Source: Opitutaceae bacterium (lineage in GTDB: Bacteria; Verrucomicrobiota; Verrucomicrobiia; Opitutales; Opitutaceae). Taken from it: 64,000 nucleotides of DNA. How positions within the stretch are numbered: position 1 is the first letter of the stretch; every line of letters begins with the position of its first letter. Both the position numbers and the translations under genes were made by a program. The notes beneath the pieces were generated by a model. The model saw nothing but the letters and a program-made list of their open reading frames with translations. It did not search any database and was not told the DNA's origin. Where the stretch lies: positions 1 to 64,000 of the forward strand of contig JAEUGW010000049.1 of the NCBI GenBank assembly GCA_016795565.1. Direction: 5' to 3'. Positions 1 to 64,000 of the stretch are shown piece by piece.

Positions 1-9
1 GCAGGCCAC

Positions 10-40
10 GCGGGGTGAGGGCACCCCGCCTACAACAAAC
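10..40. repeat. Palindromic repeat, hairpin with CCTAC end
   Basis: An 8-bp perfect stem (GCGGGGTG at 10-17 against CACCCCGC at 22-29) is followed by CCTACAAC. The CTACA end is shared with other palindromic elements in this window, so this may be the right part of a longer copy cut by the window edge. It lies beyond the 3' end of ftsH and could also act as a bidirectional hairpin terminator, but no T-tract follows. Confidence 0.5.
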
Positions 41-78
41 CAACACTCAGAGCCTATCCGAATAACCCCGGAGGCAGT

Positions 79-151
79 CTGTAGCGGCGGTCTATGACCG
101 CCGACCGACCACCACACTGCGCTCGACGGCGGTCATAGACCGCCGCTACAG
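79..151. repeat. Long palindromic repeat, copy 1 (GTAGCGGCGGTC family)
   Basis: Two perfect 25-nt inverted arms (79-103 and 127-151) begin and end with CTGTAG/CTACAG and enclose a 23-nt unpaired centre. The same arms recur at 12455-12525, where the element lies inside a protein gene. It sits in the intergenic space downstream of ftsH. Such elements resemble REP/MITE-like sequences that are moved in trans; no transposase is seen nearby. Confidence 0.85.
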
Positions 152-192
152 AAAACCAAATAGGCGGGGGCCGTGGGTTATTCGGAAGGCGC

Positions 193-2205
193 TCAGGCCG
201 GGCTCGGAGCCGGTGAGCCGGCGGGCGCCGTGGGTGCCGCCTGCCCGGCGGGTTTGCCTGCTTCCGGCGGCTGCCGGGGCGGCTGCTTTACCATGACGAT
301 GGGCGACTTGATCTCGCCGTCCTTGAGGATTTCGAGGACATGCCGGCCTTCGATGGTCTCGTGCTCAAGCAGCGCGGCGGCGATCTTGTCGAGGGCGGCC
401 CGGTGCTCGCCGAGGATCGCTTCGGCGCGTTTGTATTCGGTGCTGATGATCTCCGCCACCGCCGCATCCACCCGGCGGGCGGTGTCCTCGCTGATGTGCT
501 GCGAGCGGGTGATGTCCCGCCCGAGAAACACGGTGTCCTGGTTCTCGCCCATGGCGATCGGCCCGAGGTCGCTCATGCCGAAATCGCACACCATGGCCCG
601 GGCAATCTTGGTGGCCTGCTTGATGTCGCCCGAGGCACCGTCGCTGATGTCGTCGGTGACCATTTTCTCGGCGATGCGGCCCGCCATCGAGGTGCAGACC
701 CGGTCGGCATACTGTTTCTTCGTGCGGCCGAGGATGTCCTTGGTCGCGAGGTAGGTCGTGCTGCCGAGGCTCTGGCCCCGGGGGATGATCGTGACCTTGT
801 GCACGGGGAAGGAACCGTCATCGAGCACGGCGCCCACGACGGCGTGGCCGGCCTCGTGCCAGGCGAGGGACTTCTTCTCCTTGTCGTCCATCACGCGGCG
901 GTGCTCGCGGCCCCACAGGATCTTGTCGCGCGCATCGTCCACGTCGATCATCTCGACCTTCTTCTTGTTGCGGCGGGCGGCCAGCAGGGCGGCCTCGTTC
1001 AGCAGGTTGGCGAGTTCGGCACCGGAGAGGCCCGGCGTGCCCCGGGCGATGATCGCGAGGTTGACGTCATCGGACAGGGTGATCTTGCGGCCATGGACCC
1101 GGAGGATCTGCTCGCGGCCGATGATGTCGGGCAGGTCAATGTAAACCTGGCGGTCGAAGCGACCGGGGCGCAGCAGCGCGCTGTCGAGCACATCGGGCCG
1201 GTTGGTCGCGGCGATGATGATGACGCCCTCTTGGGTGTCGAAGCCGTCCATTTCCACCAGCAGGGAGTTGAGGGTTTGCTCGCGTTCGTCGTTGCCGCCG
1301 CCGAGACCGGCGCCGCGCTGGCGGCCGACCGCGTCAATCTCGTCAATGAAGATGAGGCACGGGGCGTTCTTGCGGCCCTGCTCGAACATGTCGCGCACGC
1401 GGCTGGCACCGACGCCGACGAACATCTCGACGAAGTCCGAGCCGCTGATGGAGAAGAACGGCACGTCGGCCTCGCCGGCGATGGCCTTGGCGAGGAGCGT
1501 CTTGCCCGTGCCCGGGGGCCCGACCATGAGGATGCCCTTCGGGATGCGGCCGCCGATCTTCTGGAATTTCTTGGGGTCGCGCAGGAACTCGACCACCTCG
1601 CTGACCTCCTCCTTGGCCTCGTCGCACCCGGCCACGTCGGCGAAGGTCGCGCGGTCCTTGTCGCGGGTGAGCATCTTGGCGCGGCTCTTGCCGAAGCTCA
1701 GCGCGCCCTTGCCGGCCTGCCGGAGCTGGCGGACAAACAGGAAATACAGCAGGCCGATGACGATGATGAAGGGCAGGACGTTGAGCAGCAGCTGCGTCAT
1801 CGCCGTCGTCGAGGGCTTGTCGTCAAAGGCCTTGGTCTTTTGCAGCACCTCGAAATTGCTTTCCGTCAACCGGCCCATCGCGACGAACCGCTTGGTCGGC
1901 TCGTTGGCGGGCGGCGGGGTGCGGAGGATGGGCTCCTTGGTTTCCCCGGTGATTTCCGACCAATCCCGGCCGCCGGTGCTGTCCTGCCGGATGGCGCCGC
2001 TGGCGATGTGGCCCTGCTCGGCCAGCTCGATGACCTGCTGGATTTTCAGCGTGGCCGGCTGCGGCGCCCTGCCGGGATTCAACAGGAAGAGCGCGACAAT
2101 CGCCCCGATGATGGCCACCCAGATCAGGCCGGTCTTGAGGGGAAACCCGTCGGGCGGGAGGCTCTTGAGGGGACTGCGCTTCTTGTTGTCGTTGTTGTCG
2201 GCCAT
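193..2205 (-). CDS. ftsH: ATP-dependent zinc metalloprotease FtsH
   Basis: Membrane-anchored AAA+ protease that extracts and degrades misfolded or short-lived membrane and cytosolic proteins. The 670-aa product has two N-terminal membrane segments (about residues 25-42 and 139-157) flanking a periplasmic domain, an AAA+ module with Walker A GPPGTGKT (about 229-236) and Walker B LIFIDEID, and the zinc site HEAGH (about 450-454). The last 30 or so residues are rich in Pro and Ala, a low-complexity tail of unknown use. It lies about 100 bp downstream of tilS on the same strand, a common pairing in bacteria. Family and length match ordinary FtsH. Confidence 0.97.
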
Positions 2206-2308
2206 GAGAATGAGAGTAGCCGGGGAACGTGTAGGTTCCCTCTGGATAAGTCAAACGAAGGACGGGCGGAAATATTGGGCGATTTTCCAGCGAAACCAGC
2301 CCGCCGGC

Positions 2309-3361
2309 TCAGGCTTTCCGGAAAACCAGTCCGCCCCGCCGCACCACCGCAAAACCCTTCGCCCCGAGGCTGAAACGCGTGTCGCGTCCGCGCTCCACCG
2401 CCGCGAGCAGCTGGTTGAAGCCCTGCCGCGACAGGTCGGTCTCCGGCCGGACCGCGAGCAGCCAGCGGTGCAAGGCCCGCCGCACCAGCGCGCGCGGCTT
2501 GCCCGCCAGCCGGCTCAGGTCGAGCCGGCCGCGCCGATCGAGCGGCTTGAGTTCGTCTAGCCATGCCTCCAAGGCCGCATCGTCCTCCTCCAGCAATTCC
2601 CGCGACAGCGCCGCGCCGGCGAGGGCATCGCGCCCGGACACCCTGGCCCACGCCGGCAGCACCCGCGCCCGAATGCGATTGCGAAGGAAATCGTCCCCGG
2701 CATTCGTGACGTCCTCGCGCCAGGTCGCGCCGGCGCTTTTCAACGCCGCCACGATCGCCGCCTTCTTGAGCGCCAGCAGCGGCCGCAGGTGCAACCGCCC
2801 CTCGCCCATCGCCTGCACCGGCCGCGGTGCCGCCAATCCGCCCGTGCCGCTGCCGCGGGCCAGACGCATCAGCATGCTCTCGGCGATGTCATCCTGCTGG
2901 TGCGCCAGCCAGAGCAGGCGGATCTGGCAGCGGCGCATCTCGTGGCCAAAGAACCCAAACCGCGCCGCGCGGGCCTCGGCTTCGCTGGCGCCCTTCCGCG
3001 CCTTGGCCCACCGGCCGGAGACAAACGCCACGCCCAGCGCCGCACACACCTCGCGGCAGAATTTCTCGTCCGCATCCGCCTCCCGGCCGCGCAGCCGATG
3101 GTTGAAATGCATGACGACAAAGTCGCGGCCCCAACGGCCCGATCCTTCGGCCCAGAGCAGCAGCAGCAGCGCCAGCGAATCGGCCCCGCCGGAAAAAGCC
3201 AGAGCCCAGCGTGAAGGCTTCCCGCCCCGCCGTGACTCGCGCCGATGCTCCGCCAACGCCCGCGCCATCGCGGCCGGGTGCAGGTCGGCGTGCGAGATTT
3301 GTCCCGCGAGCGCCACGGCCACGGCGGGCCAGTCGGGACCAGACTTTCTTTTCCGTGTCAT
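2309..3361 (-). CDS. tilS: tRNA(Ile)-lysidine synthase TilS
   Basis: Converts the wobble cytidine of tRNA-Ile(CAU) to lysidine so that it reads AUA instead of AUG. The 350-aa protein has the N-type ATP pyrophosphatase P-loop SGGADS near residue 57 and the conserved HFNHRLRG region after it. An unusually long head of about 50 residues precedes the catalytic domain. The C-terminal domain is short. The start ATG at 3361 lies directly inside the edge of a CHSERSEES-type palindromic repeat (3356-3438), so its leader is formed by that repeat. The gene probably shares transcription with ftsH downstream. Confidence 0.93.
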
Positions 3362-3438
3362 TCTGAGCGAAGCGAAGAATCCAGAATGATGTCCGCCACG
3401 GTTATCCTGCTGGATCCTTCGCTGCGCTCAGGATGACA
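3356..3438. repeat. Palindromic repeat of the TCATTCTGAGCG type
   Basis: Imperfect inverted arms, TGTCATTCTGAGCGAAGCGA at the left and its approximate complement ending GCTCAGGATGACA at the right, with CCAG/CTGG inner borders. A related copy is at 56107-56227. This motif is widespread in bacterial genomes, where its translation gives the familiar [18 protein letters not shown] peptides. It fills the serS-tilS gap and its left arm contains the tilS start codon. Confidence 0.8.
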
Positions 3439-3451
3439 GGTTTCGTGCGCC

Positions 3452-4720
3452 TTACTTGAAACTCACGAACTCCTTGCCGAAATACGGCACGAGCGCCGCG
3501 GGCAGCTTCACGCGGCCGTCGGCCTGTAGGTTGTTTTCCAGCAGCGCGGCCAGCACGCGCGGCACGGCGAGGCCGGAGCCGTTGAGCGTGTGCACGAGCT
3601 CGGGCTTGCCGGTTTCCTGGTTGCGGAACCGGATCTGCGCCCGGCGCGCCTGGAAGGACTCGAAGTTCGAGCAGCTCGACACCTCGAGCCAGCGCTTCTG
3701 GCCGGCGGCCCAAACCTCGAGGTCGTATTTCTTCGACTGGGCGAAGCCCAGGTCGCCGCCGCACATCAGCAGCACGCGGTAGGGCAGCTCGAGCTTCTGC
3801 AACAGGCGCTCGGCGTCGGCGCGGAGCTTCTCAAGTTCGTCGTAGCTGGAGAACGGGTGGACCCACTTGAGCAGCTCGACCTTGTCGAACTGGTGCACGC
3901 GATTCAGCCCGCGCACATCCTTGCCGTAGCTGCCGGCCTCGCGGCGGAAGCACGGCGTGTAGGCGCAGCGATAGACGGGCAGCGCGGCTTCCTCCAGAAT
4001 CTCGTCGCGGAAGAAATTGGTCAGCGGCACCTCGGCCGTCGGCACGGCGTAGAGCTTGTCGAGGGTCTCATACATCTGGCCCTCCTTGTCGGGCAGCTGG
4101 CCGGTGGCCGTGGCGCTGGCGGCGTTGACGAAGATCGGCGGGCTGACCTCGGTGTAGCCGGCCTTCACGTCCTCATCCAAAAAGAACTGCAGCAGCGCGC
4201 GCGACAGCTTCGCGCCCTCGCCGATGAAGAACGGGAAACCCGCGCCGGTGACCTTCGCGCCGCGCGGGAAGTCGATCAGGTTGCCGAAGCCGCCGATCTC
4301 CCAGTGCGGGATGGCGAGCTTCGAGGTGGCGTCCACCGCACCGTGCGTCGCGTGCACGACGTTCTGCTCGGGCGTCTTGCCGTCCGGCACGGTCGAGTGC
4401 GGGATGTTGGGCAGCGAGAGCATCGCGGCGTGGAGCTTCTCCTCGAGCGGCTTGATGGCCTCCTCGCCGGCCCTCACCTGGACCGAGACGCCCCTCATCT
4501 CCGCCACTTTGGCGATGAACTCCGGCGAGCCCTTCTTGAGCGCGGCCATCTCGTTGTTGGCGGCCTTTTGCCTGCCACGGAGCGCCTCGACCTCGGCGAG
4601 TTGCTTGCGCCACTCGTTGTCCAGCGCCAGCACGGCGTCGAGGTCAACGTCGAGGTGCTTCCGCGCGATGGCGGTGCGGACGGTTTCGGGTGATTCGCGA
4701 AGGAGCTTGGGATCGAGCAT
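3452..4720 (-). CDS. serS: Seryl-tRNA synthetase
   Basis: Class II aminoacyl-tRNA synthetase that charges tRNA-Ser. The product (422 aa from ATG 4720) has the N-terminal two-helix coiled-coil arm that recognises the long variable arm of tRNA-Ser, then motif 2 (FRREAGSYGKDVRG) and motif 3 (GSGLAVPRVLAALLEN). The start at 4720 is preferred because the family typically begins MLDPKLLRE; an upstream in-frame ATG at 4732 would add MPPP. It is followed by the tilS-ftsH pair on the same strand. Confidence 0.96.
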   Translation of the reverse strand: MLDPKLLRESPETVRTAIARKHLDVDLDAVLALDNEWRKQLAEVEALRGRQKAANNEMAALKKGSPEFIAKVAEMRGVSVQVRAGEEAIKPLEEKLHAAMLSLPNIPHSTVPDGKTPEQNVVHATHGAVDATSKLAIPHWEIGGFGNLIDFPRGAKVTGAGFPFFIGEGAKLSRALLQFFLDEDVKAGYTEVSPPIFVNAASATATGQLPDKEGQMYETLDKLYAVPTAEVPLTNFFRDEILEEAALPVYRCAYTPCFRREAGSYGKDVRGLNRVHQFDKVELLKWVHPFSSYDELEKLRADAERLLQKLELPYRVLLMCGGDLGFAQSKKYDLEVWAAGQKRWLEVSSCSNFESFQARRAQIRFRNQETGKPELVHTLNGSGLAVPRVLAALLENNLQADGRVKLPAALVPYFGKEFVSFK

Positions 4721-4794
4721 GGGAGGAGGCATTCAACGCGGAATCGCCCTCATGAACAGGCTAAATTTGGCGGGCGGGATCGCTGGTCCCCCAA

Positions 4795-4846
4795 TGGAGG
4801 GCCGGCCTCCCGGCCGGCCGCGGTCGGTCAGGAGGCCGACCCTCCA
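4795..4846. repeat. Palindromic repeat (TGGAGGGCCGGCC family)
   Basis: 16-nt inverted arms with one mismatch, TGGAGGGCCGGCCTCC at 4795-4810 and GGAGGCCGACCCTCCA at 4831-4846, around a GC-rich centre. It lies between serS and the adjacent GT9 gene, only a few bases from the GT9 stop codon. Could double as a transcription barrier, but there is no T-tract. Confidence 0.75.
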
Positions 4847-4851
4847 GATAA

Positions 4852-5838
4852 TCACGCGTGTTCCAGCGCGGCCCGGGCCTGCGCCTTGGGCAGCGCGGCC
4901 TCGATCCGGTTGAAGAGGGCGAACACTTCCTTGGCGGGGAGCAGGTTGAGTTCGCCCACCGGGGCCTGGATGGCATAGTTCGTCGGGCTCTTGAGCGGGT
5001 AAGGTCCGTATTGCCGCGGGTCGGTCGGGCCGAAGAGGCCGATGGTCTTCAGCCCCATCGCCGCCGCCAGATGCATCGGCCCGCTGTCGTTGGAGATGAT
5101 CCAATCGGCCTTGTGCAGCAGGGCCGGCAGCGAGGTCAGGCTGGTGTTGCCGGTCAGGTTGAGAAAGGTGCCGTCGGGAAACGATTCCCGGCCCGGCAGG
5201 TAATTGTTGCCGGCCCACACGACCTTGCGCCCGCCCTCGCGGATGAGGAGCGTGGTGAGCTGGGCGTAACCGTTCCACTTCTTGGCGCGCTGGCCGCTGT
5301 CGGGAAAAATCAGGACGGGGCGCTGGCCCCGGCGCGGCTCCATGAACGCCAGGTTGAGCCGCTCCATCTCGCGGAAGCGCAGCGGCCCCGCCAGCCGCGG
5401 CTCGGCGCCGACGACCGGGCAGAACTGCAGGAGAATATCGAGCACATGCGCCGCCCGGCCGGCGGCCGGCAGCGGGACGGTCTGGTCGTAGAACATGCCG
5501 GCCCCCTCGCGCGCATCGGCGCGGCCGACCTTGCGCTTGCCGCGGGCCCACTTGGTCATGAGCCCGGTGCGCAGCAGCCCCTGGAAATCGAGCACGAGGT
5601 CGAACTGCTTTTTGCGGACCTCGCGCATCGTCCGCAGGAAGCCGCGGGGCCCCTCGTGGCGGCGGAACACATAGACCTGGTCCACGGCGGTGGCGGCGCG
5701 CACCAGCGGCGAGAAGATGTCGCGCACGATCCACGAGATGCGCCACTCGGGCCGCTGCGCCTTGATCGAAGCGGCCACCTGCAGCCCGTGCACGATGTCA
5801 CGGAGGGCGGACGGCTTGATGATGAGCAGGTCGGGCAT
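4852..5838 (-). CDS. Glycosyltransferase family 9 (heptosyltransferase-like)
   Basis: Predicted ADP-heptose:LPS heptosyltransferase-type enzyme of lipopolysaccharide core synthesis, acting at the inner face of the cytoplasmic membrane. The 328-aa protein opens with the GT9 signature LLIIKPSALRDIVHGLQVA and carries the second signature NDSGPMHLAAAMGLKTIGLF with FGPTDP in the C-terminal Rossmann domain. It is a diverged paralogue of the next gene upstream (5966-6919). The acceptor sugar cannot be read from sequence. A palindromic repeat abuts the stop codon. Confidence 0.85.
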   Translation of the reverse strand: MPDLLIIKPSALRDIVHGLQVAASIKAQRPEWRISWIVRDIFSPLVRAATAVDQVYVFRRHEGPRGFLRTMREVRKKQFDLVLDFQGLLRTGLMTKWARGKRKVGRADAREGAGMFYDQTVPLPAAGRAAHVLDILLQFCPVVGAEPRLAGPLRFREMERLNLAFMEPRRGQRPVLIFPDSGQRAKKWNGYAQLTTLLIREGGRKVVWAGNNYLPGRESFPDGTFLNLTGNTSLTSLPALLHKADWIISNDSGPMHLAAAMGLKTIGLFGPTDPRQYGPYPLKSPTNYAIQAPVGELNLLPAKEVFALFNRIEAALPKAQARAALEHA

Positions 5839-5965
5839 GGCGAGCTGAGTCTGACCCCGCTGCGCGCGGGGCGTTCCGAAACTCGCCGGGCGACCGCCAA
5901 ACGCAAACGCGAAGCGGCCCGGCGTGCGATTTTTTGCCGGATTTACCGGGCTTTACCGCCCGGCC

Positions 5966-6919
5966 TCAAATGTTCCGGGCCCGCAACTCCTCCAGCGCCG
6001 CCAGCACCGTCGCCGCGTCCAGCCGGTCCAGCCGGCCCTCCGGCGCCTCCACCGCCCGGTGCTTGGGATGGTCGAGGGGGAACGGCCCGAAACGGCGCGG
6101 CGCCGTCGGGCCGAAGATGGCCAGCACGCGATTGCCCGACGCCGCCGAGAGGTGCATCGGCCCGCTGTCGTTGCCGATGAAGGTCGCCGGCCGCCGCACG
6201 AGGGCGATCATCTCGTCCAGCGGGCAGCCGGTGAGGTTGAGGAAACGGCCGGCCGGCACCGCTATCTCCGGCTTCACCGCCTGGCCGGCACACCACACCA
6301 CCCGGCTCTCGGGAATCGCCTGGAAGATGAGCGCGGTCAGCTCGTGGAAGTGCGGCCACTCCTTCTCCACGCCCCGGCTGTCCGTGAAGATCACAAACGA
6401 GTTGCGCGGGTCGCCCGCGAAGAAGGGCCGCCACTTGTAGGCGGTCTCCGTCTTCAGCTTCAGTGGGAAATCCAACCGGGGCGGCACGCCGGCGGCGGGC
6501 AGGAAGGCCTGCAGGATCTCCAGCGCATGGTGCGGCCCCGGGCTGGTCGGCGTGCCGACCGTGCGGTTGCAGAAGAAGCCGGCGCCCTCCCGGGCGTCCG
6601 CCCGGCCCCATTTCAGCGGCGCGCGCGCGGCGGCCGTCATCAGGCCGGAGCGCAACAGCCCCTGCATGTCCCACACGGCGTCAAACTGCTTGCCGCGCAA
6701 CTCTCGCAACAGTTGCAGAAACGCCCACCAGCCTCCGCGCCGGCGGAAAACAATCACCTCGTGCACAAAGGGCGCGGCCTGCACCAGCCCGGCGAAACGC
6801 TCCCGCACCACCCAGCTGATCCGGCACTGAGGCCGCTCCCGCGCAAAGGTCTGCACCACTTGCAACGCGTGCACGATGTCGCCCAGTGATGACGGCTTGA
6901 TGACGAGGAGTCTTTGCAT
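5966..6919 (-). CDS. Glycosyltransferase family 9 (heptosyltransferase-like)
   Basis: Second GT9 enzyme of the cluster, 317 aa from the ATG at 6919. The start is set by the family N-terminus MQRLLVIKPSSLGDIVHALQ; longer in-frame versions run into the divergent gene's leader. The second signature NDSGPMHLSAASGNRVLAIF and FGPTAP are present. The wording of both motifs is close to WaaC/RfaF-type enzymes, so transfer of heptose or a related sugar in the LPS inner core is inferred. It faces the DUF4254 gene across a 61-bp divergent promoter region (6920-6980). Confidence 0.86.
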   Translation of the reverse strand: MQRLLVIKPSSLGDIVHALQVVQTFARERPQCRISWVVRERFAGLVQAAPFVHEVIVFRRRGGWWAFLQLLRELRGKQFDAVWDMQGLLRSGLMTAAARAPLKWGRADAREGAGFFCNRTVGTPTSPGPHHALEILQAFLPAAGVPPRLDFPLKLKTETAYKWRPFFAGDPRNSFVIFTDSRGVEKEWPHFHELTALIFQAIPESRVVWCAGQAVKPEIAVPAGRFLNLTGCPLDEMIALVRRPATFIGNDSGPMHLSAASGNRVLAIFGPTAPRRFGPFPLDHPKHRAVEAPEGRLDRLDAATVLAALEELRARNI

Positions 6920-6980
6920 CGGGCGCAATCCGCAGGCTTGTGTCCGGGCCTGTTTTGTCCAACTCAATTTGCCACCCGCC

Positions 6981-7580
6981 ATGAAATTCGACGCCTCGGA
7001 ACTCGCCGCCCGCCAGACCGATCTCACCGCCCGCTGGCATCAGGTCGCACCCGCCGCCACCGGCGACGGTTTCCTCCGGTTGCTGGAGGAAAACCACCTC
7101 CGCAACTTCTCGCTCTGGCACGAGGAGGATGTCGCCCGCCGCGACGACCTCGGCTTCGAGCGCGTTTACCAGGCCAAGCGCAACATCGACCGCTTCAACC
7201 AGGAGCGGAACAACTTTGCCGAGGAGATGGACAAGACCGTCGTCGCCGCGCTGCAACCGCCGCAGACCGGCCTCCCGCGCAACTCCGAGACACCCGGCAT
7301 GATGATCGACCGCCTCTCCATCCTCGCGCTGAAGGAATTCCACATGCACGAGGAGACCGTGCGCCCCGAGGCCACCGCCGAGCACAAGGCGAAGTGCGCC
7401 GAGAAGCTGGCGCGCATCCGCCAGCAGCGCGCCGACCTCACCGGCTGCCTCGCGGAGCTGTTCGCCGACGTCATCGCCCGCCGCCGCACCTTCTCCGCCT
7501 ACTTCCAGTTCAAGATGTATAACGACCCGGCGCTGAACCCGCAGCTCTACCGCAACGCGCCGAAGTCCGCGGGCCAATGA
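6981..7580 (+). CDS. DUF4254 family protein
   Basis: 199-aa soluble, mostly helical protein of unknown biochemical role. I recognise it as DUF4254 from its pattern and from the conserved segment around LPRNSETPGMMIDRLSILALK and its charged helices (that family is repeatedly found beside heptosyltransferases). No signal peptide or membrane segment. The start at ATG 6981 gives MKFDASELAARQ. Its stop overlaps the start of the acyltransferase gene (ATGA at 7577-7580), implying translational coupling within the LPS cluster, so a role in lipopolysaccharide assembly is a context inference. Confidence 0.75.
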   Translation: MKFDASELAARQTDLTARWHQVAPAATGDGFLRLLEENHLRNFSLWHEEDVARRDDLGFERVYQAKRNIDRFNQERNNFAEEMDKTVVAALQPPQTGLPRNSETPGMMIDRLSILALKEFHMHEETVRPEATAEHKAKCAEKLARIRQQRADLTGCLAELFADVIARRRTFSAYFQFKMYNDPALNPQLYRNAPKSAGQ

Positions 7581-8485
7581 GCCACGCCGGCGCGCAAACC
7601 CGCCTCTGGCTGCCCCAGCACTGGCCCATGTGGGCGGGCCTCGGCTGCCTCTGGCTCGCCGACAAGCTGCCCTGGCCGGAGAAACGCCTGCTCGCCCGCG
7701 GTCTCGGCTGGCTCGTTTTCCATGTCGTCCGCATCCGCCGGCGCGTGGTGTTCACCAACCTCAAACTTTGCTTCCCGGAAAAGTCGCCCCACGAGATCGC
7801 CGCCCTCGCCCGCGCCCACTACGACTCGCTTGCGCTCGGCCTGTTCGAGGTCTGCGCCGGGTGGTGGGCGAAACCCTCCGACCTCCCGCCCCACCGTGTA
7901 GTCGGCCTCGAGCACCTGACCGCCGCGCTGGCCAAGGGCAACGGCGCCCTCCTGCTCACGGCCCACTTCACCACGCTCGAGATCGGCGGCCGGTTCATGG
8001 TCGAGTCCCATACGATGGGGGGACTCTACCGTGATCCCAACAATCCCGTCGTCGCCCACCTCATGCGCGGCCAGCGGGCGCGGCACATGACGCCCGCCGT
8101 GCATTTCGACGACCTGCGCGGCCTCGTGCGCGGCCTGCGCGGCAACGCCGCCATCTGGTATGCGCCCGACCAGGGCAAGCGCAGCAAGTCCTCCGAGATA
8201 CTGCCGTTCTTCGGCGTGCCCGCCATCACCAACACCGCCACCGGCAAGATCGCCGAGATGACCGACTGCGCCGTCGTGCCGTTCTTCGCCAAGCGCGAGG
8301 CCGACCATTCCTACACGCTGACCATCCTGCCGGCGCTGGAAAACTTTCCGACCCAGGACGCCGCAGCCGACGCCGTGCGCATCAACCGGCTGATCGAGCA
8401 CCACGTCCGCCTCGCCCCCGAGCAATACTTCTGGGTGCACAAGCGCTTCAAGGCTCGCGGCCCGGGCTATCCGGAAGTTTATTGA
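7577..8485 (+). CDS. Lysophospholipid/lipid A acyltransferase (LpxL/HtrB-like)
   Basis: Predicted late acyltransferase that adds a secondary acyl chain to lipid A precursor at the inner membrane. The 302-aa protein has a hydrophobic N-terminal anchor, the catalytic HX4E motif HFTTLE (about residues 133-138), the downstream GGLYRDPNNP block and a C-terminal YFWVHKRFK motif, all typical of the LpxL/LpxM family. Its ATG overlaps the stop of the DUF4254 gene. Acyl-chain specificity is not evident. Confidence 0.88.
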   Translation: MSHAGAQTRLWLPQHWPMWAGLGCLWLADKLPWPEKRLLARGLGWLVFHVVRIRRRVVFTNLKLCFPEKSPHEIAALARAHYDSLALGLFEVCAGWWAKPSDLPPHRVVGLEHLTAALAKGNGALLLTAHFTTLEIGGRFMVESHTMGGLYRDPNNPVVAHLMRGQRARHMTPAVHFDDLRGLVRGLRGNAAIWYAPDQGKRSKSSEILPFFGVPAITNTATGKIAEMTDCAVVPFFAKREADHSYTLTILPALENFPTQDAAADAVRINRLIEHHVRLAPEQYFWVHKRFKARGPGYPEVY

Positions 8486-8525
8486 ATCCCGACCAGAACC
8501 CTCCCCCTCCGCCACCCTTCTCTTC

Positions 8526-9308
8526 GTGAGCCTGCTCAAAAAACTTTTCCTGCACGTCCGGCTCCCCATCCGGCGCGGCCCCAACCAGGGCCGCCTCTGG
8601 AGCGTGTCCACCGCCAAGAATTACTTCTACGGCCGCTTTGTGCCCGGCAAGGCGGCCTGCCTCCCGCAACTGCTCCAGCCCGGGGAGACGGTCTGGGACA
8701 TCGGGGCGCATTGCGGCTACACCGTGCTGATCTCCTCCGCGGCGGTCGGCCCCGCCGGCCGGGTGGTGGCCTTCGAGCCCAACCCGCGCAACCGCCACCT
8801 CCTCGGGCTGCATCTCCGCTGGAACCGCACCACCAACGTCGCCGTGCTGCCCTATGCCGTGAGCGGGGCCGACGGCGAGTTGAGCTTCGGCTGGGAAGGC
8901 GACCAGCGCGCCAGCTCCATCAGTTCTCACCTCGGCGGCACGGGCTGGAAGGTCCCCGTGCGGCACGTGGACGGCCTCATCGCCTCCGGCGAGGCACCCG
9001 CGCCCACCGTGTTGAAAATCGACGTGGAAGGCGCGGAACTCGAGCTGTTGCACGGCGCCGCCCGGCTGCTCGCGCACGAGCCCCGGCTGCTCCTCATCCT
9101 TTCCACCCACACCGCGGAATTGCATGACGCCTGCTCCGCCCTCCTCCGCGCCGCCGGCTTTGTCATCATCGAGACCAGCGCGGTCGCCCTGGCCCGCGCG
9201 GAAGGCTGGGCCACACTGGGCGATGTGGACCTGCTCGCCTACCGGCCAACCCGCCCGGTGAGCCCGGCCGCGCAGGCGGCCTTTGCCCAAATCGGCCGCG
9301 CCGGCTGA
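8526..9308 (+). CDS. FkbM family methyltransferase
   Basis: Predicted SAM-dependent methyltransferase, 260 aa, with a GTG start. The nucleotide-binding loop is VWDIGAHCGYTVLISS, followed by an acidic AFEPNPRN motif, and the FkbM signature VLKIDVEGAELELLHGA is present near residue 165. FkbM enzymes in polysaccharide loci usually O-methylate a sugar; that role is inferred from the neighbouring glycosyltransferases. It begins 40 bp after the acyltransferase gene. Confidence 0.85.
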   Translation: MSLLKKLFLHVRLPIRRGPNQGRLWSVSTAKNYFYGRFVPGKAACLPQLLQPGETVWDIGAHCGYTVLISSAAVGPAGRVVAFEPNPRNRHLLGLHLRWNRTTNVAVLPYAVSGADGELSFGWEGDQRASSISSHLGGTGWKVPVRHVDGLIASGEAPAPTVLKIDVEGAELELLHGAARLLAHEPRLLLILSTHTAELHDACSALLRAAGFVIIETSAVALARAEGWATLGDVDLLAYRPTRPVSPAAQAAFAQIGRAG

Positions 9309-9319
9309 ATTCCCCGGCC

Positions 9320-10345
9320 ATGGCCTATCCCGATTCACGGCCGCTGCGCATCCTGGTGATCCGCTACCGCTTCATCGGCGACACCGTGCTGGCCATCCCC
9401 ACCCTGCGCAACCTGCGCCGCGCCTTCCCGCACGCCAGGATCGATGTCCTGAGCGAGCCCGTCTCCGGCGACACCCTCGCCCTCTGCCCCTACAAGGACG
9501 AGTTGCTCTACTACGCTCCGCGCCTGCGGGGCGAGAAGAAGCGTGCGACGAAATTCCCCACCAGCCTCCTCGGCGCCGCAAAATTCCTCCGCGCCCGCCA
9601 CTACGACCGCTGCTACATCCTGCGGCGCTCCTTCTCGAGCGCCATCCTCCCGCTGCTGGCCGGCATACCGCACCGGGTCGGCTTTTCCACGGACGGCCGC
9701 TCCTGGCTGCTCAAGCGCAGCACGCCCTACGCGGACAAGCACGAGGTCGAGTGCTTCCTCGATGTCCTCCGCGCCGACGGCATTCCCGTCACCGACACGC
9801 ACAACGAGAACTGGACCGACCCGGCCACCGACCGGCGGGTCGCCTCGGCCCTGCCGCCGGGCCGGCGCCCGCGGGTCTTCATCTGCGCCAAATCCGTCGC
9901 GCCCGCCAAGGATTGGACGCCCGATCGCTTCGCGCAGCTCATCGTCTGGCTCGTCAACGAGCGGGGCTGCGAGGTTCACCTGTGCGATTCGCCGGGACTC
10001 GCGGGTTACTACGCGCAAATCCGCTCCGCCCTCCCCGCCGCCCTCGCGCGCGACTGGATCGACTGGAGCACCCAACTCACCATCAAGGAAACGGGATCGC
10101 TCTTCCGGCACATGGATCTCGCCATCGGCATCGACACCGGACTGCTCCATCTCGCCGCTTCCTTTCACGTCCCGATCGTCGCCCTCTTCGGCCCGCTGGA
10201 GCCGTGGCGCTGGCACCCGTGGGACACCCGCCACACCATCCTCCGGCCCGCCGACCTCACCGGACCGTGCCCGTTGGCGCGCCTGTCCGTCGCCGAGGTG
10301 CAGGCGGCCGCCGAGCCTTACCTCGCGGCCATCACCCCGTCATGA
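9320..10345 (+). CDS. Glycosyltransferase family 9
   Basis: Third GT9 enzyme of the cluster, 341 aa, on the opposite strand from the other two. It begins with RILVIRYRFIGDTVLAIPTL, the form seen in RfaF/WaaF-like proteins, and carries IGIDTGLLHLAASFHVPIVA plus FGPLEPWRWHPW near the C-terminus. The aspartate replaces the usual Asn-Asp-Ser triad (GIDTG for NDSG), so donor handling may differ. The stop overlaps the next gene by ATGA at 10342-10345. Confidence 0.86.
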   Translation: MAYPDSRPLRILVIRYRFIGDTVLAIPTLRNLRRAFPHARIDVLSEPVSGDTLALCPYKDELLYYAPRLRGEKKRATKFPTSLLGAAKFLRARHYDRCYILRRSFSSAILPLLAGIPHRVGFSTDGRSWLLKRSTPYADKHEVECFLDVLRADGIPVTDTHNENWTDPATDRRVASALPPGRRPRVFICAKSVAPAKDWTPDRFAQLIVWLVNERGCEVHLCDSPGLAGYYAQIRSALPAALARDWIDWSTQLTIKETGSLFRHMDLAIGIDTGLLHLAASFHVPIVALFGPLEPWRWHPWDTRHTILRPADLTGPCPLARLSVAEVQAAAEPYLAAITPS

Positions 10346-11436
10346 CCTCGCGGCCTCGCGTGCTTCATTTCGTCACCGGCGGCGGGTCCGGCGCGACCAA
10401 GGTCGCCCTCGAGCTCGCCTGCGGCCACCTGCGCTCCGGCCGCTACGAGCCGCTGCTCGTGTTGCGCCGCAAAAAGGCTCCCCTCCCCGCAGCCATGCAG
10501 GCGCAGATCGCCGCCACCGGTCTGCGCACGGCCTGGGTGGACGGCGGCTGGAAAGGGACGACCCTGCGCCAGCTCGCCGCGCTCATCGCCGATTTCCGCC
10601 CGCAAGTCTTCGCCGCCCACGGCAACAGCGAGCACCTCTGGGGCCGGCAGGCGGCCTTCGCCGCGAACGTTCCCGTCGTGCTGCACATCGAGCAGAACTG
10701 CGAGCGCTACCCGTTCTGGCGCCGCTGGGCCGCGCAGAAGCTTGCCCCCCGGACCACGGTCACGGTCTGCGTCTCCCACGGCGTCGCCGATCATGTCCGC
10801 CGTCTCGGCCTGGCCGGGCCGCGCCTCGAGGTCATCCACAACGGCGTCGAGGCCGCGCGCTATGCGGCCGGCGCGCCGCCCTTTGCCAGCCGCAGCCAGG
10901 ATATTGTGATGGTCGCCCGCTTCGCCCGACAAAAGGACCAGCCCACGCTCATCCGCGCGGCGAAGCGGCTCGTGGACTCGGGTTGGACGGGCAAGCTCAT
11001 CCTCGGCGGCGACGGCAAGGCCTCGCACCGCCGCGCCTGCGAGAAGCTCGCGGCCTCGCTCGGCCTCGCGGACCGCGTCGAGTTTCCGGGCCGGGTGACC
11101 AACGCCGCCGCGCTCTACCACCGCTGCCGCGCCGCCGTGCTCTCGACCCATTATGAAGGCCTGCCCCTGGTGCTTGTGGACTACATGGCCGCCGGCTGCG
11201 CCGCCATCGGCAGCGACGCGGCGGGCGTCAACGACGTCATCGAGCCGGGCGTCAATGGCTGGCGTTTCCCGCGCGGTGACGACGCCGCGCTGGCGGCCGC
11301 CCTCACGGAGGTGCTGGCCGGCGGCCCGGCGGTCAAGGCCATCGTCGCCCGCGCCCAGGCCGACGCCCCGGCGCGGTTTTCCCTGCAACGCATGATTGAT
11401 CGCTACGAGGCCCTGTTCGCGGAATTGCTGAGGTAG
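10342..11436 (+). CDS. Glycosyltransferase family 4
   Basis: 364-aa GT-B enzyme, predicted to extend the lipopolysaccharide core or another envelope glycan. Features: Gly-rich N-terminal loop HFVTGGGSGATKVALELA, the interdomain stretch VEVIHNGVEA-like segment (LEVIHNGVEAARY), and the GT4 donor-site pattern THYEGLPLVLVDYMAAG with the EX7E-type glutamates. The start overlaps the upstream GT9 stop. Its TAG stop codon lies within the border of a palindromic repeat (11433-11485), which may have replaced the original 3' end. Confidence 0.87.
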   Translation: MTSRPRVLHFVTGGGSGATKVALELACGHLRSGRYEPLLVLRRKKAPLPAAMQAQIAATGLRTAWVDGGWKGTTLRQLAALIADFRPQVFAAHGNSEHLWGRQAAFAANVPVVLHIEQNCERYPFWRRWAAQKLAPRTTVTVCVSHGVADHVRRLGLAGPRLEVIHNGVEAARYAAGAPPFASRSQDIVMVARFARQKDQPTLIRAAKRLVDSGWTGKLILGGDGKASHRRACEKLAASLGLADRVEFPGRVTNAAALYHRCRAAVLSTHYEGLPLVLVDYMAAGCAAIGSDAAGVNDVIEPGVNGWRFPRGDDAALAAALTEVLAGGPAVKAIVARAQADAPARFSLQRMIDRYEALFAELLR

Positions 11437-11485
11437 GCGCGTTGTCCCAACGCGCCGCGGCGGCTTAGGGACAAGCCGCCCTACC
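11433..11485. repeat. Double-hairpin palindromic repeat
   Basis: GTAG...CTAC borders enclose two perfect 8-bp hairpins, GGCGCGTT/AACGCGCC (11436-11456) and GGCGGCTT/AAGCCGCC (11459-11480), whose loops GTCCC and AGGGAC are also near complements. The stop codon of the GT4 gene is in the left border. The structure could slow transcription, but lacks a T-run. Confidence 0.75.
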
Positions 11486-11541
11486 ATTTTGCATTGCCGC
11501 TTCCGCTGCCACTTTCACTCTCCCCCTCACTCTTCCCACCT

Positions 11542-13344
<1,803 letters not shown>

Positions 13345-13445
13345 GCCCGGAGCGGATCAGATCAACCCCGGGAGAACCAACCCTGGCACCTGTCCAGTAA
13401 TCGGGAGTGAATCAGTTCGAGGTCGCCCTCTAGTCAACCCGGGCG

Positions 13446-14410
13446 TTAGAAATCAAACGACGCTGTGAAGGTATATGCGCGCGGGTTGATGTAGCGATAG
13501 AAAGACGGCGTTTCTTCACGGGCCGGCGACCTGAGGTTTCCATCCACGGGACGCTGGAGTGTGCGGTAATATATCGGCTTATCGTAATCGAGCAGGTTGG
13601 TAACAGTGAGACCGAGGTTGGCCTTCAGTTTCTTCTTGAGCCGAAGCTGATAGCCGAGCGTGAGCGTCACGAGATTGTAGGCGTCCGCGGTCACGACGTC
13701 GAAGGCGCTGACATTGGGGTTGTCGATAGCGTTGGAGGCATTGGACGGATCGACGATTGTGTCCGCGCCGCGATAACCGATAACCTGCTTGCCGCGGAAG
13801 TTGACACCGCCGCCCACGCGGAATCCGTTCAACACACCTAACCGAAAGCGATAGTCGGTGAAGAGGTTCGCGGTGTAGTAGTTGAGGTTGGTTTGTAGCT
13901 GGTCGCCTTGGACATTGTTACTGAGCTGGGTCTGGAGGTAGTTCCAGCCGGCCGCAGCGCTGGCGGCGTCAGCGTTAGTGGTGGAGGCGAAGTTATTGCT
14001 GTCAATCGTGACGTTGGTGGCGGCGAGCAGCTGGCGCAGCGAGGTGTCGTTCGCCACCATATAGGCAGTGAATTTCTTGGCGTTGCTGGTCTGATACGCA
14101 CGAGGAATGGCAGCATTGAAACTCACGCGCCAAGAGGGCGTGGGATTGGCGGTAGCTTCGAGTTCCCAGCCTTCATCACGCGAATCGCGCAGGTCGAAGA
14201 AGCGCGGGGCAGTGCTAAGCGTGCGCGTAAAAGTCGAGCCGGTCGGCAGCGGCACTTCGATGATGTTGTTCAGGTTAGTAGTATAGACCGCACCTGGATC
14301 GTAAACTTGGTTTTCCTGTTCGCCTTTGTAGTAGGAGAGGTTCAAACTGAGGTTGCCCAGCGGAGTATCGCCAAACAGATAGGCGTCCCCAAGCCGACGG
14401 GGCGGGATTG
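13446..14410 (-). pseudogene. TonB-dependent receptor, C-terminal fragment
   Basis: About the last 320 residues of an outer-membrane TonB-dependent receptor: repeated amphipathic strands, a line such as NLSYYKGEQENQVYDP, and the closing AYTFTASFDF with terminal phenylalanine expected of the last barrel strand. No plug domain, TonB box or signal peptide exists; upstream the frame runs as GDAYLFGDTPLGN and then meets sequence of an unrelated gene near 14390-14430. The only in-frame ATG (14345) is internal. This is a remnant left by a deletion or rearrangement. Local GC content is lower than in the flanking chromosome. Confidence 0.8.
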
Positions 14411-14817
14411 GTGCGTAGTGCCTGCACGTGCTGCCAGCCGAGCTTGAGCGAAAAAAGAATCTGGCTCAGCGTGAATTCAGCCACCGGAATGGCGTTGGCG
14501 ATGGCAGCGCTCACGACGATGATATTTCGCTCCAACAGCGGTGCCGCGAACGGTCGGATTGATCCGCCTGCATAAAAAACCGCTTTCAAATTGGGCAGAT
14601 AGGCCAGTTCCTCCTCCGTCAATTCCGGCATGCCCCAAGTAGAGAAGATTGCGTCCACGTTGGCGAGGAGCGTGGCGTGCGCCGATAGTTGAGCGCGATC
14701 AAGTGCCTGTGGTGCAAGCGGAATGATCCGGGCTAGGCGAGCCCGCTGGGCCGGCGACCAGACTTGGGCGAGCGCGCGGGGGTTATCAGAAAGAAGGATG
14801 CCTTGGTGGGCTAACAT
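14411..14817 (-). pseudogene. 2-hydroxyacid dehydrogenase, N-terminal fragment
   Basis: Reading from ATG 14817, the product resembles the N-terminal catalytic part of a D-isomer-specific 2-hydroxyacid dehydrogenase: DAIFSTWGMPELTEEELA, then LKAVFYAGGSIRPFAAPLLE and AAIANAIPVAEFTLSQIL. It stops being recognisable shortly after SLKLGWQHVQALR, before the NAD-binding Rossmann fold, where TonB-receptor sequence begins in another frame. The remaining codons to 14275 are out-of-frame receptor sequence. Non-functional remnant. Confidence 0.72.
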
Positions 14818-15164
14818 GTTTGGGAAAATGGGGTGCGATTTCCGGCTTCCGTTTGCTACAAGGGAGGAAGAAATCTCATAGTGATTCACGGACAATTAAT
14901 CGCACCCGCCCTCGTAGCTTCACGACAGAAAGAAACCGCCAGAATCTAAATCTCATACCATGGTGCCGGAAGGGCGTTCTTGAATACACTGGTATCCTTG
15001 CGCGCATCTCACCGAAAAATTCGCCGTCTCGTAGCGAGGTGGGGGCCGACACGACAAGCCGAAGATGACTTGAACGTGAGCCCTACCCTGCGACGAACGG
15101 CGGCGAACAGCTCAAAAGGGGCCCAGTCTTCACCGTGAAAAGAAGCCGCGAGAAAGATTCCCCT

Positions 15165-16133
15165 TCAATGTTGTGCCACATCACGAGCACAACGAAATCC
15201 GAGATTGGTCGTGCTGCTATCCGGAGTGTTACTGCTCCGGGCGTCAACCCGGTAGCGGTTGCAATAACTTGCGTGGCAGAGATAGGAGCCTCCGCGCATG
15301 ACGCGGCGATCACCGCATAAAGGCCCGAGAGGGTTTTCCTCGGGCGAATGCCGATAATAGTCCGGGGAAAAGTAATCCCAGCACCATTCCCACACGTTGC
15401 CGGTCATGTTATAGATACGAAATCCATTGGCCGAAAAGCTTCTAGCCGGAGCCGTTCCGAAGTAGCCATCGGCTTGAGTGTTGTGCAATGGGAACTCGCC
15501 CTGCCAGACATTCATCCGGTGTTTGCCATTGGGCTCCAGTTCTTCTCCCCAAGGAAACCGATGGCCGGGGCCGAGGCCACCTCGAGCGGCACATTCCCAC
15601 TCGGCTTCCGTTGGGAGCCGTTTGCCCGCCCATTGGCAATAAGCTTGGGCATCCGTCCAGGAAACCTGCACGACCGGATGCTTCCAGCGATTCTTGATGT
15701 TGGATCCCCTCCCCTCCGGATGTCGCCAAGTAGCCCCATCGAGACGACACCACCACTCGCTTCCTTGGACAAAAAGTCGCCCAATTTGCTCAATCTCGGA
15801 TCTAGCCAGATGGCCGATAAAAACAAAAGACCATCCGATACGCTCAGCCTCGGTCTTATAACCAGTGGCGTTTACGAAAGCGTTGAACTGCTCGTTCGTA
15901 ACGGTCGTCTCATCCAACCAAAATGGAGAAAGCCGCACCCGGTGAACCGGGCCTTCGCCATCCCCTGGAAAACCGTAACTCCGATCGTTGCCCATGAGAA
16001 ACTCACCTCCTGCAATCAGCTGCATACCCTCCGTAGAACCCAAGATCGTCCGGGCGAAAATTATATCCGCGCAAATGGCAGCATCGGGCTTCGGAACCCG
16101 CGATTCGGGTGTGCAACATGCTTTCCCGTTCAT
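15165..16133 (-). CDS. Formylglycine-generating enzyme family protein (SUMF1-like)
   Basis: 322-aa FGE-sulfatase-domain protein. True formylglycine-generating enzymes oxidise an active-site Cys of type I sulfatases to formylglycine. The family N-terminal motif GGEFLMGNDR, the central LPTEAEWECAARGG, and the C-terminal GGSYLCHASYCNRYRV are present; the two cysteines of this last motif match the catalytic pair of SUMF1, and NTPDSSTTNLGFRCA follows. Those residues argue for a real FGE, not one of the many diverged homologues. No signal peptide. No sulfatase gene is in the window, so targets are elsewhere. It sits alone in a lower-GC patch. Confidence 0.88.
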   Translation of the reverse strand: MNGKACCTPESRVPKPDAAICADIIFARTILGSTEGMQLIAGGEFLMGNDRSYGFPGDGEGPVHRVRLSPFWLDETTVTNEQFNAFVNATGYKTEAERIGWSFVFIGHLARSEIEQIGRLFVQGSEWWCRLDGATWRHPEGRGSNIKNRWKHPVVQVSWTDAQAYCQWAGKRLPTEAEWECAARGGLGPGHRFPWGEELEPNGKHRMNVWQGEFPLHNTQADGYFGTAPARSFSANGFRIYNMTGNVWEWCWDYFSPDYYRHSPEENPLGPLCGDRRVMRGGSYLCHASYCNRYRVDARSSNTPDSSTTNLGFRCARDVAQH

Positions 16134-16556
16134 AATAATAACAAAATCAGGAGAGTGAAGTGGACTCCGTTGGTTGACAGCGAGGACGGGTGATTAAGAT
16201 ATAATGCTCGCTAGCCGGGCAAGCGGATTGGTCGCGCCCGAGGACAGGAGCCGAAGAGCTTGCCGCACGGAGCGAGCAATCCGTAGGGGTGATCATTGGT
16301 TGACGGCCTCAGGCGCGGTGGCGCGGCAGGCTTCGCCGGGCACGTCACCGGCATGCGCGATATGCGGCCGACGTTCGTTGTAGAAGCCCCGAGCGGACGT
16401 GGTCAGCCAGTAGGTGCGACAAGTGGCGCTGAGCGGACAGGGTCAGCTTCGCGCGCTTGTTTTCACCAAGGCTGCCTTTGCTTCACCGCGCAGGCCATGA
16501 CGGCGGCGATCATTTTGAGGGCAATGCGGTTGACGGCCTTCCGCCGGGCAAACTGG
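16134..16556. other. Intergenic debris region
   Basis: 423 bp between the FGE gene and the VapC-like gene. It contains the IS3-type transposase tail described separately, two direct repeats of GAGCGGAC-x-x-GGTCAG type near 16391 and 16433, and a minus-strand stretch (about 16470-16560) that translates as a basic ARRKAVNRIALKMIAAVMAC peptide ending at a stop, likely another gene remnant. No intact gene seen. Confidence 0.5.
16293..16385 (-). pseudogene. IS3-type transposase C-terminal remnant
   Basis: A 30-codon minus-strand stretch ending in TGA reads FYNERRPHIAHAGDVPGEA, matching the C-terminal YNERRPH...TPAE signature of IS3/IS481-family DDE transposases. Nothing upstream in frame continues the integrase core. 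It marks past insertion-sequence activity beside the decayed patch. Confidence 0.6.
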
Positions 16557-16955
16557 TCAGCGCCAGTCGAAGACCGTCAGGCCCGCCACCTGGGCAAAGT
16601 GCGAGTCGCGCGTGGCCAGCGGCAAACCGTGCTCCAGCGCTAACGCGGCGATCCAAACATCATTTTCCGGCAGGGGCGTGCCGGCCGCCTTCAAGGCCGC
16701 TTTGATCCGCCCATACTCCGCCGCGGTGCGCGCGGTCGGCAGCAGCAAGGTCGCGCTTTCCATGAACGTCCGCACCGCCTCGCGCTGCCGTTCCGGCGGC
16801 GTGGCCAGATTCACCCCATACTCCAGTTCGCCCAGGACGATGAGCGGCACCAGCAGTTCCTCCGCACCACGCAGCCGTTCCTTCAAGCCGGGCACGCGGC
16901 GCAACACCGCCACGACCACCGAGGTGTCAACCACGACTTTACCAGTCGCGGACAT
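16557..16955 (-). CDS. vapC: PIN domain toxin, VapC family
   Basis: 132-aa PIN-domain ribonuclease, predicted toxin that cleaves RNA. The conserved acidic residues are visible: VVVDTSV near the N-terminus, LGELEYG, the ENDVWIAA aspartate and TRDSHF close to the C-terminus. It overlaps the upstream small gene (16939-17157) by 17 bp, the usual antitoxin-first arrangement. The specific RNA target is unknown. It borders insertion-sequence debris, suggesting acquisition by transfer. Confidence 0.87.
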   Translation of the reverse strand: MSATGKVVVDTSVVVAVLRRVPGLKERLRGAEELLVPLIVLGELEYGVNLATPPERQREAVRTFMESATLLLPTARTAAEYGRIKAALKAAGTPLPENDVWIAALALEHGLPLATRDSHFAQVAGLTVFDWR

Positions 16956-17157
16956 CGATCTTTTCGCAACCTTCCTCGATGACGCGCTCCAACTCCGCGC
17001 CTTCCTCGTCCGTCAAGATTCCGGCGCTGCGCTCCAACGCGGCCAGACGCTCGGCGCGCGCCCCCTCGCGCAGGCCGTGGATCAACGCCGCCGCCTCCGC
17101 CAGCTTGGGCGGCGGCAGGGTCTTCAGTTCCTCGAAGATCATTTCCAGCGTGCTCAC
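16939..17157 (-). CDS. Probable VapB-type antitoxin
   Basis: 72-aa acidic helical protein beginning MSTLEMIFEELKTLPPPKL and containing a Leu/Glu-rich C-terminal part that could wrap around the PIN toxin. The overlap with vapC and gene order support the antitoxin role; no clear AbrB or RHH DNA-binding fold is visible, so regulation of its own promoter is uncertain. Confidence 0.7.
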   Translation of the reverse strand: MSTLEMIFEELKTLPPPKLAEAAALIHGLREGARAERLAALERSAGILTDEEGAELERVIEEGCEKIDVRDW

Positions 17158-17330
17158 GCCGGCACCTTACCCGCCCCGCCCGGCCCCGCAAGCCCGGTTT
17201 GGATGTCCGGCTTCGTCGGCCGGGCGCAGTCAAATGGGTCTGCCGCAAAATGCTGTCACGTAGGTTGCGTTGACCGAAGGCATTGCCCGACGCGTCTCCG
17301 CCAAAGGGTCTGAGGTGATATTCAAACAGA

Positions 17331-17359
17331 AAGCCCGTCCTCACTTGGAGAACGGGCTT
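17331..17359 (-). terminator. Rho-independent terminator of tRNA-Asp
   Basis: Perfect 8-bp stem AAGCCCGT (17331-17338) / ACGGGCTT (17352-17359), followed on the minus strand by TTTCTGTTT. It starts 5 bp beyond the tRNA-Asp 3' end and fits termination of that transcript. Confidence 0.75.
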
Positions 17360-17364
17360 CAAAC

Positions 17365-17441
17365 TGGCGGGATGGACGAGACTCGAACTCGCGACCTTCT
17401 GCGTGACAGGCAGACGCTCTAACCAACTGAGCTACCACCCC
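17365..17441 (-). tRNA. tRNA-Asp (GUC)
   Basis: 77-nt cloverleaf with 7-bp acceptor GGGGTGG/CCATCCC (one G-T pair), anticodon loop CTGTCAC giving anticodon GTC, T-loop TTCGAGT, discriminator G and an encoded CCA. Followed by an intrinsic terminator. Confidence 0.95.
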
Positions 17442-17495
17442 GGAAAACGGCTAAGAGGCCGAATGCTTTGCAGGCTGTCAAGCGCGCTTTGAAAA

Positions 17496-18446
17496 TCATC
17501 TGACCGTCCATTCTTGGAAGAATTTCCGCGCGTCCTGGCGGTCCTTTTCGATCTGGGCCCGCAATTCCTCCACGCTGCCGAACTTGCTCTCCGGCCGGAG
17601 GAAATGAAGCCATTTGACCGTCAACTTGTCGCCATACGTGAGCGGTGAGGGCTCCAGCAAATGCACTTCCAGCAGCGGCCGGGTCGTCTGCTCCACGGTG
17701 GGCCGCAGGCCGTAGTTGGCCACGCCCTGCAGGGACTGGTTCCGGGGGCTCGAAACCTCCACCGCATACACCCCGTAGGCGGGTTTCAGCTCGGGCTCCC
17801 AGGCCAGATTGAGGGTGGGAAAGCCGATCGTGCGGCCGAGTTGGCGGCCCGGCACCACCACGCCTTCGGCAAAATAGGCATAACCCAGCAGGGCGTTCGC
17901 CTCCGCGATGGCGCCGGCCACGAGCAGATTCCGGATGCGCGAACTGCTGATCACCGCACCCAGATCGCTCGACTGCGGGGTGCTGAAAACCGCCACGCCC
18001 GCCTTGCGCCCCTCCTCGCGCAGAAGGGCAATATCCCCGGCCCGGTCCCGGCCGAAGCGCCAGTTCTCCCCCACGTAAACCGCGGCGAGGTGCGGCAGGT
18101 GCCGGCGCAGGAACGCCACGAACCCGCGCGCCTCGATCGCGGCGAACTCGCGCGAGAACGTCTGCTCGATGATGAAATCCAGCCCGAGCCGCCCCAGCAC
18201 CGCGCGTTTCATTGCGGGCGTCATCAGGAGCCGGGTGGGATTCTCCGGCCGGAACACCGCGCTGGGATGCGGCCAGAACGTCAGCACGCCGGCCAGACCG
18301 CCGTCCTGACGGGCCGCGCGGACAGCGGCGTCGATCACCGCCTGGTGCCCGCGGTGGACGCCGTCAAAAATCCCGATGGCCAGGTGCAGGGGTTTCGCCG
18401 GCAGCGCCGCGCGCTCGAGACCGGCGAACTGGAGCAGCGCGCTCAC
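17496..18446 (-). CDS. ribF: Bifunctional riboflavin kinase/FAD synthetase
   Basis: Makes FMN from riboflavin and then FAD. The 316-aa protein has the N-terminal nucleotidyltransferase signature [16 protein letters not shown], the [13 protein letters not shown] segment, and the C-terminal flavokinase motif [11 protein letters not shown]. Length fits bacterial RibF. Its start overlaps the truB stop by 4 bp (18443-18446), so it is the distal gene of the nusA-infB-rbfA-nrnA-truB-ribF operon, a widely conserved order. Confidence 0.95.
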
Positions 18447-19171
18447 TGGGCCACGCGGGGCGCCGCCTCGTGGGTGGGAATCAGGCGCTTCTCAATTTCG
18501 GGGAGGGACAGCTTCTCGATCTCGTCCAGCGGCAGGCACTGGGCGATCTTGAACTGGCCGCTGCCCGTGCGCCGCAGCGCCGACAGGTGCGCGCCGCAGC
18601 CGAGCTTCTGGCCGAGATCGTGCGCGACGGTGCGCACATAGGTGCCCTTCGTGCAATGCAGGTCAAAAGTCAGCTTCGGCGGCGCGAACGCCAGCAGGTC
18701 AAACGAAGTCACCCGGATAAAGCGCGGCTCGCGCTCCACCACCTCGCCCTTGCGGGCCAGTTGGTAGAGTTTCACGCCGTCCACCTTGATGGCGGAGTGC
18801 ATCGGGGGCGTCTGGTATTGGTCGCCCAGGAAGGTTTTCATGGCCGCGCGCACCGCGGCTTCCGTCAACTCGGGCACGGGGCGCGTCTCCATGACCTCGC
18901 CCTCGGCGTCCTGGGAATCGGTGATGACGCCGAGCGTGGCTTCGCCCTCGTAGCTCTTGTCCACGCTCATCAGGTATTGGGAGATGCGGGTCGCCTTGCC
19001 GATGAGCATCACGAGCACGCCGGTCGCCATCGGGTCGAGCGTGCCGGCATGGCCGATCTTCTTCATCTGCAGCTTGCGGCGCAGCCGGTAAACCACGTCG
19101 TGCGACGTGAGGCCCGTCGGCTTGTCCACGAGCAGCACCCCCTCGATTTCCCTGGGCGGCTGGAGACTCAT
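18443..19171 (-). CDS. truB: tRNA pseudouridine(55) synthase TruB
   Basis: Isomerises U55 in the T-loop of tRNAs. The 242-aa protein has the N-terminal [17 protein letters not shown] motif and the catalytic aspartate in [18 protein letters not shown] little short at the C-terminus compared with E. coli TruB (no PUA domain seen), as in many bacteria. Overlaps nrnA and ribF by 4 bp on each side. Confidence 0.95.
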
Positions 19172-20166
19172 TGCCGGATGGCATCCACCTCGGCCAGCCG
19201 GCGGCCGAGCGCCGCCACCAGCTGCGGGTAAAACTCCGCCAGGGTCGCGGGATAGTTCAGCCCGGCGGCATTGGCGTGGCCGCCGCCGTTGAACTGGCTG
19301 GCGACCGTGTCGATGCGGTAGGAGCTGTGCGTGGCGCGCAGGCTGGCCTTCATCATGCCGGGTCGCTCCTCAATCAGCACCCCCACCTCCACTCCCTCGA
19401 TGGAACGGGCGTAGTCCACCAGGCCCTCGGTGTCCTCGACCGTGGCGCCGACCTGCTCGAAGATGCCGGCCGGGAGGATGCCGATGCAGGCGCGGCCCTC
19501 GCACTCGAATTTGAGCGAGGAGAGGTAGTGCTCCAGGAGCTTCAGCTTGCCGACGGATTCGCGCTCGAAGAGCTCCTGCCCGGCCCGTGCGGGGCTGGCG
19601 CCGCGGGCCACCAGCTCGGCGCAGAGTTGGAAAACGCGCTTCGAGGTCGAGGGAAAGCGGAACTGGCCGGTGTCAGTCATGATGCCGGTGTAGAGGGCCT
19701 GCGCGGTGGTGGCGTCGAAGGCGATGTCCGCATCGAGGAACACGCCGGCCAGCACCTCCGCCGTGGCGGCCGAGCCGGTGTCCACGAAGTTGCGCTTGGC
19801 GAAGCCGACATTGGAGACGTGGTGGTCAAAGCAGGCCTGCGGCGCCGGATAGAGCGCCTTGACCTTCTCCCCCGCCCGCCCGTGGTCCGCGCAGTCCGTG
19901 AACAGCGCGAGCCGGTCGCCGGCGGGCAGCTCGTCGCGCTGGAAAAAAGGCGTGTCCCCGATCAGGAACTTGATGCGGCGGGGCACCGGATCCGGATTCA
20001 TGCACACCGCGTCGATGCCCTGCGAACGCAGCACGCGGCAGAGGCCGACCTGGGAGCCGATGCAATCGCCGTCCGGCCGCTGGTGGCCGATGACGACAGC
20101 CTGCCGTCCCTGCAACTCGTGGAGCAGGACGGCAAAGCGGCCGGCAAATTTCGTGTAGTGGTTCAC
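19168..20166 (-). CDS. nrnA: DHH-family phosphoesterase, NrnA-like oligoribonuclease/pAp phosphatase
   Basis: 332-aa phosphoesterase predicted to degrade short RNA oligonucleotides and dephosphorylate pAp. Metal-site motifs are [21 protein letters not shown] and [11 protein letters not shown]; the DHHA1 substrate motif [11 protein letters not shown] is near the C-terminus. It sits between rbfA and truB with 4-bp overlaps, the same position it holds in many Firmicutes and other phyla. Confidence 0.9.
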
Positions 20167-20513
20167 GGGGACTTGGTTTCGCGGTCGATCTCGCCGAGCA
20201 GGGTCTCGATCCGCAGCGTGCGCGGCGCATGGTTGTCATGCACAAAGGCCAGCAGCGGCACGTGGCGGATGATGACGTTTTTCGCCAGCATCTCGCGGAT
20301 CTCGTCGCGGTGCTTGACCAGCCATTTGCCGGCCGCGGCGGCCTCGGCCGGAGCACCCAGCACCGTGTAAAAGATCTTGGCCTCGCGCAGGTCACCGGTG
20401 ATTTCGACGCCGGTGATGGTGATGCCCACGGTCTCGGCGCCGTGCTTCCTGCGGAGGTGCGCGCTGATCTCGCGCTGCATCAGCTCGTTGACGCGGAGGA
20501 GGCGGTTGCTCAT
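20163..20513 (-). CDS. rbfA: Ribosome-binding factor A
   Basis: 116-aa KH-like protein needed for late 30S maturation and 16S rRNA processing, and for cold adaptation. It begins MSNRLLRVNELMQREISAHL and contains the ITGVEITGDLREAKIFYTVLG core of the family. The stop overlaps the nrnA start; a repeat-filled gap of 106 bp separates it from infB upstream. Confidence 0.93.
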   Translation of the reverse strand: MSNRLLRVNELMQREISAHLRRKHGAETVGITITGVEITGDLREAKIFYTVLGAPAEAAAAGKWLVKHRDEIREMLAKNVIIRHVPLLAFVHDNHAPRTLRIETLLGEIDRETKSP

Positions 20514-20516
20514 CGG

Positions 20517-20621
20517 AATTACGATTTCAGATTTACGATTTACGATTGGTCACAGAGAACCGCTGCCGCGCTTCGTGATGGCTTGGTTAAATCGTAATTC
20601 GTAAATCGAAAATCGTAAATC
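20517..20621. repeat. AT-rich inverted repeat (TTTACGATT type) between infB and rbfA
   Basis: Left part repeats TTTACGATT units (20517-20547) and the right part holds their complements AATCGTAAATC (20590-20621), forming an imperfect long hairpin inside the operon. It is AT-rich in an otherwise GC-rich neighbourhood. A similar AATC/AAAATC-type repeat lies at 63131-63162. Could form a stem-loop in the infB-rbfA mRNA. Confidence 0.7.
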
Positions 20622-23037
20622 AGAGCGAAGCTCTGACCTTCTGGACCTCGAAGCACTCGATCTTGTCGCCCGGCTGATAGCCGTCGTAGCCGTCGAGGCG
20701 GATGCCGCACTCCAGGCCGGCGCGCACCTCGTTGGCATCATCCTTGAAGCGGCGCAGCGTGCCGATCTTGCCCTCGAAGACGGACTCCTTGCCGCGGCGG
20801 ACGCGCGCGGTGATGCCGCGGTTGATCTTGCCCTCGGTGACCAGACAGCCGGCGACGAAGCCCTTGGCGACCGGGAAGACCTGGCGCACCTCGGCGCCGC
20901 CGAGCTTGTTTTCCTTGAGGTCGGGATCCAGCAGGTCGGCCATCAGCTCCTTCACGCGGTCGCCGAGCTCGTAGATGATCTCGAAGGACTCGATGGTCAC
21001 GCCGTGGTGCTTGGCCAGGGCCGTGACGCCGTTCTCCTGCTTGGTGTTGAAACCGATGATGACGGCCTTGCCCGTGCTGGCCATGAGGACGTCGTTCTTG
21101 CTGATCACGCCGACATCCGCCGCGACGATGTCGAGCGAGACCTTGGTGCTCTTGATGCCCTCGAGCACATTCTTGACGGCCTCGAGCGAGCCAAACACGT
21201 CGGACTTGAGCACGACACGCAGGGTCTTGGCCTGGGTGGCGGCAATGTTGGCGAAGAGGGCGTCGAGCGAGACATCCTTGGGCGCCGCATCATCGGTCGC
21301 GGTGGTCTTCTTGAGCAGGTCTTCCGCCTCCTCGGCGAGGCGCTCGGCCTCGCGGGCGTTCTTGGCCGTGACAAACTTGGCGCCCGAATCGGGCGAGCCC
21401 GACCAGCCGATGACGCGCACGGGCATCGCCGGGGGCGCTTCCTTGAGCGCCTTGCCCTGGTCGTCGAACATGGCGCGGACCTTGGCGTAGTGCGGGCCGC
21501 ACACGAGGGCATCGCCCACGCGGAGGGTGCCGCGCTGCACGATGACGGTGGCGAGCGGGCCGCGGCCGACGTCCACCTGCGACTCGATGACCACGCCGCT
21601 GGCCTCGGCCTTCGGGTTGGCCTTCAGTTCCAGCACGTCGGCCTGGAGGAGAATCATGTCGAGCAGCTCGGGAATGCCCTGCTTCTTGATGGCTGCCACC
21701 GGCACGGTGACGGTCTCACCGCCCCAATCCTCGGGCGCGATCTGGCGCTCCTGCATCTGCTGCTTCACGCGGTCGAGGTTCGCGCCCTTCACGTCCATCT
21801 TGTTGACGGCCACCATAAGGGCGACCTTGGCCTCCTTGGCGTGCTGCAGGGCCTCGTCGGTCTGCGGCATGAACCCGTCGTCCGCCGCGACCACGAGGAC
21901 CGCGATGTCGGTGACGGAGGCGCCGCGCGCGCGCATCTTGGTGAAGGCGGCGTGGCCCGGGGTGTCGAGGAAGGTGATTTTGCGGCCGGCGTGCTCGATC
22001 TGGTAGGCGCCGATGTGCTGCGTGATGCCGCCGGCCTCGCCGGCCGCGACGTTGGCCTGGCGGATGGCGTCGAGCAGGGAGGTCTTGCCATGGTCCACGT
22101 GGCCGAGGATGCAGACCACGGGCGGACGGGGCGCGAGGTTCTTGATGTCCTCCTCGCGCGCCTTCTCCTCCTTGTTGATCTTGGCCTTTTCCGGGGTGAG
22201 GGCCGGCGCGGCCGTTTCGCCGCGGTGCTTGATGTCGAGCAGGAAGCCGTGCTTCTCGCCGACCTTGGTCGCGACGGCTTCGTCGATGGACTGGTTCATC
22301 GACGCGAAGATGCTCATCTCCATCAGCTCGGAGATCAGCTTGAAGGGCTTGAGACCCAGCGCCACGGCGAACTCGCGGACGATGATCGGCGGCTTGAGGT
22401 GGATGATCTTCACGCCACCCTCCTCGGTCACGGTGACATTGCTCGTGGTCGCCGCCGCAGGCATCAGCGGAGCCAGGGGCGCGGGCTTGGCCACCGGCGG
22501 CGGGGCCACCGGGGCCTTGGCGGGCGGCGGAACCGCGGGGGCTGGCCGGGCAACCGGGGCGTTGAAAGTCGGGACCGGCCGGATCGGCGGCGGCATGGCC
22601 GGCCCGGGGCGCGGAGCCATCATCGGCGCCGGGGGCGGCGCCTTCATCAGCGGCGACGGCGGCGGCTTGGGGGCGACCACCGGGGCCGGCGGCAGCGCGG
22701 CGGCGCGGGCGGCGGCGCGCGCCGCTTCGGCGGCCTTGGCGGCTTCCTCCTTCTCGCGCGCGATGTCGGCCGCGGATTTCACGAAGACGCCGGCGGGCAG
22801 CTTCACCTGCGGCGGCTCCGCCGCAACCTGCGCCGGGGTCGGCACGGCGGCCGGGGCCACGGGAACCTCGACCGGCTTGGCGTATTTCTTGGCGATCTCG
22901 TCGTAGTAGATCTTGCTGACGGTGCTCGAGACCGACTTCGTATCCGCCGCCACAAAGCCCTGCTCCTTGAGCCAGGAAAGCATTTCCTTGGGCTCAACGT
23001 TGTATTGCTTGGCGATCTCGTGGATGCGGGAACTCAT
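20620..23037 (-). CDS. infB: Translation initiation factor IF-2
   Basis: GTPase that places initiator tRNA on the ribosome. The 805-aa protein has an N-terminal IF2_N helical domain, a long Pro/Ala-rich linker (about residues 50-195), a second IF2_N domain ([17 protein letters not shown]), then the G domain with [22 protein letters not shown] and NKMD, followed by domains II, III and the C2 tRNA-binding domain. It lies 36 bp after nusA. Confidence 0.97.
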
Positions 23038-23073
23038 TCAGTAAGTCGGTGTGGCGGGCGGTGGATGGGTGTC

Positions 23074-24300
23074 TCAGGAACCGGAAACCTTGGCGATGAG
23101 ACCGGCGGCCTCCTCCTCCGTGAAGCCCATGCCCACGAGGTCGCCGGCGTCCACGCTCTCGAAGGCGGCCGGCGAGTTGATGCCGCCGGCGACGAGTTTC
23201 TCGGCCGCGGTCTTGTCGAAACCGTAGGTGCTGACGAAGAGGTTGATCGCCTGTGCGCGCGGGTCGGCGGTGACGACCTTGAACTCTTCGATGTCGAGGC
23301 GCCAGCCCACCAGGCGGGAGGTGAGGCGGGCGTTCTGGCCCTTGCGGCCGATGGCGACGGCGAGGTCGTCGTTCACCACGCGGACGAGCAGGCGCTTGTT
23401 CTTCTCGTCGAGGATGATCTCGCGCGGCACGGCCGGCTTGAGCGCCTCGATCAGCATCTCCTTCGTGTCGGCGTGATAGGGAATGATGTCGATCTTCTCG
23501 CCGCCGAGCTCGCGCACGACGCTTTTCACGCGGGCGCCCCGGGCGCCGACGCAGGCGCCGACCGGATCGACCTTCGGGTCGCTGCTGGTGACGGCGATCT
23601 TGGTGCGATAGCCCGGCTCGCGGGCGAACGACTCGATCTTGACCGTGCCGTCGGCAATCTCGGTGACCTCGAGTTCAAACAGGCGGCGGACAAACTTGGG
23701 GCTGGCGCGGCTGAGGATGATCTCGGGGCCGCGGCTGCTGTTCTCGATCTCGAGCAGGATGCAGCGGATGCGCTCGCCGGGGGCGTATTCCTCGCCGGGC
23801 ACCTGTTCCTTGCCGGGCATGACGGCCTCGGCCTTGCCAAGATCGATGAAGAGGTCGTTGCGCTCGCGGCGGCGGACCGTGCCGCTCACGATGTCGCCCA
23901 CGGAATCCTTGAAGTCGTCGTAGATGCGCTCCTTCTCGAAGGCGCGGAGGCGCTGCATGATGGCCTGGCGGGCCGTCTGCGCGGCGATGCGCCCGAGATA
24001 GGACGGGTCGATCTCCTTCTCGATGGTGTCGCCGATGACGGCACCGGCCTTGAAAACCTGCGCCTTCTCGACGTGGATCTGCAGCTTCGGATCCGACACG
24101 GAATCGACGACCTTGAGCAGGGACCAGGCGGTGAGCTGGCCGTTCTTCGGGTTGATCTCGATCTTGAGCTCCTGGCCCGAGTTAACGCCCTTCAACGCCG
24201 CCGTCTTGATGGCGTTGACGATGGTGGAGATCATGTCGGCACGCGGGATGCCCTTCTCCTTCTCCATGTATTCGAGGACCGTCAGGATTTCGCTGCTCAT
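23074..24300 (-). CDS. nusA: Transcription termination/antitermination protein NusA
   Basis: RNA polymerase-binding factor for pausing, termination and antitermination. The 408-aa protein has the N-terminal polymerase-binding domain, an S1 domain ([20 protein letters not shown]), two KH domains ([11 protein letters not shown] and [12 protein letters not shown]) and a short helix-hairpin-helix end. The first gene of the operon; the usual upstream gene rimP is not present. A strong intrinsic-terminator structure lies only about 20 nt upstream of its start, discussed as a possible attenuator. Confidence 0.96.
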
Positions 24301-24321
24301 GGTGTGTGTGGATTAATGAGG

Positions 24322-24352
24322 AAAAAAAAGGCGGACCCGAGGGCCCACCTTT
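24322..24352 (-). terminator. Intrinsic terminator or attenuator upstream of nusA
   Basis: On the minus strand, AAAGGTGGGCCC pairs with GGTCCGCCTTT and is followed by eight T residues (plus-strand A run 24322-24329). The T-tract ends about 20 nt before the nusA ATG. It could end transcription from the DUF2851 gene, but any nusA promoter would then have to lie inside or upstream of the hairpin, so a regulated leader terminator for the nusA operon is also possible. Confidence 0.75.
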
Positions 24353-24406
24353 TAGAAAGTGAACTAGTTGTAGGGGGTGGAAGTTATTGCCCGGCCGGAA
24401 GGCTTG

Positions 24407-25651
24407 TCAAGCCCCCGGCAAGTTTTCTCTGATGCAGCAACTTGCGCGGGCTTCCTGCTCCAACATCCACGCCAACAAACCCTGTCCCCAACCGTGGCAA
24501 AGCACCCCGCTTCCCCGCCCGGTCACTCCGAGTTTTGGCAACGCGACGCGCACCTGCGCCGGCACATCGCCCAGGAACCAGTGGAACCACCGCGCCGACC
24601 AGTCGTGACCGGTCTGCGCGGTCACCAACGGCATGAATCCGTCACACACCAGATTATCCAGGCGCGTGCCGCCCACCGCCCCGCTCACCAGGTCGCGGGC
24701 AAAAATCTCCCGCATCTTCGCCAGGCCGAGTTGCTGCCGCGCCTTGGTGGTCGGCACCGGGTTCAATGTTCCGCCCGGCCAGGTGTCCGCCAGTTGCAGC
24801 AACCGCGCCGGCCAGTCCGGCCGCGCCGCTATCCAACGCGCATACTGCCGCAAGCGCGTTCGCGGATGGTTCGCCGGCCGCACGCCCTGCGTCTGCCACA
24901 GCGCCCCGCTCCCGCCATAGACTTCTGCCAGGTCGAGGCCGTCGCGCCATGCCGCCAGCGGATATCGCGCCGCCACCGTCAGCATCGCCGCGCGGTTGTG
25001 CCGGTAACCGAGTATCTCCAGCGCCGTGCCGTGCGCCGCCGCCTCCCACCCCACCCGCGCGATCCGCTTTCTAGCGAAGTCCACTTTCTGCCGCCACCGC
25101 CCCGCCGCCTTCGCCCGCAGCAGCCCGGGCAGTTCCGCCGGCGGGGTGGCGGCGAGTTCCGCGAATCTCTCCCATTCATCCCGCGCCGTGATGGCCTCCA
25201 GCGCCTCGTCGGAGGCGTATTCCTCCAGATCGCGATGCAACCACGGCAGCAGCACCAGCGTCGGCAACTCCCGGCCATCGCCGCGTCGCGCCGGCCTTTC
25301 CCCCGCCGTCGGCGGAAACAGCACGACGTGCAGCGCCACCCGGTTGTAGGCGCGATCCGTCTCGTGGTGATGAGCCTGCCAATCCGCTACGTGGAAATGC
25401 ACCTCCACGTCGCCCGTGACAGTTTCCCCGTCAATCCGCAGCTGCGCGTCCCGAAAATCCGGCCCGCCCAGCAGATTCCATGTGCCCACAGTGCGAATCT
25501 CCAGCGGCCGCCCGTCCTCGAGTCGCAGCCGCGTCCGGTCAAAGTCGCCGCGGAGCCAAATCTTCTGCACCACCCGCTCGGCGAGGGTGAACGGGCCATA
25601 CAGACCCTGCATTTCCGCGACGTGATTTTTCGGGGTGGGCATGCGGACCAT
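24407..25651 (-). CDS. DUF2851 family protein
   Basis: 414-aa protein of unknown function, assigned to DUF2851 from its N-terminal GPFTLAERVVQKIWLRGDFD-like opening, the GGPDFRDAQLRIDGETVTGDVEVH block and the C-terminal CHGWGQGLLAW. The family is seen mainly in Bacteroidota and Verrucomicrobiota. It has an acidic/His-containing core (VEVHFHVADWQAHHH) that hints at a metal-dependent nuclease-like fold, but that is speculative. Start chosen at ATG 25651 (MVRMPTPK); ATG 25642 is an alternative. It lies next to the tRNA-Ser integration site. Confidence 0.8.
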   Translation of the reverse strand: MVRMPTPKNHVAEMQGLYGPFTLAERVVQKIWLRGDFDRTRLRLEDGRPLEIRTVGTWNLLGGPDFRDAQLRIDGETVTGDVEVHFHVADWQAHHHETDRAYNRVALHVVLFPPTAGERPARRGDGRELPTLVLLPWLHRDLEEYASDEALEAITARDEWERFAELAATPPAELPGLLRAKAAGRWRQKVDFARKRIARVGWEAAAHGTALEILGYRHNRAAMLTVAARYPLAAWRDGLDLAEVYGGSGALWQTQGVRPANHPRTRLRQYARWIAARPDWPARLLQLADTWPGGTLNPVPTTKARQQLGLAKMREIFARDLVSGAVGGTRLDNLVCDGFMPLVTAQTGHDWSARWFHWFLGDVPAQVRVALPKLGVTGRGSGVLCHGWGQGLLAWMLEQEARASCCIRENLPGA

Positions 25652-25803
25652 TTCTCGCCGGCGGTTACGCGCGAGGCGGCGACTCCGACCCTGCAAAATA
25701 TTCATCCAGCCCGCCAGCCGAAAGCTGCCGCCTCGCGGCAGCCGATCCCCCCATCTGTGTCGTTGACGTGTCCCCACAACCACGCAGTTTGGCAGCCTCG
25801 TCC

Positions 25804-25844
25804 GGTGGGGTGGCAGAGTGGTCTATCGCGGCGGTCTTGAAAAC
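25804..25844 (+). pseudogene. tRNA-Ser (UGA), 5' half, split by the mobile element
   Basis: Acceptor 5' strand GGTGGGG, D-arm and 5' anticodon stem GCGGT with the start of the loop CTTGAAA. Beyond 25844 the sequence departs from tRNA and no 3' anticodon stem or T-arm follows. Joined to 51943-51989 it makes an 88-nt tRNA-Ser with fully paired acceptor and anticodon stems. Confidence 0.88.
25835..25844. other. Left attachment-site core (attL)
   Basis: TCTTGAAAAC, identical to 51933-51942, covers the anticodon loop of the split tRNA-Ser(UGA). The identical decamer at each element end is what a tyrosine-integrase crossover would leave. Confidence 0.8.
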
Positions 25845-25914
25845 TGTCAAGTGACCGCTCTCAGAGTGAAAATCCTAGAGCTGTTTTCGGCAAAATAGGC
25901 AGATTAGGCACTCA

Positions 25915-25939
25915 TTTTGGCAACTTTTGGCAACTTTTG
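25915..25939. promoter_or_regulatory. Tandem TTTTGGCAAC repeats, possible integrase arm sites
   Basis: TTTTGGCAAC occurs twice in tandem 70-95 bp inside the left element end. A related TTTGGCAAATTTTG lies at 51896-51909, 24 bp inside the right end. Paired short repeats near both att cores are typical arm-type sites of tyrosine integrases; binding is inferred. Confidence 0.45.
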
Positions 25940-26038
25940 TAGGCGCCTCGGCGGGCCCTTATTTGCGCGCTCGGATCGCTGAAACATTTGTGCCGTTGAC
26001 CTGCATAGCGAACATCGCAACTTAGGATTTGATGTTAC

Positions 26039-26128
26039 GGAGGAGTGGCTGAGTGGTTAAAGGCACCTGACTTGAAATCAGACGTGGGCGCAAGTCCACC
26101 GGGGGTTCGAATCCCTCCTCCTCCGCCA
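26039..26128 (+). tRNA. tRNA-Ser (UGA), complete, carried on the mobile element
   Basis: 90-nt cloverleaf with acceptor GGAGGAG/CTCCTCC, discriminator G and encoded CCA, anticodon loop CTTGAAA giving anticodon TGA, long variable arm GTGG/CCAC, and T-loop TTCGAAT. The anticodon stem has one C-A mismatch at the outermost pair. It has the same anticodon as the tRNA split by the element and lies 194 bp inside its left end, so it probably compensates for the lost gene. Sequence differs clearly from the split tRNA in the stems, so it is not a simple duplication. Confidence 0.93.
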
Positions 26129-26490
26129 AACTAGATTCTCGGGATTTCTAATAAAACCCACACCAGCATTTCTCGGTCGAGGAATTTTTTCGACGATGTT
26201 CGCGATATTGCGCACGGATTTTTTAGAGAGGAAAATCAAAATTTGATGTTCGCTGGTGTTCGCAAATAAACGCCGATTTTGGCGTCGGTGGTATAAAAAA
26301 AGTGATATAAGAAAAAAATGCCGCCGGACAGAATGCTGGATGTAGCTGTGTCTGATCCAGAAACAAGGACGTAGGGCATCTCAGTGTCCTTCCTTGAACT
26401 GGGCTACGCGGAACAACAGTGGCCCAGGCTGCACTCACATTCAATCGTCACACTTCGCGTCTCTTAATCTCGCGATGTCAGCCCTGTCAT
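26129..26490. other. AT-rich intergenic stretch
   Basis: 362 bp between the element's tRNA-Ser and the mntR-like gene. It is noticeably AT-richer than its surroundings, has several GATGTTCGC repeats (around 26198, 26246 and 26256) and A/T runs near 26295-26320, but no open reading frame or RNA gene that I can support. Confidence 0.5.
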
Positions 26491-26943
26491 TTATAGCGTA
26501 GTTCCCTTAAGTTTCCGGGCAAAAGCTGCTAGGGTGGCCGGGCTGACATGGTGCTCGATGCCCTCAGCGTCGATCTCCGCGGTTCGATGAGGAATTCCGA
26601 GCGAACGCAGAAAAGCCACAACGATACTGTGACGATGCTGGCATTTCTTCGCGAGTTTCTTCCCGATTGCCGTGAGATAGATGGCCCGGTAGGGCTGGAC
26701 CCTAATGTAACCGTCACGCTGTAGGCGAACAAGGGTGTGATTGACTGTCACATGGGTGACGCCGAGTCGCCGGGCCAGGTCCACGACCCGGGCCTCTCCC
26801 AGCGAGGCGGACAAGTCGGCGATGGCCTCGACGTAGTCCTCGGCCGTCTCAGCCGCGTGTTCGCGCCGCGTCTGCTGGAGGCTCTCTGCTTGGAGGGCGG
26901 AAGGGCGGATGGTTTTCTTGTAGGTGTGGGCGCGCTTTTCCAC
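26491..26943 (-). CDS. MntR/DtxR-family metal-dependent transcription regulator
   Basis: Predicted metal-sensing repressor. The product has a winged helix (VVDLARRLGVTHVTVNHTLVRLQRDGYI) and a C-terminal metal/dimerisation region with MntR-like ligands: Asp and Glu in AEDYVEAI, His in QHRHSIVVAFL, and Glu/His in AEGIEHHVS. No SH3 domain, as in MntR. The start is uncertain: GTG 26943 gives 150 aa, TTG 26985 gives 164 aa and would touch a 22-bp palindrome (26986-27007) that is the likely operator. Divergent from the metal-efflux genes, so it probably controls them and itself. Confidence 0.85.
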   Translation of the reverse strand: MEKRAHTYKKTIRPSALQAESLQQTRREHAAETAEDYVEAIADLSASLGEARVVDLARRLGVTHVTVNHTLVRLQRDGYIRVQPYRAIYLTAIGKKLAKKCQHRHSIVVAFLRSLGIPHRTAEIDAEGIEHHVSPATLAAFARKLKGTTL

Positions 26944-26958
26944 GTTCGGAAACAAGGC

Positions 26959-27870
26959 ATGGAAGGAGTTGACAAGGCAAACCAAGAATGTAGCTATAGC
27001 TACATTCTGTCGAAAACACTACATTTTGCTCTTTGTTTCTCTATCGTGGTCGCAGCATCGGCGGCCCCTGAGAGCAATCCAGGCAACAAGGGTGGCTACA
27101 CTCTCATCAACCCGACTCCGAAGCAGTTGATGCGGAAGCTCAGCACGGACCGGCCCGACCAAACTGAAAGTGCCTACACGGTGGATGCCGGGCATTTCCA
27201 AATCGAGTTGGACTTTCTCAAATACACCTTTGACCGCGACAAATCAGGAGGTGGCAATGTGCGAATCAGCGAACTGGCCGTCGCGCCGTTCAATCTCAAG
27301 GTGGGTCTTCTCAACCAGGTTGATCTCCAATTCATATTCGATCCCTACCTGAAGTCACGCGTGGAGGATCGGGTCGCGAACAGAAGCAGCAAGGCGTCCG
27401 GTTTCGGCGACCTCACGACCCGGCTGAAGTTCAATTTCTGGGGAAATGATGGCGGACCGACGGCCTTTGCGATGATGCCGTTCGTCAAATGGCCGTTGAC
27501 TGCCTCGGACATCCGTAACGGGGAAACCGAAGGCGGGGTTATTTTTGTCCTCGGTTATGAACTGCCATCTGGCTGGAGTTCGGCGGTGATGACGGAGGTG
27601 GATCTGGTCAGCGATGGTCTCGGCGGTTACGATACCGAATGGGTCAACTCCATCACCTTCGGACACGATTTGACCGACAAGATGAGCGGCTACATAGAGC
27701 TGTTCACGATCTTAGGCGGCGCTCCTGGCGCCAAATGGCAGGGCCAGTTCGATCTGGGGATTACCTATGCGCTCTCTGATAGCATCCAGTTCGATCTGGG
27801 CTGCAATATTGGCGTCACAAAATCCGCGCCCGATTTCCAGCCCTTCGTCGGTTTCTCCCGGCGCTTTTGA
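26959..27870 (+). CDS. Outer-membrane beta-barrel protein, MetA-like transporter family
   Basis: Secreted protein with an N-terminal hydrophobic signal region (FALCFSIVVAASAA) then about 270 residues with alternating strands, e.g. VDAGHFQIELDFLKYTFDR and LGITYALSDSIQFDLGCN, ending GFSRRF with terminal Phe, a barrel trait. It resembles the putative transporter family annotated as MetA pathway/phenol degradation outer-membrane proteins. It opens the metal-efflux gene set. The start is unclear: ATG 26959 would place the 22-bp operator palindrome inside the coding region. Confidence 0.7.
   Translation: MEGVDKANQECSYSYILSKTLHFALCFSIVVAASAAPESNPGNKGGYTLINPTPKQLMRKLSTDRPDQTESAYTVDAGHFQIELDFLKYTFDRDKSGGGNVRISELAVAPFNLKVGLLNQVDLQFIFDPYLKSRVEDRVANRSSKASGFGDLTTRLKFNFWGNDGGPTAFAMMPFVKWPLTASDIRNGETEGGVIFVLGYELPSGWSSAVMTEVDLVSDGLGGYDTEWVNSITFGHDLTDKMSGYIELFTILGGAPGAKWQGQFDLGITYALSDSIQFDLGCNIGVTKSAPDFQPFVGFSRRF
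26986..27007. promoter_or_regulatory. Perfect 22-bp palindrome, likely MntR-type operator
   Basis: GAATGTAGCTA followed directly by its exact reverse complement. The layout TAGC-N4-GCTA inside resembles MntR boxes. It lies between the mntR-like gene and the metal-efflux genes, where a regulator of both would bind. Confidence 0.75.
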
Positions 27871-27886
27871 GCACAAGAATATCACA

Positions 27887-28336
27887 ATGGTTCTTTCGGC
27901 CCATAAAGTCCGCATTGACATGGCGACCGGCATGGCGATGGTGCCAGTAATGTCTCGATTGCGTGCCATTGCTGCTGTGGTGTTGCTGCTCCTGTGGATG
28001 CCAGCGACCTCCCATTGCGCGCTGGAAGCTGCCGGAGTTCTCCCGGACGCATTAGGCTGCGAGTCCTCGTCGGGGGCACATTGCGCGGGAGATGGCTGTC
28101 GCCAAGTCGAGTCGGGGCTTTTCAAGCAGTCGACGTCACCGATGAAGGTTATGGCCCCCGAGTTAATGGCCTGCACATGCATGCTGTGCCTGCAACTGGT
28201 CTGGGCCTCTCCGCCCAGCCTCGTCGCGATTTCTGATTTTACTCCGGTTGGTTTTGATTGCCCCCAAGACTTGGTGGTTCGTTGGAGTTTTGAGCGCCGT
28301 GCCGCGTTGCCGGCCCGTGCTCCCTCGCTCGTTTGA
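27887..28336 (+). CDS. Hypothetical secreted Cys-rich protein
   Basis: 149-aa protein, not recognised. It has a long N-terminal region with a hydrophobic segment (IAAVVLLLLWMPATS) followed by a Cys-rich part with CALEAAG, CESSSGAHCAGDGC and CTCMLCLQL. The eight or so cysteines and its position between the outer-membrane protein and the TolC gene suggest a membrane-anchored or periplasmic metal-related role. It starts 16 bp after the previous gene. Confidence 0.6.
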   Translation: MVLSAHKVRIDMATGMAMVPVMSRLRAIAAVVLLLLWMPATSHCALEAAGVLPDALGCESSSGAHCAGDGCRQVESGLFKQSTSPMKVMAPELMACTCMLCLQLVWASPPSLVAISDFTPVGFDCPQDLVVRWSFERRAALPARAPSLV

Positions 28337-28457
28337 CCTGATCGACCCCTGCGCGGGTTGACGGGTTTCCTGTTCCTACGCTGACGCCTGCGCGCGTCGC
28401 GTTTCCTACCGGGCCGTGCCGCGCCCGTCTGCTCAAGCCCTCCCATTTTTACGCTCC

Positions 28458-29753
28458 ATGAATCACCTGCCATCCCTCCCATTCCGTTCCCTTTGCGGGG
28501 TCCTGCTCTTGGCCGCCATCGGCCGCGCCCAGGAATCCGTTCCCACCGAACCTGCTCCGGTTTCACTGCCCGTGATCGTTGGCGAAATCGCCGCCAACAA
28601 TCCCGAACTCAAATTTTACGAAGCCGAAATCGCTGCCGCCAAAGCCGGCTTGCGCGGTGCCGGCACCTACAACAACCCGGAGCTGGGGCTCGACGTGGGC
28701 CGTCGCCGCCTCAAGGACCCCTCGGGCGCCCTGATCGGGGAAGGCGCGGCGTGGGGAGTCTCGGTCACGCAGACCTTTGACTGGCCCGGCCGGCTCGCCC
28801 TGCGCAAGGCCGTGGCCAATCGCCAGGTCGATCTCGCCGAACTTGGGTTAAGCCGATTCAAACTGGCCTTGGAAGCCCGGGCACGCTCCCTGGCTTTCGG
28901 ACTCTTCGCCTCCGCCGAGAAAAGCGCCGCCGTGCGGGAAGTCGCCGACCGTTTCGCTGCGTTGAAGGAAACCTTCCTTGCCCGTGATCCGGCGGGCGTG
29001 ACGCCACTCCTGGAGACCCGCGTCATTGAAGCACAGGAACTGGCTCTCCAGCGACGCGCCACCGAAGCAGAACTTGCCGCCCAGGCCGCGCTCATCGAGC
29101 TGAACCAGCTCCGGGGTGTGTCGCCCGCAACCGAATTGCGGGCTTCGGCCACCAAGCTGGTGTTCAATCCCGCGCCGGAGCTCGACGCCCTGCTGGCCGC
29201 CGCCCGCGAAAACAATTTCGACTTCCGCGCTAAGAAACTGGAGTTGGAGCAGCAGGGCTTTGCCGTGCAGCTTGCGCAGAACGAGCGCTACCCGAGTTTC
29301 AGCGTGAGCCCGTATTTCTCCCAGGCCAAGGCCGGTGACAAGGAGCAGAACTACGGGATCGGCCTTTCCATCCCGCTGCCGCTCACCTCGCGCAATCGCG
29401 CCGCGGTTGACGTGGCCAAAGCGCGACAGAATCAGGCCGAGGTGGCGGTGCTGCTCGCCCAGCGCGAACTCGAGCGCACCGTGCTCACGTCCGCCCATGC
29501 CTTCCGGGCCAAGGTTGCGGAGTCACAACGCTGGTCCCCGGAGGCGGTGCAAAAGTTTCGCGAGGCGGCCGACCTGGCCGACCGCCACTATCGCCTGGGG
29601 GCCGTGCCCATCGCGACCTACATCGAATTGCAGAACTCCTACCTCGATGCGGTCGAGGCCCTGCTCGACACGAAGATCGAGGCCCTCGAAGCTGGGCTCA
29701 AACTCCAGCAGCTTACCGGCATCGACTTCAAACCCGTGGAGATTGCGCCATGA
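28458..29753 (+). CDS. TolC-family outer membrane efflux protein, CzcC-like
   Basis: 431-aa outer-membrane channel subunit of a heavy-metal RND pump. Signal peptide MNHLPSLPF...LLLAAIGRAQ, then long helical repeats typical of the TolC fold (AGLRGAGTYNNPELGLDVG; YRLGAVPIATYIELQNSYLD). ATG 28458 is used because it starts the signal peptide; an upstream start exists at 28416. Its stop overlaps the adaptor gene start (29750-29753), so the outer protein, adaptor and pump form a unit. Confidence 0.88.
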   Translation: MNHLPSLPFRSLCGVLLLAAIGRAQESVPTEPAPVSLPVIVGEIAANNPELKFYEAEIAAAKAGLRGAGTYNNPELGLDVGRRRLKDPSGALIGEGAAWGVSVTQTFDWPGRLALRKAVANRQVDLAELGLSRFKLALEARARSLAFGLFASAEKSAAVREVADRFAALKETFLARDPAGVTPLLETRVIEAQELALQRRATEAELAAQAALIELNQLRGVSPATELRASATKLVFNPAPELDALLAAARENNFDFRAKKLELEQQGFAVQLAQNERYPSFSVSPYFSQAKAGDKEQNYGIGLSIPLPLTSRNRAAVDVAKARQNQAEVAVLLAQRELERTVLTSAHAFRAKVAESQRWSPEAVQKFREAADLADRHYRLGAVPIATYIELQNSYLDAVEALLDTKIEALEAGLKLQQLTGIDFKPVEIAP

Positions 29754-30445
29754 AGCGTTTCCGCTGGATCACCGTCCTGATCGCCTCTGGCGGCCTGCTC
29801 CTGGCAGGCTGCGGCAAGAAGGCGTCGGAAACGACCGCACATACCGAAGAAGGTGAGGAAGGCGGCGGTGGCGTCTCCTTCAAGGAAGGCCGCGGCCTCG
29901 CCCTAAACCCCGACGTTATCCGGGCGCTCGGTTTGAAAACCGCCGAGGCTGAAGAGCGGCCACTTTCAGCCGAGATGAAACTGCTCGCCCAGGTATTTGC
30001 GACCAGCCCGCAGGTTCTCGCCAGCGCCAGTGTCCCCGAAGCCGAGGCTGACCGACTGGAGAAGCAGAGTTTCACGGGCGCCAAGTTGGTGCGGGTTGAC
30101 CGCACCAGTGTCACGGCCACGCGACGGGTGGACGCCATCTTCACCGTTGAGCGAAGCCCGGCCCCGCAGTTCGGCGACTTCGTTGAGCTGGCCCTGGCGG
30201 GCGAGCCGCGCTCCGCCCTCGCCGTGCCGCGTTCGGCCATCCTGGACGCCGCCACCGGCACGTTCGTTTACGTCGTCAACGGCGAAAACTACCTGCGCAC
30301 ACCGGTGAAGATCGACGCCCGCTCGGGCGACTTCGTGGAGATTACCGATGGCCTCTACGCCGGGGATGTCGTGGTCACGACACCGGTCAACCAACTCTGG
30401 CTCTCCGAACTGCGCCTGACCAAGGGCGGCGGTCACAGCCACTGA
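29750..30445 (+). CDS. RND efflux adaptor lipoprotein, CzcB-like, short form
   Basis: Membrane-fusion protein that should link the inner pump with the outer channel. It begins with a lipoprotein signal (LIASGGLLLAGCG), a Glu/Gly-rich spacer, then beta-barrel and membrane-proximal parts (SALAVPRSAILDAATGTFVYVVNG; GLYAGDVVVTTP) and ends with HSH. At 231 aa it is far below the usual 350-450 aa and shows no lipoyl domain or long alpha-hairpin, which normally contacts the TolC tip. The ends of recognisable domains are intact, so this may be a true short class, not a truncation. Confidence 0.8.
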   Translation: MKRFRWITVLIASGGLLLAGCGKKASETTAHTEEGEEGGGGVSFKEGRGLALNPDVIRALGLKTAEAEERPLSAEMKLLAQVFATSPQVLASASVPEAEADRLEKQSFTGAKLVRVDRTSVTATRRVDAIFTVERSPAPQFGDFVELALAGEPRSALAVPRSAILDAATGTFVYVVNGENYLRTPVKIDARSGDFVEITDGLYAGDVVVTTPVNQLWLSELRLTKGGGHSH

Positions 30446-30472
30446 TCCAGCTACACCCAACTTTCCGTTCCA

Positions 30473-33400
30473 ATGATCGATAAAATCCTAGAGTTCGCCC
30501 TGCGTCAGCGGGTCTTCGTGTTGCTCGGGGCCGTCGCGCTAATCGCCGTCGGCACCTGGTCGGCCGTTCACCTGCCAATCGACGCCGTGCCCGACATCAC
30601 CAACGTCCAGGTGCAAATCAACACCTCGGTCCCCGCCTTGGCGCCCGAGGAGATCGAAAAACTCGTGACCTACCCCATCGAGGTGGAGATGGGTGGTATC
30701 GAGAAGCTGCTCGAAGTCCGCTCCCTCTCCAAATTCGGGCTCTCGCAGGTCACGCTGATCTTTGAGGAAGACGCCGATATTTACCGCGCCCGTCAGTTGG
30801 CGGGCGAACGCTTGCAAGCGGTCCTCGAAGAGCTGCCGCCCGGGGTCACTCCGAAGCTCGCTCCGATCACAACGGGTCTCGGCGAGATTTACCACTACAC
30901 CGTTCACTACGAAAAAGGGTTCAAGGACGCGCCGGCGGACCCGGTTGACCGGCTGCGTGAACTCAAGCTGGCGCAGGACTATATCGTCAAACCGGCCTTG
31001 CGGACGGTGAAAGGCGTGACCGAGGTCAACACATCCGGCGGTTACGAGCGCCAGATCGTGATCATGCCCGACCCGGTGAAGCTTGGCAGCGTCGGCATGA
31101 CCATCGGGGAAATCTCGGATGTGATCGCCGAGAATGTGGCCAATGCCGGCGGTTCCGTTGTGGAGAAAGGCGGCGAGGCCGTCACGGTTCGGGCCATTGG
31201 GCGCGTGCAAACCGTGGCGGAGATTGCCGACCTGCCCCTTAAGTTCTCCGGTCGGACCGCAGCCTTGCGTGTCAAGGATGTCGCGACCGTGGGCATAGGT
31301 TCCGGGCAGCGCACCGGTTCCGCGACCCACGATGGCGAGGAGGCCGTGTTGGGGTCGGCACTCATGCTCATCGGCGAAAATAGCCGTCTCGTGTCCGGTC
31401 GCGTTCATGAAAAACTCAAGGAAATCCAAAGCAAGATGCCGCCCGGTATCGTGATCGAGACGGTGTATAACCGCACCGACCTCGTGAATTCGACCATCCG
31501 CACGGTGGAAAAGAACCTGCTGGAGGGGGCCATCCTGGTCATTGCCGTCCTGATCGGCCTGCTCGGCAACTGGCGGGCGGCCCTCATCGTGGCCTGTGCC
31601 ATCCCGCTCTCGATGCTTTTTGCGATGACTGGCATGGTGCGCTACGGCGTCTCGGGCAACCTGATGAGCCTCGGCGCGGTGGACTTCGGGCTCATTGTCG
31701 ATGGCGCGGTTGTCATGGCGGAAAACGTGGTGCGCATGCTCGCCCACCGGCAGCACCAAGTGGGCCGCCTGCTCAACCGCGAGGAACGGCTGCACACGAT
31801 TCTTGCCGCCTGCAAACAAGTCGGCACACCGACGGTGTTCGGTGTGGCGATCATCACCATCGTCTATCTGCCGATGTTCGCCCTGACGGGCGTCGAGGGA
31901 AAAATGTTCAAGCCGATGGCGTTCACGGTCGTCTTTGCGCTGATCGGCGCGCTGATCCTCGCGCTCACCGTCGTGCCGGTCCTCTGCTCGTTCTTCATGA
32001 CGAAGAAGGTGAGCGAAGAGGACAACTTCCTCATCCGCTTTGCCAAGAATGTCTACAAACCGGTGCTGAATTTCAGCCTGCGGATGCGCTGGCTGATGTC
32101 CCTCATCGCGGTCGGCATCTTCGTGTTCTCGATGTTCGTGTTTTCCCGCCTCGGCGCGGAATTCATCCCGCAACTGGACGAAGGCTCGCTGGCCACGCAG
32201 ATGGTCCGCACGACCAGCATTGGCCTGGCTCCCTCGATTGAGATGCAAAATGCCGCGGAGAAACTGATGTTGGAGAAATTCCCCGAGATCACGCACACCT
32301 TTTCCCGCGTGGGCACCTCCGAGGTGGCGACCGATCCCATGGGCGTGAACATCGGCGACACCTATGTCCTCATGAAACCGCCGGAGGAGTGGCGGAAAAT
32401 TGACGGTCGCACGGTGACCAAGGATGAGCTGACCAACCTCATGGCGAAGGAGTTGAACACGCACTTCCCCGGCCAGAGTTATCTGTTCTCCCAACCCATC
32501 GAACTGCGTTTCAATGAATTGCTCTCGGGCAGCCGCGCCGACATTGCGATCAAGGTTTTCGGCGACGACTATGACACGCTGGAGAAAGTCGCCGGGGAAG
32601 TCCGGGAAATTGTCGAGAAGATCCCCGGTGCCGCCGACGTTGAATTTGACGCCGCCGGCAAGGCGCCCGTGCTCCAGGTTGTCGTCAATCGCGCGGCCAT
32701 GGCCCGCTACAACGTGCATGCGGACGAGGTGAACAAGGTCATCGGCACCGCGTTCGCCGGCACCGAAGCGGGTGTCCTGGTGGACGGCAACCGTCGGTTC
32801 CCGATCATCACCCGTTTGCCCGAATCCGCCCGGCAGGACTTCGCCAATGTCGCGAACCTGCCGGTGCGCACAAGCGACGGCGGCTTTATCGCCCTGGGCC
32901 AGGTCGCCGAGGTAAGCGTGACGGAGAGCGTGAACACCATCAGCCGCGAGGCGTTCCAGCGCCGCATGGCGATCCAGGTGAACCTGCGCGGCCGGGATGT
33001 GCAGAGTTTCGTGCAGGAAGCGCAGGCCAAGATCAGTGCCGGGGTCAAGATGCCGGAGGGCTACTTCGTCGAATATGGCGGGGCCTTCAAAAACCTGCAG
33101 GAGGCGCGCGCGCGTCTGATGGTGGTGGTGCCGATGGCACTGCTACTGATCTTCCTGCTGATTTTCATGGCATTCAGCAGCGTGCGACAGGCGTTCATTG
33201 TCTACACCGGAATCCCGTTGGCCGTAACCGGAGGCATTTTTGCCCTGTGGTTGCGGGACCTGCCATTCTCTATCTCGGCCGCGGTGGGCTTTATCGCACT
33301 CTCCGGAGTAGCGGTGCTCAACGGCGTGATGATGATTTCGTTCATCAACCAGCTCCGCGAGGAGGGCAAATCCGTGCGCGAGGCCGTGATCGAAGGCGCG

Positions 33401-33640
33401 CTCACCCGCTTGCGTCCCGTCCTGATGACCGCGCTCGTGGCTTCGCTGGGCTTCGTGCCGATGGCGCTCGCCCATGGCTCTGGCGCGGAAGTGCAGCGGC
33501 CCCTCGCGACCGTCGTCATCGGCGGCATCATCACCGCGACCTTTCTGACGCTGGTGCTGCTGCCGACGCTCTACTGCTGGTTCGAACGCGACGGCTCGAC
33601 CCAACCGACGACTGAACCCTCAACTCCAGGAACTGTATGA
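30473..33640 (+). CDS. Heavy-metal RND efflux pump, CzcA/CusA family
   Basis: Inner-membrane proton antiporter of 1055 aa that exports metal cations through the adaptor and TolC channel. Residues 404-418 read DFGLIVDGAVVMAEN, the CzcA-type intramembrane signature with the acidic residues tied to divalent cations (Zn, Co, Cd); CusA-type pumps for Cu/Ag have a different motif here. N-terminal FALRQRVFVLLG helix, two large periplasmic loops and 12 membrane spans follow the family plan. It lies directly after the CzcC/CzcB-like genes and overlaps the next lipoprotein gene by 4 bp. Confidence 0.95.
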   Translation: MIDKILEFALRQRVFVLLGAVALIAVGTWSAVHLPIDAVPDITNVQVQINTSVPALAPEEIEKLVTYPIEVEMGGIEKLLEVRSLSKFGLSQVTLIFEEDADIYRARQLAGERLQAVLEELPPGVTPKLAPITTGLGEIYHYTVHYEKGFKDAPADPVDRLRELKLAQDYIVKPALRTVKGVTEVNTSGGYERQIVIMPDPVKLGSVGMTIGEISDVIAENVANAGGSVVEKGGEAVTVRAIGRVQTVAEIADLPLKFSGRTAALRVKDVATVGIGSGQRTGSATHDGEEAVLGSALMLIGENSRLVSGRVHEKLKEIQSKMPPGIVIETVYNRTDLVNSTIRTVEKNLLEGAILVIAVLIGLLGNWRAALIVACAIPLSMLFAMTGMVRYGVSGNLMSLGAVDFGLIVDGAVVMAENVVRMLAHRQHQVGRLLNREERLHTILAACKQVGTPTVFGVAIITIVYLPMFALTGVEGKMFKPMAFTVVFALIGALILALTVVPVLCSFFMTKKVSEEDNFLIRFAKNVYKPVLNFSLRMRWLMSLIAVGIFVFSMFVFSRLGAEFIPQLDEGSLATQMVRTTSIGLAPSIEMQNAAEKLMLEKFPEITHTFSRVGTSEVATDPMGVNIGDTYVLMKPPEEWRKIDGRTVTKDELTNLMAKELNTHFPGQSYLFSQPIELRFNELLSGSRADIAIKVFGDDYDTLEKVAGEVREIVEKIPGAADVEFDAAGKAPVLQVVVNRAAMARYNVHADEVNKVIGTAFAGTEAGVLVDGNRRFPIITRLPESARQDFANVANLPVRTSDGGFIALGQVAEVSVTESVNTISREAFQRRMAIQVNLRGRDVQSFVQEAQAKISAGVKMPEGYFVEYGGAFKNLQEARARLMVVVPMALLLIFLLIFMAFSSVRQAFIVYTGIPLAVTGGIFALWLRDLPFSISAAVGFIALSGVAVLNGVMMISFINQLREEGKSVREAVIEGALTRLRPVLMTALVASLGFVPMALAHGSGAEVQRPLATVVIGGIITATFLTLVLLPTLYCWFERDGSTQPTTEPSTPGTV

Positions 33641-34041
33641 AAGCTTTGGCCTGCTTCATCGCAATCATCGCTGCCGGCCTCGCCGGCTGCGTCACGCCTT
33701 TCGGGGTTCCGCCAGACGTGGCTCACGTCAAGTTGGAGATGGGCGATTCGCCCGTCGTCAGGGTTACGAGAATCTGGCTGGAGAGAAGGAGCGGACCGCT
33801 CGCGGTCAATGGTTACGTTCTCAGACGCCCCAATGCCACCGACACCACGCAAACTCACCTGGACGTGACGCTTTACGATGAGACGGGCCAGGTGCTGCGC
33901 TCAACGGTGGAGCACTTTGCGCCCCGGCAGATTCCGCGGCGCTACCGTCGCCCGGATGCTGCTTTCTACCGGGTGGTGCTTGATCCGTTGCCGGCCGGCA
34001 CCACCCGCATCCTCGTGCAGGCGCACGAGGGCAACCATTGA
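33637..34041 (+). CDS. Small lipoprotein, tandem paralogue A
   Basis: 134-aa lipoprotein with signal sequence ending LAGC (IIAAGLAGC), then a beta-rich domain with HLDVTLYDETGQVLR and FAPRQIPRRYRRPD. Start overlaps the pump stop (ATGA). It is a clear paralogue of the next gene, sharing the CVTPF/CATPF-type N-terminus and the EHF-PRQIPRRYR block. Function unknown; linkage points to efflux. Confidence 0.72.
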   Translation: MKALACFIAIIAAGLAGCVTPFGVPPDVAHVKLEMGDSPVVRVTRIWLERRSGPLAVNGYVLRRPNATDTTQTHLDVTLYDETGQVLRSTVEHFAPRQIPRRYRRPDAAFYRVVLDPLPAGTTRILVQAHEGNH

Positions 34042-34087
34042 ACATCCGAACCCCTTTCCCGGTGGAAAAACGCCAACCCTGATTCCC

Positions 34088-34501
34088 ATGAAAATCCCGC
34101 TCATATTCCTGCTCGGAGTGATCGGCTTGCTCTTAGCCGGTTGCGCCACGCCCTTCCGGGCTCCGTCCGACGTGGCCCATATCCAACTCGACCGGGCTGA
34201 TTCACCGTTGGTCAACGTTGAAAAAATCTGGCTGGAGCGCAAGAAAGGCCCGCTCGTTGTCACCGGGTATGTGCTCAAAGAACTGGCAACGGAAGACACG
34301 ACCGGAACGCATCTCGATGTGACGTTGTTCGCTGCCGACGGCCGCGTGCTGCGCCGCACCGTGGAGCATTTCGAGCCCCGGCAGATACCACGGCGCTACC
34401 GCCAGCCGGATTATGCGACCTACCGGGTTGTGCTCGACCCGCTTCCGCCCGGCACCGTCCGCATTGAAGTCCGCGCCCACGAGGGCGCCCATTCCTCCTG
34501 A
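34088..34501 (+). CDS. Small lipoprotein, tandem paralogue B
   Basis: 137-aa lipoprotein (signal LLGVIGLLLAGC) with the same domain as the preceding gene: HLDVTLFAADGRVLRRTVEHF and EPRQIPRRYRQPD, ending in a His/Glu-rich tail. Tandem duplication then divergence. Function unknown; likely periplasmic, anchored to the outer or inner membrane. Confidence 0.72.
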   Translation: MKIPLIFLLGVIGLLLAGCATPFRAPSDVAHIQLDRADSPLVNVEKIWLERKKGPLVVTGYVLKELATEDTTGTHLDVTLFAADGRVLRRTVEHFEPRQIPRRYRQPDYATYRVVLDPLPPGTVRIEVRAHEGAHSS

Positions 34502-34521
34502 AACAACCAACCATTTCTCTC

Positions 34522-34983
34522 ATGAAAAACACCCGTAGTCTGGTCCTTACTTCATTCGCGCTGCTTGCTTCGGCGGTGGCGCTTGTTGCCAAGCCGATCC
34601 CCGGCCCCAAAGGTGGCCGCATCCTCACTACCGAAGCTCCCCATGTGGAGTTCTTCGTGCAGAAAGACCGCACGGTTGCGGTCTCGTTCTACGACAAAGA
34701 TCTCAAGCCCGTGGTCGCATCCGGCCAGGTCGTGAACGCCACGGCTGAGGCTAAAACGGGCAAGGTGAAGCTCGAGTTCACCGCAAAGGATGGCGCACTG
34801 ATTTCCACTGCGCCTATGCCAGAGGGCGATGACTACACGGTCGTCGTCCAGGTCCGCGAAACCGCTGGGGCCAAGCCGAAGAACTACCGCGTGCTCTTCC
34901 ACGACGAAGTCTGCGGCGAGTGCAAGCACGCCGAATACGCCTGCATTTGTGACGACGCGGGCGGCGAGCACAAGAAACACTGA
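34522..34983 (+). CDS. Periplasmic Cys/His-rich protein
   Basis: 153-aa secreted protein (signal with ALLASAVALVA) whose last 24 residues hold metal-binding-looking CGECKHAEYACICDD and HKKH. The middle is beta-rich. Not a family I can name; the tail and its place in the efflux set suggest metal binding or delivery in the periplasm. Followed after 5 bp by the PII-like gene. Confidence 0.65.
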   Translation: MKNTRSLVLTSFALLASAVALVAKPIPGPKGGRILTTEAPHVEFFVQKDRTVAVSFYDKDLKPVVASGQVVNATAEAKTGKVKLEFTAKDGALISTAPMPEGDDYTVVVQVRETAGAKPKNYRVLFHDEVCGECKHAEYACICDDAGGEHKKH

Positions 34984-34988
34984 CCGCC

Positions 34989-35330
34989 ATGAAACTGATC
35001 ATCGCCTTCATCCGACCTTCGAAAGAGGAGGACGTTCGTGAAGCGCTTCACGCCGTCCCCGGTCTTTCTGGAGCCAGCTTCTCGGACATCCGCGGTTTCG
35101 GTCGGGGCCGCGGCCATTCATTTGCCGAAGCGGAACGGGAGGCGGTGGTGGGGACCCTTCCCCGCGTTCGAGTGGAAGTCATGGTGCCCGACGCAGCGCA
35201 AGCAGCGGCCGAACAAGCCATCGCCTCTGCTGCCCACACCGGGCAGCGCGGAGACGGCAAAATCTACGCCCTGTCCCTCGACTCCGCCCGCCGGATCAGC
35301 TCCGGCGAAACCGCAGAAACCGCCGTTTAA
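34989..35330 (+). CDS. PII-like protein of the metal-transport-linked type
   Basis: 113-aa GlnB-fold protein starting MKLIIAFIRPSKEEDVREAL and containing GFGRGRGHSFAEAE and IASAAHTGQRGDGKIYAL, matching PII secondary structure. It has no Tyr uridylylation site in the T-loop, and members next to metal RND pumps form a separate group (PII-NG). Probable allosteric regulator of the efflux system that senses a nucleotide; the ligand is not known from sequence. Confidence 0.82.
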   Translation: MKLIIAFIRPSKEEDVREALHAVPGLSGASFSDIRGFGRGRGHSFAEAEREAVVGTLPRVRVEVMVPDAAQAAAEQAIASAAHTGQRGDGKIYALSLDSARRISSGETAETAV

Positions 35331-35529
35331 TACCATTTCCCGTCCGGTCGCTGGCCCGCCGATCCTGCCAAAGCATCTCCAAGTCAGCGCCCGGACTTTT
35401 GCCCCCAACACATCAATGTCTCCTCCATGAACAAAATCACCTTGCCGGCCTGGCTGGCTCACACCCGGCGGCGGCAATCCTAAGCGTCACGGCGGTTTTC
35501 ATCGGTCGGCCTGCCGTGCAATTAACCCC

Positions 35530-35994
35530 ATGAAAACAAAACTCCCACTGTTCCTAGCGTTGGGCTTCGCCGCACTCAGCGGCTGCGCCACCGCTGCTTC
35601 CCCCCGCTCCCTCACGGCTACCTTGGCGGCTGAACGCGGGGCGCCGGCCGCGCTGGTCAATACCCTGCAACGGGGCGGTCGCCTCACACTCGCGGACATC
35701 GAAACCCTCGCCATCCTGAAGGTTCCTGACGACACAACCTTGGCCTATCTTAGACAAAACGGCGCCGCCTACGAGCTGACCCTGGCGCAAATCGACCAAA
35801 TGCGGAACGCAGGTGTGTCGGTGCGCGTCATTGATTATCTTCTGGCTAGCCCCGCCAGGGTCGTTCGCACCGTCCGATATCCCCGAATGTGGCATGGGTT
35901 TGGGTATCACCACTATGGTGCCGGACACCATTCAGACGGATTTGGTCATGGTTTTGGGCATGGAGGTTTTGGTCACCATAGAGGGCACCACTAA
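35530..35994 (+). CDS. Lipoprotein with His/Gly-rich C-terminus
   Basis: 154-aa protein with a lipoprotein signal (GFAALSGC), an Ala/Leu-rich helical middle, and a C-terminal 30-residue stretch of His and Gly (GYHHYGAGHHSDGFGHG and following HHRGHH). His-rich tails of this kind bind Ni, Zn or Cu. Unnamed family. Its stop shares a base with the next start (TAATG), indicating coupling. Confidence 0.68.
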   Translation: MKTKLPLFLALGFAALSGCATAASPRSLTATLAAERGAPAALVNTLQRGGRLTLADIETLAILKVPDDTTLAYLRQNGAAYELTLAQIDQMRNAGVSVRVIDYLLASPARVVRTVRYPRMWHGFGYHHYGAGHHSDGFGHGFGHGGFGHHRGHH

Positions 35995-36437
35995 TGAAAG
36001 CGCCTCTGCTATTTCTCGTGTTCCTTACCGCGGTGAGCTTGGAGGGAGCGACTGGGTCCGTTGCCGAGAAAACGGTGCCACCGCCCAAGCAGCCAACCAA
36101 GGCTCCGGTTAAAAAGAAGGTCTACGAGTTGCCTAAGACCGGTCTAAACCAACCCCGGCCCGCGGGCGGCTGGATCAACGTGGAGGCGGTTGGCACCAGG
36201 TTGATCGTGAAGTTCTACGATAAGGAGAAAAAGCCCGTGGCCCCCGACGTGGTGCGCGGTTTCGTCCAGTTCCGCTTCGCGTCCAAAAACCCCGAGCGAG
36301 CACCATTGCACCTTGAAGGCCTGACCCTTGCCTCGACGGCTACGGTTCGCCCGCCACATAACTTCATTGTGCTGCTGAGTTTGTTCACGAGTGAAAGTGC
36401 GGGTCCTTCCGAATCCCACAATTTCAAATACCCCTGA
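35994..36437 (+). CDS. Hypothetical secreted protein
   Basis: 147-aa protein with a cleavable signal peptide (LLFLVFLTAVSLEG) and a Lys/Pro-rich segment (VPPPKQPTKAPVKKKVYEL) before a beta-strand domain (RLIVKFYDKEKKPVAPDVV). That last piece resembles the core of the 34522 product (VSFYDKDLKPVVASGQVV), so both may share a fold. Role unknown, within the efflux gene set. Confidence 0.6.
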   Translation: MKAPLLFLVFLTAVSLEGATGSVAEKTVPPPKQPTKAPVKKKVYELPKTGLNQPRPAGGWINVEAVGTRLIVKFYDKEKKPVAPDVVRGFVQFRFASKNPERAPLHLEGLTLASTATVRPPHNFIVLLSLFTSESAGPSESHNFKYP

Positions 36438-36438
36438 A

Positions 36439-37833
36439 ATGACACCTCGTTCTGCTCTTCTTCTTGGGTTGGTGTTGTTCGGGACACCCGCGCTGCAAGC
36501 AATGCCTGCCATGCAGGCCGACGTGCCCGGCAAGCTCGACCTTGAACAGACGCTGGCCTTCGCCCTCGAGCATAACTTCGCGATCCGCCGGGCGCGGGAG
36601 AGCCTCCGTGAGCAAGAGGGCATTGTCACCACGGTCTCGGCGGCGGGTCTACCGACTGTGTCGGCCACCGGCAGTTTCCAGAAGAGCAATCTCCAGTCCT
36701 TTCAGGCGGGCACGCAAAACACTGGCCAGCCGGTCATCATTCCGTCAGGTCGTTTCTGGCGGATGAACTTCACGGTCCGCCAAACGGTCTATGCCGGAGG
36801 CCGCATCCGGTCGTCGATCGAGGCCGCGAAACTCACCCGCGAGGCGGCCATTTTCGGTCTGCAAGAAACCATCAATGCGGCCCTGCTGGATGTGCGCACC
36901 CGCTTCTACACGGTTCTGCTCGCTCGCGAGGATATCAAGGTGCAGGAGCAGAACCTGGAACTGCTTCAACGCCAGTTGCGCGACGCCACGAACCGTTTTG
37001 AGGCGGGTTCAATCTCGAAATTCGAGCGACTTCGCGCCGAAGTGGCGTTGGCCAATGCCCAGCCGCCGCTCATCAAAGCGCGAAACGACTATCGTCTGGC
37101 CATCCAGGAGCTGCGTCAGGCGATTGGCTTGGTGCACACCCGTGACGAATCCCCTGACCAAGCCCCGGAGTTCACCGGAACACTCACCATCGAGCCATCG
37201 AACCTCAAACTCCCGGCCGCATTGGCCGCAGCGCGCACGGGCCGTCCGGAGTTACAGCGGCTCGCCAAGCTTTTCGATGCGGCCACCGCCGGTGAATTGA
37301 CGGCCCGGGCTGGCTATTATCCCAGCCTGGCGTTGACCGCCGGTGGTGAACTCCGCAAAGGCCTCACGGAGAGTTTCAGCGATTCGCGGCGCGGTCTGCG
37401 CGCCGGAGCCCAGGCCGAGTGGACGGGCAGCCCCCGCGCCACCGCTGGTCGGATCGGGCAGGCCGAATCCTTGAGCGAACAGGCGCGCCTCACTCTCGCC
37501 GCCACGGAACTCGCCGTGCAGGTTGAGGTGCGCCGCGCCCTGTCTTCGTTGGAGGAGGCCACCGAGTTGATCGGCGCCACTGCGCAGTCGGTGAAACAGG
37601 CCGAAGAGGCGGTGCGAATTGCGCTTACTCGCTACCAAGCCGGAACGACCCCTCAGCTTGACCTGCTACAATCGCAGGTGGCGTTGACGACGGCCCGGAC
37701 GAACCAACTCCGGGCCTACTACGGCCACAATGTTGCGCTGGCCCGCCTGCATCAGGCGATGGGACTCTCAGGGGTCGAATACGGCGAAGCTGCCAACCCC
37801 GCTTCTTCGCAAACATCGACCGAAGTGAAATGA
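36439..37833 (+). CDS. TolC-family outer membrane protein, second copy
   Basis: 464-aa TolC/OprM-type channel with a signal peptide and the repeated helices LDLEQTLAFALEHNFAIRRA and ARTGRPELQRLAKLFDAATA. ATG 36439 is right after the previous stop. It differs from the first TolC gene (28458) in being closer to general TolC proteins than to CzcC. No RND pump or adaptor of its own is adjacent, so it may be an alternative outer channel for the one pump, or partner a distant system. Its stop overlaps the next gene by 4 bp. Confidence 0.87.
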   Translation: MTPRSALLLGLVLFGTPALQAMPAMQADVPGKLDLEQTLAFALEHNFAIRRARESLREQEGIVTTVSAAGLPTVSATGSFQKSNLQSFQAGTQNTGQPVIIPSGRFWRMNFTVRQTVYAGGRIRSSIEAAKLTREAAIFGLQETINAALLDVRTRFYTVLLAREDIKVQEQNLELLQRQLRDATNRFEAGSISKFERLRAEVALANAQPPLIKARNDYRLAIQELRQAIGLVHTRDESPDQAPEFTGTLTIEPSNLKLPAALAAARTGRPELQRLAKLFDAATAGELTARAGYYPSLALTAGGELRKGLTESFSDSRRGLRAGAQAEWTGSPRATAGRIGQAESLSEQARLTLAATELAVQVEVRRALSSLEEATELIGATAQSVKQAEEAVRIALTRYQAGTTPQLDLLQSQVALTTARTNQLRAYYGHNVALARLHQAMGLSGVEYGEAANPASSQTSTEVK

Positions 37834-38111
37834 CCCAACGGACATTGAAGTCCATCTACCAGGTGCGCGGCAAGCGCCACCACCGGCCCGCAAAGCCGGA
37901 ATATGCCGTGACGGGCATCATGGTAGGCATCGCCATCGGCTGGATCGTCGGTTTCGGGTTGGAGCTGGTCTATAGAAAGAAAGCGACTTTGATGGCGGCA
38001 ACATCCGTTGCCGGCCTCTTGCTCGGCGCGGGTTTCGAGGCGATCCGGTTTCGTTGGCGCATGCATTGCTACCATGCCAACAAGCAACCCAAAGCCCGTT
38101 CGATCTTATGA
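37830..38111 (+). CDS. Small two-helix membrane protein
   Basis: 93-aa protein with a basic, His-containing head (QVRGKRHHRPAKPEYAV) and two membrane helices (TGIMVGIAIGWIVGFGLELV and ATSVAGLLLGAGFEAI) ending in a basic tail. Unnamed. It overlaps the TolC gene (37830-37833) and the P-type ATPase gene (38108-38111) by 4 bp each, so translation of the three is likely coupled. Confidence 0.65.
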   Translation: MTQRTLKSIYQVRGKRHHRPAKPEYAVTGIMVGIAIGWIVGFGLELVYRKKATLMAATSVAGLLLGAGFEAIRFRWRMHCYHANKQPKARSIL

Positions 38112-40126
38112 AGACCTCCGACAACTCTCCGAAAGACGATGATCGCGAGAAGCAGCCACCGCCTCACGATGCACACGCCGGGCATGACCATGGTGCCGGC
38201 AATGGGCACAATGAGCATGAGGGGCATACCCATGAGAGCAATCGTGCCGAATCGATCAGCTTGGTGATCTCTGGGGTATTGGTGACGGCCGGGTTGGTTG
38301 CGCATTGGAGCAAGGCTTCAAACCCGTTGGTCGCGGCCCTCTCCCTTGCTGCCATGATTGCGGGCGGCTGGTTCCTCCTGCCCAAGGCTTGGCAGGCTAT
38401 CAGACGCCTGCGGCCTGATATCAACCTGCTGGTCGTTATCGCGGCCATTGGGGCATCGATCATCGGTGAGTGGGTTGAGGCCGCTGCGGTCGTATTCCTG
38501 TTTGGGGTCGCTGAGTGGCTGGAAGGTTGGGCGGACCGCCGCGCCCGGCGCGCCGTCGAGGCCTTGCTGGAAATCGCCCCGAAGCTGGCGACCGTGAAGC
38601 GCGAGGGTAAATTCGCGGAAGTGCCGGTGGAAGAGGTGCAGGTCGATGAAACCGTCGCGGTAAAGTCGGGTATGGGCATCCCGCTCGATGGCGCCGTGGT
38701 CAGCGGCGAATCCGCGGTCAACCAGGCGCCGATCACCGGGGAGTCCGTTCCCGTGGACAAAAAGCCCGGGGACCCGGTTTTTGCCGGCAGCATCAATGGC
38801 GAAGGCTCATTGGAGATCCGGGTGACAAAGATCGCCGGCGATACCATGCTCTCCCGGATCATCCGCCTGGTGAAGGAAGCACAGGAGCAAAAGGCCCCGA
38901 CGCAGCGCTTCGTGGACCTGTTTGCCCGGTATTACACGCCACTCGTCACCCTGGGCGCCCTGCTCGTATTTATCGTGCCGCCGCTGTTCATGAATGGAGA
39001 CTGGTCTCAGTGGCTTTACCGCGCCTGTGTCCTTCTCATTGTTGCGTGCCCGTGCGCCTTGGTCATCTCCACTCCGGTGTCGATTGTCGCCGGCCTGACC
39101 GCTCTCGCTAAGCGCGGCGTGCTGGTGAAAGGCGGAGCCCATCTCGAAGAGATCGCCAAGCTCAAGGCCCTCGCCGTGGACAAGACGGGCACCATCACGG
39201 AAGGAAAACCCAAGGTGCAGGGAGTCGAGGTCGTCGGGCAGGTTTCGGAACAGGACATTCTACGAATAGCCGCTTCCATTGACGCCCACTCCGCGCATCC
39301 GCTCGCCAAGGCGGTCGTGCAATACGCCGAGGAGCAGAAGGTCGCGTTCAACCGGGCGGAAAATTATCAGAACCGAAGCGGTCGTGGCGCCGAGGGCTTG
39401 CTCGACGGCCATGCCTATTTCCTGGGAAATCATCGTTTCACCCACGAACTCGGGGTGTGCAACGAGAACGTGGAGAGCCGGCTCGCCGCCATCGAGGGCC
39501 GCGGACATTCCGTCGTCGTGGTCGGGCATCGACCGCACGACGGCTGCAAGGGCGAAGTGCTCGGGATCATTGCCATCGGCGACACTTTGCGCGCCGACGC
39601 GGCGGATTCGATCCGGGCCCTTCACGAAGCAGGCGTCGTGTCGGTGATGATGTTGAGTGGCGACAACCAGCGCGCAGTCGATTTCATCGCGAAACAGGTG
39701 GGGATCGACGAACCGCGGGGCGATTTGCTGCCCGACGACAAGGTGGCGGCCGTGAAGGCGCTGCGGGAGAAACACGGCGTCGTAGGCATGGTGGGAGACG
39801 GGGTGAACGATGCGCCCGCCATGGCTACCGCCAACATTGGCATCGCCATGGGCATGGCTGGCACGGATGCGGCCATCGAAACGGCCGACATCACGCTCAT
39901 GAAGGACGATCTGGGGAAAATCGCCGAAACCATCCTGTTGGGCCGCCGCACGCTGGGCATCATCCGCTTTAACATCACCTTCGCATTGGCCCTGAAGGCC
40001 CTGTTCCTCGTCCTCACGCTGATGGGCCATGCCAGTCTCTGGCTTGCCATCATGGCCGACACGGGAGCGACCCTGCTTGTCGTTGCCAACGCGCTTCGCC
40101 TGCTCCGGGCCAACCCCTCATCCTGA
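38108..40126 (+). CDS. Zn/Cd-type P-type ATPase with His-rich N-terminus
   Basis: 672-aa heavy-metal exporting P1B-ATPase. Seen: membrane metal site C314-P-C316, phosphorylation motif D358-KTGT, TGES, GDGVNDAPAM, and in the last helices NITFALALKALF and ADTGATLLVVANAL; the Lys and Asp in these last two match the P1B-2 group for Zn, Cd and Pb. Instead of the usual N-terminal HMA domain there is a His/Asp-rich tail (HDAHAGHDHGAGNGHNEH). It ends the efflux region; the product moves metal from cytoplasm to periplasm, where the RND pump could expel it. Confidence 0.93.
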   Translation: MKTSDNSPKDDDREKQPPPHDAHAGHDHGAGNGHNEHEGHTHESNRAESISLVISGVLVTAGLVAHWSKASNPLVAALSLAAMIAGGWFLLPKAWQAIRRLRPDINLLVVIAAIGASIIGEWVEAAAVVFLFGVAEWLEGWADRRARRAVEALLEIAPKLATVKREGKFAEVPVEEVQVDETVAVKSGMGIPLDGAVVSGESAVNQAPITGESVPVDKKPGDPVFAGSINGEGSLEIRVTKIAGDTMLSRIIRLVKEAQEQKAPTQRFVDLFARYYTPLVTLGALLVFIVPPLFMNGDWSQWLYRACVLLIVACPCALVISTPVSIVAGLTALAKRGVLVKGGAHLEEIAKLKALAVDKTGTITEGKPKVQGVEVVGQVSEQDILRIAASIDAHSAHPLAKAVVQYAEEQKVAFNRAENYQNRSGRGAEGLLDGHAYFLGNHRFTHELGVCNENVESRLAAIEGRGHSVVVVGHRPHDGCKGEVLGIIAIGDTLRADAADSIRALHEAGVVSVMMLSGDNQRAVDFIAKQVGIDEPRGDLLPDDKVAAVKALREKHGVVGMVGDGVNDAPAMATANIGIAMGMAGTDAAIETADITLMKDDLGKIAETILLGRRTLGIIRFNITFALALKALFLVLTLMGHASLWLAIMADTGATLLVVANALRLLRANPSS

Positions 40127-40177
40127 TACGCTTTGGTCTTTTTTTTGGCCGAGTTTTAGCGATAGCATTACTGCGCT

Positions 40178-40650
40178 TTAACGCGGCTTCTCCGCTGATC
40201 GCACAGGCGCCCAGCGGACCAAGAAATCGGCCACGCGTTTTGCAACCTCGGTGTCGCTGGGTGCTGCGAGCCCGTTGGTTTCCTGGGTCGCCAACTGGGC
40301 GCCGTCTTATCCCAACACTACGAGCACGGGCAGGCCGAATTTCTTGATCGGGTCGCCATACCGCTCCAGCACGACCGCGTTGCCCTTTCGGTCGTTGCGA
40401 AAGTTGGCATCAACGTAGACGAGGACAAAATCGTCGTGCAGGCGTGCGAGGATTGCCTGGTCCTCGGTGAACATGCGGTGGAGCCGTCGGCACCATGGAC
40501 ACCGGTTGGCGCCAAAGAGCACGACCACGCGCTTGTCCTCCTTCTGTGCCTGCGCCAGCGCCTGCCCAATCAACGCTTCGCCGGCCGTTTGCCGGTCAAA
40601 AGGCGGGGACAGCGGCTCTCCGAATCGCCGCTGCCCGCTCCCGGCCCCCT
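40178..40650 (-). pseudogene. Thioredoxin-family protein with in-frame stop
   Basis: Minus-strand frame with a thioredoxin-like fold: RVVVLFGANRCPWCRRLHRM with a CPWC active site, then VYVDANFR and GLPVLVVLG. A TAA at 40307-40309 interrupts it, but the same frame continues for 42 more codons as DGAQLATQETNGLAAPSDTE and ADFLVRWAP, obviously the missing C-terminus. N-terminal residues continue up to about 40650 without a good start or signal peptide. A recent nonsense mutation; the W of the common GANWCPWC motif is also changed to R. Confidence 0.78.
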
Positions 40651-40656
40651 GACAAT

Positions 40657-41028
40657 TCAGCGACGTGCCCGGTCACTCTCCCCTATCGGCTCGATTCGAA
40701 CCTTGGTCACCAGCGGGCCGAGCACGATGGTGCCTTCAGGGATGCCTTCTGACTGACCGATGGCAATCTGCACGGCCTGACCCTGACTGACCGCCAGATA
40801 AACCTGCTCCAAATGACGCCCCTGCACGCTGACCTCGTGAGTCGCAAAGATGATCGCACACGTGGTTTCGTCCTCCGATAATTCCACGCGCAGCAGGAGC
40901 GCATAGGGCAATGCGATCCGCTGCCGGTGCGACTGTAACCGCAGGCAGACCGCCGGCACATCGCGAGTGAGAAGGCACCGCGGGTTTATCGGTTGTTCCT
41001 GGCCGGGAACCTTTGTTTTGATGCTCAT
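40657..41028 (-). CDS. Hypothetical protein coupled to the relaxase
   Basis: 123-aa soluble protein starting at ATG 41028, overlapping the relaxase stop by ATGA (41025-41028). It contains several beta strands with Arg-rich parts (RLQSHRQRIALPYALLLRVEL) and a strand-turn C-terminal half. No known family recognised. The tight coupling suggests a mobilization accessory protein. Confidence 0.6.
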   Translation of the reverse strand: MSIKTKVPGQEQPINPRCLLTRDVPAVCLRLQSHRQRIALPYALLLRVELSEDETTCAIIFATHEVSVQGRHLEQVYLAVSQGQAVQIAIGQSEGIPEGTIVLGPLVTKVRIEPIGESDRARR

Positions 41029-43916
41029 AGGCGCATGCGCATTCCTTGCGCCGGAGCTTCAGAGTGATGGTGACGGGGCGACGATTCGTAGGCCTCCTTG
41101 GGCGCCCGCGGACGCTCAACTACCTTGACAGGGATGCGATGGATCTCCGGCGGCGGCAGAAATGACGCATCGGGATGGCCCGTCAGATGTGCGACTACTT
41201 GGACGCGCACTTCCTGCAGGTAATTCCACGCGCGAGCTAGGTGGGAACGGAGCGATGGATGCAGCGCCCGGGAAAATTCCAGAGCCGACGTGCGTGTCTC
41301 GGCCCGGAGATCGGACGCATCGAGAAAGGCTTCGCGGTCCGGCACAAAAATCCGGAGGGATTCGCGGCCGCGGGTGGCCGCAACGTAGAGGCCTTCCCGC
41401 GAAGCGGCACCGGCGAGGAAAACCTTGTCCACCGTGAGCCCTTGCGAGGCGTGGGAAGTGAGCGCGTAACCGTAGGCAACTTGCCGACTGTGCAGCTTGG
41501 AGCCGTCATCGAGCACGAGCTGACCGGCGGGAGTGACGGACTGGACCGTGACCATTGTGCCGTTCGCCAGCCGGCGTTTCCGGCCGGAGGGCGATTCGGC
41601 GACCGCAATGGCGCGCAGGCGCATCCGGTCGCCGGCGGCCACGGGATTCGCTCGCTCCTCGCATACGGCCCAGGCCAGTCCGGACTGGCGGGGAGACAGC
41701 GAGAGCTCGCTGGCGCCACGCGCCACGATCAAGCGGTGTCCCTCCTTGCGCAAGACCCGCAATTCATCGCCCTTCGCAAAATGCTTTGTGGTTTTGTGGG
41801 CCACGAGGACGTCGCCGAGACGGTAGTTGCGGTGATCCTTCTGACGGGCGCGGGTCCAATCCTTGGCGCGCAGCGCGGTGAAGGCGCGATCGGGGCCCCG
41901 AAGTTGCTCCTCGGTGCGAAGGCGGTGGCGGGCTTGGAGGTTAAGTTGGTCGATTTCCACCCAAGTGGGCGCGACCATCAGGGCGGTCTTCGCACGTTGC
42001 TGCGGGCCTGCCCGCGTTCGCACCTGCTTGGTTTCCCGCGAAGCGTCCAGCCACTCCGCCACCATTCGCTGATGCCGCACCGAAGGGGAGTCGATTTCCA
42101 CGATGGCGCCCATCCGGTCCAGCCGGCGCAGGCCGGAGCCGAACCTTCCGGCCGCCAGATCCTCGGCGGCTTTTCGGTAGGCTGGATTGGCTGCCTGCCG
42201 GTGCACTTCGCTGAGTGTCACAACCCGCACCCGGCTTTCCTTCTCGATGATCCGGGCGGCATCTCCGGCTTCGACGCCCTTGTGCTGCGCCGAATCGCCC
42301 ACGAGCAGCAGCCGGGCCTTCTGGGCCGTCGCAATGTCTACCAGTTGTTTGAGCTGGCGGGTGGAGAGCAGGCCGTATTCATCGACCACGACGACCTGGC
42401 GATTAAGCGATTGTTGGAGCGCCGGATCGACCAGCAGGCGCTGGACGGTCTGCGCGGCCTGCAGGGCGCTACCCGCGGCGGTCCGGCCGTCGGACAGCTG
42501 GCCGGCCCCGTCCCGCCGCAGCACCTCCACGGCCTGTGAGCTGGGGGCAAAACAGGCGACCTCGCCGCCGAAGCGCGAGGCACCCTCGATCACGGTGGCG
42601 AGCGTTTGCGTTTTGCCCGTGCCCGCGCGCCCGCGCAGCACGGTCACGGCATCGTGCGAATCGAGGATTTTTTCGACCGCCTGGCGCTGTTCGTGCGTGA
42701 GGTGCGGGCTCTCCGTGAAGGCCACAAACCCGAAACCGCCGTCGTGCGCCCCCACCCCGGCGTTGAGTTGACGGACCAGTTGGCGCTCGAGGTCGAGGGC
42801 GGCCAAGGTGGAAAACTGGCCGTCAGCGCGGAGTAGTCGGAGATCGGCGGCGAGCGCGGCTTGCACGGTGTCGAGGGCATGGGTGCCGTAAGTCTCGCGG
42901 AGCACCTCGGCCGTGAATTCGTATTCCGGCACGACCGTGCGGCGCTCGAACAAGTGCTCGCTAACGCGGGCAATCACGTCGCGCAGGCTCACGGTCCCCG
43001 CCCGGGCGTGAGACTCCCCGAATTTGAGCGCCCGGAGTTGCTCAAGTTCGCTGGCGCTGACCTGGGCAAGCTGAGCTGCCCGCACCTGATCCGAACTCAG
43101 CTCATATTGTTTAGCCGCCCGGTTTTCCCGAACGAGAATGGCGATTTCATCGCAAGAGAGTTCCCGGCCGAGCTCGACCTCGCGGGCGGCGATGGCCTGG
43201 TCACGCTGCTGGGCGCGTTTGGAGAAGCGTTCCAGCAGGTCAGTCGGGACACCGGCCAGCTCAAATCCGTGATCGCGGCGGTCGATCTGGTAGCCTAAGC
43301 GCTGCACCTCGCGGGCGAGGGCGTTGCGGTAGACCTCCGTAAGAAACTTGGTCCGGGCGAATATGTTCGAGCTTTCTAAGGCCAGCAGCCGGTCGCCGGG
43401 CCCCTCGCTTCGGGTCACATTAAAGATGAACGCGTGCGAATGCAGATGGGGATCGAGGGCCCGGCTTTCGCCGTGGCGGAAGACGGCGGCGGCGAGGGCC
43501 CCCGAGGGGACGTAACGCTTGTTAACTCCTCGGCCGGCCTGGTGGCACGCGTGGGCTTCCAACTCGCGCAGGGCCTCGGCGACGGCGGTTTCGTGGGCGG
43601 CAAGGAGCCGCTCATCACCCCCAATGAAGGCTTGGATCGAGACCGATTTTGGGGCGTTGAAGGTGGCATCGTAGCCGGCCCGGCGGCCGGCTGCCATCCG
43701 TTCGGTCAGCTTCTCGCCGGTCAAGGCATGGTGATTGGAGGCGATCCGCTCGAACGCCTCGTCGGTGAGTGTGGCTCCCTCGACCAGGCCCACGACGGCG
43801 CAGAGCCGGCCGTGGCAGGTGCCTTCGACCTTCATGCCCTGGGCGTAGTAGTCGGCTTGGCGGAGGTATTCGCCGAGGGCTTTGCTGAAGGCCTTGCAGG
43901 TGCGGATGGTCAGCAT
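41025..43916 (-). CDS. MobF-family relaxase-helicase (TrwC/TraI-like)
   Basis: 963-aa bifunctional enzyme that nicks oriT and unwinds DNA for conjugal transfer. N-terminal TrwC domain: Tyr pair Y23-Y24 in ADYYAQGMKVEG and the metal-binding triad H157, H159, H161 in DPHLHSHAF. C-terminal RecD-like helicase: Walker A G429RAGTGKT, Walker B-like VVVDEYGLL, and SHASQGLTVDKVFLAG near the end. Shorter than F TraI but close to TrwC. No T4SS genes are seen in the window, so transfer would require a helper. Confidence 0.95.
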   Translation of the reverse strand: MLTIRTCKAFSKALGEYLRQADYYAQGMKVEGTCHGRLCAVVGLVEGATLTDEAFERIASNHHALTGEKLTERMAAGRRAGYDATFNAPKSVSIQAFIGGDERLLAAHETAVAEALRELEAHACHQAGRGVNKRYVPSGALAAAVFRHGESRALDPHLHSHAFIFNVTRSEGPGDRLLALESSNIFARTKFLTEVYRNALAREVQRLGYQIDRRDHGFELAGVPTDLLERFSKRAQQRDQAIAAREVELGRELSCDEIAILVRENRAAKQYELSSDQVRAAQLAQVSASELEQLRALKFGESHARAGTVSLRDVIARVSEHLFERRTVVPEYEFTAEVLRETYGTHALDTVQAALAADLRLLRADGQFSTLAALDLERQLVRQLNAGVGAHDGGFGFVAFTESPHLTHEQRQAVEKILDSHDAVTVLRGRAGTGKTQTLATVIEGASRFGGEVACFAPSSQAVEVLRRDGAGQLSDGRTAAGSALQAAQTVQRLLVDPALQQSLNRQVVVVDEYGLLSTRQLKQLVDIATAQKARLLLVGDSAQHKGVEAGDAARIIEKESRVRVVTLSEVHRQAANPAYRKAAEDLAAGRFGSGLRRLDRMGAIVEIDSPSVRHQRMVAEWLDASRETKQVRTRAGPQQRAKTALMVAPTWVEIDQLNLQARHRLRTEEQLRGPDRAFTALRAKDWTRARQKDHRNYRLGDVLVAHKTTKHFAKGDELRVLRKEGHRLIVARGASELSLSPRQSGLAWAVCEERANPVAAGDRMRLRAIAVAESPSGRKRRLANGTMVTVQSVTPAGQLVLDDGSKLHSRQVAYGYALTSHASQGLTVDKVFLAGAASREGLYVAATRGRESLRIFVPDREAFLDASDLRAETRTSALEFSRALHPSLRSHLARAWNYLQEVRVQVVAHLTGHPDASFLPPPEIHRIPVKVVERPRAPKEAYESSPRHHHSEAPAQGMRMRL

Positions 43917-44234
43917 TGGCCACCTCCAACGACCGAAGCTGGACCGAAGAAACGACAGGCAATTCCAACCGCTAGTAAACCTGACTCAGCAAAAAAAAGC
44001 CGAAGACTCCAAGAAGCCAATTCAACCAAAACTTCGAAACTAAGCTCCAAGAAACCAACCAATCGAATGAACCAACTGATGAAGGGACGAAAACAATGAA
44101 TGGATTCACCCCACGAAAATAAAACAAAGCAGTAAGGGAGGACACCAACGTCCAAGCGTTTCCGCTTAGACCGCGCCTTAGGCGCTCCCCTTGCACCACC
44201 CAACCACCACGCGTATGGTGACCCAATCGCTACC
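43917..44234. other. Candidate oriT region between relaxase and HTH gene
   Basis: 318-bp non-coding, lower-GC space between the divergent relaxase and a small HTH gene, where MobF elements usually keep oriT. Inverted repeats: AAGCG/CGCTT (44153-44166), GCGCC/GGCGC (44173-44185) and CACCA/TGGTG around CGCGTA (about 44205-44220). The last has GCGTAT in its loop, the same letters as in the R388 nic region. Assignment is inferential. Confidence 0.4.
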
Positions 44235-44546
44235 ATGTCGTTACCTACGCACTCCCCACTTGCTCCCAGTTCACCACTTACATTGGCCCAAGCTGTTGCC
44301 CAGTCGCGCCACCCGCGCAACCACGCCACCGCCAAACTGGAACCGCATCGCGACGAGTTGCTGCGCCTCGCTCGGGATGGCAACTCCGCCGAGAGTCTGG
44401 CCATCGGACTTGGATTGATTGGCATCAAGATCGGCCGCGAAACCATGCGGCGCTGGCTCGCCTGCGAAATGGGCGCCAAGCCAAAACGTAGGGTTCGGCG
44501 CAAACCCATCGGGGAAGGTTCGGCAACGGGCAGTCCAGTTTCATAG
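44235..44546 (+). CDS. Small HTH protein, possible mobilization accessory factor
   Basis: 103-aa basic protein with a helix-turn-helix-like middle (ELLRLARDGNSAESLAIGLG followed by GRETMRRWLA) and a basic C-terminus KPKRRVRRKP. Divergent from the relaxase gene across the presumed oriT, the position taken by TrwA/TraY-like accessory proteins. Possible oriT-binding protein. Confidence 0.55.
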   Translation: MSLPTHSPLAPSSPLTLAQAVAQSRHPRNHATAKLEPHRDELLRLARDGNSAESLAIGLGLIGIKIGRETMRRWLACEMGAKPKRRVRRKPIGEGSATGSPVS

Positions 44547-44652
44547 GGCGGTAGCATGGTGACACCATGACCCCGCTGGTTCCCGATGGGCAGTCCTGGC
44601 GCCGAACACTCCCGTTTTATGTGTTCGGCAGGAGTGGCGGCGACCGCCGGAC

Positions 44653-45645
44653 CTAATTGCGCCCGTGCATACCGGCAAACCGATCAGGGCTATGGCTGGC
44701 TGACAGACCCCACGGGTCAACCGCGGCAAGGCGCTCCACCAAGCGCTCGTGCAGCCTTTGCCGGTCGCCCGCGTCGGCAAGAAACTTGGGGGCATGGCGT
44801 TGATACCAGTTGACCAGCGTCGTTGCTTTTCGCGCGGTGCGCTTGCCGGTCACCCAAGGATGGATCGCACCATACCAACCCCAGTAGTCGTTACGGCTTT
44901 TACGCCACTCGTAGACCGCGCCTTCAATGGTGCAACAGCCGGATTCCTTGATCAGTTCAGGCAGCGCATCCAACAGTTCGCCGTGAGCTGGATGACCCTT
45001 CTTACACGAAACCTGCATCCGGCCGAAAAAGCTTCCCCACCAAACAGGATGAATACGGGCAAGGCGTGAGGCCGACGATGCAAATGGGGCATTCGCAAAG
45101 AGTGTGTCGGGCAAGCGGTTCATCGGTCGAGACGACCAGTGCGCGAACAAATCCTTGGCGACGGAGTCCCGGACCGCGGGAGCGTGCTCGTGGCGTGTCT
45201 GCTGGAAGACTTCTTGGGCACGCTCCATTCCCACCTGCCGCGCCCGCCGTTCAGGTGAGTCAGCCGGGTCCCGGTAGAGTTCGAGGAACTGCCACTGTGC
45301 CGCCTCCATCGCCTCCCGGGAACAGCGATAACTTACGCTCCCGATGCGATCATAGGTCTGTTCGATTAGTTGCGCTTCCAACACCCGCGCCTCAAGCTCC
45401 CGCCGCTTGAAGAGCCGTTCCCACAACTCGGCCGCCAACCCGCGTGCCAAGGGAGCGAACAGCTCGGGGGAATCGGCTAGAAATGCCGGCCCATTCCTCT
45501 TCGGGAAAGCCCGGCTCACGGCCGATTCCATAAGAACCTCGGACCATGATGTGAAGCCATGGGGTAGGATTGGTGCTGCCACGGTGGACCAATCATATAC
45601 AAAATCGGGAAATTCGCCAGCCGGAGCGGGCGGCCTCGGGAACAC
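44653..45645 (-). CDS. Hypothetical protein on the mobile element
   Basis: 330-aa soluble protein with a GTG start; not recognised. Trp- and Arg-rich, with a helical middle (RGLAAELWERLFKRRELEAR) and a C-terminal part containing KKGHPAHGELLDALPELIKE and a YEWRKSRNDYWGWYG segment. No signal, membrane span or catalytic motif is evident. The pattern of Trp/Arg/His hints at nucleic-acid binding, but that is a guess. It has no close neighbour on its strand. Confidence 0.6.
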   Translation of the reverse strand: MFPRPPAPAGEFPDFVYDWSTVAAPILPHGFTSWSEVLMESAVSRAFPKRNGPAFLADSPELFAPLARGLAAELWERLFKRRELEARVLEAQLIEQTYDRIGSVSYRCSREAMEAAQWQFLELYRDPADSPERRARQVGMERAQEVFQQTRHEHAPAVRDSVAKDLFAHWSSRPMNRLPDTLFANAPFASSASRLARIHPVWWGSFFGRMQVSCKKGHPAHGELLDALPELIKESGCCTIEGAVYEWRKSRNDYWGWYGAIHPWVTGKRTARKATTLVNWYQRHAPKFLADAGDRQRLHERLVERLAAVDPWGLSASHSPDRFAGMHGRN

Positions 45646-46045
45646 CCACCCCGGACGGCGTCGCCTCCGCTCCGCCGCGCGGGGCGCGTGTTCCTACGAC
45701 AGGCCAGGGGTGCACCGGGATGCAGCACGGGAGATCGGGGCCCGGCACGCCAAGGCTCGCGCCCGCTCCGCCTTCGGCTCCGGCGGGCGCGGCCGGCCCC
45801 GACCACCCGCGCTGACCCGGTAGGTGGACATGCTCAAAAAGGAGCCGCCCCGGGGACTAGCCCAGGGGCGGCCGGCCCGTTGCGCGCCTCATGAGGCGGT
45901 GGCTTTACGAACTGGCGACCAACTATTGACTGCCGACCTCATGCGCGCGGAGAGAGCGGGGCAAACCCGCCCCAAAATTCCTTTAGTTTCTGAGGCTGAT
46001 CGAAAGGTTTCCGATAAAGAGTGGAAAGGAACAGGGAAAGGACTG
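45646..46045. other. Intergenic region with a terminator hairpin
   Basis: About 400 bp between the 330-aa gene and the response regulator, GC-rich at the left. It holds the minus-strand terminator described separately at 45836-45872 and a GCGGG/CCCGC hairpin near 45957-45971. No protein gene supported. Confidence 0.45.
45836..45872 (-). terminator. Rho-independent terminator
   Basis: On the minus strand a GCCGCCCC/GGGGCGGC 8-bp stem (45844-45851 and 45865-45872) is followed by TCCTTTTT. It lies about 170 bp downstream of the response-regulator stop on the same strand. Confidence 0.65.
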
Positions 46046-46426
46046 CTACGACACCGACGCAGGCGCCATTTCGACGGCCCGCAGGAACTCTGCGATACCG
46101 ACGCTCTTGGAAAAAATGCCGTCCACGCGTTGCCGTCTGTAAGCCTGCTCTTCTGCGGGTTTGATTGCCGCGGAATAGACGTAGATCCGACCATGAAAGA
46201 CCTTCTCGCGAAGACGCTGGACCAGTTCCAAGCCGGTAAAGCCGGGCATTTGGTGGTCGGTGACGAGAACGTCGAAGGCGATCAGGTTTGCGTTCAGCAT
46301 TTCCCACGCGACGACGCCATCGGGTGCGTGAATCGCCGTATGGCCGGCGTTCTCAAGCATGCAGACCATCACTTCCCCAATCTGCGAATTATCCTCGGCG
46401 CAAAGCACCTGAAGCGGTCGTTTCAT
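46046..46426 (-). CDS. Single-domain response regulator (CheY-like)
   Basis: 126-aa receiver domain: acidic pocket AEDN at the start, phosphoacceptor Asp in VLVTDHQMPG, a Ser/Ala switch region VYSAA and the conserved Lys in IFSKS. No output domain. No histidine kinase is in the window, so its partner is unknown. Divergent from the XRE-family gene, sharing an intergenic region with an 18-bp palindrome. Confidence 0.85.
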   Translation of the reverse strand: MKRPLQVLCAEDNSQIGEVMVCMLENAGHTAIHAPDGVVAWEMLNANLIAFDVLVTDHQMPGFTGLELVQRLREKVFHGRIYVYSAAIKPAEEQAYRRQRVDGIFSKSVGIAEFLRAVEMAPASVS

Positions 46427-46437
46427 ATCTCCGTTTT

Positions 46438-46455
46438 TGTCCCGGTGGCGGGACA
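46438..46455. promoter_or_regulatory. Inverted repeat, likely operator of the XRE/response-regulator pair
   Basis: TGTCCCG-GTGG-CGGGACA in the divergent promoter region, with two additional CGGGACA half-sites at about 46483 and 46532. A HTH repressor such as the adjacent XRE protein would be expected to bind here. Confidence 0.55.
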
Positions 46456-46495
46456 GGAAGGCAAACCCTTTTGTGCCATTATCGGGACAACTCGA

Positions 46496-46720
46496 ATGGG
46501 CAAAAATGTGTCAGGTCCAGCCATCAAACGCTATCGGGACAAGCTCGGCTTGTCGCAGGAAGAACTCGCGGCCAGAGCGCAGAGAACCGGCTGGGACATC
46601 GGCCGTGGTGTCATTGCAAAGATCGAGACTGGCACGCGCTATGTCGATGATGTGGAGCTCGTAAAGATCGCGAAGCTGCTCCGCGTCTCGGCGAGGGATT
46701 TGCTGCCCAAAGGTTGCTAG
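46496..46720 (+). CDS. XRE-family HTH transcriptional regulator
   Basis: 74-aa DNA-binding protein: KRYRDKLGLSQEELAARAQR, then a second helix pair with RGVIAKIETGTRYVDDVELV, the classical Cro/CI HTH. ATG 46496 is preferred because the domain starts right after it; a longer reading frame begins far upstream but covers the response regulator in antisense. Likely autoregulated through the CGGGACA repeats. Confidence 0.82.
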   Translation: MGKNVSGPAIKRYRDKLGLSQEELAARAQRTGWDIGRGVIAKIETGTRYVDDVELVKIAKLLRVSARDLLPKGC

Positions 46721-47076
46721 CTTGGGACTCCGGGGGATTCTCCGGGAGACCCAGGCGAAGGTGATGCCCCGTTTGCTTTTTGGGTAAGGTAGGGCAATGT
46801 CGGAGAAGTGATTTGCATCCTTTGGAGTAATGTAGCGCTAGAGGATTTCGGAGGTCTTGGGAGGGCTGTGGAGGGGGCTGGTTTGGCCGTTTTCGGAAGT
46901 GGCGGGGAGTCGGCGGACCTCCGCGCATCGTTCCCTGCGATGCGCTGCCACGGCGTGTCCGGCCCCAGCAACCGGCACGCCTAGCTGGGGGCTCCAAAGG
47001 CCGCCCCCAGCCCCCGGCCTTTGGATTTTGACGAAACCGGAACAGGTCGGAACGCTCATGGTCCGATTGCGACCCC
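46721..47076. other. Intergenic region, nothing recognised
   Basis: 356 bp between the XRE gene and the metallophosphoesterase. It has GC-rich and T-rich patches but no supported open reading frame, tRNA or hairpin; presumably it includes the phosphoesterase promoter. Confidence 0.4.
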
Positions 47077-47772
47077 ATGAAGCTCCTCCACGTTTCCGAC
47101 CTGCACTTTCGCCCCCACTGGTTTGAGTGGGTGGCGAAGGAGGCGTGTCATTACGATGCAGTCTGCATCGCGGGCGATCTGCTGGACATGTTTGGGACCC
47201 ACGAGACAGGGATGCGGGACCAGGCGGCTTGGGTTCGCACTTGGATTCGCGGATTCTCGGGACGGCTGTTCGTGTGCAGCGGCAACCACGATTGGTGGGA
47301 TTCGAAGGGTGTCGTTGACAACGACGCGCACGGAGGATGGCTGGACAAGATGGGCAGCAACCAGGTCACGGTCGATGGGCAGGGAGCCGTGATCGGTGGC
47401 TACCATATCTTCTGCCACCCCTTCCGATTTCCTGCCTGCTGGCCCCAGGCTCCTTCGGGCAAATGGATTCTCCTGCATCATGCCCCTCCCGCCTATGCTG
47501 GAACGGGGGTGACGGGCAGCACCGGCAAGGATCAAGGCTGCCGGGAGTTGGCGGCGGCGATCATCGGCAGCCCGCGCCCGCCGTGGCTGATCTTGTCCGG
47601 CCATATCCACAAGCCGAAGTCTTGGCGGGGGCGACATGGCGCGAGTTGGTCCTTCAATCCGACTTTCGACGCGGAAGCGCCGTGGCCGAATCACATCACG
47701 ATCGATACAGAAAGCGGAGTCGTGACTTGGATTACGTCCCGCGAAGGGACTTGGCCCGTGCGTGTGCTGTAG
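47077..47772 (+). CDS. Calcineurin-like metallophosphoesterase
   Basis: 231-aa enzyme with the full metal-site set: DLHFRPHW (D-x-H), AGDLLDM (GD), SGNHDWW (GNHD), LHHAPP and GHIHKPK. Compact, no signal peptide, so cytoplasmic. Substrate unknown; members act on nucleic acids, nucleotides or phosphoproteins. It stands alone on the mobile element and could be a cargo or defence gene. Confidence 0.88.
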   Translation: MKLLHVSDLHFRPHWFEWVAKEACHYDAVCIAGDLLDMFGTHETGMRDQAAWVRTWIRGFSGRLFVCSGNHDWWDSKGVVDNDAHGGWLDKMGSNQVTVDGQGAVIGGYHIFCHPFRFPACWPQAPSGKWILLHHAPPAYAGTGVTGSTGKDQGCRELAAAIIGSPRPPWLILSGHIHKPKSWRGRHGASWSFNPTFDAEAPWPNHITIDTESGVVTWITSREGTWPVRVL

Positions 47773-47952
47773 GCCGCCTTTCGGTCCCTGCTGCTCCGTG
47801 GGGCTCGAACACCAGCGTCCAAAGTGTTCCTGGCGGAAGCTTCCGGTTCGTATCTGGCTAAGCTACTGTGAGCTACGTCTAAGGGTTTCGGCCTCGATTT
47901 TAACTAATATCTAATTGTTTGATAAACGCCAATAATTGGGTTTTCTACCAAT

Positions 47953-48255
47953 ATGCTAGGACTAAAGACAGAACTGGAAGTTGCCCGCGAATTGGCCGCG
48001 CGGGTGCGGGCTTTGCGTCTGGAATTCGGTTGGTCACAGGGTGAGCTCGCGCGACGCGCCGGATTGCGCCTCTCCACCTACCGCCTTTTTGAACAGACCG
48101 GACAGATCGCCTTGGTCCGCCTGCTGCGCGTGCTCTCAATCATGGATCGCCTGAATGATTTCGAACAGGTGTGCCTGCCAAGCGATGCGCCGCGCTCGCT
48201 CGCCGATTTGCATATGCGGAAACGGCAGCGCGGACGGAGGACTCCCCATGCTTAA
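47953..48255 (+). CDS. hipB: HipB-like XRE antitoxin
   Basis: 100-aa HTH protein (LRLEFGWSQGELARRAGLRL, then STYRLFEQTGQIALVRLLRV) followed by a short basic tail. It precedes and overlaps the HipA kinase gene by 8 bp. A CCAAT-A-ATTGG inverted repeat lies at 47929-47939, close upstream of its start, and may be its operator. HipB represses its own promoter and neutralises HipA. Confidence 0.85.
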   Translation: MLGLKTELEVARELAARVRALRLEFGWSQGELARRAGLRLSTYRLFEQTGQIALVRLLRVLSIMDRLNDFEQVCLPSDAPRSLADLHMRKRQRGRRTPHA

Positions 48256-49585
48256 TGTCTCCTACCTTGGACAGCGCGTCGGCCAGCTCGACGAGGGCAA
48301 CGGCCGAGTTTTTTTTGAGTATGACCCCGCTTGGCTCGCGCATGGCCATGAACTTTCCCCGCTCCATTTGGCGCGGAAGCCGGGAACCCTTTATCATCAT
48401 GCCAAGGCCTTCGACGGTCTGCCGGGGCTGTTCTGGGATTCACTGCCCGATGCGTGGGGCACCAAGCTGATGGAACTGCGCTTCGCCGAAAAAGGCATCA
48501 AGCCCAAGGATGTCACACGCCTGATGCGCCTGGCCTACGTGGGCCAACGCGGAATCGGCGCATTGACCTACGAGCCGGCTTGGCCGACGGATGATCCGCG
48601 CCCGGCCGTGCAACAGACAAAGCTCGTGGTGCTCGAGCGCGAGACGCGCAAGGTGGTGGCGGGCGCGGCCGGCGACGTATTGCCCCATTTGCTCGAGGCC
48701 GGCGGAACGGCGGGCGGCGCTCATCCGAAGGTTCTCGTCGGTGTAAGCGAGCAGCGCAAGAATGAGGTGGTCTATGGCGGCAACCGCTATCCCGAGGGAT
48801 ACGCGCCCTGGCTCATCAAGTTTGATTTGAGCAAGGAAAACAAGGTGGCGCCACTGGAGCAGGCGTATGCCGAGATGGCGCGCGCAGCGGGTATTAAAAT
48901 GCCGGAAACCCGGCTCTTTCCCGTGCACAATGACGAGGCGAAAGAACTCCGGCAGCATTTCGGCGTCAGGCGCTTCGATCGCACGGACGAAGGTTCCCTT
49001 CACGTCCATTCCTATGCCGGGGTGGCTCATCGCGATCCGGACAAGGGGGACTACCGCGAACTCCTGCTCGTCACCAAAACGCTCACTCGCGACATGACGC
49101 AAGTGACTGAAGCTTTCCGCCGGATGGTGTTCAACGTCGTGGCGAGCAACCGGGACGACCACGGCAAGAACCACGCCTTTGTTTACCGCAACAATCAATG
49201 GTCGATGTCACCGGCCTTCGACGTCACTTACGTGTCGCCGGTGGCCCAGTCGATGCGCGGCATGGCTGTTGCGGGCGAATGGCGCGCCCCCAAGTGGAAC
49301 CACCTGGAGAGCGTCGCGAAAGATGCTGGCATGGAGCCGCGCGCAATTCGCGCCGTCGCCGAGCAAGTCGCAGTGGCCGTCACGCTTTGGCCGCATTACG
49401 CGCAGCAGGCAGGCGTCTCGGCCGAAGAAGCGGCCAAGGTCAAAGCGGTGGTTTCCGATCAGCGCGAACTCCTGGCGACCGGCCGGCAAATTGCCGTAGC
49501 CCCACCCGCGCCGGCGATTGAGCCATCGCCGAGCGTAAAACCGCCCCGCCAGACCCCTCGGCAGGGACCGCGCATGAGCATGTAA
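48248..49585 (+). CDS. hipA: HipA-like serine/threonine protein kinase toxin
   Basis: 445-aa kinase of the HipA family. The N-terminal HipA_N domain (MLNVSYLGQRVGQLDE) and GLFWDSLPDAWG precede the kinase core, with N301-R-D-D-H-G-K-N as the catalytic loop and SPAFDVTYVS as the metal-binding segment. In E. coli, HipA phosphorylates GltX and stops growth. The C-terminus carries a Pro-rich extension. Adjacent HipB fits a toxin-antitoxin pair, which could stabilise the mobile element. Confidence 0.9.
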   Translation: MLNVSYLGQRVGQLDEGNGRVFFEYDPAWLAHGHELSPLHLARKPGTLYHHAKAFDGLPGLFWDSLPDAWGTKLMELRFAEKGIKPKDVTRLMRLAYVGQRGIGALTYEPAWPTDDPRPAVQQTKLVVLERETRKVVAGAAGDVLPHLLEAGGTAGGAHPKVLVGVSEQRKNEVVYGGNRYPEGYAPWLIKFDLSKENKVAPLEQAYAEMARAAGIKMPETRLFPVHNDEAKELRQHFGVRRFDRTDEGSLHVHSYAGVAHRDPDKGDYRELLLVTKTLTRDMTQVTEAFRRMVFNVVASNRDDHGKNHAFVYRNNQWSMSPAFDVTYVSPVAQSMRGMAVAGEWRAPKWNHLESVAKDAGMEPRAIRAVAEQVAVAVTLWPHYAQQAGVSAEEAAKVKAVVSDQRELLATGRQIAVAPPAPAIEPSPSVKPPRQTPRQGPRMSM

Positions 49586-49598
49586 CTGACTGCCCCGC

Positions 49599-50138
49599 GT
49601 GCCGACCATAGCCAAATCCACGGTTCTTATCACGCCTCACGACGGGGAAGAATGGTTCGCGCAGGCCTGCGCCACGGCCGCGAAAATATCGCGGTCGGAA
49701 TTACTCGCGGCCGCCGCGATCCGTGGCTGCTACTACTATCTTCCCTTGTGGCCAAACTTGGCCCCCCGGGAGATAGCCTCGCTACCACATGAAGTTTTGG
49801 GTTGCGCCCTTCTCCGTGGCCCACAGGACGGGGACACTTTTCAAGCTATCCGTTGCGGTGCGATGGTGCTGAGCGACCTTAGCAACGTTCCGGACCGAAT
49901 TGCGCGGGCGGCGGTAGTGTTGCGCGTCACCGGTCGCGCGGCGCACATCGCGCGGCTGGCTCTGGCAGTGGACCAACACCGGGGCTTTTGGCAGGACATT
50001 CTGGCGGCATTGCCGGCTACCCCGGATGAAGAACAGGATTTCCTGCCGGGCCTTTCGCGCTTGGTGGCGGAGACCCGCCGCAGCGGACCGAATCAAGGTC
50101 CAGTTCGAACCTGGCTGCGCACCACCTATGGGCGATGA
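49599..50138 (+). CDS. Hypothetical protein downstream of hipA
   Basis: 179-aa soluble protein with a GTG start 13 bp after the hipA stop. It has an N-terminal ribbon-like start (STVLITPHDGEEWFAQACAT), Ala/Leu helices and a Trp-rich end. Not recognised. It may be co-transcribed with hipBA. Confidence 0.55.
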   Translation: MPTIAKSTVLITPHDGEEWFAQACATAAKISRSELLAAAAIRGCYYYLPLWPNLAPREIASLPHEVLGCALLRGPQDGDTFQAIRCGAMVLSDLSNVPDRIARAAVVLRVTGRAAHIARLALAVDQHRGFWQDILAALPATPDEEQDFLPGLSRLVAETRRSGPNQGPVRTWLRTTYGR

Positions 50139-50524
50139 ACATCGGCATAGGGTGTCATCGCCCATGTTGATCGAACACTTGGCCGTCCAGTGTTCGTTGC
50201 CCAATCTGGCGCATCTGCCGGAAGTCGCTAAGCTTACCCGCCGTGAAACTACGTCACTTCCTCAGCAAATTCCACCGGCTTTGTCCTATCGATGCCGGGC
50301 GTGAAACTGCTTTGAAGGAACTATGCCGCGGTGAAGATCGTGAGTTGTTGGCTCAAGGGCGTGGATACGAGATTGTAGCCAGGAACCGCCGGCTGATGGG
50401 CATCCGCGACGGTGCGAAAGCCAAACTGGGCGGCAATGAACGGCGCTCGAATTGAGTGACCCCGGTTAAGCCAGCTATTCAACCGACTGATGCGCGAGGT
50501 CGCCCTGCGCCGGGCGAATTGCTG
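50139..50524. other. Mostly non-coding stretch with one doubtful small ORF
   Basis: It contains a possible 70-codon frame (GTG 50243 to 50455, beginning MKLRHFLSKFHRLCPIDAGR and rich in Arg/Lys) that ends just before the next HTH gene. Base-composition and motif support are weak, so I list it as uncertain. Confidence 0.3.
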
Positions 50525-50722
50525 ATGCCAGTCGAGGGTTTTGTCGGCACCAAGGACATCGCTCGGTTGCTCGGCATTGCGCCGCGCACCGTGACGAACT
50601 ACGCCCAGAATCGGGTCATCACCAGCTACGGCCCGCCCGGCGGCCTGTTGCGCTTCCGTGTCTCCGAGGTGTTGGCCGATATGGAAAAAATTCGCCGGGC
50701 CTCCAAGTGGAAGAACAATTAG
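50525..50722 (+). CDS. Small HTH protein, possible excisionase
   Basis: 65 aa from ATG 50525 (88 aa from GTG 50456) with a MerR/excisionase-like HTH: GFVGTKDIARLLGIAPRTV, then a wing GGLLRFRVSEVLADMEK. It converges on the integrase gene with a 4-bp overlap (50719-50722), a setting in which it could control integration versus excision. Confidence 0.65.
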   Translation: MPVEGFVGTKDIARLLGIAPRTVTNYAQNRVITSYGPPGGLLRFRVSEVLADMEKIRRASKWKNN

Positions 50723-51870
50723 TTCCGGAGACCGGGCAGCAGGCGGAAAAAGGCTTTCGCCTGGGCCGCGGTCGCATGGCCTTCGTAGTGGCGTTTGATG
50801 ATCGTCTCGGAATTGCCGCAGTTGCGGGAAACCTGCGCGTAGCTGGCACCCGGCAGCGCGAGTGAATAGGTGATGTAAGCGTGGCGGCCCAGGTTGGGCA
50901 GCGCCGCGCGTTCCGCACTCAGCACCGAACGCTTCAGGTCCTTGAACAGTTGCCAGTGGTTCGGGACGTAGAATGCGGGTTTCTTCTTCTGCAATTTGGT
51001 CAACCAAGCGCGCAGGGTGGGATTCATGACGACGACCCGCAGGCCCTTCTTGCCGTCAACGGCAATACGGCCCGTCTCGAAATTGATCTTCGCCCAACCG
51101 CCTTGCTGTTCAAGGCGCTGGATCTCCTCGGTGCGCATCCCCGAAAACAGGCTCATGACGAAGAAGGGCAGCAGCGATCCACGGCGCGCGGCCTTCAAGA
51201 GGGCGGCGGCTTCGTCCACCGAATAGAGCTCCGGAATCCGGCCACGAGACAAAGCCCCGTTGTTGTTCGGATTCGGAATCCCGCTGAGGGGATTGGACGG
51301 CAGTTCCTTCCGATTCACCAGCCACTGAAAGAAGGCCGCCATCGTGCGCCGGCGGTGGGAGAAGGTCAGCAGACTCTTCGCCTGCCAGCGGCCAAGGTAT
51401 TCGCGGGCCTTCTCCTCTGTCATCGTGCCCGTCGGGAAATCCTTGCCCAACACCTCCCGCATGGTCCGGAAATGAGCCTCATACTCGAGGATGGTCCGGC
51501 CCGAAACTACCTTCAATTTCTTGTCGTTCAGAAAGCGCGTCTGCGCTTCGGACAGCTTCGGGCCCTCGACGGCCGCCTTGTGATGCTTCGTGTAGAACGT
51601 CAGCGCCTCGTAAATCGAGCCAATGCTATGTTGCCGCGCAAACATCAGGCAAAGCTCTGCGTGACGCACCTGGTCGGCCGTCATCGTGGTCGAATGGGTC
51701 TGGTAGTCCCCGCCAAAGGTCGGCAGAAGCTTCTGCAACTCCACCATCATCACCAATCGGTCCTTAAAACGCTCGCTGCGGACCTTCTGGCCGTTGTGAC
51801 AATACCAATAAGAAAAAGTCTTCCCGCGCTTGCCGTCGTGACTGAGTTCGTGGATTTTTGGGTGCAACAT
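50719..51870 (-). CDS. Tyrosine recombinase/integrase of the element
   Basis: 383-aa integrase that joins the element into tRNA-Ser(UGA). N-terminal core-binding and SAM-like domains are followed by the catalytic domain with LFSGMRTEEIQRLE (first Arg), LGRHAYITY (His-x-x-x region) and HYEGHATAAQAK (nucleophilic Tyr). The ATG at 51870 starts the natural protein MLHPKIHELSH; upstream in-frame codons run into the tRNA 3' half. The gene lies 60 bp inside the right end. Confidence 0.93.
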   Translation of the reverse strand: MLHPKIHELSHDGKRGKTFSYWYCHNGQKVRSERFKDRLVMMVELQKLLPTFGGDYQTHSTTMTADQVRHAELCLMFARQHSIGSIYEALTFYTKHHKAAVEGPKLSEAQTRFLNDKKLKVVSGRTILEYEAHFRTMREVLGKDFPTGTMTEEKAREYLGRWQAKSLLTFSHRRRTMAAFFQWLVNRKELPSNPLSGIPNPNNNGALSRGRIPELYSVDEAAALLKAARRGSLLPFFVMSLFSGMRTEEIQRLEQQGGWAKINFETGRIAVDGKKGLRVVVMNPTLRAWLTKLQKKKPAFYVPNHWQLFKDLKRSVLSAERAALPNLGRHAYITYSLALPGASYAQVSRNCGNSETIIKRHYEGHATAAQAKAFFRLLPGLRN

Positions 51871-51895
51871 AATCAGTATATTTAATGCCAGTTTA

Positions 51896-51909
51896 TTTGG
51901 CAAATTTTG
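51896..51909. promoter_or_regulatory. Right-end TTTGGCAA motif, possible integrase arm site
   Basis: TTTGGCAAATTTTG, 24 bp inside the right core, matches the tandem TTTTGGCAAC motif near the left end (25915-25939). Confidence 0.4.
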
Positions 51910-51932
51910 AGTTTCCCCTCTGTATAGCACCT

Positions 51933-51942
51933 TCTTGAAAAC
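51933..51942. other. Right attachment-site core (attR)
   Basis: TCTTGAAAAC, identical to the left core (25835-25844). Directly followed by ACCGC-type anticodon-stem sequence and the rest of the tRNA-Ser. Confidence 0.8.
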
Positions 51943-51989
51943 CGCTGAACCGCAAGGTTCCGGGGGTTCGAATCCCTCCCCCACCGCCA
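51933..51989 (+). pseudogene. tRNA-Ser (UGA), 3' half, split by the mobile element
   Basis: Anticodon loop end, 3' stem ACCGC, long variable arm GAACC/GGTTC, T-loop TTCGAAT, acceptor 3' strand CCCCACC, discriminator G and CCA. All of these pair with the left half at 25804-25844. No 5' half lies upstream, so this copy cannot be expressed as a tRNA on its own. Confidence 0.88.
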
Positions 51990-51997
51990 CCCCCGGC

Positions 51998-53011
51998 ATG
52001 AAACTCCGCCACCATCCCTACACCCTCGAGCTCAGGCACGCGTTCAACATCGCGAACAACTCCCGCACGACCACGCCCGCCGTGTTGGTGGAGGTCGAGC
52101 AGGATGGCATCACGGGTTACGGCGAGGCGGCCATGCCGCCCTACCTCGGCGAGAGCCAGGCCACGGCGGCGGCGTTTCTGGGCAAGGTGGACCTCAGCCC
52201 CTTCGCCGATCCCTTCCAACTCGAGGAAATCCTTCCGGCCATCGATGCCCTCGCCCCGGGCAACACCGCCGCCAAGGCCGCCGTGGACATCGCCCTGCAC
52301 GACTGGATCGGCAAGAAACTCGGCGCGCCCTGGCACCGCCTCTGGGGCCTCGATCCGGCGAAGACCCCCGTCACCTCCTTCACCATCGGCCTCGATACCG
52401 CCGAGATCGTGCGCCAGAAGACCCGCGAGGGCGCCCCCTACAAGATCATCAAGGTGAAACTCGGCCGCGACACCGACCGCATGATGATCGAGACCATCCG
52501 CTCCGTCACGGACACGCCCATCACCGTCGATGCCAACCAGGGCTGGGCCGACCGCAACGAGGCGCTGCGGAAGATCGAGTGGCTCGCCACGCAGAACGTC
52601 CTCTTCATCGAACAACCGATGCCCAAGGCGCAACTCGACGACACGGCCTGGCTGCGCGAGCGCAGCCCCCTGCCCCTCGTCGCCGACGAGAGCTGCCAGC
52701 GGCTGGCCGACGTGGCGCGCCTGCGCGGCGTCTTCGACGGCATCAACATCAAGCTCATGAAATGCACCGGCCTCCGCGAGGCCCGCGCCATGATCACGCT
52801 CGCCCGCGCCCTCGACCTGAAGGTCATGCTCGGCTGCATGACCGAGACCTCCGTCGCCATCTCCGCCGCCGCCCAACTTTCCCCGCTCGTGGACTGGGCG
52901 GACCTCGACGGCGCGCTCCTGATCCGCAACGACCCCTTCGACGGCGCCACCATCGTGGACGGCAAGGTGACCCTGAACAACCGCCCCGGCATCGGCGCGG
53001 TGAAACGCTGA
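51998..53011 (+). CDS. Dipeptide epimerase (L-Ala-D/L-Glu type)
   Basis: 337-aa enolase-superfamily enzyme. Catalytic acid/base lysines are in IIKVKLG (K-x-K) and NIKLMKCTG; metal ligands in VDANQGW, FIEQPMP and VADESC. It should epimerise a dipeptide such as L-Ala-D-Glu from peptidoglycan turnover. ATG 51998 is the start of the natural protein; a longer reading frame runs into the tRNA. It opens a set of cell-wall recycling genes. Confidence 0.88.
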   Translation: MKLRHHPYTLELRHAFNIANNSRTTTPAVLVEVEQDGITGYGEAAMPPYLGESQATAAAFLGKVDLSPFADPFQLEEILPAIDALAPGNTAAKAAVDIALHDWIGKKLGAPWHRLWGLDPAKTPVTSFTIGLDTAEIVRQKTREGAPYKIIKVKLGRDTDRMMIETIRSVTDTPITVDANQGWADRNEALRKIEWLATQNVLFIEQPMPKAQLDDTAWLRERSPLPLVADESCQRLADVARLRGVFDGINIKLMKCTGLREARAMITLARALDLKVMLGCMTETSVAISAAAQLSPLVDWADLDGALLIRNDPFDGATIVDGKVTLNNRPGIGAVKR

Positions 53012-53065
53012 CTCGGGCCGGAAAAGGCTGGTTGCCCCTCCCGTGGATTCGGTCAGACTATCGGC

Positions 53066-54814
53066 ATGAATTTGCCCCGCGGTTGCCCCTCCTCCCTGCG
53101 CCTGGCCGCCACCCTCGCCCTACCCTGCGGCCTGCTGGCTCAACCGGACGCCACCGCCCCCGCGCTGCAACTGCCCACCTACACGGTCACCGCGGAGCGC
53201 GAACTGCCGCCGCCCGAAAGCTGGCTGTATGCACGCATCCCGGGCTTCGAGGTCCTCTCCAACGCCTCGGAGGCCAAGACCCGGCATCTGCTCGGTGAAT
53301 TCCAGCGTTTCACCCACGCGCTGCACCTGGTGTGGCCCGGCCTGGTCCCGCCTGACTCCGTGCCGGCTTCGCTCATCCTCTGCGGCCGGGGCGACAAGTT
53401 CGGCGCTTTCCTGCCCGCCGCCTCCGGCGGCGAAAGGGCCGCGGCCAGCGTCACGCTCCGTTCGCCCGACCAGGCGGCCATCGTGCTCGACCTGCAGACC
53501 ACCGTGCTCAACCTCCCCGCCACCGAGGGCCCCGCCCCGGTGGTCGTGGATGCCGAGGGCAACGCCGACGGTTCCAACCTGAACCCCGGCTTCGCCGTCG
53601 ATGCCTACCGGCAGTTGAGCCGCGAATACGTCCGCTATCTGCTCTCCGGCCGGGAAACGCCCCCGCCCGCCTGGTTCACCGAGGGCCTGGCGCAGCTCTT
53701 CATGGCGATCGATATCACGGACACCTCGATCACGCTGGGCAAGCTGGCCGACCCGAATCTCCGGCCGGACCCGCTGGCCGGCGGACGCGCCGCGCTCGAG
53801 GAAGACCGCGACTTCAACGCCGCGCTGGCCACCAGCGCGCTGCTGCCGATGGCGGAGCTGCTTGCCGTCTCCCCTGATTCCACCGAGGCGAGAAATCCGC
53901 TCGGCCGCGTCTGGGCCAAGCAATGCTACGCCTTCGTCCACTGGGGCCTGTATGGCGACGACGGCGCGCACCAGAAGGATTTTTTCATCTTCCTGGCCCG
54001 TCTCGGCCGCGAGCCGCCGAGCGAGGCCTTGTTTGCGGCCTGCTTCAAGCAGGACTACAAGGCCATGCTTGCGACGCTGCGCGGCTACATCCAGGTCACG
54101 CGGCACAAGGTGGCGGGGATTCGCGCGGACAAGGGCCAAAAAATCCCCGAGCCTCCCGAGGTCGTCCTGCGCGCGGCGACCCAGGCGGAAGCCGGGCGGA
54201 TGGTGGGCGATGCCCTGCTCCTCGCCGGGCACCCCGCCGCAGCCCGCGAGTCCTACGTCACCGCCTACCGGCGCGGCGAGCGCGACCCCGCGTTGCTGGC
54301 GGCCCTCGGTCTCGCGGAACTCTCCGGCGGCGACCGCCCGCGCGCGCAATCCCTGCTGCAGGCCGCTCTGGCCGGCCGCGCCAGCCGGCCCCGCGCCGAC
54401 CTGGAACTCGCACGCCTGCGCCTGGCCGACAGCCTGGCCCGGCCGCAAGCCGGCAACGGCCGGCTCAGCGCCGCGCAAACGAGCCACGTGCTCGAACCCC
54501 TCCTGGTCGCGCGCCGCCAGCCGCCGCCGCTGGTGGAAATCTTCGAATGCATGGCGGAAACCTGGGCGCACAGCGCAACCCCGCCGGCGGCGGCCGACTT
54601 TGCCGCCATCGAGGACGGCGTGCGGCTTTTTGCACGGAACACCGAGCTCGTTTACCGCGCGGCCGAACTCCGCGGCCAGGGCGGCTACGCCCGCGAAGCC
54701 CACGGCCTGGTGCGCCTGGGCTTGCGCCTCGCTGCCGACGCGCTGACCCGCGACCGTTTCGAGAAACTGCAGGCCGGCTTGCCCCCGGAACCGCCCGCCC
54801 CCGCGAAAAGCTGA
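53066..54814 (+). CDS. Secreted TPR-containing protein, degenerate gluzincin-like
   Basis: 582-aa protein with a signal peptide (LRLAATLALPCGLLA) and a TYTVTAERELPPP segment like the region just before a TonB plug. The middle resembles a DUF1570-type peptidase, with LSREYVRYLL and PAWFTEGLAQLF where active members have HExxH and the downstream Glu; the His residues are replaced by Arg, so peptidase activity is unlikely. The C-terminal half holds Ala/Leu TPR-like helical repeats. Possible scaffold. Confidence 0.65.
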   Translation: MNLPRGCPSSLRLAATLALPCGLLAQPDATAPALQLPTYTVTAERELPPPESWLYARIPGFEVLSNASEAKTRHLLGEFQRFTHALHLVWPGLVPPDSVPASLILCGRGDKFGAFLPAASGGERAAASVTLRSPDQAAIVLDLQTTVLNLPATEGPAPVVVDAEGNADGSNLNPGFAVDAYRQLSREYVRYLLSGRETPPPAWFTEGLAQLFMAIDITDTSITLGKLADPNLRPDPLAGGRAALEEDRDFNAALATSALLPMAELLAVSPDSTEARNPLGRVWAKQCYAFVHWGLYGDDGAHQKDFFIFLARLGREPPSEALFAACFKQDYKAMLATLRGYIQVTRHKVAGIRADKGQKIPEPPEVVLRAATQAEAGRMVGDALLLAGHPAAARESYVTAYRRGERDPALLAALGLAELSGGDRPRAQSLLQAALAGRASRPRADLELARLRLADSLARPQAGNGRLSAAQTSHVLEPLLVARRQPPPLVEIFECMAETWAHSATPPAAADFAAIEDGVRLFARNTELVYRAAELRGQGGYAREAHGLVRLGLRLAADALTRDRFEKLQAGLPPEPPAPAKS

Positions 54815-54822
54815 CCTGTTCC

Positions 54823-55890
54823 ATGCCCCCTCTCACCCTGCGCCAGAAAATCGGCCAGCTGCTCATGATCGGCTTCCGCGGCGCCACGCCGCCGGAATGC
54901 GGCCTCATCGTCCGCGACATCCGCGACCACGGCATCGGCGGCGTCATCCTGTTTGATCAGGACATGACGACCACCATCGACTCGGGCAAACCGGGCCGCC
55001 GCAACATCGAGTCCCCCGCGCAAGTGAAGGCGCTGCTGGCGCACCTCCAAGCCCTGTCCCCCATTCCATTGCTGACCGCCATCGATCAGGAAGGCGGCCG
55101 CGTGAACCGCCTGAAGCCCCTCTACGGTTTTCCCGAGAGCATCTCCCACGAGGAACTCGGCCGCCTCGACCAGCCGGCGGAAACCCACCGCCACGCTGCG
55201 GCCACCGCGCAGACCCTCGCCGGCGTCGGCCTCAACCTGAACCTCGCGCCTGTCGTCGATCTCGACGCCCATCCGGACAATCCGATCATCAAGGGCAAGG
55301 GCCGCACCTTCGCCGCCGAACCCGAAAAGGTCGCGCGCCACGCCGCGGAATTCGTGCGGGCCCACCGCGCCCACGGTGTGCTCGCCTGTCCCAAGCATTT
55401 CCCCGGTCACGGCAGCGCGACCGGCGACACCCACCTCGGCCTCGTCGATGTCACCGCCACCTGGCACGAGCGCGAGCTGCTCCCCTTCCAGCGCCTGATC
55501 GAGGCGGATCTGTGCGACGTCATCATGAGCGCGCACGTCTTCAACGCGAAGCTCGACCCCGACCACCCGGCCACGCTGTCGCGCCCAGTCATCACCGGCC
55601 TGCTGCGCCAGAAGCTCGGCTTCCGTGGCCTGATCGTGAGTGACGACATGGAGATGAAGGCGATCTCGAGCCACTACGGCCTGGAGAAGTCCCTCCCCGC
55701 CGCGCTGGCCGCCGGCGTGGATGTGCTCTGCCTCGGCAACAACCTCAGTTACGATCCCGACATCACGGCCCGGGCTGTCGCGATCGTTGAACGCGCCGTC
55801 GCTTCCGGCCACCTGCCGGAGTCGCGCATCCACGAGAGCTGCGAACGTGTCCTCGCCCTGAAACGAAGCGCTGGACTGGTGGGGCATTGA
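54823..55890 (+). CDS. nagZ: Beta-N-acetylhexosaminidase, NagZ-like GH3
   Basis: 355-aa glycoside hydrolase that removes GlcNAc from anhydromuropeptides. Family motifs: AIDQEGGRVNRL near residue 86, ACPKHFPGHGSATGDTHLG and the catalytic Asp in VSDDMEMKAI. Start at ATG 54823 gives MPPLTLRQKIGQLLMIGF, typical of NagZ. Part of the recycling group with murQ and anmK. No signal peptide, so cytoplasmic, unlike some secreted GH3 enzymes. Confidence 0.92.
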   Translation: MPPLTLRQKIGQLLMIGFRGATPPECGLIVRDIRDHGIGGVILFDQDMTTTIDSGKPGRRNIESPAQVKALLAHLQALSPIPLLTAIDQEGGRVNRLKPLYGFPESISHEELGRLDQPAETHRHAAATAQTLAGVGLNLNLAPVVDLDAHPDNPIIKGKGRTFAAEPEKVARHAAEFVRAHRAHGVLACPKHFPGHGSATGDTHLGLVDVTATWHERELLPFQRLIEADLCDVIMSAHVFNAKLDPDHPATLSRPVITGLLRQKLGFRGLIVSDDMEMKAISSHYGLEKSLPAALAAGVDVLCLGNNLSYDPDITARAVAIVERAVASGHLPESRIHESCERVLALKRSAGLVGH

Positions 55891-56262
55891 AGGTGGAACC
55901 TGTCCTCCGGACAGGTTTTCAACACGCGCGCAAACTTACCCGGTCGCCTTCGTCCCAAGGAACCGCGCATGAAACCAACCTCCTTTTCGCGCGTTTTGGC
56001 AACCCGGCCGGAGTGTTTGGGCCCGGTTCCACCTTTCGCGATTGAGCCGAGTGCCAGCATCGACTGTGCTAGGATGTGTTTTCAAACCCACCAAACATCC
56101 ATTTCCTGTCATTCTGAGCGCAGCGAAGAATCCAGTAGCACCATCGCTTCCGCTGCGGTGCGACGTAAATCCTGATGGATGTAACACCAGCCCTGCTGGG
56201 CTAGACTTCACTTCGTTCAGAATGACAAAGCGGGTTTGAAACACTCCCTGATGCATTCCCCA
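55891..56262. other. Intergenic region holding a palindromic repeat
   Basis: 372 bp between nagZ and the amidase gene. It contains the repeat at 56107-56227. The rest shows no gene; a promoter for the amidase would be expected near 56230. Confidence 0.45.
56107..56227. repeat. Palindromic repeat of the TCATTCTGAGCG type, longer copy
   Basis: Left border TGTCATTCTGAGCGCAGCGA and right border CTTCGTTCAGAATGACA, as in the copy at 3356-3438, but enclosing about 80 extra bases with a second small palindrome CCAGC-CCTG-CTGG. It lies upstream of the amidase gene. Confidence 0.75.
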
Positions 56263-57303
56263 ATGAAACTTCTTCTTCCCCTCCTGCTCGCCGGCATCCT
56301 CCTGCTCGGCGGTTGCGTCCAGCCCCGCACCTTTGCCCCGCGCCAGGGCGACGAGATCATCGTCGCCGGCCAGCTCTTCCACACCGGCACCAAGGTCGTG
56401 ACCTGGATGGACCCGGGCGGCTACGACGCCTACCGGACGGAACGGCGGTTCGCCCCCTTTGAGCAGAGCAGCTGGGCGAAGACCCACGAGGCGAAGCCCG
56501 AGCTCAAGGATCCGGCCCGCTACGGCCTGCGCTCCCAGCAGCTGACCCCGGCGGAAATCGAGCGCGTGCGCGGCGGCGGCTGGGACCTGCCGACCCTCCA
56601 GCGCGTCGTTGACCAGTTCGTGCTGCACTACGACGTGTGCGGCATCGCCAAGCAGTGCTTCAACATCCTCCACGACCACCGCGGCCTCAGCGTCCACTTC
56701 ATGCTCGATCTCGACGGCACCATTTACCAGACGCTCGACCTCAAGGAGCGCGCCTACCACGCCACGACGTCGAACCACCGCTCCGTCGGCATCGAGATCG
56801 CCAACATGGGCGCCTACGGCCCCGGCGACACCCAGGTGCTCAACACGTGGTATCCGCGCGACGAACAGGGCCGGGCCTACATCAAGGTGCCGGACAAGCT
56901 CGGCGACGCGCTGATCCACACCCAGAACTTCACCGGCCGCCCCGCCCGGCCCGAGCCCGTGCGCGGCCACGTGCAGGGCCAGGATCTCGTGCAATACGAC
57001 CTCACCCCGCAGCAATACGCCGCCCTCATCAAGCTCACCGCCGCCCTCGCCACGGTCTTCCCCCGCATCACGCCCGACTACCCGCGCGACGCCGCCGGGC
57101 GCCTCCTCACGGTCAAGCTGCCCGACGACCAACTGGCCGCCTATCACGGCGTGCTCGGCCACTATCACATCCAGACGAACAAGACCGATCCCGGCCCGGC
57201 GCTGCAATGGGACAAGGTGATCGACGGTGCCCGCCGCCTGCTGCGCCTGCCACGCATCAAGCGGCCGCCGGCCACCACCGCACCGGTGCCAGCGCCAAAC
57301 TGA
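56263..57303 (+). CDS. Lipoprotein N-acetylmuramoyl-L-alanine amidase (amidase_2)
   Basis: 346-aa lipoprotein (signal LLAGILLLGGC) with an amidase_2/PGRP fold: FVLHYDVCGIAKQCFNIL gives the first zinc His, SVHFMLDLDGTIYQTLDL and ERAYHATTSNHRSVGIEIAN supply the second His and conserved core. It cleaves the bond between muramic acid and L-Ala, probably in the periplasm on anhydro-muropeptides. ATG 56263 starts the lipoprotein signal; TTG 56236 would add a few residues. Confidence 0.88.
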   Translation: MKLLLPLLLAGILLLGGCVQPRTFAPRQGDEIIVAGQLFHTGTKVVTWMDPGGYDAYRTERRFAPFEQSSWAKTHEAKPELKDPARYGLRSQQLTPAEIERVRGGGWDLPTLQRVVDQFVLHYDVCGIAKQCFNILHDHRGLSVHFMLDLDGTIYQTLDLKERAYHATTSNHRSVGIEIANMGAYGPGDTQVLNTWYPRDEQGRAYIKVPDKLGDALIHTQNFTGRPARPEPVRGHVQGQDLVQYDLTPQQYAALIKLTAALATVFPRITPDYPRDAAGRLLTVKLPDDQLAAYHGVLGHYHIQTNKTDPGPALQWDKVIDGARRLLRLPRIKRPPATTAPVPAPN

Positions 57304-57312
57304 GCGCGAGGC

Positions 57313-58893
57313 TCAGTTTGCCTTTGCCCGTTTCAGGGTGTGCGTGACCCGCGGGCTCTCGTTGCCCAACCGGTCCACGGCACTGACCACCACGGCGTCG
57401 GCGCCGGCGACGTTGATGCTGGTTTCGCCCGCCGGCTGGAGGGCGAAGCGCCACTCGGCGCCACGGCGCAGCCAGATGGCAAAGTGGAAGGCGGCCCCGC
57501 CCTCGCCGGGCACGATCACGACCCGATCACCCGGCGCGGCCTGCAACTTGGGGGCAGGCGGCGGCGACACCTTGATCCACGGCGTCGCGGGCACCAGCGC
57601 GGGCGTGGCATTGGGCCCGGCCTGCAACTGCGTGCTGATGCCGCGCCGGTCCTGCTGCAGCGCGATCATGCTGTAATGGATGTGCCCCGTGGCCGCCGGC
57701 GCGGCCCGCACGAGGTCGATCTGGGCGAGGATTTCCCCGACCGACCATGACTTCGGCGTGTCGTTGATGGAACTCGTGAACAAGCCCGGCCACACGTGGC
57801 GCTGCGCGGTGTTCTGCTTCTGCCAGTAATCGAGCAACACGCCGAACTCCTGCCCCTTCCGGTCGCGGGGCCAGTAGAGCTGCGGCGCCAGGTAATCGAG
57901 CCAGCCCTTCTCCAGCCACAGTTCCACGTCGGCGTAGAGCTTGTCGTATTGGCTGAAGCCCGTGATGCCCGGCGGGCGGCGATCCGGCCGGCCCAGCCCA
58001 AACGGGCTCACGCCGAACAACACCGACGGCTTGACCTTGTGAATCGCGCGATAGAGCCGCTCAACCAACTGGTCCACGTTCTGCCGCCGCCATTCGTCGC
58101 GCGGAAGCCGGCCGCCGCCGTCGCGATAGATTTTCCAGGACGGCCCGTCCGGGAAATCCACCGTCGCGGCCGCCTCGCCCGGCGCGGGCTTCGGCGCCTT
58201 CGGGTCCACGATCGGATACGGGTAGAAATAGTCGTCGATGTGGACGCCATCCACATCGTAGCGCCGCACCACATCGGCCACGACCTCGACCGTGCGCTGG
58301 CTGGCAAAGGCGTCGCCCGGATCCATCCACCAATAGTCGCCGTATTGTTTCACCGCAGCCGGGTGGGTCTTTGCGATGTGCGTCGGGGCGAAGCCTGATT
58401 TCGCCTGGTTGTGCCGGGCCCGGTAGGGGTTGAACCACGCGTGCAGTTGCAGGCCGCGCTTGTGCGCCTCCTCGACCCAGAACTTGAGCGGATCGTAACC
58501 CGGATCACCGCCCTGCTGCCCCGTCAGGTATTCCGTCCAGGGCTCGAAGGGCGACGGGTAGAGCGCGTCGGCGGCGGGCCGCACCTGCAGGATGACGACG
58601 TTGAGGTTGAGCGTCCGCGCGCGGTCCAGCATGGCAATCGCTTCCGCCCGCTGCTGCGCGGCGGGCAGGCCGGGAGCGCTGGGCCAGTCGATGTTGGCCA
58701 CGGTGGCCACCCAAACCCCGCGAAACTCGCGCGGCGCGGGCGGCGGATTCTCCACGACCTTTGGCGTCGTGCTGCAACCGGCGAGAAGCGCGATCGACAG
58801 CAGGGCCAAAATGGTAGGGCGAGTCGTCCCCGACGAGCCTCCCCAACCGCTGCGGCTCATCCGGAGGATTCGCCCTACCTTAAACGCGTTCAT
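57313..58893 (-). CDS. GHL10-type glycoside hydrolase lipoprotein
   Basis: 526-aa lipoprotein of the family-10-like glycosyl hydrolase group (GHL10/DUF187, YngK-like), a TIM barrel with FRGVWVATVANIDWPS, LQVRPAADALYPS, LHAWFNPYRA and DVDGVHIDDYFYPYP, and a C-terminal beta domain. Probably acts on cell-wall or exopolysaccharide; substrate unknown. ATG 58893 overlaps the murQ stop (ATGA), which fixes the start. The codons between MNAFK and ILALLSIALLAGC derive from a palindromic repeat (58813-58879), so the signal peptide has an odd, extended N-region. Confidence 0.87.
   Translation of the reverse strand: MNAFKVGRILRMSRSGWGGSSGTTRPTILALLSIALLAGCSTTPKVVENPPPAPREFRGVWVATVANIDWPSAPGLPAAQQRAEAIAMLDRARTLNLNVVILQVRPAADALYPSPFEPWTEYLTGQQGGDPGYDPLKFWVEEAHKRGLQLHAWFNPYRARHNQAKSGFAPTHIAKTHPAAVKQYGDYWWMDPGDAFASQRTVEVVADVVRRYDVDGVHIDDYFYPYPIVDPKAPKPAPGEAAATVDFPDGPSWKIYRDGGGRLPRDEWRRQNVDQLVERLYRAIHKVKPSVLFGVSPFGLGRPDRRPPGITGFSQYDKLYADVELWLEKGWLDYLAPQLYWPRDRKGQEFGVLLDYWQKQNTAQRHVWPGLFTSSINDTPKSWSVGEILAQIDLVRAAPAATGHIHYSMIALQQDRRGISTQLQAGPNATPALVPATPWIKVSPPPAPKLQAAPGDRVVIVPGEGGAAFHFAIWLRRGAEWRFALQPAGETSINVAGADAVVVSAVDRLGNESPRVTHTLKRAKAN
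58813..58879. repeat. Palindromic repeat inside the GHL10 signal-peptide region
   Basis: GGTAGGGCGAGTCG... at the left and ...GATTCGCCCTACC at the right, with inner CGACGAGCC/GGCTC pairing. On the minus strand it is translated in frame as a basic segment starting VGRILRMSRSGWGG, directly ahead of the lipoprotein hydrophobic core. Confidence 0.8.
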
Positions 58894-59780
58894 TTTTTCC
58901 CCTCCCCGATGGCCCGGCGCACGCTGCCGCCGGCGGCGGCGAGCGCCGCCCGCGCCCCGGCGGCATCGGTCCCGCGCCGGATTGCCACAATCGCCAGCTT
59001 CACACTGTGGCCGCAGGCCTCGAGTATGCGGCGGGCTGTGGCTTCGTCCGCCTGGGTGGCGAGCACGGTGAGGGCCACCGCGCGGCGGTGGAGCTTTGCG
59101 TTGGTGGGCATGAGGTCCACCATCAGGTTGCCGTGCACCTTGTGCAGGCGGACCATGATCGCGCTGGAAAGCGTGTTGAGCACGATCTTCTGCGCCGTGC
59201 CGGCCTTCAGGCGGGTGCTGCCGGAGATCACCTCGCTGCCGGTGTCGAGCGTGAGGCCGATCTCCGCCTGCGCGGCGATCGGCGACCCAGGATTGTTGGC
59301 GATGCCGATGGTCAGCGCCCCGGCACGCCGGGCCGCCGCGATGGCCCCGAGCGCATAGGGTGTCGAGCCCGAGGCCGCCAGCGCGATGCACACATCGTTG
59401 GCCGTCGGCGCGAGCGCGCGCAGATCCGCCTCGCCCTGGGGCAAGTCATCCTCCGCTCCTTCGACAGCCTCATACATGGCGCCCTGGCCACCGGCAATCA
59501 GCGCCAGCGCGCGCTCCTTGGGCCAGCTGAAGGTCGGAAACAGCTCGACGCTGTCGAGCACGCCGAGGCGCCCCGAGGTGCCGGCCCCCGCGTAGATCAG
59601 CCGGCCGCCGGCCGCGATGCGCGGGGCGGCGGCGTCAACCGCGCGGGCAATCTGGTCGGCGGCGGCGTGCACGACGCCGGCAGCGAGCACCTGATCCTCG
59701 GTGAAGGCCCGCACGAGTTCGGGCGTGGCGTATTGGTCGAGATCCGGATGGCGACCACTGGGGGTTTCAGTCTTGAGCAT
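58890..59780 (-). CDS. murQ: N-acetylmuramic acid 6-phosphate etherase
   Basis: Converts MurNAc-6-P to GlcNAc-6-P and lactate in peptidoglycan recycling. The 296-aa SIS-domain protein has YAGAGTSGRLGVLDSVELFP, GGQGAMYEAVEGAEDD and STRLKAGTAQKIVLN, all specific to MurQ. It acts after AnmK, whose gene lies divergently just upstream (59870). Confidence 0.96.
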   Translation of the reverse strand: MLKTETPSGRHPDLDQYATPELVRAFTEDQVLAAGVVHAAADQIARAVDAAAPRIAAGGRLIYAGAGTSGRLGVLDSVELFPTFSWPKERALALIAGGQGAMYEAVEGAEDDLPQGEADLRALAPTANDVCIALAASGSTPYALGAIAAARRAGALTIGIANNPGSPIAAQAEIGLTLDTGSEVISGSTRLKAGTAQKIVLNTLSSAIMVRLHKVHGNLMVDLMPTNAKLHRRAVALTVLATQADEATARRILEACGHSVKLAIVAIRRGTDAAGARAALAAAGGSVRRAIGEGKK

Positions 59781-59869
59781 CGGCCGGGGAGAATCCTGCG
59801 TTGCGGCGTCCGGTTCAACTGTTCATTTCTGGCGCGTGGAAAAATCCCCGCCGCCATTCTTGCCGTCCC

Positions 59870-60982
59870 ATGCCTGACCTGTTCATCGGCACCCTCTCCG
59901 GCACGAGTGTGGACGGCATTGACGCCGCGTTGGTGCGCTTCTCGCCGCAGCCCGCCCTCGTCGCGTCGCACTCCATGAAGTTCCCTGCGGATTTGCGGCA
60001 GGAACTGCTGGCGCTCGGCGTGCCGGGGGCCAACGAGATCGACCGGCTCGGGTCGGCTGATGTCCGTCTGGGGCGACTGTTTGGCCAGGCGGTCAACCAG
60101 CTGCTCCAACAGGCCGGGGTGAACCCGGGCGACATCGCCGCCATCGGCAGCCACGGGCAGACCATCCGCCACCGGCCGGGCGGTGCGGCTCCCTTCACCC
60201 AGCAAATCGGCGACCCCAACATCATAGCCGCGACCACCGGCATCCCGGTGGTCGCCGACTTCCGCCGCAAGGATCTGGCGCTCGGCGGCCAGGGTGCCCC
60301 GCTGGTCCCCGCGTTTCACGAGGCGGTTTTCCGCGTGCCCGGCAAGGATCGCGTGATCGTGAACATCGGCGGCATCGCGAACCTGACGGTGCTGCCCGGC
60401 GACGCCGCCCGGCCGATCCTTGGGTTTGACACCGGGCCGGGCAACACTCTGCTCGACGGCTGGAGCCGCCGCTGCCTCAACGCGCCCATGGATCGCGACG
60501 GTGCCTTTGCCGCGAGCGGCACGCCGCACGCCGGCCTGTTGGCCGCCCTGCTGGGCGACGGCTATTTTCACCAACCGCCGCCCAAGAGCACCGGCCCGGA
60601 ATATTTCACCGCCGCATGGCTGCAGCGGCATCTCGCCGCAGTCGGCGACCTCGCCCCTGCCGACGTGCAGGCCACCCTGCTCGCGCTCACGGCCCGGAGC
60701 ATCGCCGACGCCATCAAGGCCCTGCCTGATCTGGCGCGACCCGATGTCTTCGTGTGCGGCGGCGGCGCGCACAACGGCGCCCTGATGCGGGCCCTGCGCG
60801 GCAACCTGCCCGGCGCAACCGTGGCTCCGACCGACACCCTCGGGGTGGCCGGAGACTGGGTGGAGGCCATGGCCTTTGCCTGGCTCGCGCGGCAGCGCCT
60901 GCAGGCGCAGCCCGGCAACTGCCCGCGCGTCACCGGGGCCAGCCGGCCCGCCGTGCTGGGCGGCCTGTGGCTGCCAGAGTAA
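59870..60982 (+). CDS. anmK: Anhydro-N-acetylmuramic acid kinase
   Basis: 370-aa kinase that opens and phosphorylates anhMurNAc to MurNAc-6-P, the MurQ substrate. Motifs: IGTLSGTSVDGIDAALVRF at the N-terminus, SHGQTIRH, VNIGGIANLTVLP and the GFDTGPGNTLLD phosphate-binding segment, plus VCGGGAHNGALM. ATG 59870 is used; in-frame upstream codons lie in the murQ promoter region. Divergent with murQ across about 90 bp. Confidence 0.96.
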   Translation: MPDLFIGTLSGTSVDGIDAALVRFSPQPALVASHSMKFPADLRQELLALGVPGANEIDRLGSADVRLGRLFGQAVNQLLQQAGVNPGDIAAIGSHGQTIRHRPGGAAPFTQQIGDPNIIAATTGIPVVADFRRKDLALGGQGAPLVPAFHEAVFRVPGKDRVIVNIGGIANLTVLPGDAARPILGFDTGPGNTLLDGWSRRCLNAPMDRDGAFAASGTPHAGLLAALLGDGYFHQPPPKSTGPEYFTAAWLQRHLAAVGDLAPADVQATLLALTARSIADAIKALPDLARPDVFVCGGGAHNGALMRALRGNLPGATVAPTDTLGVAGDWVEAMAFAWLARQRLQAQPGNCPRVTGASRPAVLGGLWLPE

Positions 60983-61020
60983 ATCTGAAAACCATGCAGC
61001 TTCTGCATCATTGCAGCAAC

Positions 61021-61094
61021 TGTAGGGGCGCGCCTTGTGCGCGCCCGAGAGACTGCGTTACCCGTGTCGGGCGTGGACAAGCCGCGCCCCTACA
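61021..61094. repeat. Palindromic repeat with TGTAG/CTACA borders
   Basis: TGTAGGGGCGCG at the left and CGCGCCCCTACA at the right, with further inner pairing (GCGCCCGAGA against TCGGGCGT). It fills the gap between anmK and the convergent M20 peptidase gene. Confidence 0.8.
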
Positions 61095-61122
61095 ACAGAC
61101 AGTTTTCGGATAGCTTCCAGGC

Positions 61123-62343
61123 TCACCGCGCGTTTGCGGGCAGCTTGATTTCCCCCGCCGCGAGGCGGTGCAGGAAGAGCGCGACATTCTGCGCGCGCGG
61201 CGCGATTGTCGCCACCCGGCAGTATTCGCGGGCGCTGTGCAGGAAGTCGCCCTCGGGGCCGATGCCATCAAAGCACGGCAGGCCCGCCGCGCCGAGGAAG
61301 TTGCCGTCCGAGGCACCGCCGCCGTGGACCCAGGTGAAGGGCTTGAGGCCGACGTCCTGCGCGGCGCGCTGAAACTCCGGGAACAGCGCCGCCTCGGTCG
61401 GGTGATTCTCCTTCGGCGGCCGGTTCAACCCGCCCGTGATCTCGATCTTCACGTCGTGCGTGGCCGCCGTCTCGCGGGCCACCGCTTCCAGCCGGGCCAT
61501 GAGCGGCTCATGATCGGCCAGGCGCGTGACGCGCAGATCAATCTCGGACTGGGCGAAGTCCGGCACGACGTTCGTCGCGGCCGTGCCGCCGCGAATGTTG
61601 CCGGCGTTGACCATGACGCCGGGCAGCTCCGCCGGAATCTTCGCGATGGCCAGGAGATACGCCGCGAGCCCGAGGATGGCGTTGCGGCCGTCGTTCGGAA
61701 TCTTGGCGGCATGCGCAGCCCGGCCGTGGCAGGTGGCGGTGATGCCGCCCGTGCCCTTGCGCGAGTGGATGATGTCGCCGCTGGGCCGGGCGGGCTCAAA
61801 GACAAAACCAAAGTCGTGGCGCCCGGCCGCCTCCTCAAACATCGCCCGCGTGCCGTGCGAGCCGGTCTCCTCGTCGGGCGTGAGCAACACCTCCCAGCCG
61901 AGATGAGCGGCGTGCGGCGTTTTTTCTAAGGCCTCGAGCGCGGCCAGCATCACAATCAGCCCGCCCTTCATGTCCGTCACGCCCGGGCCGTTGAGCGTGC
62001 CGGCGTCGAGCCAGCGGCAGGATTGGAAGGCGTCGTCCGCGGCGTAAACGGTGTCGTAGTGCCCGCAGAGGAAAACCTGCCGCGCCGCCTGCGGCCGCAT
62101 CCGGAAGCGCAGCGCCTTCGCGCCCGGCGGGTTGAGGCCCGGGGCATCGGCGGACAGTTCCTCAAACGTGGCCGCCGGAAAGGCCGCGCCAAACCCGGCG
62201 CGCAGCTCAGCCGCCATGCGCGCCAGGCCGGCGCCGTGGCTGGAGCCGGAATTGATGTTGGCCCAGCGCTCAAGCAACGCGCCGAGTTCGGCGGCGCGCG
62301 CGGACAGGGCGCTGATGGCAGGGGGAACGGTGGCTGAGGACAT
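61123..62343 (-). CDS. M20-family metallopeptidase
   Basis: 406-aa dizinc exopeptidase like carboxypeptidase G2/ArgE/DapE. Metal sites: FLCGHYDTVYA (first His and Asp), GVTDMKGG (bridging Asp), LTPDEETGSHG (catalytic Glu), and a late His in DFLHSAREY. A middle dimerisation domain contains AAHAAKIPNDGRNAI. No signal peptide. The place beside recycling genes suggests it may trim murein peptides, but other substrates are equally possible. Confidence 0.88.
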   Translation of the reverse strand: MSSATVPPAISALSARAAELGALLERWANINSGSSHGAGLARMAAELRAGFGAAFPAATFEELSADAPGLNPPGAKALRFRMRPQAARQVFLCGHYDTVYAADDAFQSCRWLDAGTLNGPGVTDMKGGLIVMLAALEALEKTPHAAHLGWEVLLTPDEETGSHGTRAMFEEAAGRHDFGFVFEPARPSGDIIHSRKGTGGITATCHGRAAHAAKIPNDGRNAILGLAAYLLAIAKIPAELPGVMVNAGNIRGGTAATNVVPDFAQSEIDLRVTRLADHEPLMARLEAVARETAATHDVKIEITGGLNRPPKENHPTEAALFPEFQRAAQDVGLKPFTWVHGGGASDGNFLGAAGLPCFDGIGPEGDFLHSAREYCRVATIAPRAQNVALFLHRLAAGEIKLPANAR

Positions 62344-62613
62344 TTTACAGCAGGTCGCGGTGGGCGCGGAGATCAGGAATTGTCATCTGGCAGCATGAGG
62401 CGGAGAACGTGTAGCCGATAAGCCGGGCTTGCCAAATCGAAACCGGAGAACCCGGCCGCGCCTGCTGCCTCCGCTCAGGTCGCCCCCGGGTGCTTGGAGC
62501 GGCCCCCGCGCAGCCCCCGGTCAATAATGCCCGGTATGAGGTGCCCGATTGCATCGCACCGCTTCAACCTTTGCGCTCGACGGCCCGCAGACCGCCCTCA
62601 ATACCTTCGGCTC

Positions 62614-63169
62614 GTGGCCACACTTCCGCAGCACGACGCCCAATCGATCAGCCAAGCCATCGAGCGCGTTGCCTCCGCCATTGCCACCCGGCACGCCAGG
62701 ACCGACCGCCTGCTCCTCCTAGGCATCGCCAACGGCGGCATCGTCCTCGCCGCCCGCCTCGCCGCCCGCCTGAAAAAGGCCGGCCTCCACCCCGGCACGG
62801 GCACGATCGACATCTCCTTCCACCGCGACGACATCGGCCGCAATCCGATCCCCAAGGAATTCTCGCCGACCATCATCCCGCACGACGTCAACGGCGCCAC
62901 CGTGATCCTCGTGGACGACGTCCTCTACTCCGGCCGCACCGTGAAGGCCGCCCTCGACGAACTCTTCGACCACGGCCGCCCCACCCGCGTCGAGCTGGCC
63001 GTCCTCGTTGACCGCGGCGGCCGCCGCCTGCCCGTCGCCGCCGACTACATCGGCCTCACCCTCGCGGCGACCGAAGCGGAAAAGGTGCTCGTCAGCCTTG
63101 ATGCCGCCCAACCGGCGCGCGATTCGATCCAATCAAAAATCGAGAATCAAAAATCGAAAATCTCCTCCC

Positions 63170-63186
<17 letters not shown>
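62614..63186 (+). CDS. pyrR: Bifunctional pyr operon regulator/uracil phosphoribosyltransferase PyrR
   Basis: 190-aa PRTase-fold protein with the PRPP motif VILVDDVLYSGRT, RNPIPKEFSP and LLGIANGGIVLAARLA. It controls pyrimidine genes, often as an mRNA-binding attenuator, and can make UMP. The GTG at 62614 gives VATLPQHDAQSIS, near the usual N-terminus; a longer frame from 62494 is dubious. Its last 20 or so residues (QSKIENQKSKISSRALAS) are encoded by an AT-rich repeat unlike the rest of the protein. It overlaps pyrB. Confidence 0.9.
63131..63162. repeat. AT-rich ATCAAAAATCGAGA-type repeat in the pyrR 3' end
   Basis: Tandem AATCAAAAATCGA/AATCGAAAATC units with strong AT bias inside a GC-rich gene. 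Related to the intergenic repeat between infB and rbfA. It encodes the C-terminus of PyrR and reaches the pyrB start codon. Confidence 0.6.

Positions 63187-64000
<814 letters not shown>

Follow-up and report, generated by a model that had tools for sequence, protein, structure and literature searches.

How a palindromic repeat comes to lie inside the signal peptide of a predicted lipoprotein is the question raised by this locus. In the window (i.e. the whole 64,000-nucleotide stretch of Opitutaceae DNA analysed here), the minus-strand gene at 57313-58893 (stop codon at 57313-57315) encodes a 526-aa GHL10 protein, as indicated by its orthologues and by a profile match to PF02638 over residues 56-378 (E=5.9e-66; 223 bits vs a curated cut-off of 27.9). 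Its reading frame runs through a 67-nt palindrome close to the start codon. Very probably, a mobile REP dimer was captured in frame in the signal peptide of this lipoprotein and was tolerated there because the signal would be cleaved off.

The palindrome, GGTAGGGCGA...TCGCCCTACC, is read on the minus strand from 58879 to 58813. It is preceded by MNAFK, covers the last base of K5 and the codons of V6-T27 (22 residues), and the reading frame leaves it into ILALLSIALLAGC. On this strand, the region of the start reads ...GGGGAGGGGAAAAA ATG AAC GCG TTT AAG GTA GGG CGA ATC CTC CGG ATG AGC ... ACG ACT CGC CCT ACC ATT TTG GCC. The first-pass annotation, which had described a palindrome of about 67 nt entered five codons after the ATG and contributing 22 residues, was thereby correct in its coordinates, lengths and frame.

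Two units in opposite orientation compose the palindrome: unit A on the minus strand (58854-58879, GGTAG and the imperfect hairpin GGCgaATCCtccGGATgaGCC) and unit B on the plus strand (58813-58839, GGTAG and the imperfect hairpin GGCgaGTCGtcccCGACgaGCC), with a spacer of 14 nt. When folded as single-stranded DNA, both halves displayed an unpaired GGTAG foot followed by a hairpin with a 2x2 internal loop (a 3+4 bp stem in unit A), the pairings being GGC-ga-ATCC-tcc-GGAT-ga-GCC and GGC-ga-GTCG-tccc-CGAC-ga-GCC. The single-stranded fold of the 76-nt stretch reached -20.4 kcal/mol (z = -4.0), a value equalled by none of 200 shuffles. The ungapped inverted-repeat score was unremarkable (11 vs a shuffle maximum of 17); such scores are too weak when taken alone in GC-rich DNA, and family membership was used as the criterion instead. 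A chance palindrome was rejected on that basis, the segment being a member of an interspersed repeat family, called f1 below. Taken with its inverted repeat and fold, the 67-nt segment is a GTAG-type REP dimer, or REPIN.

Family f1 counted 10 matches in the window's own genome (G000; other G numbers designate further genomes, and L numbers sampled stretches), 44 in G017 and 43 in G015, with E values as low as 1e-22 in other genomes, and was present in 12 of 21 congeneric genomes. Dimers of f1 bordered a Y1_Tnp (RAYT-type) gene on either side in G017 (L270) and in G067 (L264). Two other palindrome families introduced below also flanked such genes, f2 in G003 (L244, both sides) and f5 in G067 (L252). 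Of the five Y1_Tnp genes in the own genome, none was flanked by f1, so that the element may have lost its mobility in this genome. The f2 copies at L244 are very close to a Pseudomonas REP core and G003 is a Verrucomicrobia MAG; horizontal transfer of the RAYT-REP pair is a possible explanation for this occurrence. Other close relatives belong to Opitutae.

The position of the translation start decides whether the repeat is coding. Immediately upstream lies murQ (58890-59780, minus strand), an open reading frame for N-acetylmuramic acid 6-phosphate etherase with SIS-domain matches to PF22645 and PF01380, whose C-terminal motif GGSVRRAIGEGKK, directly before the stop codon, was kept beside the lipoprotein orthologues. 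The lipoprotein ATG (58893-58891) overlaps the murQ stop codon in an ATGA (58890-58893), and this offset (-4) was identical in palindrome-bearing and empty-site orthologues. A Shine-Dalgarno-like sequence, GGGGAGGGG, occupies positions 58899-58907, in a layout shared by G007, G017 and G014. The overlap claimed by the first-pass annotation was thus borne out by the sequence and by its recurrence in orthologues, and from this overlap, the Shine-Dalgarno sequence and the comparison we infer that translation starts at ATG 58893.

The repeat itself might alternatively supply the start, through an in-frame ATG at 58858-58860 that would yield MSRSGWGGSSGTTRPTILALLSIALLAGC and leave the upstream ATG unused. 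An equivalent in-frame ATG occurs in the G000, G007 and G017 copies, and the resulting signal (29 residues, net +2) would be more usual than one of 40 residues. Yet the upstream context of ATG 58860 (AGGGCGAATCCTCCGG-ATG) is poor and its Shine-Dalgarno context weak, as opposed to the well-spaced GGGGAGGGG and the conserved ATGA overlap of ATG 58893, and orthologues carrying other palindrome families (G225, G067 and G070) use the same murQ overlap. A start inside the repeat is therefore considered unlikely, and it would still leave repeat-coded residues as the N-region. ATG 58893 was preferred.

Orthologues devoid of the repeat provided a before-and-after comparison. G014, G066 and G068 shared the ATGA overlap with murQ, their signals measuring 20-23 aa (MSGRSRWYFAAATASVLLLAGC, MSILSRIFGWGAFATLILLLAGC and MMPCFHRLLAAVAVLFIAGC, respectively). 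Since these three share the overlap and have signals without the repeat, the overlap start appears to be ancestral and the repeat to be an insert downstream of it. Comparing the N-termini of homologues, as the first-pass annotation had proposed, also showed that the segment does not belong to the conserved protein sequence, empty-site orthologues having short signals; a conserved ancestral protein segment was rejected for this reason.

A further reading holds that the repeat is extragenic, that translation begins after it and that the long N-terminus is a misannotation. It would agree with the survey of Di Nocera et al. (2013; PMC3733652), which, in its passages on these elements, warns that many N-terminal REPs may well be extragenic, and with our codon model, which preferred TTG 58809 and scored the repeat codons badly. 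However, the window's repeat is followed by a single possible start, TTG 58809, which would produce M-ALLSIALLAGC, a hydrophobic 12-mer with an uncharged N-region; a start beyond the repeat, which the first-pass annotation had itself named as the outcome that would speak against its reading, would need this codon. The G003 orthologue, moreover, has no ATG, GTG or TTG between repeat and lipobox. Finally, palindrome bearers G000, G007, G017, G225, G228, G067 and G070 have all preserved the frame that links the murQ-coupled start with the lipobox. Every palindrome bearer for which the end of murQ was identified has an in-frame start, at this end or close to it, from which the lipobox is reached, the signals being 40-60 aa long; G232 is poorly anchored, its lipobox lying about 100 aa from the sole nearby start. 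An extragenic repeat with a downstream start was rejected and is regarded as highly improbable.

When read from ATG 58893, the gene displays a predicted lipoprotein signal peptide of 40 residues ending in LLAGC. Its hydrophobic region and lipobox, ILALLSIALLAGC, are encoded at 58774-58812 (minus strand), with the cysteine expected to be lipidated at C40 (58774-58776), an arrangement also found in orthologues. The sequence combines a net charge of +5, the hydrophobic stretch ILALLSIALLAG and an LAGC lipobox with its cysteine, and joining the flanks without the repeat gives MNAFK-ILALLSIALLAGC, an ordinary short lipoprotein signal. The whole signal carries +5 with the repeat vs +1 to +2 in empty-site orthologues. 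Two statements of the first-pass annotation, that the repeat enlarges the positive N-region and that a normal lipoprotein signal resumes after it, are in line with these results. The signal peptide presumably works in the cell.

The following scenario is proposed. The f1 element would be a non-autonomous mobile element made of two inverted, GTAG-tagged imperfect hairpins, of a type linked to RAYT (Y1) transposases, by which it was presumably moved. It would have inserted a few codons past the start of the GHL10 gene, where only a frame-preserving, stop-free insertion could survive. Ribosomes coupled from murQ would start at the overlap ATG and translate through the element, and the signal N-region would gain 22 mostly hydrophilic residues and positive charge, hydrophobic region and lipobox remaining unchanged. 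Processing by Lgt and LspA is established for lipoproteins with such a lipobox. Here, both enzymes would be expected to lipidate C40 and to remove everything before it, leaving the repeat-coded peptide absent from the mature protein. This expected disposal by LspA may explain why repeats are tolerated at this place but not in the mature domain, and why several unrelated families were captured at this very position in related species.

That several families are involved emerged from the 34 orthologues with an anchorable N-terminus. Palindromes occurred at the same place in 10 of them and belonged to six families, each multi-copy in its host genome. Besides f1 (G000, G007 and G017, the G007 copy being extended by a further 30 nt in frame), these were f2 in G003 (GTGGGAGCGAGCTTGCTCGCGA), f3 in G228, G227 and G225 (GGTAGCGTCGGGACCTCCGGGCCCGACG), f4 in G232 (GGTGGCAGGGGCGTCCCGCCC), f5 in G067 (GTAGCGCCGGTTTTTGACCGGCG) and f6 in G070 (GGTGGCCCGCGACCTCCGGGCGCGGG). 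A candidate seventh palindrome, in G064, was doubtful and left out of the count. Inserts f2 to f6 were each searched singly and were all multi-copy in the carrier genomes, indicating mobile families rather than local sequence drift. The protein tree required at least 8 state changes. Its three f3 bearers did not form one clade (p-AU 9e-50), and G225 and G232, although close sisters, carried different families. A clade uniting the f1 and f2 bearers (G000, G007, G003 and G017) was not rejected (p-AU 0.38). The G000 and G017 copies, as well as that of G007 minus its extra 30 nt, measure 67 nt, a length encountered in only 2 of 47 full f1 copies. Because of this shared rare length and of the unrejected clade, one old f1 insertion is favoured as the origin of the G000 and G017 copies; separate insertions in the two genomes are possible. 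In the aligned mature part (about 470 residues), the sole repeat-like insert was DEPRSANGSAGTPRPTGKKSR, at the C-terminal extreme of the G067 protein, which reads like f1. As judged from these comparisons, mobile hairpins seem to be tolerated in the signal peptide, which would serve them as a landing site.

Selection for a hairpin would also yield several unrelated hairpins at one place. The element could accordingly have been kept as a regulatory structure near the start codon, adjusting how much lipoprotein is translated compared with murQ or affecting mRNA stability, its coding capacity being incidental. REPs frequently separate neighbouring genes within an operon, and proposals that they have regulatory roles are mentioned in the GTAG REP survey (PMC3733652). 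Yet about 24 of the 34 orthologues lacked a palindrome there, the RNA fold of the start region was not unusual (z = -0.8), and the G007 copy lost the complementarity of its arms (GGTGGGGCGA/TCACCCTGCC) while gaining 30 nt in frame, as if frame outweighed hairpin. Considering that most orthologues do without a hairpin and that the G007 copy gave up arm pairing and kept the frame, a regulatory role is possible but not needed, and we give little credit to the view that it accounts for the retention of the repeat.

Insertion of f1 into coding frames was not confined to this gene. Among 96 sampled copies from five genomes, 29 (about 30%) were inside called genes and in frame, an estimate that relied on a simple home-made codon model for gene calls and on the better-scoring copies, sampled by stretches; the remainder comprised 3 copies in the present lipoprotein, 9 uncertain N-terminal ones and 55 intergenic ones. 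The codon model was seeded with the window's known genes and replaced an earlier one derived from the longest ORFs, which was ambiguous between strands. Host genes included those for NadE, UvrA, TatD, MnmA, an HrpA-like helicase (three copies), an FMN-dependent dehydrogenase and a WD40 protein (two copies). Homologues of known structure of NadE, TatD, MnmA and UvrA are uninterrupted and contain no insert. The f1 sequence is free of stops in four of its six frames; an open frame alone is therefore weak evidence of translation, and coding insertions are easy. All three helicase copies lie in frame in one G017 gene (L174:7095-11264), and a gene of G007 (L317) that shares its C-terminus with this helicase also contains f1.

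A second recurrent landing site was observed in NadE. Among its orthologues, f1 occupied the interdomain linker in G000 and G017 only, and in G015 (L236) the same linker harboured an unrelated palindrome, GGAGGCGGGACTATCAGTCCCGC...GCGGGACTACTAGTCCCGCCTCC. Recurrence is therefore not unique to the signal peptide. In G067, units of f5 immediately precede the hydrophobic stretch of three additional apparent signal peptides (L109, L128 and L278), whose starts are less well anchored than that of the GHL10 gene. In view of these three cases, signal-peptide N-regions might tentatively be seen as a general sink for in-frame REP dimers, i.e. mobile hairpins that rebuild the N-regions of exported proteins, an extension that we hold to be rather doubtful at present.

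Other repeats were recorded in the window. The called ORF 11542-13344 contains, in frame, a GTAG REP dimer at 12455-12525 (CTGTAGCGGCGGTCTATGACCGCCG and its inverse) that separates two ABC-ATPase halves, with two Walker A motifs (GESGSGKS). This dimer is probably the first palindrome inside a protein noticed by the first-pass annotation. A second copy of this family (78-152) is intergenic, just outside the minus-strand gene 193-2205. At 61021-61094, the palindrome TGTAGGGGCGCGCCTTGTGCGCGCCC... separates the convergent ends of an anmK-like gene (59870-60982) and a peptidase-like gene (61123-62343). Inverted repeats built on TGTCATTCTGAGCGCAGCGAAGAATCC (56105-56227 and 3407-3440) represent a further family; one pair precedes the amidase-like gene at 56263, and a single arm is located near 3407. 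Between two minus-strand genes stands an inverted repeat (20513-20624) that is AT-rich, unlike the GC-rich REPs, and contains short tandem units (ATTTACGATT). Given the families at 78-152 and 12455-12525, at 61021-61094 and elsewhere, f1 was rightly called a third family of palindrome within the window.

Intragenic GTAG REPs are already known, Opitutus terrae included: in the relevant passages of the 2013 survey (PMC3733652), this species had the most intragenic copies among those examined, both uvrA genes being affected. According to the same passages, inverted GTAG REP dimers encode 20-30 residues, insertions inside ORFs include uvrA and helicases, and different REPs occupy about the same recB site in two Xanthomonas species. 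The survey's passages on GTAG REPs make no mention of signal peptides, and none of the literature searched was found to describe REP dimers in such peptides. As far as we found, the novel aspects are an N-terminal case with an anchored start and empty-site relatives, and the capture, time and again, of palindromes from six families in a single cleaved segment. Where treated in that survey, the translation of N-terminal REPs was left open (PMC3733652), and the murQ ATGA overlap offers a case in which the start is anchored. That unrelated families were captured more than once in one and the same cleaved segment points to a simple rule, testable across genomes: within proteins, mobile hairpins would last at sites whose product is disposed of or belongs to a flexible linker.

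Like REPINs (Bertels and Rainey 2011, PMC3116915), f1 consists of two inverted REPs and a spacer forming a long hairpin, and is associated with RAYTs. The f2 core, GTGGGAGCGAGCTTGC, differs at two positions from the group I 16-mer of SBW25, GTGGGAGGGGGCTTGC (PMC3116915). Whereas only 14 of the approximately 1,067 most abundant 16-mers of SBW25 overlap genes (PMC3116915), about 30% of the sampled f1 copies were intragenic. The extragenic position contained in the classical REP name does not apply to the window copy, which sits in a coding frame; since the survey accepts intragenic members among GTAG REPs where it discusses them (PMC3733652), this position does not exclude REP membership. Rickettsia palindromic elements (RPE) also form in-frame palindromes in proteins, and f1 shares this insertion into protein genes; N-terminally RPE-tagged proteins are described as expressed in the part of the survey that covers them (PMC3733652). 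RPE-4 and RPE-6, as presented there, bear a CGTC tag and apparently have no dedicated transposase, in contrast to f1, which bears GTAG instead of CGTC and has RAYT-flanking copies. In the way it works f1 resembles an RPE, but it falls outside that group. A close likeness exists with the GTAG REPs of Opitutus terrae as depicted in that survey (PMC3733652), which combine a GTAG foot with an imperfect hairpin, inverted dimers and intragenic copies, in the phylum Verrucomicrobia. Unlike the N-terminal REPs considered there, most of which are possibly extragenic (PMC3733652), the present case has a start anchored by the overlapping murQ and a site at which unrelated families recur.
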